From Ignavibacteria bacterium (GTDB lineage Bacteria > Bacteroidota > Ignavibacteria > Ignavibacteriales > SURF-24), in NCBI GenBank assembly GCA_025612245.1, contig JAAXKQ010000008.1, forward strand, positions 1-64,000: a stretch of 64,000 nucleotides of DNA, written 5' to 3'. Position numbers and translations under genes: made by a program. This document shows positions 1 through 64,000 of the stretch, piece after piece. Position 1 is the stretch's first letter; the number at the start of each line of letters is the position of its first letter. The notes under the pieces are model-generated. The model saw only the letters and a list, made by a program, of their open reading frames with translations, did no database searches and was not told the origin of the DNA.

Positions 1-40
1 GCACAATTCCAAACTCCCAGCCTTCATGGATATTTCTTTC

Positions 41-235
41 TTAACCTAAACCTTTAACCTTGAACTTTGAACCTCTTTCCCAACTTAAAACTTAAAACTT
101 AAAATTATTTTCCACCTTTGTCTTTTCCTTAACCTCGAACCTTGAACTTTGAACCCTTTCCTTGAACTTTGAACCTCTCTCCCTTGAACCTTCTCTCCCT
201 TGAACCTTCTCTCCCTCGAACCTTGAACAAAGACA
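41..235. repeat. Low-complexity intergenic repeat tract (TTGAACTTTGAACC / CCCTTGAACCTTCTCT family)
   Basis: Repeated CCTTGAACTTTGAACC words; tandem 16-nt unit CCCTTGAACCTTCTCT at 181-196 and 197-212, degenerate third copy at 213-228. Confidence 0.85.
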
Positions 236-375
236 AACAAATTCATACGGCGTGGCCTCCGGGCATTTCCGCCAATGAACAACTCCTTTAGGGATTCATT
301 TTTCCCGTTTTGTTTACCCGCCAAATCATTACATTTTAATAAGACACGATATATAAAAATAAGAAGGATAAAAAT

Positions 376-1005
376 ATGCGTACAGTTGGCAGATTATTAT
401 TTGCTATGTTCGTTTCGTTTTCTATGATCTCTTTCGTTAATGCCCAGACTACAGATACAACCCAGCAAAAAGGAAATAATAACGGCAGCATAAACAATGG
501 AACTAACAATAATGGCAACATGCATGGAAGTGATGATTTAAATAATGGCACTACTAATAGCCCCGACGTAACGGGCGGTGCTGTTCGTTCCACTACACCC
601 GGAGCAAATACCCCGGCCTCAGGCACTGCCGCTTCAACGGTTGAGCAGGCAAGCATTCAGTTTATGCAGGCAATTAACCGCGGAGACGCTACAACGGCTG
701 CAAGCTTTTATGCCGATGACGCCGTAATTATGCCTCCCGACATAGATTTAATTCAGGGGACAAACGGAATCAAGAACTTCTGGTCCAAGATCATTACCAT
801 CGGCGGCAAATTCGATACACTGACTACAGCCAAGGTTAACGTTAATAACGAAACCGTGGACGAAGTAGGCCGTTATTTCCTGTCGATTAACAGACCGGGA
901 CAAGACCCGATGCAGGAAAAGGGCAAATTTGTTTTTGTCTGGAAACGCCAGCCCGATGATACCTGGAAGATTACGACACACATGTGGAATAGGAACAAAC
1001 AGTAA
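376..1005 (+). CDS. Secreted SnoaL-like/DUF4440-type (NTF2-like fold) protein with Asn/Gly-rich linker
   Basis: Signal peptide-like N-terminus; C-terminal AIQFMQAINRGDATTAASFYADDAVIMPP...KFVFVWKRQPDDTWKITTHMWN typical of SnoaL-like proteins. Confidence 0.75.
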   Translation: MRTVGRLLFAMFVSFSMISFVNAQTTDTTQQKGNNNGSINNGTNNNGNMHGSDDLNNGTTNSPDVTGGAVRSTTPGANTPASGTAASTVEQASIQFMQAINRGDATTAASFYADDAVIMPPDIDLIQGTNGIKNFWSKIITIGGKFDTLTTAKVNVNNETVDEVGRYFLSINRPGQDPMQEKGKFVFVWKRQPDDTWKITTHMWNRNKQ

Positions 1006-1028
1006 AAACTCTTCTTTTAAGCACTATT

Positions 1029-1068
1029 AAAATTCAGGGGATGGAAGAGCTTTCCATCCCCTGAATTT
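1029..1068. terminator. Bidirectional intrinsic terminator between convergent genes
   Basis: AAAATTCAGGGGATGGAA-GAGCT-TTCCATCCCCTGAATTTTT stem-loop between 376-1005(+) and 1088-1777(-). Confidence 0.85.
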
Positions 1069-1087
1069 TTATCTGGGCCCTCATTAT

Positions 1088-1777
1088 TTAATTCAAAAAT
1101 ATTATGCTCCCCACGTCAAAAAGAGGTCCATCGTAAAGTTCAACCGTCTCATAGCCCAGGCAATTCATAAAACCTTTTATTTCATCTGCCTGCCTGTGGC
1201 AGCTTAGGCTTCCCGTAATAAAGACCCTGTCGTCACTAACGCCGCAGGCGCCGCCGATAAAGCCGTGACTGAATCCGGGCAGGAGGATGCCTTCCGGGGA
1301 AACATAAAGCACGTTTAAGCCCCTGTTTTTTAACGCCTTATATATCCCTTCGTCCGAGGTAATAAAGCTCTCCATCCTAAGTGGCAGTAGGCTGCACCGG
1401 CAGTATCCCTGCTTTACGTGCAGAGTTTCTTTATCCTCTGAGTCCATCAGTATCTTTTTTTCTGTAATATCCGTGCGGTGAATCAGAAAATTTTCGCTCG
1501 CTGCGGCATTGTATCGCGCTGTTTCAGGATATTTCTTTCCTGCAGGAAGATGTCCAATGGTATAGTTTATCTTTTTTTCATCAAGTATACTGAAATATTC
1601 ACCGGGCAGGTTCGGTGCCGCAATAAGCCTGGATGCACTCTGGAAGAAAAATATGTCCGGATGACCGGAGATAGCCTCGTATGTTATTCCCGAGGTGGAA
1701 AGCTCAATCAGATCCCCATAACCTTTCAGGGTTTTCTTTGCCTCTTCGGGCATCTTTCTGTCAATTATAATCTGCAA
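1088..1777 (-). CDS. DUF6873-like conserved protein
   Basis: 229 aa ORF; internal ...LYVSPEGILLPGFSHGFIGGACGV...VFITGSLSCHRQ... pattern recalled from DUF6873 proteins; overlaps upstream radical SAM gene by 17 nt. Confidence 0.6.
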   Translation of the reverse strand: MQIIIDRKMPEEAKKTLKGYGDLIELSTSGITYEAISGHPDIFFFQSASRLIAAPNLPGEYFSILDEKKINYTIGHLPAGKKYPETARYNAAASENFLIHRTDITEKKILMDSEDKETLHVKQGYCRCSLLPLRMESFITSDEGIYKALKNRGLNVLYVSPEGILLPGFSHGFIGGACGVSDDRVFITGSLSCHRQADEIKGFMNCLGYETVELYDGPLFDVGSIIFLN

Positions 1778-2777
1778 TAAACTGCCTTCCTTTTAATAAG
1801 GGGTCGGAAATAAACCTTACCTTTTGGAAACTTTGCAAAAGTTCTTTTTTGTTGCGGGCATTATAACCCACGGCAGCGTTAAGTTCACAAGGGGCTACAG
1901 ATATGGTTATAACTTTTCCGCTTCCTGAGGCCAGGGGCTTAAGTATGGCGTTCCAAATTTCAGTCTGAACCAGCTCACGGAAAGATACATGATATGGTCC
2001 TGCAACAAGATACTCTCCGCTAATGAGGCCTTCAGAAGGGTGCAGCCCCATGCGTATTATGTTTACCCCCGCGGCTTCAAAAATTTCCGCTACAGCCCTG
2101 GCCTGGCATACGGCTTCATTCAGCTCAAGTGGACGGTACTTACCTTTCAGGTACATCTGTTCAAGCTTCGTTCCCTTTATTACAAGCGTAGGATAGATGC
2201 GCGTATTGTCGGCTCCGAGGTCCACAATTTTCCTGGCCGTAAGAAGCGCTTTTTCAGGCGAGTCACCGGGCAGCCCCAGCATCATCTGTAATCCGAGCGA
2301 AAAGCCTTCCTGGCGTATAAGCCTGGAAGCCCGAACTATATCTTCGAGCTTATGCCCCCTGCCCGAGAGTCTCAGCACGTCCTCGTCCAGTGACTGCGCG
2401 CCCAGCTCTATGCAGCTGACGCCGTAGGCTTTCAGCATTTTCAGCTTTTCAGGTGAAATGTAGTCGGGACGCGTGGAAAGCCTGATCCCTTTTATAATGC
2501 CCCGCTTAAGATACTCCACTGCCACACTGAGGTAGCTTTCCTGCATCGAAGCAGGTATACCCGTAAAATTTCCGCCGAAGAAACCAATCTCTACATAACT
2601 CTCTTCGTAGGGAATTGTGGAAAGGTGATCCTCAATTGTCCGCCTTACCTCCTCAGGCAAGGGACTCTCCTGGTGCCCTGAAATTTTCCTCTGGTCGCAG
2701 AAGACGCACTGAAAAGGACAGGCAAGCTCGGGTATAAATACAGGTATGGTATAATGTTTTTGGTTTTTAAGACTCAT
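1761..2777 (-). CDS. Radical SAM protein, Elp3-like (truncated elongator-type)
   Basis: N-terminal CPFQCVFCDQRKISG (CxxxCxxC-type cluster motif), GFFGGNFTGIP, ELGAQSLDEDVL, GLQMMLGLPGD. Confidence 0.8.
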   Translation of the reverse strand: MSLKNQKHYTIPVFIPELACPFQCVFCDQRKISGHQESPLPEEVRRTIEDHLSTIPYEESYVEIGFFGGNFTGIPASMQESYLSVAVEYLKRGIIKGIRLSTRPDYISPEKLKMLKAYGVSCIELGAQSLDEDVLRLSGRGHKLEDIVRASRLIRQEGFSLGLQMMLGLPGDSPEKALLTARKIVDLGADNTRIYPTLVIKGTKLEQMYLKGKYRPLELNEAVCQARAVAEIFEAAGVNIIRMGLHPSEGLISGEYLVAGPYHVSFRELVQTEIWNAILKPLASGSGKVITISVAPCELNAAVGYNARNKKELLQSFQKVRFISDPLLKGRQFIADYN

Positions 2778-3048
2778 CTAAAATATGTCTATACTTCATC
2801 TATTATGAAAATGAATTTTATTTTTTCCGGCTGAAACATACAAAGTTTACTCAAATAATTCACCATAAAGCATCAGGCCCTTTTTAGGCCTGGGGCGGCC
2901 GATTTCTTCAAACAAATAATAGTTCTTACGTTCCCTTAAAATGGATTTACTATTACTCAAATATTAATTAGTATTTATCTAAGGTGAAGAAGGGGGAGTC
3001 GAATATTCACTGAATGATTTTTTTAACTCTTTTTTTTAAGAAGGTGGA

Positions 3049-3507
3049 ATGTTTAAGAAATTTTTAATATCGGCTTTTCTTTTTTCCCTTCTCCTGCAGT
3101 TTGGCTGCCGGGAAAAACTGGACCTTACGGATTCAGGAACGGGGGAGAACATCTTAATTCCCAATGATAACAGTGAGCCCCCGAATGTGCTTTATTTTAA
3201 TACGCCCGTCAAAGGGGAAATCCTGCAAAAGGGTCTTCAGTTCCGTATCAACTGGTTTGTATCTCCGGCCGTAAAAACCGTCACTTTGACCCTTTTCAGA
3301 AAAGCCGATGAGGTTATGCAGATTTCCGGGGGCACCGAAAACGACGGGCAGTTTAACTGGAAAATCCCGTCCAATATCCCGGTTTCTGTCAGCTACAGAA
3401 TAAAACTGACTAACAGCACAAACTCCGATGAATTTGCCTTCAGCGAGTATTTTACAATATCTGCCGATTCATCCATATATAAGCACAATGCTATTTCAAA
3501 TGAATAG
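3049..3507 (+). CDS. Lipoprotein with Kre9/Knh1-like (Ser-Thr-rich GPI-anchored family-like) domain
   Basis: Lipobox-like LLLQFGC; domain LQFRINWF...VTLTLF...NDGQFNWKIP...YRIKLT...FAFSEYFTIS. Confidence 0.6.
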   Translation: MFKKFLISAFLFSLLLQFGCREKLDLTDSGTGENILIPNDNSEPPNVLYFNTPVKGEILQKGLQFRINWFVSPAVKTVTLTLFRKADEVMQISGGTENDGQFNWKIPSNIPVSVSYRIKLTNSTNSDEFAFSEYFTISADSSIYKHNAISNE

Positions 3508-3552
3508 ATCTCAAATAAACTTTTCGCTGCCCCGGGGCTTACCGGAATAATG

Positions 3553-4698
3553 CTATTCGAACCTTAACCGGAAATTTACTATCTCCGGGGTGTTGCCGGT
3601 CCTTATTGGCGGGCCCCAGCCTCCGAAGCCGCTCGATACGTAGTAATTTGTATTTTGCTTTTTCTTGTAGCCCCAGCTGAGTTCATATACCCTGTTTGTA
3701 ATAAAATTAAACGGCCAGAGTTGTCCGTGATGGGTGTGTCCCGAGATCTGAAGGTCCACTCCGTTGTCTGCCGCCTCCTGGAGGTCGAATGGCTGGTGAT
3801 CCATCATTATCACGGGCTTTGTCCTGTCCACCTCGCGCATCAGTTCCTGCAGCGGCTTCCTTTTTTTAACCTGGTTAACCGAGCGGTCATCCCGACCTAT
3901 AAGATAAACACCGCCTTCAAGCTTCACCACCTTATCGCGCAGCATAACAATTCCATGCTCCGTCAGGTACTGCGTGGCTGCCTGTATGCCGCCATAGAAT
4001 TCATGATTTCCCGGAACGGCATAAATTCCGTATTTGGATTTAATTTTCCTGAGCGTCTCGCCCAGGTTCTGTTTTATCACGGGACCCAGGTCCTCATCCA
4101 CAATATCCCCCGGAAAAAGGACTACATCGGGCTGAAGACGGTTTATCCTTTCGACCAGGCTGTCCAGGCGTGAATTGCCGACCAGCGTTCCAAGGTGTAT
4201 GTCTGAAGCAGCCACTATATTTAACGTCTTAATGGGGTTTGTCTTTTTCTTTATCTCAAGATCCAGCACCTTTAGGCGCGGCGTTACGGCGTTTACCCTT
4301 CCTAATATCACCGTAACTGCTACTATTGAAATTACTGCTAACGCGGTGTAATATTTTGTTCGCGCATAATCCCTCGTCAGAAGCGAAGGAAAGAAACCCG
4401 TAAAATGATTCACAAGGCGGAAGAGATCTATAACAACTACTGCAAGCAAGAAATAAACCATTGCAGCCAGCCAGAATGCCCCCACCCACATCAGAACGTC
4501 GCCAAGTCCATAGAACGCCTGCTTTTCAAGCGTCCTTCCTGCAAAGTAGGAAAGGGCGAGAAAAAGAAAAACAATCAGATAATATGTTCTTATTGGCGAG
4601 CCTTTGGGAATTGCCTGCCAGCCGCGCATAAAAATGTAATAATTAACAAGGCCATAGACTATCAGAACAACACCAAAAAATATAATGAAATTTTTCAT
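3553..4698 (-). CDS. Membrane-anchored metallophosphoesterase (YkuE/calcineurin-like)
   Basis: N-terminal TM helices then ASDIHLG...PDVVLFPGDIVDE...VPGNHEFYGG...DHQPFD...QISGHTHHGQLWP. Confidence 0.9.
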   Translation of the reverse strand: MKNFIIFFGVVLIVYGLVNYYIFMRGWQAIPKGSPIRTYYLIVFLFLALSYFAGRTLEKQAFYGLGDVLMWVGAFWLAAMVYFLLAVVVIDLFRLVNHFTGFFPSLLTRDYARTKYYTALAVISIVAVTVILGRVNAVTPRLKVLDLEIKKKTNPIKTLNIVAASDIHLGTLVGNSRLDSLVERINRLQPDVVLFPGDIVDEDLGPVIKQNLGETLRKIKSKYGIYAVPGNHEFYGGIQAATQYLTEHGIVMLRDKVVKLEGGVYLIGRDDRSVNQVKKRKPLQELMREVDRTKPVIMMDHQPFDLQEAADNGVDLQISGHTHHGQLWPFNFITNRVYELSWGYKKKQNTNYYVSSGFGGWGPPIRTGNTPEIVNFRLRFE

Positions 4699-4731
4699 AG
4701 ACTAATTTTTCTTACCGTTAATAAAAAAAGA

Positions 4732-4752
4732 AAAACCGGACTCCCCGGTTTT
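4732..4752. terminator. Hairpin downstream of acyl-CoA synthetase
   Basis: AAAACCGG-ACTCC-CCGGTTTT. Confidence 0.6.
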
Positions 4753-4839
4753 CCTAAAAGATAGTTAATTAAGCTTCAATTTGCCAGATACAAAACCCGT
4801 AGGATGCATTATTTTTCCTTCCCAGAGCCGAATTATGCG

Positions 4840-6918
4840 TCATTTCCCCATTTTAATTCTGATATCCAGCGCGTAAACTGCGTCATTTTCTGCAACGACG
4901 AGGGGATTGATGTCAAATTCCTCTATCCTGTGGTTTTCAATCATCATCCTGGCAGCCGACTTGATCACCTCTCTGAGGCAGCGGATGTCAGCCGGATTTT
5001 CACCCCGGACACCCTTGATGATCTGTCCCATTTTTGTCTTTTTTATCATCTCGTTCACGTCGGCATCCGACATAAAGGCCGACTTTATCACCGTGTCGTT
5101 AATGACTTCAACGTATTTGCCTCCTGTTCCGAACATAATCATGGGCCCGAAGGAGGGATCACGGAACCCTCCGAGGAGAATCTCGTGCCTTATTTTGACA
5201 TATGGCTGTATGAGAAAACTGTCTATCGTGAAATTCTGCCGCCCGAATTCCTCCATCATCTTCCGGGCTTCAGAGAGCACCTCAGCCTTTGTCCCCAGGT
5301 TCAGCCTTACGGCATTAAATTCGGATTTATGTATTACCTCACGGCTTATCCCTTTAAGAACTGCCGGCAGGTAGTTTTCAGGAAGCTTCTCCAGCTCCTC
5401 CGGCTTAAGAAGGATGGATTTTATAACCGGAATGTTATAGTCCTGAATTACTCTCATAACCTCATCCTGTCTTAGGTATCCAGCCTGGAACTTGTACTTA
5501 TCCATCCCGGTGGCATTCTTTTCTTTTAAGCGGCTCTGGAGACTTTTTTCAATTCGAAACCTTCTTTTCCTGAAAAAAAGCATGTTTGAGATCACTTCTG
5601 CCGGATCTTCCGGATTTCTGAACAACGGGATCCTGTTGCCGGGCTTTGAACGGTACAGGTCCCAGAACTCGGGAAGGGGCATATAAACCTGCAGCAGCGG
5701 CTTTTCAGATTTTATTTCCGAGACCTCTTCTACCACACGGAAAGGCTTTACCATTACGGGCTCAACAAAAATCGATATTACGGCATCCACGTTCTCATCA
5801 GCAAGGAGTATCTCGTTAACAGCCCTGTAGGCCTCGGCACTGCCGCCCGGGAGGAGGTCCACCGGGTTTTCAACGCTTCCCTCGGGATGGACTATTTCTC
5901 TCAACTTCTGCCTGGTTTCAGGGCTGAGCTCCGCGAGTTTAAGGTTTTCCCTTTCCAGTGCATCCACAGCCAGAATGGCGGGTCCCCCGGCATTTGTCAC
6001 AACCGCCACCTTGTTTCCTTTTGGAAGCGGAAAGCTTTCAAAGCCCTTTGCCGTATTAAAAAGCTCATTCAGATCGTTTACCCTTATAATACCGAACTGG
6101 TTCAAGACGGCTTCAACAACCTTATCCGTGCTCCCGAGTGCTCCCGTATGGGAAGAGGCAGCTTTCATGCCCCCGGAAGTTTTCCCGGCTTTCAATATAA
6201 TGGCAGGCTTTGTAACCTCGCCCTCTATAAATGGACTGATAAACTCATAACCGTTTGTAAAGCTTTCCAGGTAAAACGTAAGCGTATGGATTCCGGGATT
6301 ATCCTGCCAGTACCTTAAGACGTCATTTTCATTGATATCGGCCTTGTTTCCAACGCTGATAAAGTGGGCGAACCTGATGTCTGTTTCCCTGAGCGAATTT
6401 AGCACTGCTGCTCCAAGGGCGCCGCTTTGCGAAAGGAAGCCCATGCTCCCGTGCTCCGGCTTTTCGGCAACAAATGTCGCATTGAGCTTTACTTCACTTT
6501 CTGTATTTATGATCCCCATGCAGTTTGGACCCACCAGGCGTGCTCCCGAAGCCCTGATCTTCTCAACTATACTTTTTTCCACCTTTTCACCTTCAGATCC
6601 CACTTCCTTAAAACCCGCCGTTATGAGTATGAGAGATCTTACGCCCATGGACAAAAGACCGTCTATGGTCTCTTCGCAACAGGCCTTCGGCACGAGTACA
6701 ATTGCCAGGTCTACAGGCTCCTGAATTTCTTCAATTGAATGGTAACACTTAAGCCCCAGAATTGTATCTGCCCTGGGGTTAACCGGAAGTATCCGGCCTT
6801 TATAGCCGTAGGAAAGCATTGTATTTAAGAACTCATAGCCGATGCTTTTTTCTTTCGTTGAAGCTCCGGCAACCAGGACGCTCTTGGGATAAAAGAAAGT
6901 GTTCAGGTGAAAGTTCAT
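4840..6918 (-). CDS. ADP-forming acetate/acyl-CoA ligase (fused CoA-binding + ATP-grasp)
   Basis: FYPKSVLVAGASTKEKSIGYEFLNTML...GFLSQSGALGAAV...KAGKTSGGMKAASSHTGALGS; C-terminal ATP-grasp ...QPYVKIRHEILLGGFRDPSFGPMIMFGTGGKYVEV. Confidence 0.92.
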   Translation of the reverse strand: MNFHLNTFFYPKSVLVAGASTKEKSIGYEFLNTMLSYGYKGRILPVNPRADTILGLKCYHSIEEIQEPVDLAIVLVPKACCEETIDGLLSMGVRSLILITAGFKEVGSEGEKVEKSIVEKIRASGARLVGPNCMGIINTESEVKLNATFVAEKPEHGSMGFLSQSGALGAAVLNSLRETDIRFAHFISVGNKADINENDVLRYWQDNPGIHTLTFYLESFTNGYEFISPFIEGEVTKPAIILKAGKTSGGMKAASSHTGALGSTDKVVEAVLNQFGIIRVNDLNELFNTAKGFESFPLPKGNKVAVVTNAGGPAILAVDALERENLKLAELSPETRQKLREIVHPEGSVENPVDLLPGGSAEAYRAVNEILLADENVDAVISIFVEPVMVKPFRVVEEVSEIKSEKPLLQVYMPLPEFWDLYRSKPGNRIPLFRNPEDPAEVISNMLFFRKRRFRIEKSLQSRLKEKNATGMDKYKFQAGYLRQDEVMRVIQDYNIPVIKSILLKPEELEKLPENYLPAVLKGISREVIHKSEFNAVRLNLGTKAEVLSEARKMMEEFGRQNFTIDSFLIQPYVKIRHEILLGGFRDPSFGPMIMFGTGGKYVEVINDTVIKSAFMSDADVNEMIKKTKMGQIIKGVRGENPADIRCLREVIKSAARMMIENHRIEEFDINPLVVAENDAVYALDIRIKMGK

Positions 6919-7113
6919 CTTACCGCTCCCTTGGTGAAAAAATCCTCTTCAATAATACCATTTTCCCGAGTGCCATTCCAGAGCCCGCAAAATAATTCTT
7001 TCCGCCGCATTTTTTTGACTCCCCGGACCCGGAAAGCCCCAATTTTCTCCTGCCAAATTGTCGCTGTTTTTGCGTATATTTGGATTTATGTTTTAATATT
7101 CGAGAGTGCGAAA

Positions 7114-9735
7114 ATGCCTGAGTCTAATACAAGAGAAATTCCCAAAGCTTATAACCCCGGACAGGTGGAAGACAAGTGGTACTCCTTCTGGGAAGGTAAC
7201 CAGATCTACCATTCGGAGCCGGATAAGAATAAAACTCCTTACACCATAGTAATTCCGCCGCCTAACGTTACCGGCATACTTACTATGGGACACATACTTA
7301 ACAATACCATACAGGACGTTTTTATACGCTATAAAAGGATGAAAGGCTTTAATGCCTGCTGGGTCCCCGGAACTGACCACGCCTCAATTGCAACTGAAAC
7401 AAAGGTTACCAACTACCTGAGAGAGCAGGGCATTGAGAAAAAATCAATCGGACGCGAAGAATTCCTTAAGCACTGCTGGGAATGGACTCATAAATACGGC
7501 GGCATTATCACACGCCAGCTCAGAAAGCTCGGCGTAAGCTGCGACTGGCAGCGCGAACGCTTTACGATGGACGAGCATTACTACGATAAGGTAATTGAAT
7601 CATTTGTCGACTTATATAAAAAAGGAAAGATCTACCGCGGATACCGCATGGTAAACTGGGATCCGGCCAGCAAGTCGGCTATCTCCGACGAAGAGGTAAT
7701 CTACCGCCAGGTTAACGGGAAACTCTGGTACCTGAAGTATCCCGTTAAAGACAGCAATGAGTTTATTATTGTTGCTACCACACGCCCTGAGACGATGCTT
7801 GGCGATAGCGGCATTGCCGTTAACCCCGAGGATGAAAGATATGCTCCACTGCTCGGTAAAAAAGTGATGCTCCCAATTGTAAACAGGGAAATACCCATCT
7901 TTGCCGATGAATATGTGGACAAGGACTTCGGCACCGGCGCCGTTAAGGTTACACCGGCTCACGACGTGAACGACTACGAAATGGGCAAAAGGCACGACCT
8001 CGAATTTATTAATATCTTTAACCCCGATGCCACCACAAACTCCAACGTGCCACAGGAACTCCAGGGGCTCGACCGCTACGAGGTCCGCAAGAAGGTCATT
8101 GAAAAGTTTGAAGAGCTGGGACTCCTTTATAAAATTGACGATTATACAAATAACGTCGGATACTCTGAACGCGGAGGAGTGCCAATTGAGCCCTACCTCT
8201 CCGAACAGTGGTTCCTGAAGATGGATGAACTTGCAGCTCCTGCTCTTAAGGCCGTCAGGGACGGAAAAGTTCACTTCCACCCCGAACACTGGGTTAAGAC
8301 TTATGAACACTGGATGGGAAATATTAAGGACTGGTGCATTTCACGCCAGCTCTGGTGGGGACACCGCATCCCGGTCTGGTATAACAACAATACAAATGAA
8401 ATCTACTGCGACACAAAGCCTCCAATGGATATAGAGAACTGGCACCAGGACGAGGACGTGCTCGATACGTGGGCCTCAAGCTGGCTGTGGGCTTTTGACG
8501 TCTTTACCTCAAAAGAAGAACAGGACTATTATTACCCGACAGATACACTTGTAACGGCACCTGACATCATTTTCTTCTGGGTTGCAAGAATGATTATGGC
8601 AGGATTTGAGTTTAAGAAGGATATACCGTTCCACGACGTCTACTTTACAAGCGTCATACGCGACATGCAGGGCAGGAAAATGAGCAAATCCCTCGGCAAC
8701 TCGCCCGATCCCCTGGATGTAATTGCCGAATACGGAGCCGACGCCTTAAGATTCTCTGTCCTTTACCTTGCTCCTCTGGGACAGGATGTCCTCTTCAGCA
8801 CAGAAAAGTGCGAAATTGGACGTAACTTTGCTAACAAAATCTGGAACGCCGGACGCTACCTGCTCATGAATGCTCAGTCGGTTAAACTCGATGAAAACCT
8901 TAAGGATAAACACCTCGACTTTGCCGACAAGTGGATCATCTCGCGCTTTGAAAGCACACTCCACCAGATAAATGAAGCCATGGACAGCTTCGACGTCAAT
9001 AACGCGGTTAAGATCATTTATTCCTTCGTATGGAATGACTTCTGCGACTGGTACATAGAAATGTCTAAAAGCAGGCTTTATTCGGATGACGAAGAGGTCA
9101 AGTCGGCCGTCCTTACAAGAGCAATCAGCCTCTTTGAGGAAATGCTGAAGATCGTACATCCTTTCATGCCTTTTATCACCGAGGAGATCTGGCACCTCAT
9201 GAAGGAAAGGGGCGAAAAGGAAAGCATTTCACTGAACTGCTTCCCCGAGGAAAACCCTTCTCTTATAGACACCGAGGCTGAAAAAGAGATTCAGCTCGTC
9301 CAGGACATCGTAACCTCAATCCGTAACATCAGGGGAGAGATGAACATCCCTCCATCGAAGTCTATTGACGTCTATATTAAAGGCGGCGACCTGACTGAAA
9401 ACGAAATGGTTTACATCAAAAAGCTGGGCAAGGTCAATAGCCTCTTTGGCGGAAAGGACCTCCTGAAACCCAAGGCTTCAGCCTCCGCGGTAGTTAAGGA
9501 TTCCGAGATATTTATCCCTCTTGAGGGACTAATAGACCTGGACGTCGAGCGCACACGCCTTCAGAAGGATATACAGCGACTGGAAGGCAGCCTTACCGGC
9601 GTAAACAAAAAACTCTCCAGCGAAAGCTTCGTCAATAATGCACCAAAAGACATTGTGGAGAAGGAAAGACAGAAAAAAAGCGACTGGGAAGAAAAGCTCG
9701 GTAAGCTTAAAAACATGCTGGAAGACCTGAAATAG
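7114..9735 (+). CDS. valS: Valyl-tRNA synthetase
   Basis: PPPNVTGILTMGHILNNTIQD, DHASIATETKV, KMSKSLGNSPDPLD; start at internal ATG 7114 (MPESNTREIPKAYNP) preferred over ORF-track start 6907. Confidence 0.97.
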   Translation: MPESNTREIPKAYNPGQVEDKWYSFWEGNQIYHSEPDKNKTPYTIVIPPPNVTGILTMGHILNNTIQDVFIRYKRMKGFNACWVPGTDHASIATETKVTNYLREQGIEKKSIGREEFLKHCWEWTHKYGGIITRQLRKLGVSCDWQRERFTMDEHYYDKVIESFVDLYKKGKIYRGYRMVNWDPASKSAISDEEVIYRQVNGKLWYLKYPVKDSNEFIIVATTRPETMLGDSGIAVNPEDERYAPLLGKKVMLPIVNREIPIFADEYVDKDFGTGAVKVTPAHDVNDYEMGKRHDLEFINIFNPDATTNSNVPQELQGLDRYEVRKKVIEKFEELGLLYKIDDYTNNVGYSERGGVPIEPYLSEQWFLKMDELAAPALKAVRDGKVHFHPEHWVKTYEHWMGNIKDWCISRQLWWGHRIPVWYNNNTNEIYCDTKPPMDIENWHQDEDVLDTWASSWLWAFDVFTSKEEQDYYYPTDTLVTAPDIIFFWVARMIMAGFEFKKDIPFHDVYFTSVIRDMQGRKMSKSLGNSPDPLDVIAEYGADALRFSVLYLAPLGQDVLFSTEKCEIGRNFANKIWNAGRYLLMNAQSVKLDENLKDKHLDFADKWIISRFESTLHQINEAMDSFDVNNAVKIIYSFVWNDFCDWYIEMSKSRLYSDDEEVKSAVLTRAISLFEEMLKIVHPFMPFITEEIWHLMKERGEKESISLNCFPEENPSLIDTEAEKEIQLVQDIVTSIRNIRGEMNIPPSKSIDVYIKGGDLTENEMVYIKKLGKVNSLFGGKDLLKPKASASAVVKDSEIFIPLEGLIDLDVERTRLQKDIQRLEGSLTGVNKKLSSESFVNNAPKDIVEKERQKKSDWEEKLGKLKNMLEDLK

Positions 9736-9756
9736 TTTATTACTCAGGAGTAATTT

Positions 9757-9789
9757 CCCCGGGGGTTGCAAAAAGCCAAACTCCCGGGG
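9757..9789 (+). terminator. Intrinsic-type hairpin downstream of valS
   Basis: CCCCGGGGGTT ... AACTCCCGGGG arms. Confidence 0.55.
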
Positions 9790-9907
9790 CGTTCTCCGCT
9801 TCCTGAAGAAGAGAATATGACTATTCCGATTGAAGTAAATGATTTTTTTTATAGATTGTATTTATAAAGAGTACGTCTGAGCAGTCTCTAACTTAATATT
9901 TACCCGA

Positions 9908-10756
9908 ATGGAAGAAGAAAACAACAAAGAAGAGTCCGAAAAATCGCCAGACCCCGAAAAGATACCTGAATCGGAATCCGGATCAGAAAACAGGCCGGAG
10001 CCTGAAAACCCGCCTGAAGCTGAAAGCAAGCCTGAAACCGGTAGCACTCCCCAGTCTGACGAAAGCAGGCAGGAGGTTCCTCCATCTTCTGAAGAAATCC
10101 CGTATTCCCCGGTCAATCAGCACAAAAGACTCTACAAGTCCAGGACAAACAGAATATTATTCGGCGTCTGCGGTGGCCTGGGAGAATACTTAAACATCGA
10201 CCCCGTTATCATAAGGCTTGTCTTTGTGCTCAGCTTTCTGGTTGGAGGCTGGGGATTTCTGGCCTATATTCTTGTGGCACTCATAATGCCGGGAACGCCT
10301 TCTTCACTCAGGGCTTCCTCCTATGCCGAAGAGGGAAAGGACCCGAAAAAAGATTCGGAAAACGGCAAAATGATACTCGGCTCAGCTCTTATTCTCCTGG
10401 GAATTTACGCCCTGCTGAGAACAACGGGCATGCTGAGATATTTTAACTTCTTCGGCATTACGCATGAATTTATCATACCCGTTATTTTGATTGGACTTGG
10501 AATTTTGCTGCTCGTAAAACACAGGGATTTCCTGTACAAAGAGTCTCCTCCTTCAGGAAAGCTTTACCGCTCCTCCTCCAACAGGATGATTGCCGGCGTC
10601 TGCGCGGGACTGGGAGATTACCTTAACATGGATCCTACACTAATTAGAATAATCTGGGCCATACTGACATTCGGCTCATTTGGAATCGGCATACTGATCT
10701 ACATCCTTTTTGCTCTTTTAGTCCCTTTAGATAACGAGGTAAATCTTGAGAAATAA
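9908..10756 (+). CDS. PspC-domain protein with two PspC domains and acidic N-terminal extension
   Basis: KRLYKSRTNRILFGVCGGLGEYLNIDPVIIRLVFV and GKLYRSSSNRMIAGVCAGLGDYLNMDPTLIRIIWA. Confidence 0.92.
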   Translation: MEEENNKEESEKSPDPEKIPESESGSENRPEPENPPEAESKPETGSTPQSDESRQEVPPSSEEIPYSPVNQHKRLYKSRTNRILFGVCGGLGEYLNIDPVIIRLVFVLSFLVGGWGFLAYILVALIMPGTPSSLRASSYAEEGKDPKKDSENGKMILGSALILLGIYALLRTTGMLRYFNFFGITHEFIIPVILIGLGILLLVKHRDFLYKESPPSGKLYRSSSNRMIAGVCAGLGDYLNMDPTLIRIIWAILTFGSFGIGILIYILFALLVPLDNEVNLEK

Positions 10757-11252
10757 CCAATCCGTCCTTAGTCTGGTTTTTATTCTTATCCTTTTGGCTT
10801 ATGTTCTCAAATTCTTCGGTATTATTACAACAAGTACCGGAAAGCTCGTCTCATACGCGTTTCTGCTTTACGGCATTGTATCGGTCTATATGACAATGGG
10901 GACGCACAGAAGGGCAGGGCTTTTCTTGGGTACGGCAATTTTTCTTACAGGCGTGGTTTTATTTATAATTGAATACTTCGACATTATACAGCCCGGTATA
11001 CTCGTCCTGCCTTCGCTTTTATTTATCGTGGGAGCCGGATTTTTGATGCTTTTCTTCGACGACTACTCGAACAGGGTTTTTCTTTATACTTCGGCCATAC
11101 TGGTCTTCTTTTCCTTTCTGTCGGCATTTCTGACCAGGAGAGTTCCCTTATTCGGCTTTGCGGGTAGGATTGCCTCTGAGCTTCTGGACTATTATCCCGT
11201 TTTTATTATACTCCTTGGCGTATACATTCTTCTTAACAGAAAAAGGCAGTGA
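10746..11252 (+). CDS. Multi-TM hypothetical membrane protein, probable partner of PspC-like gene
   Basis: TTG start overlapping the pspC-like ORF by 11 nt; several hydrophobic segments. Confidence 0.65.
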   Translation: MRNNQSVLSLVFILILLAYVLKFFGIITTSTGKLVSYAFLLYGIVSVYMTMGTHRRAGLFLGTAIFLTGVVLFIIEYFDIIQPGILVLPSLLFIVGAGFLMLFFDDYSNRVFLYTSAILVFFSFLSAFLTRRVPLFGFAGRIASELLDYYPVFIILLGVYILLNRKRQ

Positions 11253-11293
11253 CCCTTTTCAGTTTTTGTTGTCTTCTTCTTTAAGTTCTGATT

Positions 11294-11716
11294 TTATTTC
11301 ACATTCAGCTTGATCTGCATTAATGCCTTTGCATCCGCAATATCTTTTCTGCGTTTGAAGATTATTGTAATACCCCGGATCTTGTTGTAGTGTTTTCCTT
11401 CCGTAAACATCCCTTTTAATTCTTCGGATATGGAGCTTTTCAAGATTGCCTCTTCTGCCCGGTCGGTAAAATAGAAAGTTACCCGGAAAGTATCCTTAAT
11501 TAAAGAGAGCCAGAAGATGGTCTTAGTCTTTCGTGTAACCTTCAGAAGCCAGCTTTTCCCGTCTTTGTAATACCTCCACTGCTCTTCCAGGTCGGGATAA
11601 GCTTTGTGGATATATTCGAACATGGAATTCCAAAGTACACCGTATTTCCCAATTTGGGAAAATATTATTTCTTCTGTCGGGAATACGTTTTGATCTGTCA
11701 GAACCGGTGCTTCCAT
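11294..11716 (-). CDS. DUF3788-like protein
   Basis: LWNSMFEYIHKAYPDLEEQWRYYKDGKSWLLKVTRKTKTIFWLSLIKDTFRVTFYFTDRAEEAI resembles DUF3788 proteins. Confidence 0.7.
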   Translation of the reverse strand: MEAPVLTDQNVFPTEEIIFSQIGKYGVLWNSMFEYIHKAYPDLEEQWRYYKDGKSWLLKVTRKTKTIFWLSLIKDTFRVTFYFTDRAEEAILKSSISEELKGMFTEGKHYNKIRGITIIFKRRKDIADAKALMQIKLNVK

Positions 11717-11871
11717 GATAATATTCCTCCGGATTGTTCAGAGTGAAACTATTAATTTCCAGGGCTTTAAGCAAGCAGATTTTCCAAAGTATGGTTTTGC
11801 TTTCTGTTTTAATTCCAGTATTAAATCATTAATTTATTTCTGAATATTCCAAAGAAAAAGAGAAATGATAT

Positions 11872-12825
11872 ATGCGCATAGACAGGATGCTGGGCATAGT
11901 GGTATTGCTGCTAAACAGGAACAAAATAACGGCAAAGGAACTCTCCAGGCGCTTTGAGGTGTCGGTAAGGACAATCTACCGCGATATTGAGGCAATTAAC
12001 CTGGCGGGTATTCCAATTATATCTTTCCCCGGCAGCAAGGGCGGTCTTGGGATAATGGAAAACTACCGCTTAAACGGACAGGTATTGTCGCTTGATGATA
12101 TGACTTCGATTATCTCTGCCTTAAGAAACGTAAACCGGACGCTCGGCAATACGGATCTTGAGACCGTATCGGAGAAAATCCTGAATCTGATTCCCAAAGA
12201 CAAAATCGATTATATAAAACGTCAGCCGGAGGAATTCTGCATCGATTTAATTCCATGGAATTTCAGGGATAAGTATAAAGATTTTCTGAAAATCCTCCAG
12301 TGCGCCATTTCTGAAAACCGTGTTACGAAATTCTTTTACAGAAACATGCGCGGTGAAGAAATGATAAGGATAGTTGAGCCCATGACGCTTGTATTTAAGG
12401 GGTATGCATGGTACCTCTTTGCATTCTGCCGCAAGCGCAGCGACTACAGGATATTCAAACTTTCAAGAATTGAAGGAATTGATGTTCTGCCCGAAAGATT
12501 TACCCGCAAAGAGACGACCTACCATGAAGCTATGAAGCTGCAGGCCCCACCAAAGAACCTGGTTAATATTACCATGAAATTTTCTCCCGTAATAAAGCCC
12601 CAGGTTGAAGAGTTTTTTGAAGAAAGCATCGTAAAGACGCTTGGTGACGGGAGCTTTATTGTATCCGTCACATTTCCCGAGGATGAATGGGTATATTCGA
12701 CACTTTTAGGCTTTGGAGAGCATATGGAAGTCCTGGAGCCCGGGCACATAAAGGAAAAGCTCCGGGAAAAGATAAAAAAAATGTCCCTCCTCTACAATGC
12801 TGACATAATGCTGTCACAGCACTAG
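11872..12825 (+). CDS. YafY-type HTH + WYL domain transcriptional regulator
   Basis: MRIDRMLGIVVLLLNRNKITAKELSRRFEVSVRTIYRDIEAINLAGIPI; WYL-type region ...LVFKGYAWYLFAFCRKRSDYRIFKLSRI. Confidence 0.9.
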   Translation: MRIDRMLGIVVLLLNRNKITAKELSRRFEVSVRTIYRDIEAINLAGIPIISFPGSKGGLGIMENYRLNGQVLSLDDMTSIISALRNVNRTLGNTDLETVSEKILNLIPKDKIDYIKRQPEEFCIDLIPWNFRDKYKDFLKILQCAISENRVTKFFYRNMRGEEMIRIVEPMTLVFKGYAWYLFAFCRKRSDYRIFKLSRIEGIDVLPERFTRKETTYHEAMKLQAPPKNLVNITMKFSPVIKPQVEEFFEESIVKTLGDGSFIVSVTFPEDEWVYSTLLGFGEHMEVLEPGHIKEKLREKIKKMSLLYNADIMLSQH

Positions 12826-12885
12826 CTTATGTTTGTTATGTGAGACTAAGTTAATATTACATTACAAACAAAAGGAGATTAGAAA

Positions 12886-13125
12886 ATGGAAATGAAATTC
12901 TGTCAGTCCTGCGGCGTTATTTTAGACGGCAGTGTTGCCAAAGAAGGGGCACCTGGATTCTGCACATGGTGTGTAGATGAGAAAGGGAACTTAAAACCGA
13001 AGGAAGAAGTAAAGGCCGGCGTGGCAGATTGGCTGAAGTCATTTGCCCCTAAAGAAGGCAATCCTGATTTTATGAAAAGGGCGGAAAACTACTTAAATGC
13101 AATGCCTGCCTGGGCGAAGGAATAG
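12886..13125 (+). CDS. Putative zinc-ribbon protein
   Basis: FCQSCGVIL...GFCTWCVDEKG Cys pairs; SD AAAGGAG upstream. Confidence 0.75.
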   Translation: MEMKFCQSCGVILDGSVAKEGAPGFCTWCVDEKGNLKPKEEVKAGVADWLKSFAPKEGNPDFMKRAENYLNAMPAWAKE

Positions 13126-13152
13126 CCCCAAATCTCACTAAATTGTTTATAA

Positions 13153-13182
13153 AAGCCCGTGTTTTGAAATAAAACCCGGGCT
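13153..13182. terminator. Convergent terminator hairpin
   Basis: AAGCCCGTGTTTTGAAATAAAACCCGGGCTT between convergent genes ending 13125(+) and 13228(-). Confidence 0.7.
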
Positions 13183-13227
13183 TCTCAAACGCTATTCTAA
13201 AATCCGGCTGATGCATATACCCATGGG

Positions 13228-14457
13228 TTACCTGCCGCTTAGCTTTATTACAAGGTATACTTTTTTTGAAGGGGAAGTTTTTCCTTCACCATCCTCAAGT
13301 GTCACGGCGTATGAGTCGGCTTTATTTTGCGAGATTTCAGGAACGGAGAAAGGGAAGTACTCAACTTCTCTTTTCGTCCTGAAAGTCCCAAGTGAATAGT
13401 TGCGCCCTTTACTCAAGAGCCAGAGCTGATAAACCTCGCTGTCTTTGAGCGGGGGCATATTATAGAACTGGATTACACCTTCTTTGCCGTTCTGCAGGAG
13501 TGAGAGTTTCCCGAAACCTCCAGGGTTTCCTTCTGTCCCGTCCAGATTAATCGTCCTTAAGTCCTTTGCGCCCAGTATGGCCAGCACCTTCTGGTTCCTG
13601 TCGAGCCTGAGGATTTCACTGTTCAGTGCGTTGACCTGTCCAGAAAGAGAGGCTATCTTTTCTTCTCCCTGGTGAAGCTCGCGGTTCATTACAAGATACA
13701 TTATACCGCCTGAGATGAGGACAAATATTAAAATTGCAGACAGGACAAGTATGTTTCTTAAATAGTTATGTGACCTTTCCTCCTCTTCAAGCTCCAGCTC
13801 TTCTTTCAGCCATCTTTGCTTTTCAGACTCCATGTTGGGTGGTGCTTCCGCACTTTGTGGTTCCGCCACTGTAACTTCTTTTACGGCATCAGGTATAAAA
13901 GCCTCCATGGTCCTGTACATGGGGCTTCCTGCAGCCATCTGGCCTATGCTTCCTTCGGATACGGGTTCATCCTCAGGCGAATATTGCACCTCGGACAGAG
14001 CGCGCCTTACTCCCTTTTTGCTTTCTTCTTTTTCAGCAAATTCCCTTTCGTCAGGGGCAATTTCAACCGTCATTCTGCCGGTTGCCTTAAGGGAAGGGGC
14101 TTCTTTCATTTCCCGGGGTATTTCAGCCAATTTTTCAGAAAATGCACTTTCATTTTCGGGCTGTAGACCTTCCGAGGTAATATCTTTTACCATCTGCCTT
14201 TTCTTTGCCCTTAGCTCCTCACGCATGCGGTAAAGCCTTTTGGCAACCTTGTCCTTCAGCCCGGCTTGCGGCATCTCCAGTTCAAGCATTGCAGGCAAAA
14301 GCGCCATTACATTCTGCAGCTCCCCCAGCTCATTTTCGGGTATCCGCTGACCCGACTTAAGGTATTCAAGAAATTCCCTTTGTTCATTGCTATCCAGGCA
14401 GCCCGCAGAGAATGCGAATATCATTTCGTTGAATTTTTTTCCGCTCAAATTTCCCAT
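13228..14457 (-). CDS. Anti-sigma factor, anti-sigma-K (RskA)-like C-terminal domain
   Basis: Central TM ILVLSAILIFVLISGGIMYLV; C-terminal PPLKDSEVYQLWLLSKGRNYSLGTF...FPFSVPE...YAVTLEDGEGKTSPSKKVYLVIKL; adjacent to ECF sigma gene. Confidence 0.85.
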   Translation of the reverse strand: MGNLSGKKFNEMIFAFSAGCLDSNEQREFLEYLKSGQRIPENELGELQNVMALLPAMLELEMPQAGLKDKVAKRLYRMREELRAKKRQMVKDITSEGLQPENESAFSEKLAEIPREMKEAPSLKATGRMTVEIAPDEREFAEKEESKKGVRRALSEVQYSPEDEPVSEGSIGQMAAGSPMYRTMEAFIPDAVKEVTVAEPQSAEAPPNMESEKQRWLKEELELEEEERSHNYLRNILVLSAILIFVLISGGIMYLVMNRELHQGEEKIASLSGQVNALNSEILRLDRNQKVLAILGAKDLRTINLDGTEGNPGGFGKLSLLQNGKEGVIQFYNMPPLKDSEVYQLWLLSKGRNYSLGTFRTKREVEYFPFSVPEISQNKADSYAVTLEDGEGKTSPSKKVYLVIKLSGR

Positions 14458-14461
14458 CTTG

Positions 14462-15040
14462 TTATCCTTTAATCAGGTTGTCTTTAAGATTGCCGAGGGC
14501 AATCTGGATCTTACTTTTAACAGTAGGAAGCGGTATGTTCAGTTTCCCTGCAATCGAAGCCTGTGAGAACCCTTCATAAAAAGCCAGATAAATGACGTAC
14601 TTCTGGGCATCTGTCAGCTTATTGAGTGCCGTTTCAACGTTATTTTTCACGTTAAGAGCCGATTCCAGATCCAACTGATCTATGCCTTTGGAAAGGTGGG
14701 GAATAATGAAGGCATTTTCATATTCGTCTGTATATTCCTCGCTTAGCGGATCTTTGCTTCTGTTCCTTCTTAAATAGTCCACGGCCTTGTTCCTCGAAAG
14801 AAGAATTAGCCAGGCGTACACGTTTCCGGTAGAAAAGTCGAAACGCTCGATCTTCCTCCAGACAATTGCAAAGACTTCGGTCAGGATTTCCCCGGCAATG
14901 GCTTCCTCAACTACTATCCTTTTAATAAGGGTAAAGAGTATGGGTGAGTACCGGTCGTATAAGGTTTCCAGCGCTCTGGAGTCGTATGCGGAAATCTTCC
15001 GGAACAGCTCCAGATCAGTTTGTATTGAATAGGTTTTCAA
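14462..15040 (-). CDS. ECF RNA polymerase sigma factor (SigK-like)
   Basis: Region 2 ALETLYDRYSPILFTLIKRIV...VYAWLILLSRNKAVDYLRRNRS; region 4 LTDAQKYVIYLAFYEGFSQASIAGKLNIPLPTVKSKI. Confidence 0.92.
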   Translation of the reverse strand: MKTYSIQTDLELFRKISAYDSRALETLYDRYSPILFTLIKRIVVEEAIAGEILTEVFAIVWRKIERFDFSTGNVYAWLILLSRNKAVDYLRRNRSKDPLSEEYTDEYENAFIIPHLSKGIDQLDLESALNVKNNVETALNKLTDAQKYVIYLAFYEGFSQASIAGKLNIPLPTVKSKIQIALGNLKDNLIKG

Positions 15041-15240
15041 TTCAACTCTTTTATTTTTAATATCTTACAAAACTAAAGCAATGAAGCTTAAAAATCAATT
15101 CCGCGCTGAAAGCCTCAGCTTAAAGGCTGCAGTGTACCAACAAAGAAATCTAACCGCGGACAATATAAGTAGAAAGAAAAAACGTTATCGGGATTTTATT
15201 TGTATGCGGATTTTAGTTCCTCTTTGGATTACTGTCTCCA

Positions 15241-16278
15241 TTACTCCTTTAACCTGCCATGCAGCACCATGTTTTTGAATGTGACCCTGTCACAGTAGGC
15301 ACAGAAGAATTCTTTGTCGAATAATACAGGATTACCGCCAATTAACTGAAGTTCTCCATTGTATTTCAAAACGTACTGAATATCACTTCCGTTATAATGA
15401 GCCAGACCATCGAACATACTTACGAAAATATCTTTTCCGCTTCTGCCGAATATGTAATGAAAATATTTTTCATCATATATACTGAACAGCTTTATGAAGT
15501 GGCCTAATTCATATTCACAGACGTCTTTGTCTATCCAGAAGTAAAAGTTATCACCTATGTAGTCAAAATTACAAGAGGTGGATTCACCAGGCGGATTCGA
15601 GTAAATCTCCTTGAGCCTGCCGTCTTTCAGTTCATAGAATGCTATGGTCTGTTTGCTTATGCTGTAAGCACTAAGAAAGACCTTACCCTGATATTTCCTG
15701 ACCTTAAGGAACTGGAAAGAAGGGTTGCCCGCAAAAACCTCCTGCCATGACCTCCCGTTATAGTGGAGTATAAACCCCGAGAACTTATCGTACTCATTGC
15801 CCGGAGGGGGAATAATTACTCCGCAGGCATATATGTCATCGGGACTTACTCCATAGACACTGTTTATAATAGTCATGGCATCCTGATACTTATACTCGAA
15901 CTTCTCCGTCCAGACATTCCCGTCATAATGCCAGAGACTGGCATTATCACCTCCCATCCATACGTCATTTTTAGAGAAACCGAACAGGGAGGTCCCCCCG
16001 CAGGTTATGTTTTTTGTATATGGGGTCCATTTCTTCCCGTCGTAGTGCTGAAGCCATAGTGCAGGGTCACCGCCTGGTCCGCAAACCCAGACGTCTTCGG
16101 GAGAGGAGCCCCAGATGGCTTCTACAAAAGTGAGGGTCATGTGAAGTGTATCAATGGTCCACGTATAGTCCCTTCTTCCAGGCTGAGAAGAAGGACCCGT
16201 AATAGAATCATCCTTGCATGAGCTTATGAGTATAAGGATACTGCTCATGGTTATTAGAAATATCTTCCTGTACATCAA
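15241..16278 (-). CDS. Lipoprotein with repeated WxxxPxDVWVCG-like segments (beta-propeller-like), function unknown
   Basis: Lipobox ILISSCKD; repeated GSSPEDVWVCG / GFSKNDVWMGG / GVSPDDIYACG / GRSGKDIFVSM blocks. Confidence 0.6.
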   Translation of the reverse strand: MMYRKIFLITMSSILILISSCKDDSITGPSSQPGRRDYTWTIDTLHMTLTFVEAIWGSSPEDVWVCGPGGDPALWLQHYDGKKWTPYTKNITCGGTSLFGFSKNDVWMGGDNASLWHYDGNVWTEKFEYKYQDAMTIINSVYGVSPDDIYACGVIIPPPGNEYDKFSGFILHYNGRSWQEVFAGNPSFQFLKVRKYQGKVFLSAYSISKQTIAFYELKDGRLKEIYSNPPGESTSCNFDYIGDNFYFWIDKDVCEYELGHFIKLFSIYDEKYFHYIFGRSGKDIFVSMFDGLAHYNGSDIQYVLKYNGELQLIGGNPVLFDKEFFCAYCDRVTFKNMVLHGRLKE

Positions 16279-16797
16279 AACTCCTGTGCAATAGAATTAT
16301 GGTACTAAGAATATGGAAGCATCGGAATTTGATTAGTTCCGTGCCCTTCTGGTACATTTTTAAATCTATCCTGAAAATTCCTGAAAACCCTGAATCTATT
16401 TGAGCTTATGGATTATATCTCCAGTCCTGAAAATCCTGAAATGCAAAGTCGGCCAAGAGCATTTTAGAAGTATCCCGGGAAGTATTACAGCAGTTCCTTG
16501 TGTGTTTCTTACAATATCTCCGTATATAGCCGCGGAACTTAGACCCCATACAAACTAAAGTCAAGAATTTTTTTTATTTATTTTTTTTCTCTCTTTTTCT
16601 GCTTAATAATGGAATTATTTCAGCTCACATTGAACATCACACTCTTAGGCACTGACTAAAACGGCATAAAATCAATAAGATCCCGAGAGAGGAAAAATAT
16701 GCTCATACAAGAAGCTTGAACCAATAACTTTATTGCTAAAAAGAAAAAGCAAAGTTAAATTGCCTCTTAATAATTGTAACCATCATAAGGAGTCAAA

Positions 16798-18690
16798 ATG
16801 AAAAGGCACCTGTCAGGCTTACCAATAGCTGTTGTGTTCATGTTGCTGTTTACTTTTGCGGCCAAGCAGCCGGCCCCAAAGCTTTTTTTTACGCCCGAAC
16901 ATCCCAGGGCGGGTGAGGAAATAACAATTAAATATAATTCCGAAGGAACCGGCCTTTCCGGTAGGGATAGGGTTGAAATGATAACATACCTCTACAGCGC
17001 GGACCTCGATGAGACTGTGGGAGTGGAGATGAAAAAAGAAGGCGGCCTCTGGACGGCCTCAATAAAACCCGACCCTTCAACACGCGGCATGATAATTAAA
17101 TTTAAAAGCGGGGAGTATACGGATAACAACAAGGGCAAAGGCTTTATTGTAAAACTCTATGGAAACGACGGCAAAGAGCTCCCCGGTACACTTGCCGGCC
17201 TGGCTGCGGCCTGCGCCCTGTGGGGACCGAACATAGCTGGACTCGAAAGGGACCGCGAAGGTGCAGACAAACTCTTCCAGGAGGAATTCAGGAGAAACCC
17301 GAATCTTAAGTCCGAATACCTGGACGAATACTTCAGAGTCATTTCGCCTCTGATGGGTGAAAAGGCAGACGGCATTATTGCAAAAGAGCTGAAAAACTTG
17401 GAGAAAAAACCCGCAGCTTCCGAGGAATATTACACCTTAATGGCTACATGGTACGCTAAACTGAAAAATGAGGATAAAGCCAGCCGGTATAAAAAGCTCC
17501 TTCTTGAAAAATACCCCTCGGGAAAATTCGCACAGAACGAAGAATTTTCAGCTATAACAAAAACCTCAGAGCCCGGTAAAAGACTCGAACAGCTAAAATC
17601 CTTTGAGGCGGCTTATCCCAAAAGCGAACTTATCGCTGAACTCTACGATGATATGGCTACACTCTACATAGAAAACAGGATGTATAAGGAAGCAGTTGAC
17701 TTGCTGAAGGAAAACCCGGAGAGGCCCGCTCCATATTCTTTTTATAATGCTTCTTTCCAGATGCTGAAAGCAGGAGCCGACGCAGGCCTGGCCGCTGAGG
17801 TCTCAGCCCTGGGAGTAGAAAAAAGCAGGCAGGAGCTCAGTAACGCGGCCGAAAAAAAAACTAACACCCTTTCACCTGGCGAATGGCAGGAACAGCTGCA
17901 GTATTCACTGGGAATGAACCTTTACAGCCTTGGCAGCGCCAGGAATAAAATGGATAAAAAAGACGAGGCGCTCAGTGCAATTTCAGAAGCGCTGCCGCTT
18001 TTGAAGAACAGCGAGCCCGAAGCAAATGAGCTCTATGCAAATATCCTTATTCAAAAAGGCGAAAACGACAAGGCCTTAAAACACCTTGAAACCGTAATTA
18101 AAAGCGGCAACAGCACCCCATTAATGAAAGAATACCTTAAGACTGCTTATGCCGGTAAAAACGGCTCCCATGCCGGCTTCAGCGAATACCTCTCTGCCCT
18201 TGAGGCTTCTTCAAGGGAAACACTGGTGCAGAAACTTAAAAAAGAAATGCTTGACGATAGGGCACCGGATTTTAAGCTACGGGACCTGGAAGGGAAAGAG
18301 GTAAGCCTGTCTTCACTGAAGGGTAAAACCATCATACTCGACTTCTGGGCCACGTGGTGCCCTCCCTGCAGAGCCTCATTCCCGGGAATGAAGAAAGCCG
18401 TTGAGAAGTACTCCTCCAGGCCAGACGTGCGCTTTCTTTTCATTGATACCCGTGAACGCGTGGAAGACAAAAAGAAAAACGCGGCCGACTTTCTTTCTAA
18501 AAACCAGTATCCTTTCCATGTGCTGCTGGACAATGAAAGCAAGGTCAACGAGCTCTATAAAGTACCCGGCATACCGACTAAAGTTGTAATCGGCAAGGAC
18601 GGATTGATTAAATTTAAGGTGATAGGTTTCGACGGCAACACGGATAAAATGCTGGATGAAATTGACGCCATGATATCAATGGCCGACTAG
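16798..18690 (+). CDS. TPR-containing TlpA/thioredoxin-family protein
   Basis: Signal sequence; C-terminal APDFKLRDLEGKEVSLSSLKGKTIILDFWATWCPPCRASFPGMKK. Confidence 0.9.
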   Translation: MKRHLSGLPIAVVFMLLFTFAAKQPAPKLFFTPEHPRAGEEITIKYNSEGTGLSGRDRVEMITYLYSADLDETVGVEMKKEGGLWTASIKPDPSTRGMIIKFKSGEYTDNNKGKGFIVKLYGNDGKELPGTLAGLAAACALWGPNIAGLERDREGADKLFQEEFRRNPNLKSEYLDEYFRVISPLMGEKADGIIAKELKNLEKKPAASEEYYTLMATWYAKLKNEDKASRYKKLLLEKYPSGKFAQNEEFSAITKTSEPGKRLEQLKSFEAAYPKSELIAELYDDMATLYIENRMYKEAVDLLKENPERPAPYSFYNASFQMLKAGADAGLAAEVSALGVEKSRQELSNAAEKKTNTLSPGEWQEQLQYSLGMNLYSLGSARNKMDKKDEALSAISEALPLLKNSEPEANELYANILIQKGENDKALKHLETVIKSGNSTPLMKEYLKTAYAGKNGSHAGFSEYLSALEASSRETLVQKLKKEMLDDRAPDFKLRDLEGKEVSLSSLKGKTIILDFWATWCPPCRASFPGMKKAVEKYSSRPDVRFLFIDTRERVEDKKKNAADFLSKNQYPFHVLLDNESKVNELYKVPGIPTKVVIGKDGLIKFKVIGFDGNTDKMLDEIDAMISMAD

Positions 18691-18775
18691 CATTTAGCTT
18701 TGCAGCATCCTTTTACCCTGCATAATAGCTTGACATACAGAGTGTTTTTGCTATTTTTATAGTTAGGTGACCATT

Positions 18776-18912
18776 TTGAGAGGGCTATAGTGACAAGGGT
18801 TGCGTTATCTATATAATTATGCTTTTGAAACGTTTGCTTTATGCCTTGAAAAGATGAGATAACCCACTCAACCCTCTCAAGAGAGCTGGCTCTTTATACT
18901 CTCTTGAGAGGG
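18776..18912 (+). promoter_or_regulatory. Structured leader upstream of PRC-barrel gene with mutually exclusive pairing
   Basis: Perfect 14-bp IR CCCTCTCAAGAGAG (18872-18885)/CTCTCTTGAGAGGG (18899-18912); alternative pairing AGGGTTG-C-GTTATCT (18796-18810) with AGATAAC-CCACT-CAACCCT (18857-18875). Confidence 0.55.
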
Positions 18913-18971
18913 CTCACCTTTGATGAGTTTGTTTTCTCCGTAAAAAAGAGACAGGGTAAAGGAGTCATGGG

Positions 18972-19763
18972 ATGCTTAGAAGTATTAAGGAAGTCGAAAA
19001 ATACAGGATAATTGCTACTGACGGTGAAATTGGCGACGCATACGATCTCTACTTTGACGACGTAAAGTGGACTATCCGCTACCTTATTGTTGAAACAGGC
19101 GGGTGGCTTTCCAAAAAACAGGTGCTTATTTCCCCTTTTGCCATCACAAAAACCGACTGGCAGGAAAAAAAACTCTCGCTTAACCTTACACAAAAACAGA
19201 TCGAAAACAGCCCCGACGTTTCTACGGATGAACCCGTTAGCCGCCAGAACGAAATCGACCTCATGAAATATTACAACTGGCCCAGGTACTGGGATTGGGG
19301 TGAAGCCGGCCTGCCTTATACACCCGGAGCTGCTAGCTTTATGGCTTCGGGACCAATATTAAACGAGGGGGAGGTAAACGCACAAAAAAAAGAGGAAACA
19401 CAGCCCCAGGGCAGCGAAAAGAAAGGCGACCCGCATCTAAGAAGCAGCCGGGAGATCATAGGCTATAAGATCCAGGCAACAGACACGGAAATCGGACGCG
19501 TGGAGGATTTTATACTCGATGACGCAACCTGGATTATACGCTACATTGTAGTTGATACAGGCAACTGGCTTACCGGAAGCAAAAAGTTTCTTGTAGCTCC
19601 TCACTGGATCGAAAAAGTGCAGTGGGCTGAGTCCAAGGTGCACGTCGCCTTAAAGAGCGAAGACATCAAAAACAGCCCGCCTTATGATCCATCCCAAACC
19701 CTAAACCGGGACTATGAGAAATTGCTGTACGAACACTATGGTCTTCCTAAATACTGGATTTAA
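18972..19763 (+). CDS. Tandem PRC-barrel domain protein
   Basis: Two homologous halves: LRSIKEVEKYRIIATDGEIGDAYDLYFDDVKWTIRYLIVETGGWL and LRSSREIIGYKIQATDTEIGRVEDFILDDATWIIRYIVVDTGNWL. Confidence 0.9.
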   Translation: MLRSIKEVEKYRIIATDGEIGDAYDLYFDDVKWTIRYLIVETGGWLSKKQVLISPFAITKTDWQEKKLSLNLTQKQIENSPDVSTDEPVSRQNEIDLMKYYNWPRYWDWGEAGLPYTPGAASFMASGPILNEGEVNAQKKEETQPQGSEKKGDPHLRSSREIIGYKIQATDTEIGRVEDFILDDATWIIRYIVVDTGNWLTGSKKFLVAPHWIEKVQWAESKVHVALKSEDIKNSPPYDPSQTLNRDYEKLLYEHYGLPKYWI

Positions 19764-19877
19764 TGAGCCGGATATTTATCCTGAATCTAAACATCCTGAT
19801 TTTAACAACTTTTACTGCTATAATAAAGCAGAAATGCCCGTTTTGTTATTAACTTTCTATTTACAAGGGAGGGAAAT

Positions 19878-20399
19878 ATGCTTCGGAATGCTGCTCTGTT
19901 ATTTTTATTTATGGTTTCTTTTAGCCTGGTTTCAACCGCCCAGACACAAAGCGAAGACCTGACAAAGGCAATTGCAGTCTTAAATCCCACTCAGGGAAGC
20001 AATGTCAAAGGTGTGGTAACTTTTACACGCGAAGGTGACAACCTGAATGTAGTTGCCGACCTGGAAGGGCTCAGCTCGGGCAAACACGGATTTCATATTC
20101 ACCAGTACGGCGATGAAAGCGCACCTGACGGGAAGTCCGCTGGCGATCACTTCAACCCAACGGAACAGCGCCACGGAAGCCCCGGCGACGCCATGCACCA
20201 CATGGGGGACATGGGTAACATTGAGGCCGGGCAGGACGGTAAGGCACACCTCGAAATGACGATCACGGGCCTAAGCCTCAACTCAATAATAGGACGCTCC
20301 GTGGTCGTACATGAAAATGAAGACGACTTGATGTCTCAGCCTGCAGGTAATTCCGGGGCCCGTCTGGCCGTCGGCGTAATAGGCATCGCACAGAAATAA
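19878..20399 (+). CDS. sodC: Cu/Zn superoxide dismutase, exported
   Basis: GKHGFHIHQYGDESAPDGKSAGDHFNP..HGSPGDAMHHMGDMGNI...GRSVVVHENEDDL..NSGARLAVGVIG. Confidence 0.95.
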   Translation: MLRNAALLFLFMVSFSLVSTAQTQSEDLTKAIAVLNPTQGSNVKGVVTFTREGDNLNVVADLEGLSSGKHGFHIHQYGDESAPDGKSAGDHFNPTEQRHGSPGDAMHHMGDMGNIEAGQDGKAHLEMTITGLSLNSIIGRSVVVHENEDDLMSQPAGNSGARLAVGVIGIAQK

Positions 20400-20508
20400 G
20401 CTATTAAAAAGCTTTGAAAGTAATTTTTCAGCTTATTTAATACGGGTCCCTAAATAACTTTCAGTACGGAAAGTCTCTGTATGGAAAGAGAAAGAAAGAG
20501 AAATCATT

Positions 20509-22827
20509 ATGAGGCATAACTATAAAAGATTATGGGCCGGACTTGCGGCCGTAATTATTTTTTCTTTTGCTATTCTGGTTTACTTCGGCGTGGAAATCTA
20601 TCAGCAGGCACCCCCGGTGCCCGGAAGAGTTTTAACTTCTACAGGACAGGTGCTCTTTACGGGCCAGGACATTAAGGACGGGCAGAACGTATGGCAGTCG
20701 ATCGGAGGGCAGGAACTTGGCACCGTCTGGGGACACGGTTCTTATGTGGCTCCCGACTGGACCGCAGACTGGCTGCACCGCGAGGCCACCTGGATGCTGA
20801 ACAACTACGCGATGAATACGTACGGCACGCCTTACGACCAGCTGGATAACCCGAGAAAAGCCGCGCTTCAGGAAAGACTGAAACAGGAAATAAGGAAGAA
20901 CACTTTTAACCCGCAAAGCGGGGACTTGACCATATCTTCTGAACGCGCCAGCGCGGTTAAAGACATCAGTTCATTTTATACCTCCTTATTCGGAAATGAT
21001 CCCAGGCTTGATGAACTCAGAAAAGACTATGCAATACCCGAAAACACGATTAAGGACCCCGAAAGACAGCGGAAAATGAACGCGTTTTTCTTCTGGGCCT
21101 CATGGGCCTGCGTTACAAACCGCCCGGGAGACAATATTAGCTATACAAATAACTGGCCCTCGGAACCTCTTGTTGGCAACCAGCCCACGGGCCAGGTTAT
21201 ATTATGGTCCGTTATCAGTTTTGTGCTTCTTCTTGCCGGTATCGGGGCCCTCGCCTGGTACTATGCCGTACAAAGGAGAAAAGAGGAAGAAGAACACCTC
21301 CTGCCCGAATGGGACCCTCTTCTGGCACTTAAGCCTACGGCCTCGATGAAGGCAACCCTGAAATACTTCTGGGTCGTTGCCGCACTGATAGTACTTCAGG
21401 TAATCCTGGGGGTTATTACGGCGCACTACGGAGTTGAAGGCACCGGCTTTTACGGAATCCCCATTGCCAAGTGGCTCCCTTATTCCGTCACTAGAACATG
21501 GCACACACAGCTTGGAATATTCTGGATTGCAACGGCATGGCTTGCAACGGGACTCTTCATTGCGCCCGCGGTTTCGGGCTACGAACCAAAACTCCAGAGA
21601 GCAGGCGTAAATTTCCTTTTCGTCTGCCTCCTGATCATCGTCCTGGGCTCTATGACCGGGCAGTGGCTTGGAGTTCAGCAGAGGCTCGGACTTGAAGTGA
21701 ACTTCTGGTTCGGCCACCAGGGCTATGAGTACGTGGACCTGGGGCGCTTCTGGCAGATTTTTCTCCTTATAGGACTTTTCCTCTGGCTCTTTCTCATGGG
21801 GCGCGCAATGCTGCCGGCATTTAAGAACGTAACGGAAAACAAACACCTGCTGGGGCTTTTTTTAATTGCCAGCATTGCAATTGCACTTTTCTACGCGGCA
21901 GGACTCATGTGGGGGCGCCAGACAAACCTTGCAATTGCCGAATACTGGAGATGGTGGGTTGTGCACCTCTGGGTTGAAGGATTCTTTGAGGTATTTGCAA
22001 CCGTGGCAATTGCATTCCTTTTTACGCGCATGGGGCTCCTTAAGGTTGCCACCGCAACCTCGGCCGTTTTGTTCTCAACAATTATTTTCCTTTCAGGAGG
22101 CATCGTTGGCACATTCCATCACCTTTACTTTACAGGAACGCCTACGGCCGTCATGGCTCTCGGTGCAACCTTTAGCGCGCTTGAAGTAGTGCCCCTTGTG
22201 CTCATAGGCTTCGAAGGCTATGAAAACCTTACATTAAGCCGCGCAAAAAAATGGATCCAGGCATACAAGTGGCCTATATACTGCTTTGTAGCCGTAGCAT
22301 TCTGGAACCTTGTTGGAGCGGGACTCTTCGGCTTTCTGATTAACCCTCCGGTGGCACTTTACTATATGCAGGGCCTGCAGACCACCCCGGTCCACGGGCA
22401 TACGGCCCTGTTCGGCGTCTATGGAATGCTCGGCATCGGCTTTATGCTGTTCTGCTTAAAAGGCCTTACTGTGCATTACGCCTGGAAGACCAGGGCCGTT
22501 GCATTTGCGTTCTGGGCAATCAATATTGGCCTGGCGCTGATGGTCCTTATAAGCATGCTTCCACTGGGACTCATACAGACCTGGGCAAGCGTGGAGCATG
22601 GAATGTGGTATGCCAGGTCGGCAGATTTCACAAAGATTCCGATTCTTGATACATTGCGCTGGCTCAGGGTAATTGGAGACACCATTTTTGCCCTGGGCAT
22701 ACTGGCACTGGGATACTTTGTCATGGGCCTTAAGACCGGATGGTCAATTACAAAAGAAGTTGATGCCGTTGGAAAGGAATTTCCGGAAGGCGCCCCAAAA
22801 GGCACTGAACCGGCATCCTTAAAATAG
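20509..22827 (+). CDS. norB: Quinol-dependent nitric oxide reductase (qNOR)
   Basis: N-terminal QEIKDGQ-like segment QDIKDGQNVWQSIGGQELGTVWGHGSYVAPDWTADWLHRE; HTQLGIFWIATAWLATGLFIAP; VVHLWVEGFFEVFATV; GTFHHLYFTGTPTAVMALGATFSALEVVPLVLIG. Confidence 0.95.
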   Translation: MRHNYKRLWAGLAAVIIFSFAILVYFGVEIYQQAPPVPGRVLTSTGQVLFTGQDIKDGQNVWQSIGGQELGTVWGHGSYVAPDWTADWLHREATWMLNNYAMNTYGTPYDQLDNPRKAALQERLKQEIRKNTFNPQSGDLTISSERASAVKDISSFYTSLFGNDPRLDELRKDYAIPENTIKDPERQRKMNAFFFWASWACVTNRPGDNISYTNNWPSEPLVGNQPTGQVILWSVISFVLLLAGIGALAWYYAVQRRKEEEEHLLPEWDPLLALKPTASMKATLKYFWVVAALIVLQVILGVITAHYGVEGTGFYGIPIAKWLPYSVTRTWHTQLGIFWIATAWLATGLFIAPAVSGYEPKLQRAGVNFLFVCLLIIVLGSMTGQWLGVQQRLGLEVNFWFGHQGYEYVDLGRFWQIFLLIGLFLWLFLMGRAMLPAFKNVTENKHLLGLFLIASIAIALFYAAGLMWGRQTNLAIAEYWRWWVVHLWVEGFFEVFATVAIAFLFTRMGLLKVATATSAVLFSTIIFLSGGIVGTFHHLYFTGTPTAVMALGATFSALEVVPLVLIGFEGYENLTLSRAKKWIQAYKWPIYCFVAVAFWNLVGAGLFGFLINPPVALYYMQGLQTTPVHGHTALFGVYGMLGIGFMLFCLKGLTVHYAWKTRAVAFAFWAINIGLALMVLISMLPLGLIQTWASVEHGMWYARSADFTKIPILDTLRWLRVIGDTIFALGILALGYFVMGLKTGWSITKEVDAVGKEFPEGAPKGTEPASLK

Positions 22828-22855
22828 TTTTTAATCACAGATCCCAGGGGAACAG

Positions 22856-24292
22856 ATGCCGGAAAAAGCCAGGTATGACGCCGTTGTAGTAGGATCGGGG
22901 CCTAACGGCCTTGCCTGCGCAATTACGCTTCTTAAGGCAGGAAAACGTGTCCTCATAATTGAAGCCAAGCCCTCAGTTGGAGGCGGCATGAGAACCGGGG
23001 AGCTGACGCTTCCCGGCTTCCAGCACGACATCTGCTCGGCTATTCATCCTCTGGGAATTGCCTCGCCTTTTTTCAGAAGCCTGCCCCTTCGTGAGCACGG
23101 GCTTGAATGGATATTCCCCCCCGCGGCACTCGCCCATCCGCTCGAAAACGGGCAGACGGCACTTCTGGTACGCTCGGTTAAGGAAACAGCAAAAACCATG
23201 CGTGAAGATTCTGAAAACTACAGGCGCCTCATTGAACCCCTCGCCTCAAAGTGGGACCTGATACTTCCCGAGATCCTGGCGCCATTTCACATCCCGAAGC
23301 ATCCATTTCAGCTCCTCAGGTTCGGGCTTTCCGCCATACAATCGGCCAAAGGCCTTTCCAAAAGGAAGTTCAATTCCCCCCTTACACGAGGGTTCTTTGC
23401 CGGACTTGCAGCTCATTCAATTGTACCGCTTGAGCAGCCAATAACTGCCGCCTTCGGGCTTGTACTTGGAATACTGGGGCACGCTGCAGGCTGGCCCATG
23501 CCCCGCGGGGGCTCGGCAAACATTACAATGGCCCTTCAGTCCTACATTAAATCCCTCGGCGGTGAATTTCTGCTTAATACAAAAATCGGTAGTCTCGAAG
23601 AGCTGCCTTCTTCCGAGCTGGTATTCTTTGACCTTACGCCCAGGCAGATTCTTGAAATTATGGCTGAACGCCTGCCCAAAGGCTACAGGCGGCAGCTTGA
23701 GGGCTACCGCTACGGACCCGGGGTCTTTAAGATGGATTTTGCGCTCAATCATCCGGTGCCTTTTAAGTCCCCCGAATGCAGCCTTTCAGGCGTTGTGCAC
23801 CTTGGAGGTACGTTTGAAGAGATTGCATCCTCGGAAGGCGAGGTTTGGAAGGGAAATCACCCCGAAAGGCCCTTTGTCATACTGGCCCAGCAAAGCCTCT
23901 TTGACCCTACGCGCGCACCCGGAAAGAACCATACACTCTGGGCTTACTGCCACGTCCCTAACGGTTCGGATTTCGACATGTCCGGGAGGATCACCTCCCA
24001 GATAGAGCGCTTTGCCCCCGGCTTCAGCAAAACCATTCTTTCCCAGAGCAAGATGAACTGCAGCGATTTTCAATCCTATAACAACAATTATGTCGGCGGA
24101 GACATCAATGGCGGCGTCCAGAACTGGAGACAGCTCTTTACGCGCCCCACTTTGAGCCTTACACCGTACAGAACTCCATTAAAGGGAATTTACATCTGTT
24201 CCTCCTCCACGCCTCCCGGCGGAGGAGTGCACGGAATGTGCGGCTATTATGCAGCGCGCACCGCGCTGAAGGATATATACGGGATAGAATAA
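22856..24292 (+). CDS. FAD-dependent phytoene dehydrogenase-like oxidoreductase
   Basis: Dinucleotide-binding YDAVVVGSGPNGLACAITLLKAGKRVLIIEAKPSVGGGMRTGEL; C-terminal GIYICSSSTPPGGGVHGMCGYYAA. Confidence 0.9.
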   Translation: MPEKARYDAVVVGSGPNGLACAITLLKAGKRVLIIEAKPSVGGGMRTGELTLPGFQHDICSAIHPLGIASPFFRSLPLREHGLEWIFPPAALAHPLENGQTALLVRSVKETAKTMREDSENYRRLIEPLASKWDLILPEILAPFHIPKHPFQLLRFGLSAIQSAKGLSKRKFNSPLTRGFFAGLAAHSIVPLEQPITAAFGLVLGILGHAAGWPMPRGGSANITMALQSYIKSLGGEFLLNTKIGSLEELPSSELVFFDLTPRQILEIMAERLPKGYRRQLEGYRYGPGVFKMDFALNHPVPFKSPECSLSGVVHLGGTFEEIASSEGEVWKGNHPERPFVILAQQSLFDPTRAPGKNHTLWAYCHVPNGSDFDMSGRITSQIERFAPGFSKTILSQSKMNCSDFQSYNNNYVGGDINGGVQNWRQLFTRPTLSLTPYRTPLKGIYICSSSTPPGGGVHGMCGYYAARTALKDIYGIE

Positions 24293-24481
24293 GTGTGACA
24301 AGTTTTGCCGTAGATTTCAACGCTCAAAATTGCTTAATTTATTTTTAAGCAAACTGAAGACTTTTCTTACCCCGGTTTTTCTTCTGTCTAACGATTTATC
24401 TTTTGGTTAAATGAGTGATTAAGGGACTTTTTTGCGAACTAAATTGCTTCAATTGATTACATAAAAGCTCTGTTCCCCGAT

Positions 24482-26353
24482 ATGAATAACACTTTTTTTC
24501 ATAAAATACTCTATTCTGCGTTTATGCTTTTCCTGCTTTTGGAAACTGCAGGCGCTTATCAGGAAAAACCCGACACAATTCGGGCTGAAGATCTTTTCAG
24601 GGATTCTATTACTATATCCAGCATTAACAACAAGGAGGTAATTGAGTCGGTCAAAAAGTTTTCAGAAAAGGAAAACTTTTTTTCAAGACTCCTCAGGCAC
24701 GTCCTCGTTGCCGAGGAGGAAGACCCCCGCAGCCGCAACTCCACCGGCGCACTCTACAGGAACTATTCGGGTAAGATTATAAGAAACATAGACGTCAGGG
24801 TACTTGACGTTTTCGGCACCTCGGTCGACCATCCCGACGACAGCGCCACGAGCTGGCTCCAGCAGACTGGAAATGCGGTCCACCTGAATACTCGCGCCTG
24901 GCTTGTTAAGAACCGCCTGCTTTTTTCGGAAGGAAGCAGGCTGGTGCCTTATGAAGTGGCTGAAAGCGAAAGACTCTTAAGACAAAACGACTTTATCTAC
25001 GACTCGAAGATACTCGTCAGCAGGGTGAAAAATTCGCGCGACAGCGTAGACGTGCTCGTACTGGTGCAGGACGTCTGGAGCATTACGGGCGGAGCTTCCT
25101 ACCAGCCCCAGGATAAAACCGGCAAAGTCTCCTTTAAGGACATTAACTTCCTCGGCTTCGGTAACGAGATCACCGGGGCTGTAAAATTCGACAATGCATA
25201 CCAGGGAGGATGGACTTGGGACGGCAGCTATACTTTCAGCAATATAGACAGGACGTATATATCTGCCAGCGTTTACCACTTTTCTGAAAACGACAACAAA
25301 CGCTACGGCTTTAACTTCAACAGGGATTTCTTCTCGCCCGTAACGCGTTATGCCGGAGGCTTCGGCATGCAATGGTCCAACGACAGGGTTGCCTTACTTA
25401 ACGACACACTCCAGACCAGAAGAGACGTCAGGTATAACCGCCAGCACTACTGGCTCGGCTATGCATTCGACCTGAAGCCTTTCGACCCTTACAGCGTCAA
25501 TTTTAACAGGTTTAATGTGTCCCTTAGAATAGACCGCACACAATATACCGCAACCCCAAAGACTGAAGATTCAGGCTTATTTCAGGACAATACCTTTTAC
25601 CTGGGCAGGCTTGGATACTCTTACAGGACGTATTACCGCGACAGGTATCTCTTCGGACTCGGGAAAATTGAGGATATCCCGCTCGGTAACCTCGCCGAAC
25701 TGCTGCTTGGATATGAAAAAGGGCAGTATGCAAACAGGCCTTATCTAGGCTTTAAGACCGGCTACAGTAATTATAGCGATGACTTCGGCTATCTCTACGG
25801 GGGCTTTCAGGTGGGAGGATACCGGCAGAATGACGCATGGACAAACGGCGTTATGGTGCTCGAATCACTTTACTATTCCAGGCTTTTGCCTATTGGCAAT
25901 TTCAAATGGCGCCATTACCTGGGCACCAGATATTCCTACAGCTATAACCCTGTTACTGCAGAGGACCTGCTGGACATAAACGGGGACATGGGACTCAGGG
26001 GCTTTAACTCGGAGGAAAGGGGAAACAAGAAACTCGTTCTTAACTACGAAAACGACATCTTTCTGCCGTTAAAATTCCTCAACTTCAAGCTCGCTTTTAT
26101 AACCTTTGCCGATTTTGCCCTACTTTCGGGTAAAAATGAGCTGCTCTTCAGCAGTAAATTCTACCAGGGCTACGGCTTTGGCTTCAGAATAAGAAATGAA
26201 CACCTGATTTTCCCGAATTTCCAGCTCATGTTTGCATACTTCCCAAACGACGGCATCGCGGGAGGCAACCGCATTGAGGTCTTCCGCCAGCAGTCCATGT
26301 TCTACCACTTTAACCAGTTCCAGATCTCGGCCCCTTCTGTAGTTCAGTTCTAA
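24482..26353 (+). CDS. Outer-membrane beta-barrel protein with N-terminal POTRA-like segment (BamA/Omp85-related, tentative)
   Basis: Signal peptide; YSGKIIRNIDVRVLDVFG...FSEGSRLVPYEVAESERLLRQNDFIYDSKILV (POTRA-like); aromatic-rich beta-strand-like C-terminal half. Confidence 0.65.
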   Translation: MNNTFFHKILYSAFMLFLLLETAGAYQEKPDTIRAEDLFRDSITISSINNKEVIESVKKFSEKENFFSRLLRHVLVAEEEDPRSRNSTGALYRNYSGKIIRNIDVRVLDVFGTSVDHPDDSATSWLQQTGNAVHLNTRAWLVKNRLLFSEGSRLVPYEVAESERLLRQNDFIYDSKILVSRVKNSRDSVDVLVLVQDVWSITGGASYQPQDKTGKVSFKDINFLGFGNEITGAVKFDNAYQGGWTWDGSYTFSNIDRTYISASVYHFSENDNKRYGFNFNRDFFSPVTRYAGGFGMQWSNDRVALLNDTLQTRRDVRYNRQHYWLGYAFDLKPFDPYSVNFNRFNVSLRIDRTQYTATPKTEDSGLFQDNTFYLGRLGYSYRTYYRDRYLFGLGKIEDIPLGNLAELLLGYEKGQYANRPYLGFKTGYSNYSDDFGYLYGGFQVGGYRQNDAWTNGVMVLESLYYSRLLPIGNFKWRHYLGTRYSYSYNPVTAEDLLDINGDMGLRGFNSEERGNKKLVLNYENDIFLPLKFLNFKLAFITFADFALLSGKNELLFSSKFYQGYGFGFRIRNEHLIFPNFQLMFAYFPNDGIAGGNRIEVFRQQSMFYHFNQFQISAPSVVQF

Positions 26354-26468
26354 AAAATAGCCCACTTTCTCTTGCTTTTGTTTAGAAATCCTTATTCATT
26401 GCAAAATGCAGGAATTAGTTTATTATACTATTTAAGGCATATTCTAAAAAAGAGGAGAATTTCATTAT

Positions 26469-27896
26469 ATGCAGCAGTCTGAGATCGGAATGATTGGCCT
26501 TGGCACCATGGGGCGCAACCTGGTTCTGAACATTGGGGATAAGGGCTTTTCTGCAGCGGGCTACGACAAGGATTTTAATAAACTGCAGCTGCTGGAAAAA
26601 GAAGCCGGAGAAAGAAAAATCACCGCGGCAAAGTCGCTCGAGGAATTTTTCAGCATGCTTAAAAAGCCCCGTGCATTCATCATGCTAGTACCTGCCGGCT
26701 CAGCCGTGGACGCAATAATTGAAGAGGCCCTGCCGTATATGGAAAAAGGGGACATAATAATTGACGGCGGAAACTCGCACTTTACCGACACAGACAGGCG
26801 TATTAAAGACCTTGAAGGCAGGAATATACATTTCATGGGCCTCGGAATCTCAGGAGGCGAACAGGGAGCCAGACTTGGGCCCAGCATGATGCCCGGAGGG
26901 GATAAAGAAGCCTATAGCCGCCTGAAAAATGTCTTTGAGGCCCTCTCGGCCAAAGTTGACGGCGAGGCCTGCGTCGGTTATATGGGCCATGGCTCTGCGG
27001 GGCATTACGTCAAAATGGTACACAATGGAATAGAATACGCGCTCATACAGCTTATATCCGAATCCTACCACCTGCTTAAAACTCTCGGCCTGAATAACGA
27101 CAGCCTGGCAGACATTTTTGAACAGTGGAATAACCAGGAGCTCCGCTCTTTCCTGATAGAAATTACAGCCGGCATATTCAGAAAAGACGAAGAGGCCGAA
27201 ATGGCAGGAAAGAATAAAAACAGGCGCCGCCTCATCGATTTGATCATGGACCGCGCGCGCCAGAAAGGAACAGGCAAGTGGACTTCACAGGACGCGATGA
27301 ACCTCCAGGTTCCCGTGCCTACAATTGACGCCGCCGTTATGATGCGCGACCTTTCGGCAGATAGAGACATGAGAATTAAATGTTCAAGCATACTTAAGGG
27401 CCCTTCTCCTGAGTACAATGGCAACAAGGAGGAATTTACCAGGAGGCTCAAAAATGCCCTGTATTTCGCTATGATTACTTCCTACAGCCAGGGCCTGGCG
27501 CTCCTTAAGAAGGCTTCTGAAAGCTACGGCTACGAAACCGACCTCAGAAAAGTCGCCTCCATCTGGCGCGGCGGTTGCATCATAAGGGCCTCCGTGCTCA
27601 ATGATATGCTCTCTGCATTTGCAAAGGCGCCTGATTTATCTAACCTGATCTCAGACGCTAATTTTTCTGGAATACTCAACAGTCACCAGAGTGACATCCG
27701 TTTTATTGCAGGCAGCGCAATTTCTATGGGTATTCCCGTCCCGGCACTTTTAGCCTCACTTTCCTACTTCGACAGCTACAGGAGCCGGTGGCTTCCGGCT
27801 AACCTCGTGCAGGCGCAAAGGGACTACTTTGGGGCACACACTTATGAGAGAATGGACAAAAAAGGAATTTTCCATACCGAATGGCTGAAAGAATAA
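26469..27896 (+). CDS. gnd: 6-phosphogluconate dehydrogenase, decarboxylating
   Basis: IGMIGLGTMGRNLVLNIGDKGF; GLGISGGEQGARLGPSMMPGG; WTSQDAMNLQVPVPTIDAAVMMRDLS. Confidence 0.96.
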   Translation: MQQSEIGMIGLGTMGRNLVLNIGDKGFSAAGYDKDFNKLQLLEKEAGERKITAAKSLEEFFSMLKKPRAFIMLVPAGSAVDAIIEEALPYMEKGDIIIDGGNSHFTDTDRRIKDLEGRNIHFMGLGISGGEQGARLGPSMMPGGDKEAYSRLKNVFEALSAKVDGEACVGYMGHGSAGHYVKMVHNGIEYALIQLISESYHLLKTLGLNNDSLADIFEQWNNQELRSFLIEITAGIFRKDEEAEMAGKNKNRRRLIDLIMDRARQKGTGKWTSQDAMNLQVPVPTIDAAVMMRDLSADRDMRIKCSSILKGPSPEYNGNKEEFTRRLKNALYFAMITSYSQGLALLKKASESYGYETDLRKVASIWRGGCIIRASVLNDMLSAFAKAPDLSNLISDANFSGILNSHQSDIRFIAGSAISMGIPVPALLASLSYFDSYRSRWLPANLVQAQRDYFGAHTYERMDKKGIFHTEWLKE

Positions 27897-27917
27897 GTAT
27901 AACAAAAGGAGAAATAA

Positions 27918-28658
27918 ATGGCCGGCAAAGGAGCCATACTGCAGGATTACCCTTCGGCAGAAGAACTGGCAGCTGCAGCGGCCGGACTCTTCAGGCAGTT
28001 TGCCCTTGAAGCCTCGGAGTCTGCAGACATCTTTACTGCTGCATTATCCGGGGGCACAACGCCCGAAAGAATGTACCTTGCGCTATCCGAAAGCCCTTTT
28101 AAGGAAACAGTGCCATGGGAGAAAATCCATTTCTTCTGGAGCGATGAACGCTACGTTCCCTTAAACGACAGCCGGAGCAACGCCGGAATGGCATTCAAGA
28201 ACCTCCTGGACAAGGTACCCGTCCCGAAGGAAAATATACACCCCGTTCCATACCTCTCCACGCCTGAAGATTCCGCACTCGAATACGAGAAAGTGCTCCG
28301 CAGCTTTTTTTCTGGTAAAGTCCCGCGCTTTCATCTCGTGATGCTCGGCATGGGAGAGGACGGCCACACGGCTTCACTTTTCCCGCATACTGATGTCCTG
28401 AAAGAGAATGAACGCTGGGTCCGGGAAGTCTACCTCGAGGATCAGAAAAGCCACAGGATAACACTTACATACCCCGCAATTAACAGCGCCTCAAATGTCG
28501 TCTTCCTCATTCAGGGAAAGGATAAAGCCCCTGCGCTATCGAAAGTACTAAAAGGCACTTCAGGCCCTGAAGACCTCCCGGCCCGGGGAATTCATCCCCT
28601 GAATGGGGAACTCTACTGGCTAATAGACAGGGAAGCCCTCAGCCCGGGGCTGCTCTAA
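27918..28658 (+). CDS. pgl: 6-phosphogluconolactonase
   Basis: ALSGGTTPERMYLALSES; IHFFWSDERYVPLNDSRSNAGMA; LGMGEDGHTASLFPHT. Confidence 0.95.
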   Translation: MAGKGAILQDYPSAEELAAAAAGLFRQFALEASESADIFTAALSGGTTPERMYLALSESPFKETVPWEKIHFFWSDERYVPLNDSRSNAGMAFKNLLDKVPVPKENIHPVPYLSTPEDSALEYEKVLRSFFSGKVPRFHLVMLGMGEDGHTASLFPHTDVLKENERWVREVYLEDQKSHRITLTYPAINSASNVVFLIQGKDKAPALSKVLKGTSGPEDLPARGIHPLNGELYWLIDREALSPGLL

Positions 28659-28823
28659 AATACTCCAACTTGTGTCTGTTGTTTTAAGCTTTAACCATAC
28701 CCGCAGCAGATATTCCCGCTGTCTTTATCCCTTGAAGTAATCTCATGCTTTTGATAAACTGAATATTATGATAGAGAGAATTTGAGACTTACGTGTTTTC
28801 TAACAAAGTATGGAGAAGGAACT

Positions 28824-29969
28824 ATGGATGCGTTAAACTTGGATGAACTGAAGATGCTTACTCAGGAACGTGAATGGCCATGCATTTCGATATATATACC
28901 CACCAGCCGCAGGGGAACCGAAGTAATTCAGGCTTCTATCCGCCTGAAGAATCACCTGCGCGACATCGACCGCCAACTGAAGGAAAAAGAGGTAAACTCC
29001 CTGCTTATAGATGAAATTTTGGGCCCCGCTCAGGACATCCTGAACGACGAATTCTTCTGGAATCACCAGGAAGATTCCCTTGCTATTTTCCTGGCCAAAG
29101 GAGAGTCGCACATGTACAAGCTTTCAATAAATATCGATGAGCAGTCGAATATCTCGAACAGGTTTTATGTTAAGCCCATCATACCGGCCTTAAGCCAGAG
29201 CAACGCTTTTTACATCATGTTCCTCGACCGTAAAAACCTCAAGCTCTTCCGCGCCAATTCTTTCGGATACGAGGAGGTGGAACTGAAAAATGTAATCACC
29301 AATATGGATGATGCGCTGCAGCTGGATGAAAGCGAGCAGAAGGAATTCCGTGAATCCGAGGGCGGCGCACACCGAGCGTCTTTGTACGTGGGCCCCGGCT
29401 ACGGGACAGATGATGCAAAAAAGGACAAGGATATTTTGAGGTTTTTCCAGAGGGCCGATAAGGGGATATTTAACACGGTAAAAGGGGAGAACCTACCCAT
29501 GGTCCTTTCCGGCGTTGAATATCTGCTGCCTATTTTCAAGTCCGCGAGCTCTTACCCGAACATCACCGATGAAGGTGTTGCAGGCGGAACCTGGGAGCGC
29601 GGGATGAATGAAATACACAAGCAGGCACTTGAAATAATGCGTCCATACTTCGAGAAAAAAGAAAAAGATGCGCTCTCAAAGTACTACCAGTACTCGGTTG
29701 GTGAACAGGCAAGCGACGATATAAGCCAGATACTCCAGGCTGCGTTTGCCAACCGCGTGGATTCTCTTTTTGTCAATACGAGCGAACATGTCCGGGGCAC
29801 ATTTAACCCCGACACTTATGAGGTTAATGTTACGGATAAGTCCCAGGAGGGGGAGGACCTCGTGGATCTTGCCGTCGTGCAGACGCTTCTGCACGGAGGG
29901 AACGTCTATCCCCTGGATCTTGAGAAGATGCCCGACGCCAAACCTTTAGCAGCCGTTTTTAGGTATTGA
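28824..29969 (+). CDS. BaeRF (bacterial archaeo-eukaryotic release factor-like) family protein
   Basis: CISIYIPTSRRGTEVIQASIRLKNHLRDIDRQL; FYIMFLDRKNLKLFRANSFGYEEVEL; FANRVDSLFVNTSEHVRGTFNPDT..; start likely ATG 28824, not 28782. Confidence 0.75.
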   Translation: MDALNLDELKMLTQEREWPCISIYIPTSRRGTEVIQASIRLKNHLRDIDRQLKEKEVNSLLIDEILGPAQDILNDEFFWNHQEDSLAIFLAKGESHMYKLSINIDEQSNISNRFYVKPIIPALSQSNAFYIMFLDRKNLKLFRANSFGYEEVELKNVITNMDDALQLDESEQKEFRESEGGAHRASLYVGPGYGTDDAKKDKDILRFFQRADKGIFNTVKGENLPMVLSGVEYLLPIFKSASSYPNITDEGVAGGTWERGMNEIHKQALEIMRPYFEKKEKDALSKYYQYSVGEQASDDISQILQAAFANRVDSLFVNTSEHVRGTFNPDTYEVNVTDKSQEGEDLVDLAVVQTLLHGGNVYPLDLEKMPDAKPLAAVFRY

Positions 29970-30063
29970 TTACTATAGCCAAAGATCGTTAATCTATAAT
30001 AATGGTACTATCTTAAACACAGACTTAGTTTGTTCTATGTGATTGAATTTATGAGGAGGATAT

Positions 30064-30633
30064 ATGTCAAGAAAATATGTTTCGCTTTTAGCTCTAATTA
30101 TGATAATCTTTTTTGCGCCACAGATAAAGGCTCAGGGAATCGGCATAGGACCTCAGATAGGATGGCAGAAATCCAGCAGCGCCGATAAAGGCTCACTTAT
30201 GTATGGTGCCGCATTAAGGCTTAAACTCTCTCCCGCAATTGGCGTTGAAGGCTCGGTAAACTACAGGCAGGAAAAGTATGCAAACGGCGGACTTACGGTC
30301 AGGAGTTGGCCTGTAATGGTTACAGGCCTTATCTATCCTATCCCTGTAATCTATGGGGCAATAGGCGTTGGATGGTATAATACAACCTTCGACTATAACC
30401 AGGAACTAACACTGAAAAACCTTGCCAATAACACTCAGCAGAATTTCGGCTGGCACCTTGGCGGCGGCGTTGAAATACCTTTAGGACAGGCGGCATGGCT
30501 TACGGGAGACATACGCTATGTGTTCCTGAATTATGATTTCGGACAGCTTGCTACACAGGCAAGCACCGGAAACCTGAACAGCAAATTTTATGTAATTACC
30601 GTGGGACTCCTTTTCGGATTCCATAACAGGTAA
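30064..30633 (+). CDS. Outer-membrane beta-barrel protein
   Basis: Signal peptide; alternating amphipathic strands ending FYVITVGLLFGF; SD GAGGAGG. Confidence 0.75.
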   Translation: MSRKYVSLLALIMIIFFAPQIKAQGIGIGPQIGWQKSSSADKGSLMYGAALRLKLSPAIGVEGSVNYRQEKYANGGLTVRSWPVMVTGLIYPIPVIYGAIGVGWYNTTFDYNQELTLKNLANNTQQNFGWHLGGGVEIPLGQAAWLTGDIRYVFLNYDFGQLATQASTGNLNSKFYVITVGLLFGFHNR

Positions 30634-30661
30634 AAATTCACTTAAAAACAATTGGCGCTGT

Positions 30662-30695
30662 GGAGAATCCCCACGGGAAATTGCGGGGATTCTCC
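30662..30695. terminator. Stem-loop downstream of 30064-30633
   Basis: GGAGAATCCCC-ACGGGAAATTGC-GGGGATTCTCC, 11-bp perfect stem, no clear U-tract. Confidence 0.5.
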
Positions 30696-30792
30696 AATGC
30701 CGGCGTTCAGAAGTGCTGAATGGTTCAGGAGCAACGGGCTTTAGATGAGCCACTAGTTTTTCACATCCATTCCAAATCCTTAAGATTGCGAC

Positions 30793-31119
30793 ATGGGAAT
30801 TAAAGACAGACTGGTCTCAAAAGGAGCAGAAAAGATCGTTAACATGCTCTTTGAGGATATGGGGAAAGTATCGGGGCTTTCCATAGATTCCAGGAACAAG
30901 GCTATTAAACTGACCCTTGCGCTCAAAGGCGAAACCGGGCCGCTCGATATTAACATCATGGATTATGAAATCCTGGAGGGAAAGTCGCATTACTACATAA
31001 TAATCCGCAGGCTTTCAGCTTCCAGGGAGTGGATGAACATCGCTTTCGACAGGTTCTTCAAAGGCATAAAACTGCCCGTACCAGACAAGTACGGTTTTGT
31101 AATAAGGCAGACGCTCTAG
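30793..31119 (+). CDS. Conserved hypothetical protein
   Basis: 108 aa intact ORF with plausible start; no recognised domain. Confidence 0.6.
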   Translation: MGIKDRLVSKGAEKIVNMLFEDMGKVSGLSIDSRNKAIKLTLALKGETGPLDINIMDYEILEGKSHYYIIIRRLSASREWMNIAFDRFFKGIKLPVPDKYGFVIRQTL

Positions 31120-31209
31120 GCCGGGAAGTATCCGGACAAGAGAGAAAATCCGCCCGGGAAAATATGTATGGAGTATTCCTCCGCGCGGGCTGACAAATCA
31201 CCTGAGCAT

Positions 31210-32034
31210 CTAATCACTTATATATCGGAATCTTACTTCCTTTACAACCGAAGAAGAAAAACAGCCGTATGCACCATTTAAGCCTACAATTTCTTTCTTG
31301 TTGTAATAATGCTGGAAATAATTTTCATCAAAAGCTATTACCTGAAGAGTATAAATGCCGGAACCAAAAATACTCATCAGTAAACTAAGCGACTGTAAGT
31401 CCTTTGATGTATCGTAAGTTACGAAACTGATCCAAACCGGTTTGTTAAAGTTTTTTTCTATTACATTTATTCTTACGGTATATCCTTTGGCATTTTCACT
31501 ACTGCGCCATCTGAAGAGGAACTTCGCCAGATTCAGCTGACCTCTTACTACCTCGCCTTCGTGTGGCGAAACAATTTCAAAATCACCCGGAGTAGTGACT
31601 TTACCCGTAATACTGTTCCCATCCGCATTGACGGATAAAAAGTAATCTCTCAGCGGTTTGGCGTTTAACGCCACGGAATTGGTATAGTACGGCCTGTAGG
31701 GGTTCGAATAAGAATATCCGGTGTAATAAGAAGAGCCATCCAAAGTATCCTGCGCCAGCTTAAAGCTTGTACTCTGCCCGTTCAGCATATCCTTCAGCGT
31801 AATTTCAGCATCCTTATTAAAAAAGTTTACGTACGGGTCCGCAGCATTATATTCCATGCTTCCGGTGATATCCGGGTTCCTGTAAATATAGACGTGCTGC
31901 TGAGGGCTGTTTACCTGCAGGTTAAAGAAAAGGCTGTTCTTTGTCTTAATCTCTCCCGGGTTATTCAGATCCTCGCACCCCGGGGAAACTATGAGAAGTA
32001 CTGATGCAATAAGGATAATAATATTTTTCTTCAT
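31210..32034 (-). CDS. Lipoprotein co-encoded with TonB receptor (DUF4249-like arrangement)
   Basis: Lipobox LLIVSPGCEDL; immediately downstream of TonB-dependent receptor. Confidence 0.6.
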   Translation of the reverse strand: MKKNIIILIASVLLIVSPGCEDLNNPGEIKTKNSLFFNLQVNSPQQHVYIYRNPDITGSMEYNAADPYVNFFNKDAEITLKDMLNGQSTSFKLAQDTLDGSSYYTGYSYSNPYRPYYTNSVALNAKPLRDYFLSVNADGNSITGKVTTPGDFEIVSPHEGEVVRGQLNLAKFLFRWRSSENAKGYTVRINVIEKNFNKPVWISFVTYDTSKDLQSLSLLMSIFGSGIYTLQVIAFDENYFQHYYNKKEIVGLNGAYGCFSSSVVKEVRFRYISD

Positions 32035-32035
32035 A

Positions 32036-34357
32036 CTAAAACTCTGCTGTTATTCCGATTACGGGAAAAATAGTGGAACCTCTTTCCTGTCCTTCCTGGG
32101 GCGTTACCTGTCCGGGATACGGGTCAAAATTATAGGGATTTGGACTGTTATAGACGTTCATCACCTGAAGATACGGCTTGTAGAGAATGCTTCCCCACAT
32201 GAATGATCCCGAGACGCCCAGATCCAGCCTGTGGAATTCCTTGAACCTTTCGGAATTTCTCCTGCCATCAATCAGCCCGAAAGAGTGTGAGTTTTCATTT
32301 ACTGCACGTTCGCCCCAGCCAGAACCGTCATTGGGAGGACCCAGATATTTTCCTACAGGTACCGTGTAAGGCAGCCCTGTGGAGTAAGTCCAGAACGCGT
32401 TCAGCTGCCAGGAGTTTGAAAGGGCATAGTTCATGAGGATTTTCACGTTATTTGTCCTGTCGAATGGGGCATAATAGTAATAGTTCTCATCCTTTTTTAC
32501 AGAGTGCAGGAATGAATAACCCACCCATCCTGTCAAGTCTCCTTCCTCTTTTTTTAAGAGAATGTCAAAACCCGCGGCGTAGCCTTTCTCGTATTTGATT
32601 TCCTCATCCTGCCCGTAAGAGGTTGCAAGGTTATTTCTTTTCTTGAAGTAGCCCTCCACCTCCAGGCTTGTTTTCTCAGAGAAAACGTTTGAGAGCACAA
32701 GGCCTGAGGCATAGTGGTCTGAATAAGGTATGTTATTCTTGTCTTCCGGGAAGAAAGACACCATAAAGGGGGTAAATACCGCGTCAGTTTTCCGCTCTTT
32801 TAAGGAATAAGTGTTCTGATAATACCTTCCAAAGCTTACGTGCGCCTGTAGGTTTGGAGAAAAGTTATAGCTAAAAATAAAAGAAGGCAGGAGTATAAAT
32901 GCATTTATTTTCTTCATGTAGCTACCCCTCAGGCCCGCCGTAAGCTCGCTTTTGGGGCTTAAGGTCACTTTATCCGTTATAAATGCATTTAAGTAGAATT
33001 CATCCCCGCTGTAGGAATACACATTCGGGGCAAAATCAAAGAACAGACTCTCCAGGGGATGGATATAGATGCCGTTTAAGTCTGTTTCATCTATATTCCA
33101 GTCGTAATGTATAGCCTCACGCTTTGCCTCCATTCCCATTGAAAGCGCCTGCCCCTCGGGATGGAAGTTAAAGGTGAGCCTTGCCGTAAAGTCCTCGATG
33201 TAGTTTTTGGCTGCTGTTGTGTCTGTCGTACCCGCCTGGTGGTCAAAATCAGTAAAGAAGACCTGAGTGTTTACACCCAGTGAGGCCCGGCTCAAGAAAG
33301 CCTTGAGCTCAACTGAGCTTTTGCTGCTCAAGAAACATTCATCTGAAATGTTAAAGAACAGGTTACCCCAGTTAGGCTGCTCTTTCTGGCCTACAAAAAC
33401 CCTGTCATCATCCAATTTGTAAACGTCTCTGGAATAAAATGCGCTTACGGTAAGTAGATTACTCTTGCTAATGGGATATGCATACTTTGCATAAAGGTCG
33501 TAGAAGGAGTAGGGGAAGTGACGCCCCATAATCATGCGTGTCAGGAAATCAAAATACGTCCTCCTTCCTGAAATGAGGAACTTCCCTCCCCAGAGAGGCC
33601 CGTCCAGGGCCAGCTTTACAGAGGCCAGGCCCATGGCCGCACTGCCCTTTATTCTTTCGCTGTTTCCCTGCTTTGAGTTCAGCTCCAGCACTGAGGAGAG
33701 TGCTCCACCGTAGATGACGGGGTAGTTTGACATATATAGCCTTTCATTCTGAAGTATGTCGCTATTGAACATGCTGAAGACGCCGACTAAATGGTAGGGA
33801 TTGTAAATAGGAATTCCGTCCAGGAATACGAGCGTCTCGTCGTAGTTACCTCCCCGCACAGAGATCTGTGAAGACATGTCTGCTGCCGTTGTTACTCCCG
33901 GAAGAGCCTGGAAGGCCCTGAATGCGTCGGATTCAAAGAGCTGAGGCACCTTGGACAGGTCACCCGGATGAATGCTGTATGAGTTTATAACGGGCTCTTC
34001 GGTGAAGTGTTCACCCGTTACCGTAACGCCCTCAAGTAAAATGGGCTCCGGAATGAGCCTTATTACAAGCCTGAGTTCTTTTTCATCATCAAAGTTTAGA
34101 CTTAGCCTTTTTTCCTCATAGCCTACCAGCTTTACCTTCAGCTCCATAGGCCTCGTGTCTACCTTCAGGCTGAAGAACCCGGTCTTATCCGAGGTAACTG
34201 AAAGGCTGCCTTCGAGGGATACTACTGCTCCTTCAAGCCTCTCGTTTGTTTTCTCGTCATAAATTAAGCCTTTGATTATAAATGGGTGTGTTCCATCCTG
34301 TGCATATGAGGCGCAGGATAGAATAACAAGGAATAGAAATACAGCTGCTATTCTCAT
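32036..34357 (-). CDS. TonB-dependent receptor with carboxypeptidase-regulatory-like N-terminal domain
   Basis: IKGLIYDEKTNERLEGAVVSLEGS..GFFSLKVDTR; plug AFQALPGVTTAADMSSQISVRGGNYDETLVFLDGIPIYNPYHLVGVFSMFNSD; long barrel. Confidence 0.93.
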   Translation of the reverse strand: MRIAAVFLFLVILSCASYAQDGTHPFIIKGLIYDEKTNERLEGAVVSLEGSLSVTSDKTGFFSLKVDTRPMELKVKLVGYEEKRLSLNFDDEKELRLVIRLIPEPILLEGVTVTGEHFTEEPVINSYSIHPGDLSKVPQLFESDAFRAFQALPGVTTAADMSSQISVRGGNYDETLVFLDGIPIYNPYHLVGVFSMFNSDILQNERLYMSNYPVIYGGALSSVLELNSKQGNSERIKGSAAMGLASVKLALDGPLWGGKFLISGRRTYFDFLTRMIMGRHFPYSFYDLYAKYAYPISKSNLLTVSAFYSRDVYKLDDDRVFVGQKEQPNWGNLFFNISDECFLSSKSSVELKAFLSRASLGVNTQVFFTDFDHQAGTTDTTAAKNYIEDFTARLTFNFHPEGQALSMGMEAKREAIHYDWNIDETDLNGIYIHPLESLFFDFAPNVYSYSGDEFYLNAFITDKVTLSPKSELTAGLRGSYMKKINAFILLPSFIFSYNFSPNLQAHVSFGRYYQNTYSLKERKTDAVFTPFMVSFFPEDKNNIPYSDHYASGLVLSNVFSEKTSLEVEGYFKKRNNLATSYGQDEEIKYEKGYAAGFDILLKKEEGDLTGWVGYSFLHSVKKDENYYYYAPFDRTNNVKILMNYALSNSWQLNAFWTYSTGLPYTVPVGKYLGPPNDGSGWGERAVNENSHSFGLIDGRRNSERFKEFHRLDLGVSGSFMWGSILYKPYLQVMNVYNSPNPYNFDPYPGQVTPQEGQERGSTIFPVIGITAEF

Positions 34358-34845
34358 TTTGCATTTCGGTTAATAGAGGAATTTAAGTTTTATGTTATTA
34401 TTGATAGTCCGACTAAAACTTTAACCAATACAGAACGTTCAAGAAAACTTTGGCATTTATTTTAAATTCTTAACCAATAACAGCCTATAAACCCCGAACC
34501 TTACGTTCACTTCCTGCTCAGATTCCGAATGCAAATTCTTCAGATTCTAAAAAAACTATTCTTTAACCTTCTCATATTTTCCTGTGCTAATATATTGGTT
34601 TGTTTTTCAATAGGCAACCGTGCGGGAGATAAGATAACTTGATGTAAGTAAACTAAATTTTAGAATTCCGGCAAAACTTACTTAAGTAAATCCGGATAAA
34701 GAGATTTTTTTTACTTGGGAAAGCACGCATGTAATCAGAAGGAAAGGCAATACTCTTCTGGAGACTAAACAGCTGAACTACTGGTAGTCTTAAAAATTTG
34801 ATGCGGTTTGTTAATTACAAAAATTAAAACCCAGGAGGTATCCGT

Positions 34846-34923
34846 ATGCAGGTCATGTTCGAAATGTCAGTCTCTATGGAGAGCCTTCAAGTCGCGAAAC
34901 GCAAGGGGCAGGCTCTCCGTTAA
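34846..34923 (+). CDS. Candidate small ORF, MQVMFEMSVSMESLQVAKRKGQALR (25 codons)
   Basis: AGGAGG SD (34833-34838) 7 nt before ATG 34846; TAA at 34921-34923; contains 9-bp IR GGAGAGCCT/AGGCTCTCC. Confidence 0.3.
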   Translation: MQVMFEMSVSMESLQVAKRKGQALR

Positions 34924-34936
34924 ACTTGCAATTTGC

Positions 34937-34957
34937 AAAGATGAATCATCTTTTTTT
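34937..34957 (+). terminator. Weak plus-strand intrinsic terminator abutting nuoN stop
   Basis: AAAGATG-AAT-CATCTTTTTTT, U-tract on plus strand. Confidence 0.4.
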
Positions 34958-36431
34958 ACGGCACCATTGTAATGGCTGTGCTGCTGATGCCCGAGATCAT
35001 GATCTTTATGAAATCTATTATCCCGCCCGGGAAGGTGCCGAACCATACGAGCATTATAGTTAATACTGAAAGCACAATTCCGCCTCCAACGGACAATGCG
35101 GGACTTACGGTCATAACCGGCATTCCTGCAACAACTTCCTCCTCAGGCGAGCGGTACATTACAACTACAATCTTGAGGTAATAATAAACGCTTATTGCGC
35201 TGTTTATTACAAGTATTATCACGGGCAGCCATAATGCGGTGTTTACTCCCGCGGCTGCCAGGTAGAATTTCCCCACAAATCCTGCTGTAAGGGGTATGCC
35301 CGCAAGCGACATGAGCATGGCTGTAAACGCCGTTGCAAGCAAAGGACGCCTCCAGTATAACGCCCTGTAGTCATCCAGGCTGTCGGCATCGCGCTCCTTA
35401 AACGACAAAACCGTAACAATGCCGAATGTGCCGAGCGTCGTAATAAAGTACGCAACGAGGTAAAACGTTCCCGCCTCAAGGCCCATCCTTCCGCCGGCTA
35501 AAAACGCAATAAGCAGATACCCGAGATGCGCAATTGAAGAGTAGGCGAGTATTCTTTTTACGTTGTTCTGTAAAAGGGCCAGGAAGTTTCCAATGAACAT
35601 CGAGGCAATTGCAATTACGGTAAAAAGAATCATGAGTGAATTAAACCTGTAGCCGTTTACCTCCGTAAAAAACCGGAACCATAAGGCGAACATGCCGCCT
35701 TTTGAAACCGTCGCTACAAACGCCGTAACCGGCGCCGGGGCCCCTTCGTAAACGTCCGGTGTCCACATGTGAAAAGGCGCCAGTGCAAGCTTAAAACCAA
35801 CTGCAATTACCATCAGCGCAAAGCCGGCAAGTATAAGGGGCGTATTGACTGCACCTGAATTTAAGTGCGCCCCGAGCTTTAGAAAATCCATCGTCCCCGA
35901 TTCGGCATAAACCAGCGCCATGCCGAAAAGTAAGAAAGCCGAGGATGCGGCAGCAAGTACCAGATATTTAATTCCCGCTTCAACCGACCTCTTTCTTTCA
36001 GGCAGGTAGGCAACCAGAGCATAAAGCGAAACGCTTAAGATTTCCAGGCCCATAAAAAACGATACGAAGTTCCTGCTTACAACAAGCACCAGAGAGCCGA
36101 GTGTGGCTGTTAAAAGCAGCACGTAATATTCCTCTTTTTCCTCCTCCATCTTCGAAAAATATCCGTATGAAAGGATTGCAACGGCCAGGCTTGCAAGCGT
36201 AATAAGCCCCCAGTAAAAAAGCGCATAACTGTCCACAATTACGAGTGCGCCAATCTCCCTCGGCAGTCCTCTTATGTATGCCAGTGAAATAAAGGCTCCG
36301 GCAAGCCCTAAGATGGAGAGTATAAAAGTAACCGTGTGATCGCGGTAAAACCCGATTACTAGAAGCATAACCACTGAGGCACCCGCAATGATAATTAGCG
36401 GCATCAAATAGTATAAGTCAGCTGATGTCAT
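34956..36431 (-). CDS. nuoN: NADH-quinone oxidoreductase subunit N
   Basis: Antiporter-like subunit; LAPFHMWTPDVYEGAPAPVTAFVATVSKGG. Confidence 0.95.
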   Translation of the reverse strand: MTSADLYYLMPLIIIAGASVVMLLVIGFYRDHTVTFILSILGLAGAFISLAYIRGLPREIGALVIVDSYALFYWGLITLASLAVAILSYGYFSKMEEEKEEYYVLLLTATLGSLVLVVSRNFVSFFMGLEILSVSLYALVAYLPERKRSVEAGIKYLVLAAASSAFLLFGMALVYAESGTMDFLKLGAHLNSGAVNTPLILAGFALMVIAVGFKLALAPFHMWTPDVYEGAPAPVTAFVATVSKGGMFALWFRFFTEVNGYRFNSLMILFTVIAIASMFIGNFLALLQNNVKRILAYSSIAHLGYLLIAFLAGGRMGLEAGTFYLVAYFITTLGTFGIVTVLSFKERDADSLDDYRALYWRRPLLATAFTAMLMSLAGIPLTAGFVGKFYLAAAGVNTALWLPVIILVINSAISVYYYLKIVVVMYRSPEEEVVAGMPVMTVSPALSVGGGIVLSVLTIMLVWFGTFPGGIIDFIKIMISGISSTAITMVP

Positions 36432-38011
36432 CTTGCGCCTCCTTTCTCATTCTTACCTGCAAACTGAACCTGACCCGCCTTATCGGGCAATAAAGTGCCT
36501 GGCTTTTCCAGCTGGCTCACGCTGCCCTTTGCGGCAGCCGTCCTTATTATGTTATTAATTGCGGGTCTTGAAGTATCAAGTACCGGGTGGGGAAATATTC
36601 CAAGCCATATAATCGACAGTATCAAAGCTCCCATAATTATCATCTCGCGCACATTAAAGTCGGGAATGTGTTTTTCCACTTTCGGTTTCCTGCCGTAGAA
36701 TACCCTTGCCATAATGCGGAGCGAGTAAATTGTTGAAGCCACAAGCCCGAGCGTGGCAATTGCCGTAATCCAGTTATTTGCCATAAAGGCTCCCGTAAGC
36801 GTCAGGAACTCGGCAATGAAATTGCCAAGCCCCGGAAGCCCCAGTGAGGCCAGCGCAAACACCAGTCCCACGGCGCCCATTCTCGGTATCTCATCCCAGA
36901 AGCCGCCCATCTTATTCAGGTCACGCGTATGGATTCTTTCATAAAGCGCTCCCACCAAGATAAAGAGGGCGCCCGTGGAAATTCCGTGGCAGAGCATCTG
37001 CATCACCACTCCCTGGAGAGCGAGCTCATTTAAGGCAAACGCACCCAGCATTACAAAACCCATGTGGTTAACGCTCGTATAGGCTACAAGGCGCTTAAAG
37101 TCGGTCTGCGCAAATGCAAGTATGGCGCCGTAAATAATTCCTATTGCGCCCAGTATCATTCCCGGGATCTGAAAGTCGCGCACTGCATGGGGGAACAGGG
37201 GAATAACAAACCTGAGGATTCCGTATGCGCCTGTTTTAAGGAGCAATGCGGCCAGTACCACGCTTCCTGCCGTGGGAGCCTCAGTGTGGGCATCGGGCAG
37301 CCAGTTGTGCAGCGGCACAATTGGAAGCTTGACTACAAATGCTATGAGAAAACCGAACATGAGCCACATTTCCGCCTTTGGTGTGAATACGGTTCCAAGC
37401 AGCTGCAGGTAATCGAACGTGTAAACACCCGTATTCTTCCCGTGAATAAAGTAAAGAGCAAGTATGGCAACAAACATGAAAAGACTGCTTGCCTGCGTGA
37501 AAATGAAAAACTTGAACGACGCATAAATCCTGTTCTCATGGCCCCATATGCCGATAAGAAAATACATCGGTATTAACATTACTTCCCAGAAGAAGTAAAA
37601 CATGAACAGGTCCAGCGACAGGAAAACCCCCGTTATTCCGGCCAGAATCCACAGTAGGTTAAAATGGAAAAACCCCGCCCTGTACTCAATTTCTGTCCAC
37701 GAGGTAAGGACCGATAAGACCCCGATAAAAGAGGTCAGAAGTATGAGCAGGAGGCTCATTCCGTCCAAAGCCATGTGAAAACTGATGCCGAATGAGGGAA
37801 TCCAGTTCCAGCGGAAGTCCAGCAGCCACGGGGCGTTTGCCCCAAGCGTCAGGCCGCCCGAATGCTGGACCCACAGCATTATGACCAGCACAAAGTTGAT
37901 CAGCGTTGCAATAAGCGCAATCCACCTTGCCAGCATTACGTTCCATTTTGCAGCCGCCCAGGCGGCGATTCCCCCTATCATCAGAATTGCAATAAGCCAT
38001 AGTAAAATCAT
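36428..38011 (-). CDS. nuoM: NADH-quinone oxidoreductase subunit M
   Basis: VVKLPIVPLHNWLPDAHTEAPTAGSVVLAALLLKTGAYGILRF. Confidence 0.96.
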   Translation of the reverse strand: MILLWLIAILMIGGIAAWAAAKWNVMLARWIALIATLINFVLVIMLWVQHSGGLTLGANAPWLLDFRWNWIPSFGISFHMALDGMSLLLILLTSFIGVLSVLTSWTEIEYRAGFFHFNLLWILAGITGVFLSLDLFMFYFFWEVMLIPMYFLIGIWGHENRIYASFKFFIFTQASSLFMFVAILALYFIHGKNTGVYTFDYLQLLGTVFTPKAEMWLMFGFLIAFVVKLPIVPLHNWLPDAHTEAPTAGSVVLAALLLKTGAYGILRFVIPLFPHAVRDFQIPGMILGAIGIIYGAILAFAQTDFKRLVAYTSVNHMGFVMLGAFALNELALQGVVMQMLCHGISTGALFILVGALYERIHTRDLNKMGGFWDEIPRMGAVGLVFALASLGLPGLGNFIAEFLTLTGAFMANNWITAIATLGLVASTIYSLRIMARVFYGRKPKVEKHIPDFNVREMIIMGALILSIIWLGIFPHPVLDTSRPAINNIIRTAAAKGSVSQLEKPGTLLPDKAGQVQFAGKNEKGGAR

Positions 38012-39900
38012 AAGAACACCGCAATTGTTAGAGTGATTATAGCCCCAAGGGCTATTCCCATTGCATACCAGCGAAGACGCCCGGACTGTGTAAAGCTGAA
38101 GGCACGGTTAAACATACGGTTAACCCACGCGATAAATGTATATATCAGGTCTATAAAATCGCTCTTGTTTACTTCGGCTATCCAGACTATGGGGTTAACA
38201 AAGAGCGTGTCGTAGAGCCAGTCAAAACCCCAGCCCTTTTTCCAGAAGGCATGAAGCCTGCTTCCGAATGCGGACCTCCTGAGAGCCGTAACCCTTTCGG
38301 GATTTTTGTAATAAAGCATATAAGCTATAAATATGCCGAGAATGGCCGTTACTGCTGCCGTAAGCTGCAGTATCAGCTCTGTTGAAATACCCCCTTCAGC
38401 CACCTGATTGCCGGGAAGTATGGTCTGCATAAAATCCGAGAAAAGCGTCAGGTGCCCGAGCGTATGAGGAAGCTCAACAAAGCCTCCAAATGTAGAGAGC
38501 ACGGCAAGAACAACAAGCGGCATTTCCATAATCCACGTCGGCTTGTGATGCAGGTGTGTCTTGGCCTCACCAAAGAAGGTTAACAGCACCATCCTTGTCG
38601 TGTACAGTGCTGTAATCAGCGCTCCTAATAAACCCGCGGCATAAAGCCAGCGGTTTGCCCTTTCCCCGTCAAATGCATAAAAAAGAATTAAATCCTTGCT
38701 GTAGAAGCCTCCCGTAACAAGGGGCAATGCGGCCAATGAGGCCGAACCGATAAGGAAAGTCCAGAAAGTTACAGGGATCATTTTCCTCACGCCGCCCATC
38801 TTAAACATATTCTGCTCATGGTGAAGAGCCAGTATTACAACACCTGCGCCAAGAAAGAGGAGAGCCTTAAAGAATGCGTGGATCATAAAATGAAATACCG
38901 CAGCCGACCAGGCGCCTACACCGAGTGCCAGGAACATGTAGCCTATCTGGCTTATGGTTGAATATGCAAGCACTCTTTTTATGTCGTGCTGCGTCAGTGC
39001 ACTGAAGCCCGCAAGGAGCAGTGTCAGTGCGCCTATTACTCCGACAATTGTGAGCACTACGGGCGCCAGCGTAAATATTACGTGCATCCGTGCAATCAGG
39101 TAAACACCTGCCGTTACCATCGTTGCAGCGTGTATCAGGGCACTCACGGGAGTCGGGCCCGCCATGGCGTCCGGCAGCCAGGTCTGCAGCGGAAGCTGCG
39201 CCGATTTTCCAACCGCGCCGCCTAAGAGCAGCGCTGCAGCCAGTACGGGCATGGAGGAACCCACGGGCCAGTTAAGAGGCGCTACCTCAAGAAGCCTTCC
39301 GATGTTTAGAGAGCCAAGCTCGGTAAATAAAATAAAAAGCCCTATTGCCATCGCCGTGTCGCCGACACGTGTTACAATGAAAGCTTTCCTGGCGGCATAA
39401 CCGTTTGCAGGATCTTTGTACCAGAAGCCGATTAAAAGATAGCTGCAAAGGCCTACTCCTTCCCAGCCCAGGTAGAGAAGAACCAGGTTGTCCCCTAGGA
39501 CCAGCATCAGCATTGAACCCACGAAAAGGTTCATATAGGCAAAGAACCTTGAGTAGCCTTCTTCACCTTCCATGTACTCAACCGAGTAAAGGTGTATCAG
39601 GAATCCCACAAATGTTATTACAAAAATAAATGTCAGTGAAACCGCGTCCAGCCTTAAGGCTATGCCGGGGTTAAGTCCCGCCACGTTAAACCATTCCCAG
39701 AGAGTCTGGATATAAACCCTTCCGGCAGGCGGCGAGGATATAAAGTTTATTCCTATAAAAACCGTAAGCAGTGCGCTTAAGCCAATTGATGCCACGCCGA
39801 TGGCAGCAGCTGTCTTGCCGGGCATCCTGCTTCCGATAAGTGCAAGGATGAGAAAGCCCAGAAAAGGCAAGGCCGGAACGATCCACAATAATTCAAGCAT
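38008..39900 (-). CDS. nuoL: NADH-quinone oxidoreductase subunit L
   Basis: GKSAQLPLQTWLPDAMAGPTPVSALIHAATMVTAGVYLI. Confidence 0.97.
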   Translation of the reverse strand: MLELLWIVPALPFLGFLILALIGSRMPGKTAAAIGVASIGLSALLTVFIGINFISSPPAGRVYIQTLWEWFNVAGLNPGIALRLDAVSLTFIFVITFVGFLIHLYSVEYMEGEEGYSRFFAYMNLFVGSMLMLVLGDNLVLLYLGWEGVGLCSYLLIGFWYKDPANGYAARKAFIVTRVGDTAMAIGLFILFTELGSLNIGRLLEVAPLNWPVGSSMPVLAAALLLGGAVGKSAQLPLQTWLPDAMAGPTPVSALIHAATMVTAGVYLIARMHVIFTLAPVVLTIVGVIGALTLLLAGFSALTQHDIKRVLAYSTISQIGYMFLALGVGAWSAAVFHFMIHAFFKALLFLGAGVVILALHHEQNMFKMGGVRKMIPVTFWTFLIGSASLAALPLVTGGFYSKDLILFYAFDGERANRWLYAAGLLGALITALYTTRMVLLTFFGEAKTHLHHKPTWIMEMPLVVLAVLSTFGGFVELPHTLGHLTLFSDFMQTILPGNQVAEGGISTELILQLTAAVTAILGIFIAYMLYYKNPERVTALRRSAFGSRLHAFWKKGWGFDWLYDTLFVNPIVWIAEVNKSDFIDLIYTFIAWVNRMFNRAFSFTQSGRLRWYAMGIALGAIITLTIAVFL

Positions 39901-39901
39901 A

Positions 39902-40210
39902 TCAACCTCTCATATTATTGGCGGCATCTGCATCCAGTGTCTTAAAGTCGCGGAATATCTGAAGAATCAGCGCCAGGCCTACCGAAACCTCGGCAGCCGC
40001 CATTGCCAGAATAAAGATAAACATCACCTGGCCGTCGGCCTGCACCCAGCGTGAGCCCGCGAAAATAAAAGCCAGACCCGCGGCATTCAGCATTACTTCC
40101 AGCGAAAGGAGTATGAATACAATGTTGCGCCTGACCAGAACGCCTATAAATCCCAGTATGAAGAGTATGCCCGCAAGGACGAGTCCGCTTTCCATAGGAA
40201 CAGTGTTCAT
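39902..40210 (-). CDS. nuoK: NADH-quinone oxidoreductase subunit K
   Basis: [16 protein letters not shown]...[17 protein letters not shown]. Confidence 0.95.
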
Positions 40211-40734
40211 TGAAGCTCCTTATGTAAATATCTGTGCAAAAACACGTTTTTGTACCTCCCCAGGTGATAAGCCCCTACTATTCCCGCCATAAGAAGTATT
40301 GCGGCAAGTTCAACTCCCAGTATATACGGCCCGTAGAGGGCTATTCCAACCTGTCTTGGTGCAACAGACTGTGTTAAAATATCCTGCCTTGCATTCGTAA
40401 ACAAAATGTACACGAGCTCAATTATCAGTATGGCCGAAAGTATCCCCGGACCTATCCAGCCCGCGGGACTAAGCCAGCGGCTTTCCTGCTCGGCTGAAGC
40501 CGGGCCAAGATTCAGCATCATTACAACAAAAACAAACAGCACCATGATGGCCCCGGCATAAACAATTACCTCAAGCGCTGCTACAAAGGCCGCCCCCAGT
40601 ATGAAGAAAATTACCGCAACCGAAAGCAGGGAAACTACCATGTATAAAAGAGCGTGCACCGCATTTAAGCGCGTTATAACCATTGCTGTCGATATTACCG
40701 CAACCAGGGCGGCAATGTAGAATACTATTGTCAT
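40207..40734 (-). CDS. nuoJ: NADH-quinone oxidoreductase subunit J
   Basis: [49 protein letters not shown]. Confidence 0.95.
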
Positions 40735-40784
40735 TTTATTTTCCTGCAGTATTTACCGGTTCACCATTTTACCCAAAGGCCCTC

Positions 40785-41306
40785 TTATTTATCGGGCCTG
40801 ATACTTCTTACATCCACAGGCGGAAGATCTTCAATTCCTTCTCCCTTGTCCTTACCCCCAATTGCAAGGCCCGAGACACGGTAGAAGTTGTAGCCGTGGT
40901 ATTTGCCCTCTCCGCTGATTAAAAGATCCTCTTTTTCATAAACCATGTTCTCCCTGTGAAATTCACTCATTTCATAGTCGGGAGTAAGCTGTATTGAATA
41001 CGTAGGGCATGCCTCCTCGCAGTAGCCGCAGAATATGCAGCGCGAAAAGTTGATCCTGAAGAATTCCGGGTACCTGCGCCCAGTCTCATCCTGAGTTGCC
41101 TGAAGCGAGATGCAGCCTACCGGGCATGCAACCTGGCACAGATAGCAGGCAACGCACCTTTCCTGCCCGTCCGGATCGCGCGAGAGAATTATTCTGCCGC
41201 GCCACCTCGGGGGAAGATATATCTTTTCCTCGGGATACTGTATTGTCTCCCTTTTATGGAACATGTGCAAAAATGCTATCCAGATACTTCTTAGATTACT
41301 GAACAT
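40785..41306 (-). CDS. nuoI: NADH-quinone oxidoreductase subunit I
   Basis: Two 4Fe-4S motifs [16 protein letters not shown] and [16 protein letters not shown]. Confidence 0.96.
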
Positions 41307-41342
41307 CAGACGTACCTTTCAGATTATTTTTTATTCTCAAAA

Positions 41343-42299
41343 CTACTTCATAAACAACAGTACCGCCCCGGTTACAATCAGGTTTAAGAGCGACAGGGGC
41401 AGAAGAAATTTCCATCCGTAGGACATCAGCTGGTCATAGCGCGGCCTCGGAAGGCTCGCCCTTAAGAGCACAAAAAACAGTATGAATACAAACGTCTTCA
41501 ACAGGAACCAGACTACAGGCGGCAAAAATGCCGGCCCGAGCCACCCGCCGAAGAACAGCGTTACTATCATGCCTGAGATCAGTGTTATTCCCAGGTACTC
41601 TCCCACAAAGAACATCCCGAACTTCATGCCTGAGTACTCCGAGTGGAAACCCGAAATAAGTTCGCTTTCAGCCTCGGGAAGGTCAAAAGGAAGCCTGTGC
41701 GTCTCGGCTATACCTGCAACGGTAAAAATAAAAAATCCGATAATCTGCGGGATGAAAAACCAGACTTTCCTCTGCGCCTCCACTATATCCACCAGGCTGA
41801 ATGAGCCTGTGATCATCACTATACCCATGAGCGAAAGGCCCATAAAAACTTCATAGCTTACCATTTGCGCTGCCGCTCTTAGTGTGCCGAGCAAAGAATA
41901 CTTGTTGTTTGAGGCCCAGCCGCCCAGAACGACACTGTAAACACCGAGCGAGGACATGCCGAGAAAGAAAAGTAGCCCGATGTTTAAGTCAACTAAAGTA
42001 ATTTCTCTCGTGTACGGGATTATGGCAAAGCTCATTAAAACCGTCATTATGATTATCGTCGGCGCTACAACAAAAACTTTCCTGTCGGCAAATTTCGGTA
42101 TCCAGTCTTCCTTAAAAAATATCTTTACCATGTCGGCCAGGACCTGTGCAAGTCCGAAAGGTCCGACCCTGTTGGGACCATACCTGTCCTGCCAGAGAGC
42201 CAGGGCGCGGCGTTCAACCCAGATCAGGGATGCGGCAATTGTCATCATTACAATCAGTATCCCGAGAGCTATTATTACGGCCCTTACAACCTCGTTCAT
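41343..42299 (-). CDS. nuoH: NADH-quinone oxidoreductase subunit H
   Basis: [76 protein letters not shown]; 4-nt overlap with nuoG. Confidence 0.97.
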
Positions 42300-45019
42300 T
42301 TCTTAACTCCGGAAATTTTTACAGATACCGGAAATCTTACGACACTCATGCCGGGAAGTGTTACCGGGTAGCCCGCCAGGCCCGGCCTGAGCCCCAGGTT
42401 AATCTTTACAGGCAGGCGTTCCACCTGTCCTCCAATGCCAAGCTCAAGCTCAGAATCCGAAGTAACCTGCAGCCTTGCGGCATCATCGGGTGAGAGCATG
42501 ATGTAAGGCTTCGGAACCAGTTCCCTTACACCGGGCGAATGTACGCTCAGCTCGTCTGAACCAAAAATGTGATATACCGGCACGAGCATCCATTCTCCCT
42601 CGCGGGGCGCAAAGGCTTTCGGCACGTCCGTAAAATATGAAGGCTTTGCATTTGGCAGCGGCTCAATGAGGCGCTTCCCGGGGTCGCCTCCGTGAAGCGG
42701 ACCGCCTACTTCAATCTGGTACTTGTTTATTGCCTGTGCCGAGTTCCAGCCGGGTGACCAGAAGAATGGAATTAAAGACGACGGAGGCTGCCCGCGGTAG
42801 CCTTCCATTGTAAATGACATCGGACTGTCCACGTCCTCCGGCGGCTTGGGTTCATGCACCGTTTTATCTGCGTGCATGGCTGTTCTTCCGCTGTAGCGGT
42901 ATGGCTCTCTTGGAATTTTCCTTCCCGCAATCCTGAAGCCCGGAGGAGGCGTAATGGTGTCGATGCCCGTAAAATAAGGCATCTCTTTTATCAAAGCCTG
43001 CGTGTAATCCAAAAGGTTTTTCCACCTGGAGAACTCCTTCATGCCGGAGGTAACCATGATGTTGCGCACCCAGCGCCAGCTTTCCTTTATCTCCTTATTA
43101 GGAACAAAAACCTGGTAGAACCTTTGTGCGCGCCCTTCGTTATTTACAAACGTTCCGTCGCTCTCGGCAAAAGACCCCACAGGGATTATGGCCGTGGCTC
43201 TTTCTGTAGTGGCATTTTCAATGTAGTCGAGCACAATTATGTTCTTAAAGCGCTTGAGGAAGCGGTCAACTGCCTGTTTTTCATCCCTCCTAAAAAGGTC
43301 GTTTTCCATTATAATAAGCGTGTCCATGGCCTCTTTTTCCACTGCATGGAACGCCTGGTCAAGCGCCTTGCCTCCCATCATCACCATTCCCATGGAATTG
43401 CATTCGGGCACCGTATAACAGAGTTCAACATTTTTCCCGGCCTTTCTCATTGCATATGCAATGTTTGCCGCGGCGTTTACAATTGCTTCACTCTTAAGGC
43501 TCTGCCCCGCAATTATAAGCGGCCTTTCAGCCTTGTTTAACGCCTTTGAAATTGACTCTGAAAGCACGCAGACCTCTTCATTCAGGTTATCCGCCTTCGG
43601 GGCATCGCTGCTTATGGCGCCCGCAATTGCATAGCCGAGCCTTGCAATTTCATCGGCACTCCCTCTGAATGTCCTTGCAACGCTGTCCAGTTTTGTCGCA
43701 TAAGGGGTAGCAACAAACACAGGGCCTTTTTCATCCTGAACCAGTTCGCGAACCGCGGCATCCTGCCAGTGCGGTATCTTGTAGGGGGTTGCGCTCTGCA
43801 CCGGAACCTGTCGCACGGACTGTCTTACGGCAAGAGCGATCATCGGTGCCGTATTGGTCAGGTCCTCGCCAAGTATTACAACAACGTCGCACTTTTCAAT
43901 TTCCCTTAGCGACGGCGTCCTGATTGAACCCTGGCGCAGTATGTTCATCTCCTTGGTAAGTAGGCTAAACTCCTGCTCAGGCACGCCCCAGTAAAAATTC
44001 CTCTCCGAGACAAGAGAGCGCAGCGTGAAGTTGGCTTCCAGAGACGCCCTTGGTGAGCCGATGCCCATGACCTTCCTGCTGCTTTTAATTATGGCCGATA
44101 TTTCCGTTATTGCCGTTTCCTCATCGGCCTCGGAAAGCCTGTTTTCTCCTGAAAGGCGCAGCATCGGTTTTCTTATTCTTTTCTCGCTGTTTACAAACTC
44201 GTAGCCGAAACGCCCGCGGTCGCAGAGAAAATAGCCGTTTACCTGTCCGTTATACCGCGTCAGTATGCGCCTTAGCTTTCCATATCTTTCTCCTGCCAGC
44301 GTATTGCATCCTACGCCGCAGTGCACACAGACCGAAGGCGCAGATGTAAGATCCCACTTCCTGGTATAATGCTGGAAGAGCGTATTGTCTGTAAAGACTC
44401 CGGTTGGGCAGACTTCAACCAGGTTGCCCGCAAATTCGTTTTCAAGAACCCCATCCTCATGGCGCCCGAAGTAAACGCTGCTGTGAACGCCAAAGACGTT
44501 CAGGTCGTCTCCTCCGGCATAGTCGCGGTAGAACCTGACGCACCTGTAGCACTGTATGCAGCGGTTCATCTCGTGATGAAGAAATGGACCAAGATACTGG
44601 TTTCTGTATGTCCTTTTCTTGTAGCGGAAACGCCTGTAGTTATGCCCCGACATTAAGGTCATATCCTGCAGGTGGCACTCTCCGCCTTCGTCGCAGACGG
44701 GGCAGTCGTGCGGGTGGTTTGTCATCAGCCATTCTATTACACCCGCCCTGAATTCCTTTGCCTCGGGGTCTTCAATTGAAACCCTCATCCCGTCCACAAC
44801 CGGCTCCATGCAAGCCATAAAAAGCTTTCCTGCCTTGTCGTTTTCATCGCGGTATTTCTTTACGGCGCACTGCCTGCATGCACCTACAGAACCCATTGCA
44901 GGATGCCAGCAGAAATACTGGAGGTTCAGCTTTAAGGACAGTATGGTCTCCAGCAAGTTCTTGCTGCTGTCGACCTCGTAAGTTTTTCCATCTATAATAA
45001 TTTTTGCCATCTTTGCCAT
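42296..45019 (-). CDS. nuoG: NADH-quinone oxidoreductase subunit G
   Basis: [51 protein letters not shown]; molybdopterin-oxidoreductase-like C-terminal region. Confidence 0.95.
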
Positions 45020-45022
45020 TTT

Positions 45023-46297
45023 CTACGACCTCCAGGGGCAGCTTTTTTCGTTGATGTGTTTTATGAAGTCCTCCCTGTAATATTTAAGCGCGCTCTGCAA
45101 TGGCTCCATTGCTCCGGGCGCAAGGGGACAGAAAGTATTTCCGGGACCCAGGTACTTGGTGTGGAATGACAAAATATCCAGGTCCTCCATCTGTCCTGTT
45201 CCGTGTTCAATTGAGTAAAGAGTCTTTTCCACCCAGGGCAATCCCTCGCGGCATGGAGTGCACCAGCCGCAGGATTCCTGTGCAAAGAATACCTGAAGGT
45301 TATGCACGAAGCCCACCGGGCAGGTCTTGTCATCCATTACAATTATGGTTCCCGTACCCATACGGCTTCCCACCTTGCCCACGGAAGTAAAATCCATGTT
45401 AACGTCCAGGTGCTCTTCTGTAAGAAAGTCCGTCGAGGCTCCTCCCGGCAGGAGGCCTCTTAACTTCAGGCCGTCCCTCATTCCGCCTGCGTATTCTTCA
45501 AGGATTTCCCTGAGCGTAGTTCCAAGCGGGAGCTCCCAAAGGCCGGGGCGTTTCACCTTTCCGCTTGCCCCGTAAAGCTTTGTGCCGCCTTCACCCGTAA
45601 GGCTCAATTTCTTAAACCACTCGGCGCCATTGTTTATTATGTGTGAAATGCAGGAAAGTGTTTCAATGTTGTTTACTATAGTAGGCTTGCCAAATAACCC
45701 GCTCGACTGAGGAAATGGCGGCTTGGATCTTGGTGTGGCGCGCTTTCCCTCAAGCGCGTTCAAAAGTGCCGTTTCCTCACCGCACATGTAGCGTCCGACG
45801 CTCGTATGAACGTGCATCTCCAGGCTGAAAGGCGAACCCAGTATGTTTTTCCCGAGATAGCCCGCTTCATATGCCTCATGAATGGCCTTCTGAATAATTT
45901 CAGCGCCTTCTGTATATTCGCCCCTGATAAAAATGTAGGATATGTCGGCCTGAATGGCATAAGCGCTTATTATCATTCCTTCGATCAGCTGATGAGGCTT
46001 TGCTTCAATTAGCAGTCGGTCCTTAAAGGTTCCCGGTTCCATCTCGTCACCGTTAGCCACCAGGTATTTAGGGCGCGGGGCATTATCCCCCATGGGGACA
46101 AAGCTCCATTTCATGCCCGTCGGGAACCCGGCTCCACCGCGTCCCCTTAATCCGGAATCCTTGACCAGGTCCATTACTTCTTTCGGCGTCATAGTGATGG
46201 TTTTCCGGAGTGCCTGGTAGCCGCCCGCCTGTTCATATTCTTTCAGGTATAAAGGAGCTCCGTCAGTTCTGATGTTTTGAGTTAAAGGTTTTTCCAT
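45023..46297 (-). CDS. nuoF: NADH-quinone oxidoreductase subunit F
   Basis: GLRGRGGAGFPTGMKWSF; YICGEE-type SVGRYMCGEETALLNALEGKRATPRSKPPFP; ESCGWCTPCREG. Confidence 0.97.
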   Translation of the reverse strand: MEKPLTQNIRTDGAPLYLKEYEQAGGYQALRKTITMTPKEVMDLVKDSGLRGRGGAGFPTGMKWSFVPMGDNAPRPKYLVANGDEMEPGTFKDRLLIEAKPHQLIEGMIISAYAIQADISYIFIRGEYTEGAEIIQKAIHEAYEAGYLGKNILGSPFSLEMHVHTSVGRYMCGEETALLNALEGKRATPRSKPPFPQSSGLFGKPTIVNNIETLSCISHIINNGAEWFKKLSLTGEGGTKLYGASGKVKRPGLWELPLGTTLREILEEYAGGMRDGLKLRGLLPGGASTDFLTEEHLDVNMDFTSVGKVGSRMGTGTIIVMDDKTCPVGFVHNLQVFFAQESCGWCTPCREGLPWVEKTLYSIEHGTGQMEDLDILSFHTKYLGPGNTFCPLAPGAMEPLQSALKYYREDFIKHINEKSCPWRS

Positions 46298-46325
46298 TAC
46301 TATCCCGTGTATCCTTTCCTGTTTT

Positions 46326-46790
46326 CTATTTGTACGCTTCCAGAATCTTCTCTATGTCTTCAGACTTTAAGTCCCTGTGCAGGTCCCTGTCAATCATCAT
46401 TGCCGGGGCATGGTCGCACGTCCCAAGGCACGGCACGGGCAGGAGCGTAAAGCGCCCGTCCTGAGTAGTCTCACCGTACTTAATTCCCAGCTTTTCCGAA
46501 AGGGTATGCAGTATCTCTTCATAGCCCATTACCCAGCAGCTTATGCTGTTACAAACCAGTATTACGTGCTTTCCTACGGGACTTCGGTAAAGCAGGTTGT
46601 AGAACGTTGCCACCCCGTCAAGGTCGTCTTTCGAGACTTCCAGCAACGCTGCCAGGTCCTCAAGGCTTTCATCCGAAAGCCAGCCGCGGTGCTTCTGCAC
46701 TACTTTCATTGCTTCAATTGCGGCTGCTTGTTTATGAGGATAGAGTTTGAATTCCTCCTCTATTTCCTTTCTTTCTTCTTCACTCAGCAT
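46326..46790 (-). CDS. nuoE: NADH-quinone oxidoreductase subunit E
   Basis: ATFYNLLYRSPVGKHVILVCNSISCW...VPCLGTCDHAPAMMID. Confidence 0.96.
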   Translation of the reverse strand: MLSEEERKEIEEEFKLYPHKQAAAIEAMKVVQKHRGWLSDESLEDLAALLEVSKDDLDGVATFYNLLYRSPVGKHVILVCNSISCWVMGYEEILHTLSEKLGIKYGETTQDGRFTLLPVPCLGTCDHAPAMMIDRDLHRDLKSEDIEKILEAYK

Positions 46791-46801
46791 TATATCCTCT
46801 T

Positions 46802-48550
46802 TTATCTGTCAACGTCTGCAAGTACAAAATCCAGGCTGCCAAGTATCGCCATCAGGTCGGCAATCGTATAGCTGCGGCTCATAAAGGGAACCATCTGCAT
46901 GTGCGCAAATGAAGGAGTGCGTATGTGGTTCCTGTATGCGCCCGTGCTGCCGTCGCTGATAAGATAATAACTGGTAATTCCTTTTATGGTTTCAACCGCC
47001 ACGCCCGACTCCCCGGGCGGCATTACGGGCCCCCAGCTCACATTGAGGAAATGATTAATCAGGGTTTCTATATCCATCATTGTCCTGTCCTTAATGGGGG
47101 GAGTGGTAAGCGGGTTAGACGACTTATAGGGCCCTTCGGGCATATTCTTCAGGCACTGTTCAATTATCCTCAGGCTCTGCCTCATCTCCTCCATTCTAAC
47201 CACGGCCCTGTCATAGCAGTCGCCGTTCTGTCCTATAGGTATGTCAAATTCGAACTGGTCGTATCCCGAAAAGGGGCGCCTTTTCCTGAGGTCCCACTCA
47301 AGTCCGCAGGCTCTCAGGTTGGGTCCGGTAATTCCCCATTCAATTGCCTCTTCTACGTTAAAGAGGCCTACTCCAACGGTTCTTGCCTTAAAGATCCTGT
47401 TTCCCATAACCATCTTGTCGTACTCTTTTAGCCTGGGGGGCATCCAGTCGAGAAAATTTCTGACCAGTGTCTCCCAGCCTTTCGGCAGGTCGGCCGCCGT
47501 GCCTCCGATTCTGAACCAGCCCGGGTGCATCCTGAAACCTGTAACGGCTTCAATAATGCTGAGGGCTTTCTCACGGTCGGTAAATGTATAGAACACGGGG
47601 GAGAGCTGCCCCACGTCCTGCGCAAATGTACCGAGCCATACCAGGTGGTTATAGATGCGGAAGACTTCGCAGAGCATTACCCTTATGACCTTGGCGCGCT
47701 CGGGTATCTCAATGCCTCCCAGCACCTCGAGCGACATCAGGTAAGCCAGGTTGTTGACTACGCCGGCCAGGTAATCTACCCTGTCCGTGTAAGGAAGGTA
47801 TGTATGCCAGGATTGCCTTTCTGCAATCTTTTCCTGACCCCGGTGGTGAAAGCCGATATCGGGAACGATGTCCACAATAATTTCCCCATCCAGCTGTAGC
47901 ACCAGTCTTAAGACACCGTGAGTTCCCGGGTGCTGCGGACCCAGGTTTAAGAACATGAAGTCCGTCGTCTCGGTCGACTTTTTGAGCCCCCAGTGCTCAG
48001 GCTTGAATTCATAGACTTCCTGCTCTTCGATGCTCTTATCCTCAGGCATCTGGAAAGGCCCCATTTCGGTTGCGCGTGCCGGATGCTCTTTTCTTAATGG
48101 ATGTCCCTCCCACCACAAAGGCATAAGGATTCTTCTTAAGAGCGGATGACCGTCGAACTTTATTCCGAACATGTCGTATGCTTCGCGTTCATACCAGTTT
48201 GCGTTCTGGAATACCCTCGTTACGCTTGGCGCCGTCGGGTACTCTCCCTTAAGTGCAATCTTAAGGCGTATGTCGCTGTTGCGTTCAAAAGACATGAGCA
48301 GGTAAAATACGGTAAAGTCGCTTATGGGCTGCCCTTCTCTGTGCTTCCTTTCGCGCTCGTCTATTGCCCCCAGGTCGTAGAGCATCCTGTAGGGTTTAAG
48401 GACTTCATTTTTCAGGTAGCCAAGCACTTCAACTATGCTTTCCTTCGGGACCCAGAGGGTTGGCACCCCGTCCGAAGTAGTCTGCTCAACAAATTCCAGA
48501 GCGCTGAATTTTGTCTTCAGCTCTTCAACAACTGTAAAATCGTGTTTCAT
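46802..48550 (-). CDS. nuoCD: NADH-quinone oxidoreductase fused subunits C/D
   Basis: NuoC-type [29 protein letters not shown] followed in frame by Nuo[40 protein letters not shown]. Confidence 0.96.
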
Positions 48551-48586
48551 TTATCCAGCATTGTTTATTTCTTTGTTTCAACGGGC

Positions 48587-49222
48587 CTAAATCTCATCTG
48601 GCGGGCGGAGGAACGTCGTTTTCCTTCTTTCCTCTCGTTTCAGCTCCTTAAGCGAACCCTTGTTTGGCTTTACGATTCCCTGCGGGCCAATAACCCAGCT
48701 AAGCGGGCGCTCCTCCTTTCCCACGGCATCCCTTAAGAGCAATAGGCCTTCAATAAATGTATCGGGCCTCGGGGGGCATCCCTGCACGTAAACGTCCACG
48801 GGCATGAACTTGTCCACACCCTGCACAACGCTGTAGACGTCAAACATCCCCCCGGAGTTGGCGCAGGATCCCATGGAGATGACCCATCTGGGCTCCATCA
48901 TCTGCTCGTAAAGGCGTTTTATAATTGGCGCCATTTTAATAAACACAGTTCCTGCTACAACCATCAGGTCGGCTTCTCTGGGTGTGCCGCGTATTACTTC
49001 GGCTCCGAAGCGTGCAAGGTCAAACTTTGGGGTAAGGCTGGTTGCCATTTCCACATAACAGCATGAAAGCCCGAAGTTGAAGGGCCACATGGAATTTTTT
49101 CTTCCCCAAGCAAGCAGGTCCTCCAGACGGCTTAAGACCATGCTCTTCTGTAATGCCCCTTCAAAATTGCCAGACTGCTTAAATGTTACTTTATTGCCCG
49201 AAGAAATGGGTGATGAATTCAT
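48587..49222 (-). CDS. nuoB: NADH-quinone oxidoreductase subunit B
   Basis: [18 protein letters not shown]...[11 protein letters not shown]...[15 protein letters not shown]; start at 49222 gives ATGA overlap with nuoA stop; ORF track start 49309 is inside nuoA. Confidence 0.95.
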
Positions 49223-49650
49223 ATATTGATACTCTTTCTGTAATGTTTCCTGTATGCACTTAATATCTTTTTGTTGTTCGGCCCAAAGTCCAGAGCGCCT
49301 ATTTTCCATTCATAAATAAGCACTGCTGCAAGCACGAGGATAAAGACCAGTACACCCAGGTAACCCACCCATCCTGCATCCTGGAAAGCAATTGCCCATG
49401 CAACAATGAACACCGATTCCAGGTCAAAGACTACAAAAAACATGGCAACGAGGTAAAACTGAACTGAAAAACGGAGGCGGGCGCTTCCTGTCACTTTAAT
49501 GCCCGATTCAAAAGGCGTATCTGTCTGAGGTTCTTCATGCCGCTGCCCTAATACGTATGACAGGCCTATCATTATTCCCACAAGCGCTGCGGCTGCAAAG
49601 GCATATATTAACAATGGCCAGGCGGATGCATTGTTGGCTGCATTATTCAA
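49219..49650 (-). CDS. nuoA: NADH-quinone oxidoreductase subunit A
   Basis: [44 protein letters not shown]. Confidence 0.95.
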
Positions 49651-49945
49651 GTCTCATCTCCTCATTTGCATAACACTTTAAGACTAAAGCAAAGCTTCGT
49701 TCTTTGGGCTGTTATACTTGTATTTGAAACGATCCCTCTTTTTGTGAACTTATATATAAAATATAAATATCGGCTGATTATGCAAGTGAATTCCACAGAA
49801 ATAAATTGCACGCCGGCAGGCATGCCTCAGGCTGAAACGTCATTTGGACCTTGTTGCTTAAGCATGCGTGCAAGTGTATATTTCATTATTTATCTTTGAA
49901 ATCTGGATTTATCACCCGGGCTTTAATTTATAACAAAAGGCAGAT

Positions 49946-50713
49946 ATGAATACTTACCCCATACTTGAATTCGACCCGGCCACCGAGGCGGTCTTTGAGC
50001 CTAAAGGCATCATTAAACCCGTGGAAATTTCCGAGTGCTGCGTCTTAACGTTTTTCAAGGACGTCATTGAAAAAGTCGTCAGTGAACACCCCGTCAGAAC
50101 CGTCAAGCTCCTGAATAGCGAGATGGGGAAGCACCCGGTCTACGAAATGGAATTCCACGGAAAGAAAGTTGCATTCTTTCACGCTCCCATGGGTGCCCCC
50201 TTTGCTGCAGCGGCACTTGAGGAAATAATAGCACTCGGCTGCAGGAAATTTATTGCCTGCGGAGGCGCTGGCGTACTCGACTCATCCATCAACTGCGGGA
50301 AAGTTGTCGTTCCGTATTCCGCACTTAGAGATGAGGGAACTTCATACCACTATCTTCCGCCTTCAAGAGAAGTTGAACCCGGCCCCGGGGCCCTTCAGGC
50401 CATTAAGGAAACACTTGAGGCCAACAGGGTGGATTACCTGATGACAAAAACCTGGACCACGGACGCCGTCTACAGGGAAACACGCCTCCTGGTCGGCAAA
50501 AGAAAAGCCGAGGGCTGCCTGGTAGTTGAAATGGAGGCCGCGGCTTTCTTTGCGGTTTCAAAATTCCGAGGCGTGAAATTTGCCCAGATGCTCTATGGCG
50601 GCGATGACGTGAGCCTTGAGGAATGGGACCACAGGAACTGGTTCAGCCAGTATGGTGTGCGTGAAAGCCTTTTCTGGCTTTCCGTTGAAGCATGCCTGAG
50701 GATCAAGGACTGA
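49946..50713 (+). CDS. Nucleoside (uridine-type) phosphorylase family protein
   Basis: VAFFHAPMGAPFAAAALEEIIALGCRKFIACGGAGVLD...TTDAVYRETR...CLVVEMEAAAFFAVSKFRGVKFAQMLYGGDDVS. Confidence 0.85.
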   Translation: MNTYPILEFDPATEAVFEPKGIIKPVEISECCVLTFFKDVIEKVVSEHPVRTVKLLNSEMGKHPVYEMEFHGKKVAFFHAPMGAPFAAAALEEIIALGCRKFIACGGAGVLDSSINCGKVVVPYSALRDEGTSYHYLPPSREVEPGPGALQAIKETLEANRVDYLMTKTWTTDAVYRETRLLVGKRKAEGCLVVEMEAAAFFAVSKFRGVKFAQMLYGGDDVSLEEWDHRNWFSQYGVRESLFWLSVEACLRIKD

Positions 50714-50773
50714 AAATGAGGAAACTGTTTTCAAAAATTTCTTATATTAATTTAATTCTCAAAGAGCCTCAGA

Positions 50774-51376
50774 ATGAAAAAATCCGGAAATAAATGGAAA
50801 GCGTTCCTCTTTACGTCTGTAACACTCGTCCTGTTACTTGCGTCGCTCGTTTTCTACTGCAACCTGAGGATAAATAAATACGCCCGCAAGTACACCTACT
50901 ACGACCTGGATAAAATCCCTTACAATAAGGCGGGGCTCCTCCTTGGAACGGGCAAGTACCTAAAGCCCCGGGTGGTAAACCTCTACTTTGCATACCGCAT
51001 AAAAGCCGCTGCTGAGCTCTACAAATCGGGAAAAATTAAGCTCATAATTGTTAGCGGCAATAAATATAACAACGAGCCAAGAAATATGAGAATGGACCTC
51101 ATTAAAAACGGGGTCCCGGCCAAGGCCATATATTCCGACGAGGAAGGCTTCAGGACGTACGACTCTATCAAAAGGTGCAGGGAGATTTACGGCTTCAATA
51201 GCTTTACACTCATCTCTCAGCAGTGGCATAACGAAAGGGCCATTTTCATCGCCAGAAAGCTTGGCCTCCATGCAGTTGGCTACAACGCCGAAGACGTAAA
51301 AGGCACCATGGCATTTGAGACGGACCTGAGGGAGCTTTTCTCCAGGGTAAAGGTCTTTCTGGATCTGTATCTTTAA
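50774..51376 (+). CDS. ElyC/SanA/YdcF (DUF218) family protein
   Basis: AGLLLGTGKYLKPRVVNLYFAYRIKAAAELYKSGKIKLIIVSGNKYNNEPRNMRMDLIKNGVPAKAIYSDEEGFRTYDSI. Confidence 0.9.
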   Translation: MKKSGNKWKAFLFTSVTLVLLLASLVFYCNLRINKYARKYTYYDLDKIPYNKAGLLLGTGKYLKPRVVNLYFAYRIKAAAELYKSGKIKLIIVSGNKYNNEPRNMRMDLIKNGVPAKAIYSDEEGFRTYDSIKRCREIYGFNSFTLISQQWHNERAIFIARKLGLHAVGYNAEDVKGTMAFETDLRELFSRVKVFLDLYL

Positions 51377-51453
51377 TCGCACTTATGTATTATATTATTT
51401 TATTGCGTAAATTCATGGAAATTTTTTGGAAAGTTTATTTTAAGGATTGTTAA

Positions 51454-52287
51454 ATGAATTTTGTTCCTGCCGTTAAGGCACCTGAAAATTCCGGAGGCCT
51501 GGCCTCATGGTGGTTCGTGTTCAAAAGAGATGAACTTCTTGTCCTGACAAATAACGGTAAAGCTGAAATCCCCTTTAATAAGGACCTTTCAGACATTAAT
51601 ATAAAGCCCCTTAAAAAGCAGTACCTCGGCACCATGGGCGAAAGCCCGTCTTTTGCCGTGGAAGTTTCGCTTGAAACAGAGGCACCCCGCGGCATGGCAT
51701 TCCGCAACCTTCGCTCACTCTTAGGAGAATTTTCCGACGAGCTCTTTGCGCTCTCTGGCAGGGCTTTTCAGGTAATCAGCTGGGACCTTAATCACCAGTA
51801 CTGCGGACGCTGCGGCACACCAACAGTGGCAAAACAGGAAGAAAGGGCAAAGGTATGCCCGAACTGCGGACTGGTAAGCTACCCAAGAATTTCTCCCGCA
51901 ATTATTGTTGCAGTAATTAACCGGAATAAGCTGCTACTGGCAAAGTCGAGCCGCTTTAAGTCCGACATGTACAGCGTTCTGGCAGGCTTCGTTGAAGCCG
52001 GAGAGACTTTTGAGGATTCAATCAGGCGCGAGATTAGAGAAGAGGCAAATATTGAAGTCAGAAATATCAGGTATTTCGGAAGCCAGCCCTGGCCTTTTCC
52101 AGATTCCTTAATGGTCGGCTTTACGGCCGAATATGACTCGGGCGACCTCAGGCCCGACGGAGTTGAAATAGTTGACCTTCAGTGGTTCTCCCCTTCGGAA
52201 CTCCCGCATATACCCGGCAGGTGGAGCATTGCCAGGCGACTTATTGACTGGTTTGTTGAAAACTACAATGAAAGGGAAAAGGTTTGA
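51454..52287 (+). CDS. nudC: NADH pyrophosphatase / NAD-RNA decapping Nudix hydrolase
   Basis: Zn ribbon YCGRCGTPT..KVCPNCGLVSYPRISPAIIV; Nudix box GFVEAGETFEDSIRREIREEANI; SQPWPFPDSLMVGF. Confidence 0.96.
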   Translation: MNFVPAVKAPENSGGLASWWFVFKRDELLVLTNNGKAEIPFNKDLSDINIKPLKKQYLGTMGESPSFAVEVSLETEAPRGMAFRNLRSLLGEFSDELFALSGRAFQVISWDLNHQYCGRCGTPTVAKQEERAKVCPNCGLVSYPRISPAIIVAVINRNKLLLAKSSRFKSDMYSVLAGFVEAGETFEDSIRREIREEANIEVRNIRYFGSQPWPFPDSLMVGFTAEYDSGDLRPDGVEIVDLQWFSPSELPHIPGRWSIARRLIDWFVENYNEREKV

Positions 52288-52925
52288 CAAAAGACCTGGC
52301 TTCAATAAGAAGAGATTATATTCTTAAGACGCTCAATGAGGAAGACATAGATCCCGACCCGGTAAAGCAGTTTAAGAAATGGCTTAACGAGGCAATTGAA
52401 GCCTGCGTAAATGAACCTACCGCAATGGCGCTTGCCACTTCTACAAAAGAGGGAATACCCTCGGTTAGAATTGTACTGCTCAAGAAGGTAACGCAGGAGG
52501 ATTTTGTATTCTTTACAAATTATACGAGCCGCAAAGGACGCCAGCTCCTGGAGAACCCTCACGCGGCCTTAGCTTTCTACTGGCCCGAACTGGAACGCCA
52601 GGTAAGAATTGAGGGAAGTGTCACCAGGCTCCCGGAAGAGGCTTCGGATGAATATTTCAATTCGCGCCCCCCGGGAAGCAGGATCGGCGCCTGGGCCTCG
52701 CCTCAAAGCCAGGTAATTCCAAACAGGGCGTTCTTGGAAGAAATGATGCTTAAGTACCAGAAGCAGTTCCAGTCGCTCAAAATTGAGCGCCCTTCATACT
52801 GGGGCGGATTTTCTCTTAAGCCAAGTTTAATTGAATTCTGGCAGGGAAGGGAAAGCCGACTGCACGACAGGATACAGTTCACAAAAACAGATAACAAGTG
52901 GAAAGCTGAACGCCTGGCCCCGTAA
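52284..52925 (+). CDS. pdxH: Pyridoxamine 5'-phosphate oxidase
   Basis: RIVLLKKVTQEDFVFFTNYTSRKGRQL; FYWPELERQVRIEGSVTRLPEEASDEYFNSRPPGSRIGAWASPQSQVI; TTG start in 4-nt overlap with nudC stop. Confidence 0.96.
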   Translation: MTKDLASIRRDYILKTLNEEDIDPDPVKQFKKWLNEAIEACVNEPTAMALATSTKEGIPSVRIVLLKKVTQEDFVFFTNYTSRKGRQLLENPHAALAFYWPELERQVRIEGSVTRLPEEASDEYFNSRPPGSRIGAWASPQSQVIPNRAFLEEMMLKYQKQFQSLKIERPSYWGGFSLKPSLIEFWQGRESRLHDRIQFTKTDNKWKAERLAP

Positions 52926-53030
52926 TGTGATATGCCGCAACATTGGGCAGAATGCACTTTCTACATTGACTCGATCCCTCCTTTTAATTACGTTCTAGTA
53001 CTGTCATATTTCGTAAATAAAGGAGGAATT

Positions 53031-53591
53031 ATGTCTTTTAATAAATTTTTCTTTGCACTGCTTCTTTCAGTATTATTTCTTTCTTCTTCAGCAATACACG
53101 CCCAGCGCTACGGCGGAGGGTTTGCCTCGCCGGGTGTAGTTGAACTTGGCGGGGGTCTGACATTTCAGAGCACTACAAATGTAACAAACGGAAATACAGG
53201 CGGCACCACCACAATGTTTACACTGCAGCCTTATGTGGGATATTTCTTTACCGACGGATTTGAACTCGGCTTTAACCCCTTCGGAATTCAGACGGTGGAA
53301 GGAAACACAACCCTTTTGTTTTTGCTGGCCCCGTCCTACAACTTCCGCACCGGAAGCATTGCTTATCCATTTGTTGAGGGGCTGCTGGGACTTGCATCCC
53401 ATTCCGACGGGGATACCAGGAGCGGCTTCAGCTGGGGTTTAAGAGGTGGAATAAAGCTGGCAATTGTAGGCAACAGTCTCTTAAACCTGGGGCTTGAGTA
53501 CCTTCAGGTTTCCATGAATCCCTCGGGAGCCACTTCGCGTTATGGGTATAATCAGGTGGCATTTAATGTTGGTTTTACGGTCTGGTTCTGA
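53031..53591 (+). CDS. Outer-membrane beta-barrel protein
   Basis: Start at ATG 53031 after AAAGGAGGAATT; signal peptide; barrel-like C-terminus ending VGFTVWF. Confidence 0.75.
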   Translation: MSFNKFFFALLLSVLFLSSSAIHAQRYGGGFASPGVVELGGGLTFQSTTNVTNGNTGGTTTMFTLQPYVGYFFTDGFELGFNPFGIQTVEGNTTLLFLLAPSYNFRTGSIAYPFVEGLLGLASHSDGDTRSGFSWGLRGGIKLAIVGNSLLNLGLEYLQVSMNPSGATSRYGYNQVAFNVGFTVWF

Positions 53592-53688
53592 CGGAAACCT
53601 CAGCTAAAAATAATTTCAATTTCTTTTGACCGGATTTAATAAGGACGGCTTTAAGAAATAGGAACATTTGTAAACGTCCACGTTAAAT

Positions 53689-53810
53689 GCCCCGATGAGG
53701 GACGACAATTTTTTAGCCCGGGGTGACCAAATCCCCGGCAGGGGATGCGGGAACCCCCGGGAACCATGAATCCCCCCCACCCGCAAAGGAGCCCCGATGA
53801 GGGGCGAAAT
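53689..53810. repeat. REP-like GC-rich palindromic elements (two GCCCCGATGAGGG(G/A)C copies)
   Basis: GCCCCGATGAGGGACGACAA at 53689-53708 and GCCCCGATGAGGGGCGAAAT at 53791-53810, plus CCCGGGG...CCCCGGC palindromes between. Confidence 0.7.
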
Positions 53811-53846
53811 GTAAAGGCCCCTAAAACTCAATGGTTCAGATCAGAT

Positions 53847-54090
53847 ACCTTCCATCAAATCTATCTCCACCTGGTATTTGCAGTAAAATATAGGAAAGAT
53901 ATGATAAGGTCTGAGTTTTCAGAAGAAGGGGAATAAGATGCTGGCCATAAAGGCCATGCCCGATCATGTTCATATGCTCATTTCCTTCCTTCCCCGTTCT
54001 TCAGTTTCTGAAATGATGAGAGAGGTTAAATCATGTTCAACCGAGTTCATAAAGGAAAAAGGATGGTCAAAGTCACATATACCTGCTTAA
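53847..54090 (+). pseudogene. Degraded Y1 (HUH) transposase, IS200/IS605 TnpA or RAYT-like
   Basis: TFHQIYLHLVFAVKYRKDMIRSEF then, in a shifted frame from 53938, MLAIKAMPDHVHMLISFLPRSSVSEMMREVKSCSTEFI; frameshift, internal deletion, no Tyr-containing C-terminus. Confidence 0.85.
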
Positions 54091-54121
54091 GTTTCCTCAA
54101 ACATATTCCCTGAATTTTTTA

Positions 54122-54316
54122 TCATCGTTTTATGTGCCTGAGAATACTTGTTTTATCCAGCATAAAAAGATATACGGAAATGAGCGATACGCCGGACAAT
54201 ATTACCGGTAAAGCAAACTTTATGCTTCCGTCATTTAAGTTAACTATGAGATACAAAAGCCCGAAAAGCATTAGCGTGCTGCCCAAACCAACAAAAATGT
54301 TAAAATGCTTCTTCAC
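54122..54316 (-). CDS. Small two-TM membrane protein
   Basis: 64 aa, GTG start with upstream GAAGG; two hydrophobic stretches. Confidence 0.45.
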   Translation of the reverse strand: MKKHFNIFVGLGSTLMLFGLLYLIVNLNDGSIKFALPVILSGVSLISVYLFMLDKTSILRHIKR

Positions 54317-54344
54317 TATTTTATACCTTCTATGTATTGATTAC

Positions 54345-54737
54345 TTATTTCCTGTACCCGGTCATTCCGCCAAGAACGTTCATGGTTTTTATTCCGTGCT
54401 TGTCCAGAATTCCCTGCGCCCTTTTTGAACGGTGACCCGAGCGGCAGATGACTGCAATGTCCTTTCCCTTCAGCTTTTCAACCTCCGCAATCCTCTCTTC
54501 AAGCTGATCAACCGGTATATTTACTGCACCGTCGATTTTTCCTAAGGGACCTTTTAACTCCTCGGGCGTACGAACGTCCAGTACGACAAGGGAACTATCG
54601 CTTTTCATTTTTTCCTTTAACTGCTCTACCGTAATATCCATGTTTTTTTGGGAATCCTTGTCTTTTTCCTGCGCGCAGCCCGCACCATACAGCAAGACAA
54701 GCGCAAGCAATGCTGTAAAAATTCTGTAACTTCTCAC
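54345..54737 (-). CDS. Rhodanese-like domain lipoprotein
   Basis: Lipobox LLYGAGCAQ; VVLDVRTPEELKGPLGKIDGAVNIPV; DIAVICRSGHRSKRAQGIL. Confidence 0.93.
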   Translation of the reverse strand: MRSYRIFTALLALVLLYGAGCAQEKDKDSQKNMDITVEQLKEKMKSDSSLVVLDVRTPEELKGPLGKIDGAVNIPVDQLEERIAEVEKLKGKDIAVICRSGHRSKRAQGILDKHGIKTMNVLGGMTGYRK

Positions 54738-54752
54738 TATTTCTCCTTTCCT

Positions 54753-55004
54753 TTAATTCATGCCGCACATGCCCGCCGAGGGGCATCCGCCCGGAACACC
54801 CGACATGCAGCAGCTTCCGTTTTCACACCCGCCCGCTGAGTGCTCATGATGGCCTGAAACCGACGCGCTGAAAGACGACAGAAGCTTTTTGCTGTCGCCG
54901 GATTTGCACTTGGGACAGATGACCTCTTCCTGGCTGCTTAATGATTTATGAAGTACCTCAAACTTTGTGTTGCATGCGTTGCAGCGGTATTCAAATAACG
55001 GCAT
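54753..55004 (-). CDS. FmdB-family zinc-ribbon protein with Cys/His-rich tail
   Basis: MPLFEYRCNACNTKFEVLHKS..EVICPKCKSGDSKKLLSSF; tail GHHEHSAGGCENGSCCMSGVPGGCPSAGMCGMN. Confidence 0.92.
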   Translation of the reverse strand: MPLFEYRCNACNTKFEVLHKSLSSQEEVICPKCKSGDSKKLLSSFSASVSGHHEHSAGGCENGSCCMSGVPGGCPSAGMCGMN

Positions 55005-55067
55005 TGTATGTTTGTCTCCTAATTTTTTCTATTATGGTTAAATTCTTCTTCTCCACCTGCTCAGGCT

Positions 55068-55304
55068 TTATTCCTTAAGCCCGAGAAAGGAAAGCAGCCT
55101 CCGGTGCGCGTCATCTGAAAGCTTTACGTTATACTTTTTGTAAAAACTAATAGTGGTTTCAACCGAGTTGAAATAATTCCGGCACGATCCGCAGCTTTCC
55201 AGATGCTCTTTGATTTCCAGGCACCTTGGTGAATTCAGCTCTTCACCCAGGTTATCACAAATGTGATTCATTACTTCTCTGCACGTAACTTTGTTATTTT
55301 CCAT
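55068..55304 (-). CDS. Zinc-finger (ZAS/zf-HC2) anti-sigma factor
   Basis: CLEIKEHLESCGSCRNYFNSVE (HxxxCxxC motif); overlaps ECF sigma stop by 11 nt. Confidence 0.85.
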   Translation of the reverse strand: MENNKVTCREVMNHICDNLGEELNSPRCLEIKEHLESCGSCRNYFNSVETTISFYKKYNVKLSDDAHRRLLSFLGLKE

Positions 55305-55860
55305 CTTGCAATCTTTTGTTTATCTCGTTTCTTAAAAATGCCCTCGCCCTGTGCAGCCTCGACTTGACCGCAGGTACGGACAGTTTTGCTATTTTACCCG
55401 TCTCCTCGGTGGAGAGCCCCTCCACGTCCCTTAAGAGAAAGACAACCCTGTAATCGGGCGGAAGCTTTTCTATGGACTCGTCCAGTATTTCCCTCAGTTC
55501 CTCGTTTTCAACTGTCCTGTCGGGAGTAACCGACCAGTCGGCTACGCTGCCTTCATCAATAAAACTCTCATCATCGTCGAAGGAAGTATAGCTGTGCTTT
55601 TTATCTGAACGTGCAAGCATCAGGCAGTGATTCGACACTATGGTATAAAGCCACGTGGAAAGTTTGCTTTTTTTGTCAAACTGATGCAGGTTCTTTACCA
55701 TGCTCAGAAAAGTCTCCTGCATCGTATGCTCGGCACGCTCGCGGTTGCGGCAGATCTTAAAGGCAAAGTTATATACCGTCTGCTCGTACTTCTTAACGAG
55801 TTCCGAAAGGGCCTTCCTGTCGCCATTCTGTGCCCGCTCAATTATTTCATTTTCTTCCAT
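55294..55860 (-). CDS. ECF sigma factor (RpoE-like)
   Basis: VKKYEQTVYNFAFKICRNRERAEHTMQETFLSMVKNLHQFDKKSKLSTWLYTIVSNHCLM; LPPDYRVVFLLRDVEGLSTEETGKIAKLSVPAVKSRLHRARAFLR. Confidence 0.95.
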   Translation of the reverse strand: MEENEIIERAQNGDRKALSELVKKYEQTVYNFAFKICRNRERAEHTMQETFLSMVKNLHQFDKKSKLSTWLYTIVSNHCLMLARSDKKHSYTSFDDDESFIDEGSVADWSVTPDRTVENEELREILDESIEKLPPDYRVVFLLRDVEGLSTEETGKIAKLSVPAVKSRLHRARAFLRNEINKRLQDGK

Positions 55861-55946
55861 TTAGTATGATGCTGTGTGCTGAAAAAAGATTCAAAAAAAT
55901 GTATGCAAAATACGCCGGAAACTCAAACAAAAAGCTCCCGGGGGCT

Positions 55947-56558
55947 TCAGATTTCCAGGCTTTTCCACAGGTACCAGCTTGCAAGCGTGCTGTACGGGTG
56001 CCAGTTGTTCTCCAGTGCTATCTGCCTTATCATCTCCTCGTCTGGCATTGCCTCAAGCTTATAATTTAACATAATTGCACGCTTAATTCCAAGATCTCCC
56101 GTGGGTAGTACGTTCGGGCGGAAAAGCGTAAATATCAAAAACATGTGCGCCGTCCATACCCCTATCCCTTTTACCTTCGTGAGCTCCTCAATTATCTCTC
56201 CGTCGCTCTTCCTGTTTATATTCTTCAGGCTTACCTCTCCGCTTAAAAGCTTCTCTGAAAGGTCCTTTACGTATTTTACCTTTGCGTTAGAAAGCCCGAG
56301 ACTCCTTAAGACCGCGTCTTCTGTTGCCAGTATGAGCTCCGGACTTGGCGAATGCCTGAAGTATTCCATAAAGCGGCCGCATATGACTTCGGCCACCCTC
56401 ATCGAAAGCTGCTGACCGATGATGCTCTCAAGAAGTGAATAGTAGTAGTTCCTGTGCGCTTTGAGCGTGCAGGGCCCTGCTTTTTTTATTATTCCGGCCA
56501 GACTTTTATCGTTCTTTGAAAGATGCTTTATTCCGCTTTTAATTTCAAGCTGTTCCAT
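55947..56558 (-). CDS. HhH-GPD DNA glycosylase (3-methyladenine, AlkA-like)
   Basis: YYSLLESIIGQQLSMRVAEVICGRF; LTKVKGIGVWTAHMFLIFTLFRPNVLPTGDLGIKRAI. Confidence 0.9.
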   Translation of the reverse strand: MEQLEIKSGIKHLSKNDKSLAGIIKKAGPCTLKAHRNYYYSLLESIIGQQLSMRVAEVICGRFMEYFRHSPSPELILATEDAVLRSLGLSNAKVKYVKDLSEKLLSGEVSLKNINRKSDGEIIEELTKVKGIGVWTAHMFLIFTLFRPNVLPTGDLGIKRAIMLNYKLEAMPDEEMIRQIALENNWHPYSTLASWYLWKSLEI

Positions 56559-56786
56559 ACAACTTTACTCCTCCCGACTTTCACACAATTGTTCAACTTC
56601 AGGTGTAAACTTACTTTTTTAAGCAAACTTAAGAATTCCGCGCCAAACTTTCATTGCCAATTTTATACTTATACCCGCCCCCTTTTTAAGCCCCCGGGCA
56701 ATTTAATTTTTATCCTTTTTACTTTTGGCTTTAGTTCTTACCTTTGCCTTTAATTTTTAAGTTTTATCGGGAAGCTATTCTTGTAA

Positions 56787-57692
56787 ATGAACCCTATTAC
56801 AATACTCGGCCCAACTGCCACAGGAAAGACACAGCTTGCCGCAAGGCTTGCACTGAAATTTGACGGCGAAATAATTTCTGCCGACTCCAGGCAGGTCTAT
56901 ACGGGAATGGACTTTGGCACGGGAAAGGACCTTCAGGATTATATTGTCGAAGGTAAATTAGTCCCTTATCACCTGATAGACGTTGCCTCTCCCACAGAAG
57001 AATTCAACCTCTACAGGTTCCTGGAGCTCTTTTATAAAGCTTTTACTGAAGTTTCCTCACGCGGTAAAATCCCGTTTCTTACCGGAGGAACAGGGCTTTA
57101 CCTGAATGCGGTTCTGCGCTCCTACAGCATGAAGGAGGCTTTAAGCGGAATGGAATACCTTTCCGCACTTGACAGTCTTTCACTTGAAGAGCTTCAGGCT
57201 AGGCTTCGCAAGTCAAACCCAAGGCTCCATAACACAACCGACCTGCTGGATAAAAAAAGGGTAATTGAGGCCTTAAGAATTGCTGAAAGCACGGCTGAGG
57301 CAGACTCTTTTGCGGAAATTGAAATTCATCCCCTCGTAATTGGAATTCATCTCGACAGGCAGATAATTAAAGACAGGATAACACGGCGACTGAAAAAAAG
57401 ACTTGAAGAAGGGATGATTGATGAGGTCAAAAGCCTTCTCAGGCAGGGTGTCAGCTTTGAGAAACTCGACTTCTTCGGGCTTGAATACAGGTTTATCGGG
57501 CAGTACCTTAAAGGGGACCTTAACTATAACGACATGTACCAGAAGCTAAACTCGGCTATCCACGCTTTCGCCAAGCGTCAGATGACCTGGTTCAGGAAAA
57601 TGGAGCGCGAAGGCGTAAAAATTAACTGGATCGAAGGCCCCGACTTTGAAAAAGCCAGCCTCATAATTGAACAACATCTTAAAAGAAATTAA
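56787..57692 (+). CDS. miaA: tRNA dimethylallyltransferase
   Basis: ILGPTATGKTQLAARLALKFDGEIISADSRQVYTGMDFGTGK; FLTGGTGLYLNAV; AFAKRQMTWFRK. Confidence 0.96.
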   Translation: MNPITILGPTATGKTQLAARLALKFDGEIISADSRQVYTGMDFGTGKDLQDYIVEGKLVPYHLIDVASPTEEFNLYRFLELFYKAFTEVSSRGKIPFLTGGTGLYLNAVLRSYSMKEALSGMEYLSALDSLSLEELQARLRKSNPRLHNTTDLLDKKRVIEALRIAESTAEADSFAEIEIHPLVIGIHLDRQIIKDRITRRLKKRLEEGMIDEVKSLLRQGVSFEKLDFFGLEYRFIGQYLKGDLNYNDMYQKLNSAIHAFAKRQMTWFRKMEREGVKINWIEGPDFEKASLIIEQHLKRN

Positions 57693-59045
57693 ATGAACAC
57701 TCCAGACATGTTGCCTTTGGAAGTAGACCGTTACCTTGCAAAATATTCACTTCAGGGCTGGCATCTTGAATATTGTGCCGCAGATGAGATCCACCTTGCG
57801 GTAGTCATTCCTGCCATTCAGGAATATAATAACATCAGAAAGCTTCTTTCCTCTCTGGCGCAAAATGACCCGAAGTATTTCAGGCACACACTGATTACCT
57901 TTGTTATTAACAACACCGCTAAAGCTTCGGAGGAAGTTACAGGTAACAACATGCGTTCCCTTGGGCTTCTTAAGAATATTATTTCTAAAGCAGAGTCAGA
58001 TGACCCCGTTATAAAAGAGACCCTGGCCTCGGGGCTTAGGCTTGCACTTGTGGACGCTTCCTCAAAAGGACTTGAGCTTCCGGAAAAGGATGGTGGAGTT
58101 GGCCTGGCAAGAAAAATAGGCATGGACCTTGCACTTTCTGCTTTCAGCTACAACACCGCTAAAAATGTTATTGCATGCCTGGATGCCGACTGCACGGTAG
58201 AGAATAATTATATTACTTCGATCTATGGGGCTTTTGGTAAAAAAGATATCCACGCGGCTTACGTAAACTTCAGGCATACTATTCCCATGGCCCCGGGCAG
58301 CGCGCCCGGTGAAGCAGCACTTGCAATCGTCTGCTATGAGATATTTTTAAGGTACTACGTCTTAGGGCTAGTTCTGGCCGCCTCTCCTTACGCATTCCAC
58401 ACCATCGGATCTACAATGGCCTGCCGGTATGAAAGCTACATTAAGGCTGAAGGCATGAATAAACGAAAGGCAGCCGAGGACTTTTACTTTATGGAAAAAC
58501 TGGCCAAGAATAACGTAATTCATAAAATAAATTCCACTACCGTATTTCCCTCGCCAAGGGGCTCATGGAGGGTTCCTTTCGGAACAGGGCAGAGGGTCAA
58601 CAGGTTTGTTTCACACAGCCATGATGAATACCTCCTTTATTCACCCGCATCTTTTTATGTATTGGAAGACTGGCTGAAAGAGTTTAATTCATTCGAAATT
58701 TGTCAAGCCATGCCGTACATAGCCAAAGCAAAGGAAATTCATCCTTCACTTGGCCGCTTTCTGGAAGAGCAGAATTTTGAGCGCGACTGGAATAAAATAC
58801 TGGCAAATTCAAAAAGCAATCTTCAGTTAATTAAACAGAAGAAACTCTGGTTTGACGGCTTCAGGACCCTCAAACTAATCCACTTCCTGAGGGATAACGG
58901 CTTTCCTCCCATAAATATGTTTGACGCCCTGGATGAAATCTTCAGGCGCATGCAGATTCCTTTTCAGACTGAAAGAGAAAAAGGAACAATTCCACCTTTT
59001 GAAGTACAGATCAAATACCTTGAAAGGTTGAGGGAAATTGCCTGA
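57693..59045 (+). CDS. Family 2 glycosyltransferase-like protein
   Basis: LAVVIPAIQEYNNIRKLLSSL; VIACLDADCTVENNYI; begins directly after miaA stop. Confidence 0.75.
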   Translation: MNTPDMLPLEVDRYLAKYSLQGWHLEYCAADEIHLAVVIPAIQEYNNIRKLLSSLAQNDPKYFRHTLITFVINNTAKASEEVTGNNMRSLGLLKNIISKAESDDPVIKETLASGLRLALVDASSKGLELPEKDGGVGLARKIGMDLALSAFSYNTAKNVIACLDADCTVENNYITSIYGAFGKKDIHAAYVNFRHTIPMAPGSAPGEAALAIVCYEIFLRYYVLGLVLAASPYAFHTIGSTMACRYESYIKAEGMNKRKAAEDFYFMEKLAKNNVIHKINSTTVFPSPRGSWRVPFGTGQRVNRFVSHSHDEYLLYSPASFYVLEDWLKEFNSFEICQAMPYIAKAKEIHPSLGRFLEEQNFERDWNKILANSKSNLQLIKQKKLWFDGFRTLKLIHFLRDNGFPPINMFDALDEIFRRMQIPFQTEREKGTIPPFEVQIKYLERLREIA

Positions 59046-59193
59046 AAAAGCAGGCTTCAGGGCCCTGTCGATTTCGGCCATCACAGCTTCGTCAAGAGTT
59101 CCTCTCTTTTTTATTATACGGGACTCTTTATCTACAGACCTGATTTGACCCGTGTATTTTTTGACACAAATTCCAGCACATAACTTATCCCAG
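59046..59193 (-). pseudogene. MazF/PemK-like toxin C-terminal relic
   Basis: Minus-strand frame CVKKYTGQIRSVDKESRIIKKRGTLDEAVMAEIDRALKPAF matches MazF C-terminal pattern (QIRTIDKxRLxxKxxxLDxxxMxxVDEAL); no N-terminal MazF sequence upstream. Confidence 0.6.
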
Positions 59194-59599
59194 ATTCCAG
59201 GTGTAGCTCATGAGCCGAGCCAGGCAGGGTATGAGGGATCGGCTAACCTGGGCCTTCTGCCGCGGCTGATTACGCCCTTCATTTAAGGACTTATGGTGCG
59301 CATAATGTTAGATGTTCATATTTCAGTTGAGGACTTCTTCTACTCCGGGAAAAAATCCAAAGTTTTTTGCCCTCTTAGCCCCTTGTTTTTTTAACACCTA
59401 AAGAAGTATTTTTGCCGAAGATTATGTTTATGCCGCTGAGGGGCCGCTAAGACAGGAAACCGCAGTTTTGCATTCCGGAACGGGACTTCAGTAAAGATTT
59501 TATGTTCAACAGAGGGTTTTTAAGTTCATAGATGGACAATGTACCATCTTCCGTTACTTTTATACTCTCATGAAGAGATATTATTATAAAGGAGAAGAA

Positions 59600-60094
59600 A
59601 TGGATTTTAACAGGGAAATTGTTTTACGCTCACAAAGGTCAAAATATTTCAGGTCTTTATTGAGTTCTTTGATTTTTACCTCATTCGGCGTCAAGCTGAT
59701 CATGCAGGCGCATTCCACGGTAGGCTGGATGATCGCTCTTGTCTTCGGGTTTGCAGCTGTCGCTTCTTTAATTCCGCTGCTTCCAAACCAGTCTTACCTT
59801 AAGCTGGATAAGTACGGCTTTACAATAAGAAGCATGTTCCAGACAATCAAGGTTAAGTGGCACGAGGTGGAAAATTTTGAGGCTGCAAAGCGCTATCATA
59901 AGAAAACCGTTATCTACTCCTTCGACAGGAAAAAACGCAACTACGTAAACGTCGAAAACCTGATCGGTAAAAAAGAAATGCTGCCCGACGTCTACGGCAT
60001 GGACGCCCAGGCACTGGCGGATTTGATGGAAAGCTTCAGGGTCAGGTTCGGCTACACACGCATGGCTGCAGAAGAGATTGCCTCATTAAATTAA
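59600..60094 (+). CDS. STM3941-like membrane protein
   Basis: EIVLRSQRSKYFRSLLSSLIFTSFGVKLIM...YLKLDKYGFTIRSMFQTIKVKWHEVENFE; SD AAAGGAGAAGAA before ATG 59600 (ORF track start 59570). Confidence 0.7.
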   Translation: MDFNREIVLRSQRSKYFRSLLSSLIFTSFGVKLIMQAHSTVGWMIALVFGFAAVASLIPLLPNQSYLKLDKYGFTIRSMFQTIKVKWHEVENFEAAKRYHKKTVIYSFDRKKRNYVNVENLIGKKEMLPDVYGMDAQALADLMESFRVRFGYTRMAAEEIASLN

Positions 60095-60101
60095 GCTTAT
60101 A

Positions 60102-60133
60102 AAAAAGCCGCACATATTTCAGTGCGGCTTTTT
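60102..60133. terminator. Bidirectional intrinsic terminator
   Basis: AAAAAGCCGCAC-ATATTTCA-GTGCGGCTTTTT between convergent genes. Confidence 0.9.
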
Positions 60134-60161
60134 ATTTCTTTTATGCGGCTTTTCATTAGCC

Positions 60162-61862
60162 TTAAACACCCACCATTCCTCCTGCTGCTGCTGCAATGCC
60201 TGAAATAACGGCGGTACCGAATGCCCACCAGGCTGCGGTTGATGCGGTCTTTCTGACCTCATCTGCCTGATGTACGGTTTCCTGTTTTGCCATATCCACC
60301 CTGCGCTCAATTTCATGCTTCATCTGGTCTACTTTCATGAGGAAACTGTCGCGCGCACTTTCAACCTTGCTTACTATTCTCTCTGCATCCTCATCCGAAA
60401 TGTCCTTTCTTGAGGCGATGATTGCCTTGATGGAATCCCTGTCCATGGACTTAACCCTGTTTGCCAGGGCCTCAGCACCGGCCTTGGGGTCGTGGAAGAG
60501 TTTTTCCACATCGTGAGCAACACCTTCGTATTCCAACTCGGGACGCCCGAGGGAGTTCATGTAATTCCTGAGCTTGTTTATTATGCCGTCCTTTACGTCC
60601 GAAGTTTTATTGGTGATCTGGTCAATTACCATATAGACTTTATCCACCATTTTTTCTGCTTCCTGCTGGCTTATGTCCTGCCTCTGTGCAATGACCCTGG
60701 CCACGTCCTGACGGTCTATATGGCTCAGACGGCTTTTAAGTGAATTGGCGGCATCCTTTGGATCCGTAAACAGCCTTTCAAGGTCCCTTTTTATTGCATC
60801 CGGATTTAATTCTTCCTTATTCGTACTCCTCAGGTAATCCTCAAACTGCCTGCGCGTGTTCTCAGCTTCTTCTCTCGACATGCCCGTCATCTGCAACGCC
60901 GAATCGGCTACCTTTGAGGCAGTATCCTTGTCCGACTTGGCTTCTTCTTTAATTTTTGAAAAAGCGCTCGAAAACTTTTCAGCCACCGGGCGCGCGGATT
61001 CATCCGTATAGCCGTGAGTCTTTAGGGTCGCCACCAGCATGTCGGTATCAATAAATGGAGCGCTATGGTCCTGAATTGCACGTATTTCCGTATGGTCCAG
61101 CATCCTTGCAAATTCCATTGCCATCTGCTGGGGGTCTATTCTCTGGGGCTTGAGCTGGTTAACGTAGTTCTGTATCTGTTTCTTAATGTCGTCTGCATCC
61201 GTGTCCCCAAATATCTCTTCGCGGACTGCTCCTGCTACCTTGGCTGCCGTATCGGCAACTTTATCCTCCTCCGATTTTGAGAAAATTGAAGCCGTCATGT
61301 TATATGCAGTTCTAAGTCCCGTTGCGGCAAGCCTTACCAGTGAACCGACTAAAGAGGAAACGGCACTGACTTCAATTGTCATCATTGCCACGTAAAAAAG
61401 TCCCCATATCACAAGTCCAAGCACCATGCCTACAGTCCTGTTCGAAGTTAGGCTGAGCTCTGTAGCAAGCCAGCTGGCAAAGAAGAGTGCAATGCTGGCT
61501 GTCAAAAGCGTCCAGATCCCAAAGGCACTGCTGATGGTGCGTATGCTCTCGTTAACGGAAGGGGATTCATCACTCTGTGAAACATGCACGCTTTTTCCTC
61601 CCTTTTTCCCGCTGGTTACAGTGCTCAGCATCGTAAGACCCGATGCAACCGAGAGATTTGTCAGTATAAGCTGGAATGCTACTGCTAGTATGACACCTGC
61701 GATAATGCCGACTATATAGTTTCCCGCACTCGGCATTACAGTTACCTGCTGAGTGGGTGCTATGCCCATATCCTGTACATCCTGCGCGTAGTTCAGCACC
61801 GGCAGAACAGCTGCTGCCAGCATGCAGAAGAACAGCAGTTTATAGGTTTTTAACTTATTCAT
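60162..61862 (-). CDS. Membrane protein with internal repeats, function unknown
   Basis: Signal/TM N-terminus, several TMs, three ~75-aa repeats such as NYMNSLGRPELEYEGVAHDVEKLFHDPKAGAEALANRVKSMDRDSIKAIIASRKDISDEDAERIVSKV. Confidence 0.8.
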   Translation of the reverse strand: MNKLKTYKLLFFCMLAAAVLPVLNYAQDVQDMGIAPTQQVTVMPSAGNYIVGIIAGVILAVAFQLILTNLSVASGLTMLSTVTSGKKGGKSVHVSQSDESPSVNESIRTISSAFGIWTLLTASIALFFASWLATELSLTSNRTVGMVLGLVIWGLFYVAMMTIEVSAVSSLVGSLVRLAATGLRTAYNMTASIFSKSEEDKVADTAAKVAGAVREEIFGDTDADDIKKQIQNYVNQLKPQRIDPQQMAMEFARMLDHTEIRAIQDHSAPFIDTDMLVATLKTHGYTDESARPVAEKFSSAFSKIKEEAKSDKDTASKVADSALQMTGMSREEAENTRRQFEDYLRSTNKEELNPDAIKRDLERLFTDPKDAANSLKSRLSHIDRQDVARVIAQRQDISQQEAEKMVDKVYMVIDQITNKTSDVKDGIINKLRNYMNSLGRPELEYEGVAHDVEKLFHDPKAGAEALANRVKSMDRDSIKAIIASRKDISDEDAERIVSKVESARDSFLMKVDQMKHEIERRVDMAKQETVHQADEVRKTASTAAWWAFGTAVISGIAAAAGGMVGV

Positions 61863-62033
61863 TTTTTATCCTTTCATTTGTTATAGATACATACTCAAAA
61901 CCTATGACACCCCCTATTAAGCCGGTCATATCGCTTCTTTTCAATGAAAAACAAATGAAATAAATTTCAAGCCCGATATTAATGGGGAGTGGAAAGCGTG
62001 ACAAATGGAGAGAGAGGAAGGAAGGAAGAAAGC

Positions 62034-62081
62034 CTGCCTTCAAATAGCGGGGTACTCTGGCATTTGAAGGCAGTTTTTTTT
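62034..62081 (+). terminator. Strong intrinsic terminator with plus-strand U-tract
   Basis: CTGCCTTCAAAT-...-ATTTGAAGGCAG-TTTTTTTT. Confidence 0.8.
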
Positions 62082-62123
62082 AAGAATTGCTTTTTATGTG
62101 TAGAGCCGCATGCCCCCCTTGGT

Positions 62124-62384
62124 CTACAGGCTCCTGCGGCCAACAATCATCCTGTAAACTCCAAGCACTATGACGGCCCCCACTACGGCTCCGATAAACC
62201 CGGCCGACTGCCCGGGCCCGTATAAGCCCAGCATCCTGCCCAGGAATGTGGCAACTACCGCTCCAATAATTCCCAGAATAATTGTTATTATGCAGCCTCC
62301 CGGGTCTTTCCCCGGCATAAGCAGCTTTGCTAATGCGCCCGCAATCCCGCCAATAATTATTGCCCCGATTAAATGAAACATCAA
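62124..62384 (-). CDS. GlsB/YeaQ/YmgE family (transglycosylase-associated) small membrane protein
   Basis: IIGGIAGALAKLLMPGKDPGGCIITIILGIIGAVVATFLGRMLG. Confidence 0.9.
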   Translation of the reverse strand: MMFHLIGAIIIGGIAGALAKLLMPGKDPGGCIITIILGIIGAVVATFLGRMLGLYGPGQSAGFIGAVVGAVIVLGVYRMIVGRRSL

Positions 62385-62568
62385 GCCCTCTTGCTTTTTT
62401 GTGTTTGCCTTAAATTTATTTTACCCATACTATGACTTACATTCAATTAATTTTAAGGGCACTTCCGGGGTATGCGTAAGGATTATTAATTTTCTTGATT
62501 TCATCCCGGGAAAGGAGTATTTTCGGACTATATGATCTGATAACATTTCAAAACAAAACCCCTGGAAT

Positions 62569-63414
62569 ATGATGAAAAGAAAAGTAGTTAAAATAGACGA
62601 GGAACTCTGCGACGGCTGCGGCGCCTGCATCCCCAACTGCGCCGAAGGAGCCCTGCAGTTAATTGACGGCAAGGCACGACTCATAAGCGACCTCTTCTGC
62701 GACGGCCTCGGCGCCTGCCTTGGACACTGTCCGCAAGGAGCAATTGAAGTTGAGGAAAGGGAAGCCGAGCCTTACGATGAGAAAAGGGTAATGGAATATA
62801 TCGTAAAAGGAGGGAAAAACGTCATCGCGGCACACCTCCTGCACATGAAAGAGCATAACGAGCTCGGATACCTTAAAGAGGCAGTGGAATACCTGAATGA
62901 AAATGGAATTGAAATACCTCTGAACCTTCAGGCTCCCGAAAACCATGCCCACCACGCCGGCTGCCCCGGGGCCAGGACGGTTGAGTTTGAAAGGACAACG
63001 GAACCCCAGAGAAAAGACGCCCCCATAAGACAGTCCTTGCTCAGGCAGTGGCCGGTTCAGATGCATTTGCTTAATCCTTCCGCTTCATATTTTAAGAATG
63101 CCGACCTGCTTCTTGCTGCCGACTGTACGGCTTTTGCCGCGCCCGACTTCCAGCAGGATTTTCTTTACGGAAAAACGCTTGCCATTGCTTGCCCGAAACT
63201 CGACCAGGGTAAGGACATTTACCTGGAGAAACTCCGCGTGATGATCGAGGAAACAGGAATTAAATCAATTACGGTTTTAATTATGGAAGTCCCTTGCTGC
63301 CGCGGACTTTTGCAGCTTGCACAGCAGGCAGCTGCACTTTCCGGCAGGGAAGTGCCAATTAACGTTATTGTGCTCAGCATTGAAGGAAAGAAAATTCTGG
63401 AAAGGGAAGTTTAA
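62569..63414 (+). CDS. 4Fe-4S ferredoxin-domain protein
   Basis: CDGCGACIPNCAEGALQL and CDGLGACLGHCPQGAIEV; C-terminal domain conserved-looking but unnamed. Confidence 0.88.
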   Translation: MMKRKVVKIDEELCDGCGACIPNCAEGALQLIDGKARLISDLFCDGLGACLGHCPQGAIEVEEREAEPYDEKRVMEYIVKGGKNVIAAHLLHMKEHNELGYLKEAVEYLNENGIEIPLNLQAPENHAHHAGCPGARTVEFERTTEPQRKDAPIRQSLLRQWPVQMHLLNPSASYFKNADLLLAADCTAFAAPDFQQDFLYGKTLAIACPKLDQGKDIYLEKLRVMIEETGIKSITVLIMEVPCCRGLLQLAQQAAALSGREVPINVIVLSIEGKKILEREV

Positions 63415-63466
63415 TTTTCTCCCGGTATAGGGAATTTCTTGATCGGGACTTTGTGTAACGGTTGCC

Positions 63467-63490
63467 CCGGGCGAGCTATAGCTCGCCCGG
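63467..63490. repeat. Perfect 24-bp palindrome between convergent genes
   Basis: CCGGGCGAGCTATAGCTCGCCCGG is its own reverse complement. Confidence 0.9.
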
Positions 63491-63509
63491 ATGTCACGGT
63501 AATGAACTT

Positions 63510-64000
63510 TCAACCCCTTGTCTTTACCAGGCATCTTAAAGCCTCTGCAACACTCCAGGCCTGTGCTATGCATCCCCTTGGGGTAAACGGCGCCTCGGCA
63601 TCAAATATCTCGCTTATGGATCCCACGCAGGCTTCGTTCAAGTGGCTTGAAAAGCCGCTCAGGAACTTGCGCGCTCCTTTTGTATTGTTATCATTTAATT
63701 TAAGCCACGCGTCTATAAAAGGTCCTATCAGCCAGGCCCATACCGTCCCCTGGTGATATGCGGCGTCGCGTGCGCGCAGGTCGCCGAAATATTTTGCCTT
63801 ATAGTCCGTGCTCTCCGGGGACAGTGACCTGAGTCCCATTGGGGTAAGAAGCCTTTCTTCCACCACCTTCATCACGGGCTCCCATTTGTCCCGGTTAAGT
63901 ACCGGGTTTGGAAGTGAAATTGCAAAGACCTGGTTTGGGCGGCATGAGGCGTCGTCTCCTTTTTCGCCGTCAAGTACGTCATAAAGGTATCCGCCCTGCT
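63510..64000 (-). CDS. Glycogen debranching enzyme (amylo-alpha-1,6-glucosidase), C-terminal part, truncated by window edge
   Basis: Frame continues to 64000: QGGYLYDVLDGEKGDDASCRPNQVFAISLPNPVL...GLRSLSPESTDYKAKYFGDLRARDAAYHQGTVWAWLIGPFIDAWLK. Confidence 0.93.
   Translation of the reverse strand, partial: QGGYLYDVLDGEKGDDASCRPNQVFAISLPNPVLNRDKWEPVMKVVEERLLTPMGLRSLSPESTDYKAKYFGDLRARDAAYHQGTVWAWLIGPFIDAWLKLNDNNTKGARKFLSGFSSHLNEACVGSISEIFDAEAPFTPRGCIAQAWSVAEALRCLVKTRG

Follow-up and report, generated by a model that had tools for sequence, protein, structure and literature searches.

A candidate genus-restricted structured 5' leader upstream of a tandem PRC-barrel gene in Ignavibacteria

Introduction

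Bacterial riboswitches and translational leader switches are carried by a long 5' untranslated region (5' UTR), in which a stem at the 5' end closes a branched domain. The ompA leader of Escherichia coli has a stabilising stem-loop at its 5' terminus, the stem lying close to or right at the start of the mRNA, upstream of the translated gene. Intrinsic transcription attenuators in turn combine a stable leader hairpin with a U-run and a terminator.

The leader of a tandem PRC-barrel gene of an Ignavibacteria bacterium, present in a stretch of 64,000 nucleotides that was analysed as a whole (the window), resembles each of these systems in part. With riboswitches and leader switches it has in common a long 5' UTR, a predicted closing stem at the 5' end, a branched domain and a Shine-Dalgarno site that could be caught in an alternative pairing; it differs from them in having neither an Rfam 15 family match nor a conserved alternative fold, and in being found in two species only. 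Two conserved folds of comparable energy, as are looked for in a riboswitch, were not found in this leader. As in ompA, a stem is predicted close to or right at the 5' end of the mRNA, ahead of a translated gene. The stable hairpin, by contrast, is internal here, with more than 100 nt separating it from the predicted start, and both its loop and its flank show sequence conservation. A stable leader hairpin is shared with attenuators, whereas the U-run and the terminator are absent.

Results

The leader and its neighbouring genes are listed in Table 1. Upstream of the TPR-thioredoxin gene, on the minus strand, an ECF-type sigma factor (14462-15040) adjoins an RskA-type anti-sigma factor (13228-14457), and the pair at 13228-15040 is a possible regulator of the nearby stress genes.

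Table 1. Positions in the window of the leader, its elements and the adjoining genes
Feature	Position	Strand	Remarks
TPR-thioredoxin gene	16798-18690	+	upstream neighbour of the leader
Leader	18691-18971	+	between the TPR-thioredoxin and tandem PRC-barrel genes
Conserved block A, putative promoter	18711-18771	+	runs on to TTAGGTGAC; G001 alignment, promoter scan
P1 5' strand, AGGTGA	18765-18770	+	predicted transcript 5' end; invariant in G001
TTGAGAGGGCT	18776-18786	+	can pair with CCCACTCAA 18863-18871 (one A.A mismatch) or with hairpin arm CCCTCTCAA 18872-18880
Alternative stem, 5' strand	18796-18810	+	
Alternative stem, 3' strand	18857-18875	+	covers the first four hairpin bases; partly diverged in G001
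P3 hairpin	18872-18912	+	14-bp perfect stem, 13-nt loop CTGGCTCTTTATA
P1 3' strand, TCACCT	18914-18919	+	complementary to 18765-18770
Conserved 3' flank TTGATGAGTTTGTTTTCTCCGTAA	18920-18943	+	between the hairpin and the ribosome-binding site; G001 alignment
Likely Shine-Dalgarno site AGGAG of the PRC-barrel gene	18960-18964	+	7 nt before ATG 18972
Tandem PRC-barrel gene	18972-19763	+	263 aa (PF05239)
Cu/Zn superoxide dismutase gene	19878	+	downstream of the PRC-barrel gene
NorB-type nitric oxide reductase gene	20509	+	after the superoxide dismutase gene

Among the genomes searched, the sister species G001 is the only relative of the same genus, and the comparative evidence consists of two sequences. 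G001 holds the leader at the syntenic place, and the surrounding gene order is identical. It was observed that 18711-18771 and 18872-18943 are nearly invariant between the two species and that the middle of the leader has diverged. Identity is uninterrupted over 33 nt in the first block (18739-18771) and over 29 nt in the second (18899-18927), whereas three other nearby intergenic gaps show 61%, 49% and 66% identity. Because of this difference it is very likely that both blocks are under constraint. The hairpin and its 3' flank (block B) differ from G001 by one inserted T and one deleted T, which makes a coding function unlikely. A leader peptide was rejected, as the short open reading frames of the leader are not preserved in G001 (alignment read by eye). 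Elsewhere in the window, the comparison with G001 revealed an intergenic block at 16723-16775, upstream of the TPR-thioredoxin gene, with 91% identity and a perfect run of 26 nt, and a region at 30774-31119 with 81% identity and no listed open reading frame of at least 120 aa, which is probably a short gene.

Block A contains a promoter-like site scoring 10/12 in the promoter scan, with TTGACA at 18730-18735, a 16-nt spacer and TATTTT at 18752-18757 preceded by an upstream TG; the TTGACA-like box that the first-pass annotation had placed before the element is thus an exact match. Transcription probably starts near 18764-18766. Identity with G001 extends about 7 nt beyond this predicted start, exactly through the 5' strand of P1. 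The site also matches the TTG/TAnnTTT arrangement, but the frequency of that pattern in the window is no higher than expected by chance, and hence the fit is not independent evidence for a promoter. A second promoter-like site, GTGACA/TATAAT at 18790-18817, scores 11/12 here, yet it is not conserved in G001. A match to block A with 3 mismatches in G002 was also discarded, the surrounding sequence having no other resemblance.

The arms of P3, CCCTCTCAAGAGAG (18872-18885) and CTCTCTTGAGAGGG (18899-18912), are perfectly complementary, and the hairpin they form is beyond chance. When the leader was shuffled locally, 1 of 3000 trials yielded a stem equal to the observed 14 bp; dinucleotide shuffles of the whole window averaged 0.03 stems of 14 bp or more, such stems being seen in 2 of 60 shuffles. 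The only longer perfect close inverted repeat in the 64-kb window has 18 bp, at 1029-1069. This repeat, the longest of the window (1026-1072; 18 bp core, 21-nt arms, 5-nt loop, T-rich end of the 3' arm), is possibly a terminator. In G001, 13 bp of P3 are invariant and the loop differs at three positions; the predicted pair probability is about 1.0 in both species. A DNA search and the covariance model described below found the hairpin in a single copy in its own genome, the second match of the model being this hairpin again, seen from the opposite strand. A single copy does not fit a dispersed repeat of the REP or MITE kind.

P1 is predicted to join the two conserved blocks, and the branched domain that it closes would lie at the 5' end predicted for the transcript. 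With the modelled RNA ending 30-45 nt before the end of the longest stretch, the probability of P1 was 0.93 in G001 and 0.47-0.63 in this genome; with the longest stretch, which includes about 60 nt of coding sequence, it fell below 0.1 in both species. Random 9-mers found a 6-bp partner at the place of P1 in 0.4% of trials, in a test devised after P1 had been seen. In P1 and P3 together, 19 of 19 pairs are invariant between the two species, and this pair of sequences offers no compensatory changes in the hairpin, since both of its arms are identical in the two. The consensus fold of the pair alignment gave z-scores of -4.3 (MAFFT alignment) and -5.4 (BLAST alignment), and 0 of 300 column shuffles were as good. 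This signal comes mostly from P3, and the remainder is modest: with P3 cut out, z was -2.2 and 8 of 300 column shuffles were as good. Folding of the single leader sequence was only mildly better than that of shuffles (z = -1.6).

Overlapping the TCACCT strand of P1, CCTTTG at 18917-18922 can pair with TAAAGG at 18957-18962 over the Shine-Dalgarno region, with a probability of 0.19-0.31. The G001 counterpart is a possible pairing of CCTTT with AAAGG beside the start codon, at 0.41 and in the longest stretch only. It is conceivable, and is put forward purely as a hypothesis, that P1 competes with this pairing, a relation noticed after the folds had been inspected.

The first-pass annotation had described a switch, in which the hairpin and an upstream pairing exclude each other. 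Its sequence strings and coordinates all proved correct when rechecked against the sequence. The alternative stem does exist, as AGGGTTG (18796-18802), C (18803) and GTTATCT (18804-18810) complement AGATAAC (18857-18863) and CAACCCT (18869-18875), and 18872-18875 are indeed shared by the two folds. The exclusion was overstated, the overlap being just 4 of the 14 hairpin pairs, and the hairpin keeps its upper 10 bp when the alternative fold is forced in G001. The energies do not support a two-fold switch. The forced alternative has -44.8 against -52.1 kcal/mol here, a cost of 7.3 kcal/mol, and -38.5 against -53.7 kcal/mol in G001, a cost of about 15 kcal/mol calculated with the weaker version of the stem (5 + 6 pairs) that G001 allows. 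The strands of the alternative stem lie largely within the diverged middle of the leader. The further repeat copy was also confirmed, with TTGAGAGGGCT present at both 18776-18786 and 18904-18914; the copy at 18776 matches the hairpin arm in this genome only and is not conserved in G001, and neither is its pairing with CCCTCTCAA. Between P1 and P3 a second arm, TTGAGAGGG/CCCACTCAA, could form with one mismatch here; its counterpart GAGTGGG/CCCACTC is part of the best fold in G001, and in this genome another arm is favoured by about 2 kcal/mol. The fold of this variable arm differs between the two species. A scan for intrinsic terminators found none in the leader, the single terminator-like site, at 19066, falling within the coding sequence, and no U-run follows the hairpin. 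The costly alternative fold, the unconserved third copy and the absence of a terminator together make an attenuator or two-state riboswitch of the kind described unlikely.

The distribution of the element was examined with a covariance model of the hairpin block (R1), the genomes searched numbering 164 for the order, 197 for the class and 396 for the phylum. R1 matched this genome and G001 only, and G001 was among the matches listed in the order-level search alone. The pairing, which the first-pass annotation expected in the leaders of orthologous genes, is kept in G001 but is lacking at the PRC-barrel loci examined outside the genus. The orthologue in G004, from another genus of the family (63-64% identical), has no such leader; it likewise has a superoxide dismutase gene downstream. 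Weak R1 hits in G023 and G487 were in unrelated sequence, that in G487 being a terminator-like hairpin, and a weak hit upstream of a PRC gene of G050 (L008, E 0.05), apparently over the end of the upstream gene, was taken as chance. Upstream of two PRC-barrel paralogues (G001:C2 and G000:C22), L027 and L028 have a long conserved stretch, CCCTTGCAAATTATATCTATCTTGGTTAAACTTTACACACAATA, in common, which is unrelated to the hairpin leader. The entire window had 0 matches to Rfam 15 at gathering score, and the sub-threshold hits on the hairpin in a search to E 10 were of mir and MAT2A type (E of at least 0.14) and implausible. No relative of the element was found in genome contigs (protein and DNA-pattern scans), viral contigs (pattern scan) or plasmids. 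Titles and abstracts of the literature on Ignavibacteria or PRC-barrel proteins with riboswitches held nothing relevant.

Discussion

The leader of the PRC-barrel gene looks like a real conserved element that is limited to one genus. We give about an even chance to its being a genus-restricted structured 5' UTR of the PRC-barrel gene, most likely acting on translation or mRNA stability. The 5' end of the RNA, AGGTGA, would pair with TCACCT directly after the hairpin, and P1 so formed would close a branched domain that holds the variable arm together with P3, the invariant hairpin. Between this domain and the Shine-Dalgarno site, conserved sequence with only weak structure would extend over about 40 nt. 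The action is likely to be post-transcriptional. With P1 open, CCTTTG could pair with the AAAGG of the Shine-Dalgarno region and translation would be lowered; with P1 closed, the Shine-Dalgarno site would be freer and the 5' end could be shielded from decay. Sequence conservation and the predicted pairing of P1 and P3 are seen in both species, and we infer that the RNA may fold in this manner in cells and could influence translation or stability. That it represents a new, narrowly distributed class of cis-regulatory RNA, whose closing stem at the 5' terminus competes with the Shine-Dalgarno site to control a tandem PRC-barrel stress protein, and which senses a redox or nitrosative signal, is improbable on present evidence.

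The main rival to a structured 5' UTR is a DNA operator, which we regard as unlikely. The near-palindromic arms CTCTC-AA-GAGAG and CTCTC-TT-GAGAG would bind a dimeric regulator downstream of the promoter, the RNA hairpin being a by-product. The two near-palindromes have their centres 25 bp apart, and both arms are conserved in exact sequence, beyond what mere pairing would need. On the other hand the inversion of the copies extends to their asymmetric centres and the flanking CC/GG, as an RNA stem requires, and conservation also covers the loop core GGCTCTTTA and the 3' flank. The lack of conservation of the copy at 18776 also speaks against an operator, as does the window, which has no additional copy at up to one mismatch.

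It is more doubtful that the leader is a passive structure at the 5' terminus, one that stabilises the mRNA and neither senses nor switches. P1 would start at the predicted 5' end, P3 is very stable, and neither a terminator nor a conserved alternative fold is present, as such a structure would have it; this reading would leave unexplained why the loop core and the 18920-18943 flank are so strictly conserved. An independent small RNA gene between the TPR-thioredoxin and PRC-barrel genes is highly improbable: the promoter-like site of its own and the conserved ends would suit it, but no terminator lies past the hairpin and the conserved block is only about 30 nt from the start codon. The slightest chance is left to the earlier proposal of an attenuator or riboswitch whose two folds exclude each other, where the complementarity is present but the energy cost in both species, the mere 4 bp common to both folds and the lack of an intrinsic terminator and of an Rfam match count against it.

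Complementarity noticed by eye can thus flag a real element even though the switch mechanism proposed for it is not borne out. If confirmed, the structured 5' UTR would add a so far uncatalogued mRNA leader to what is known of a little-studied lineage, and it would give a first handle on the control of a PRC-barrel gene that lies beside the genes for superoxide dismutase and nitric oxide reductase.
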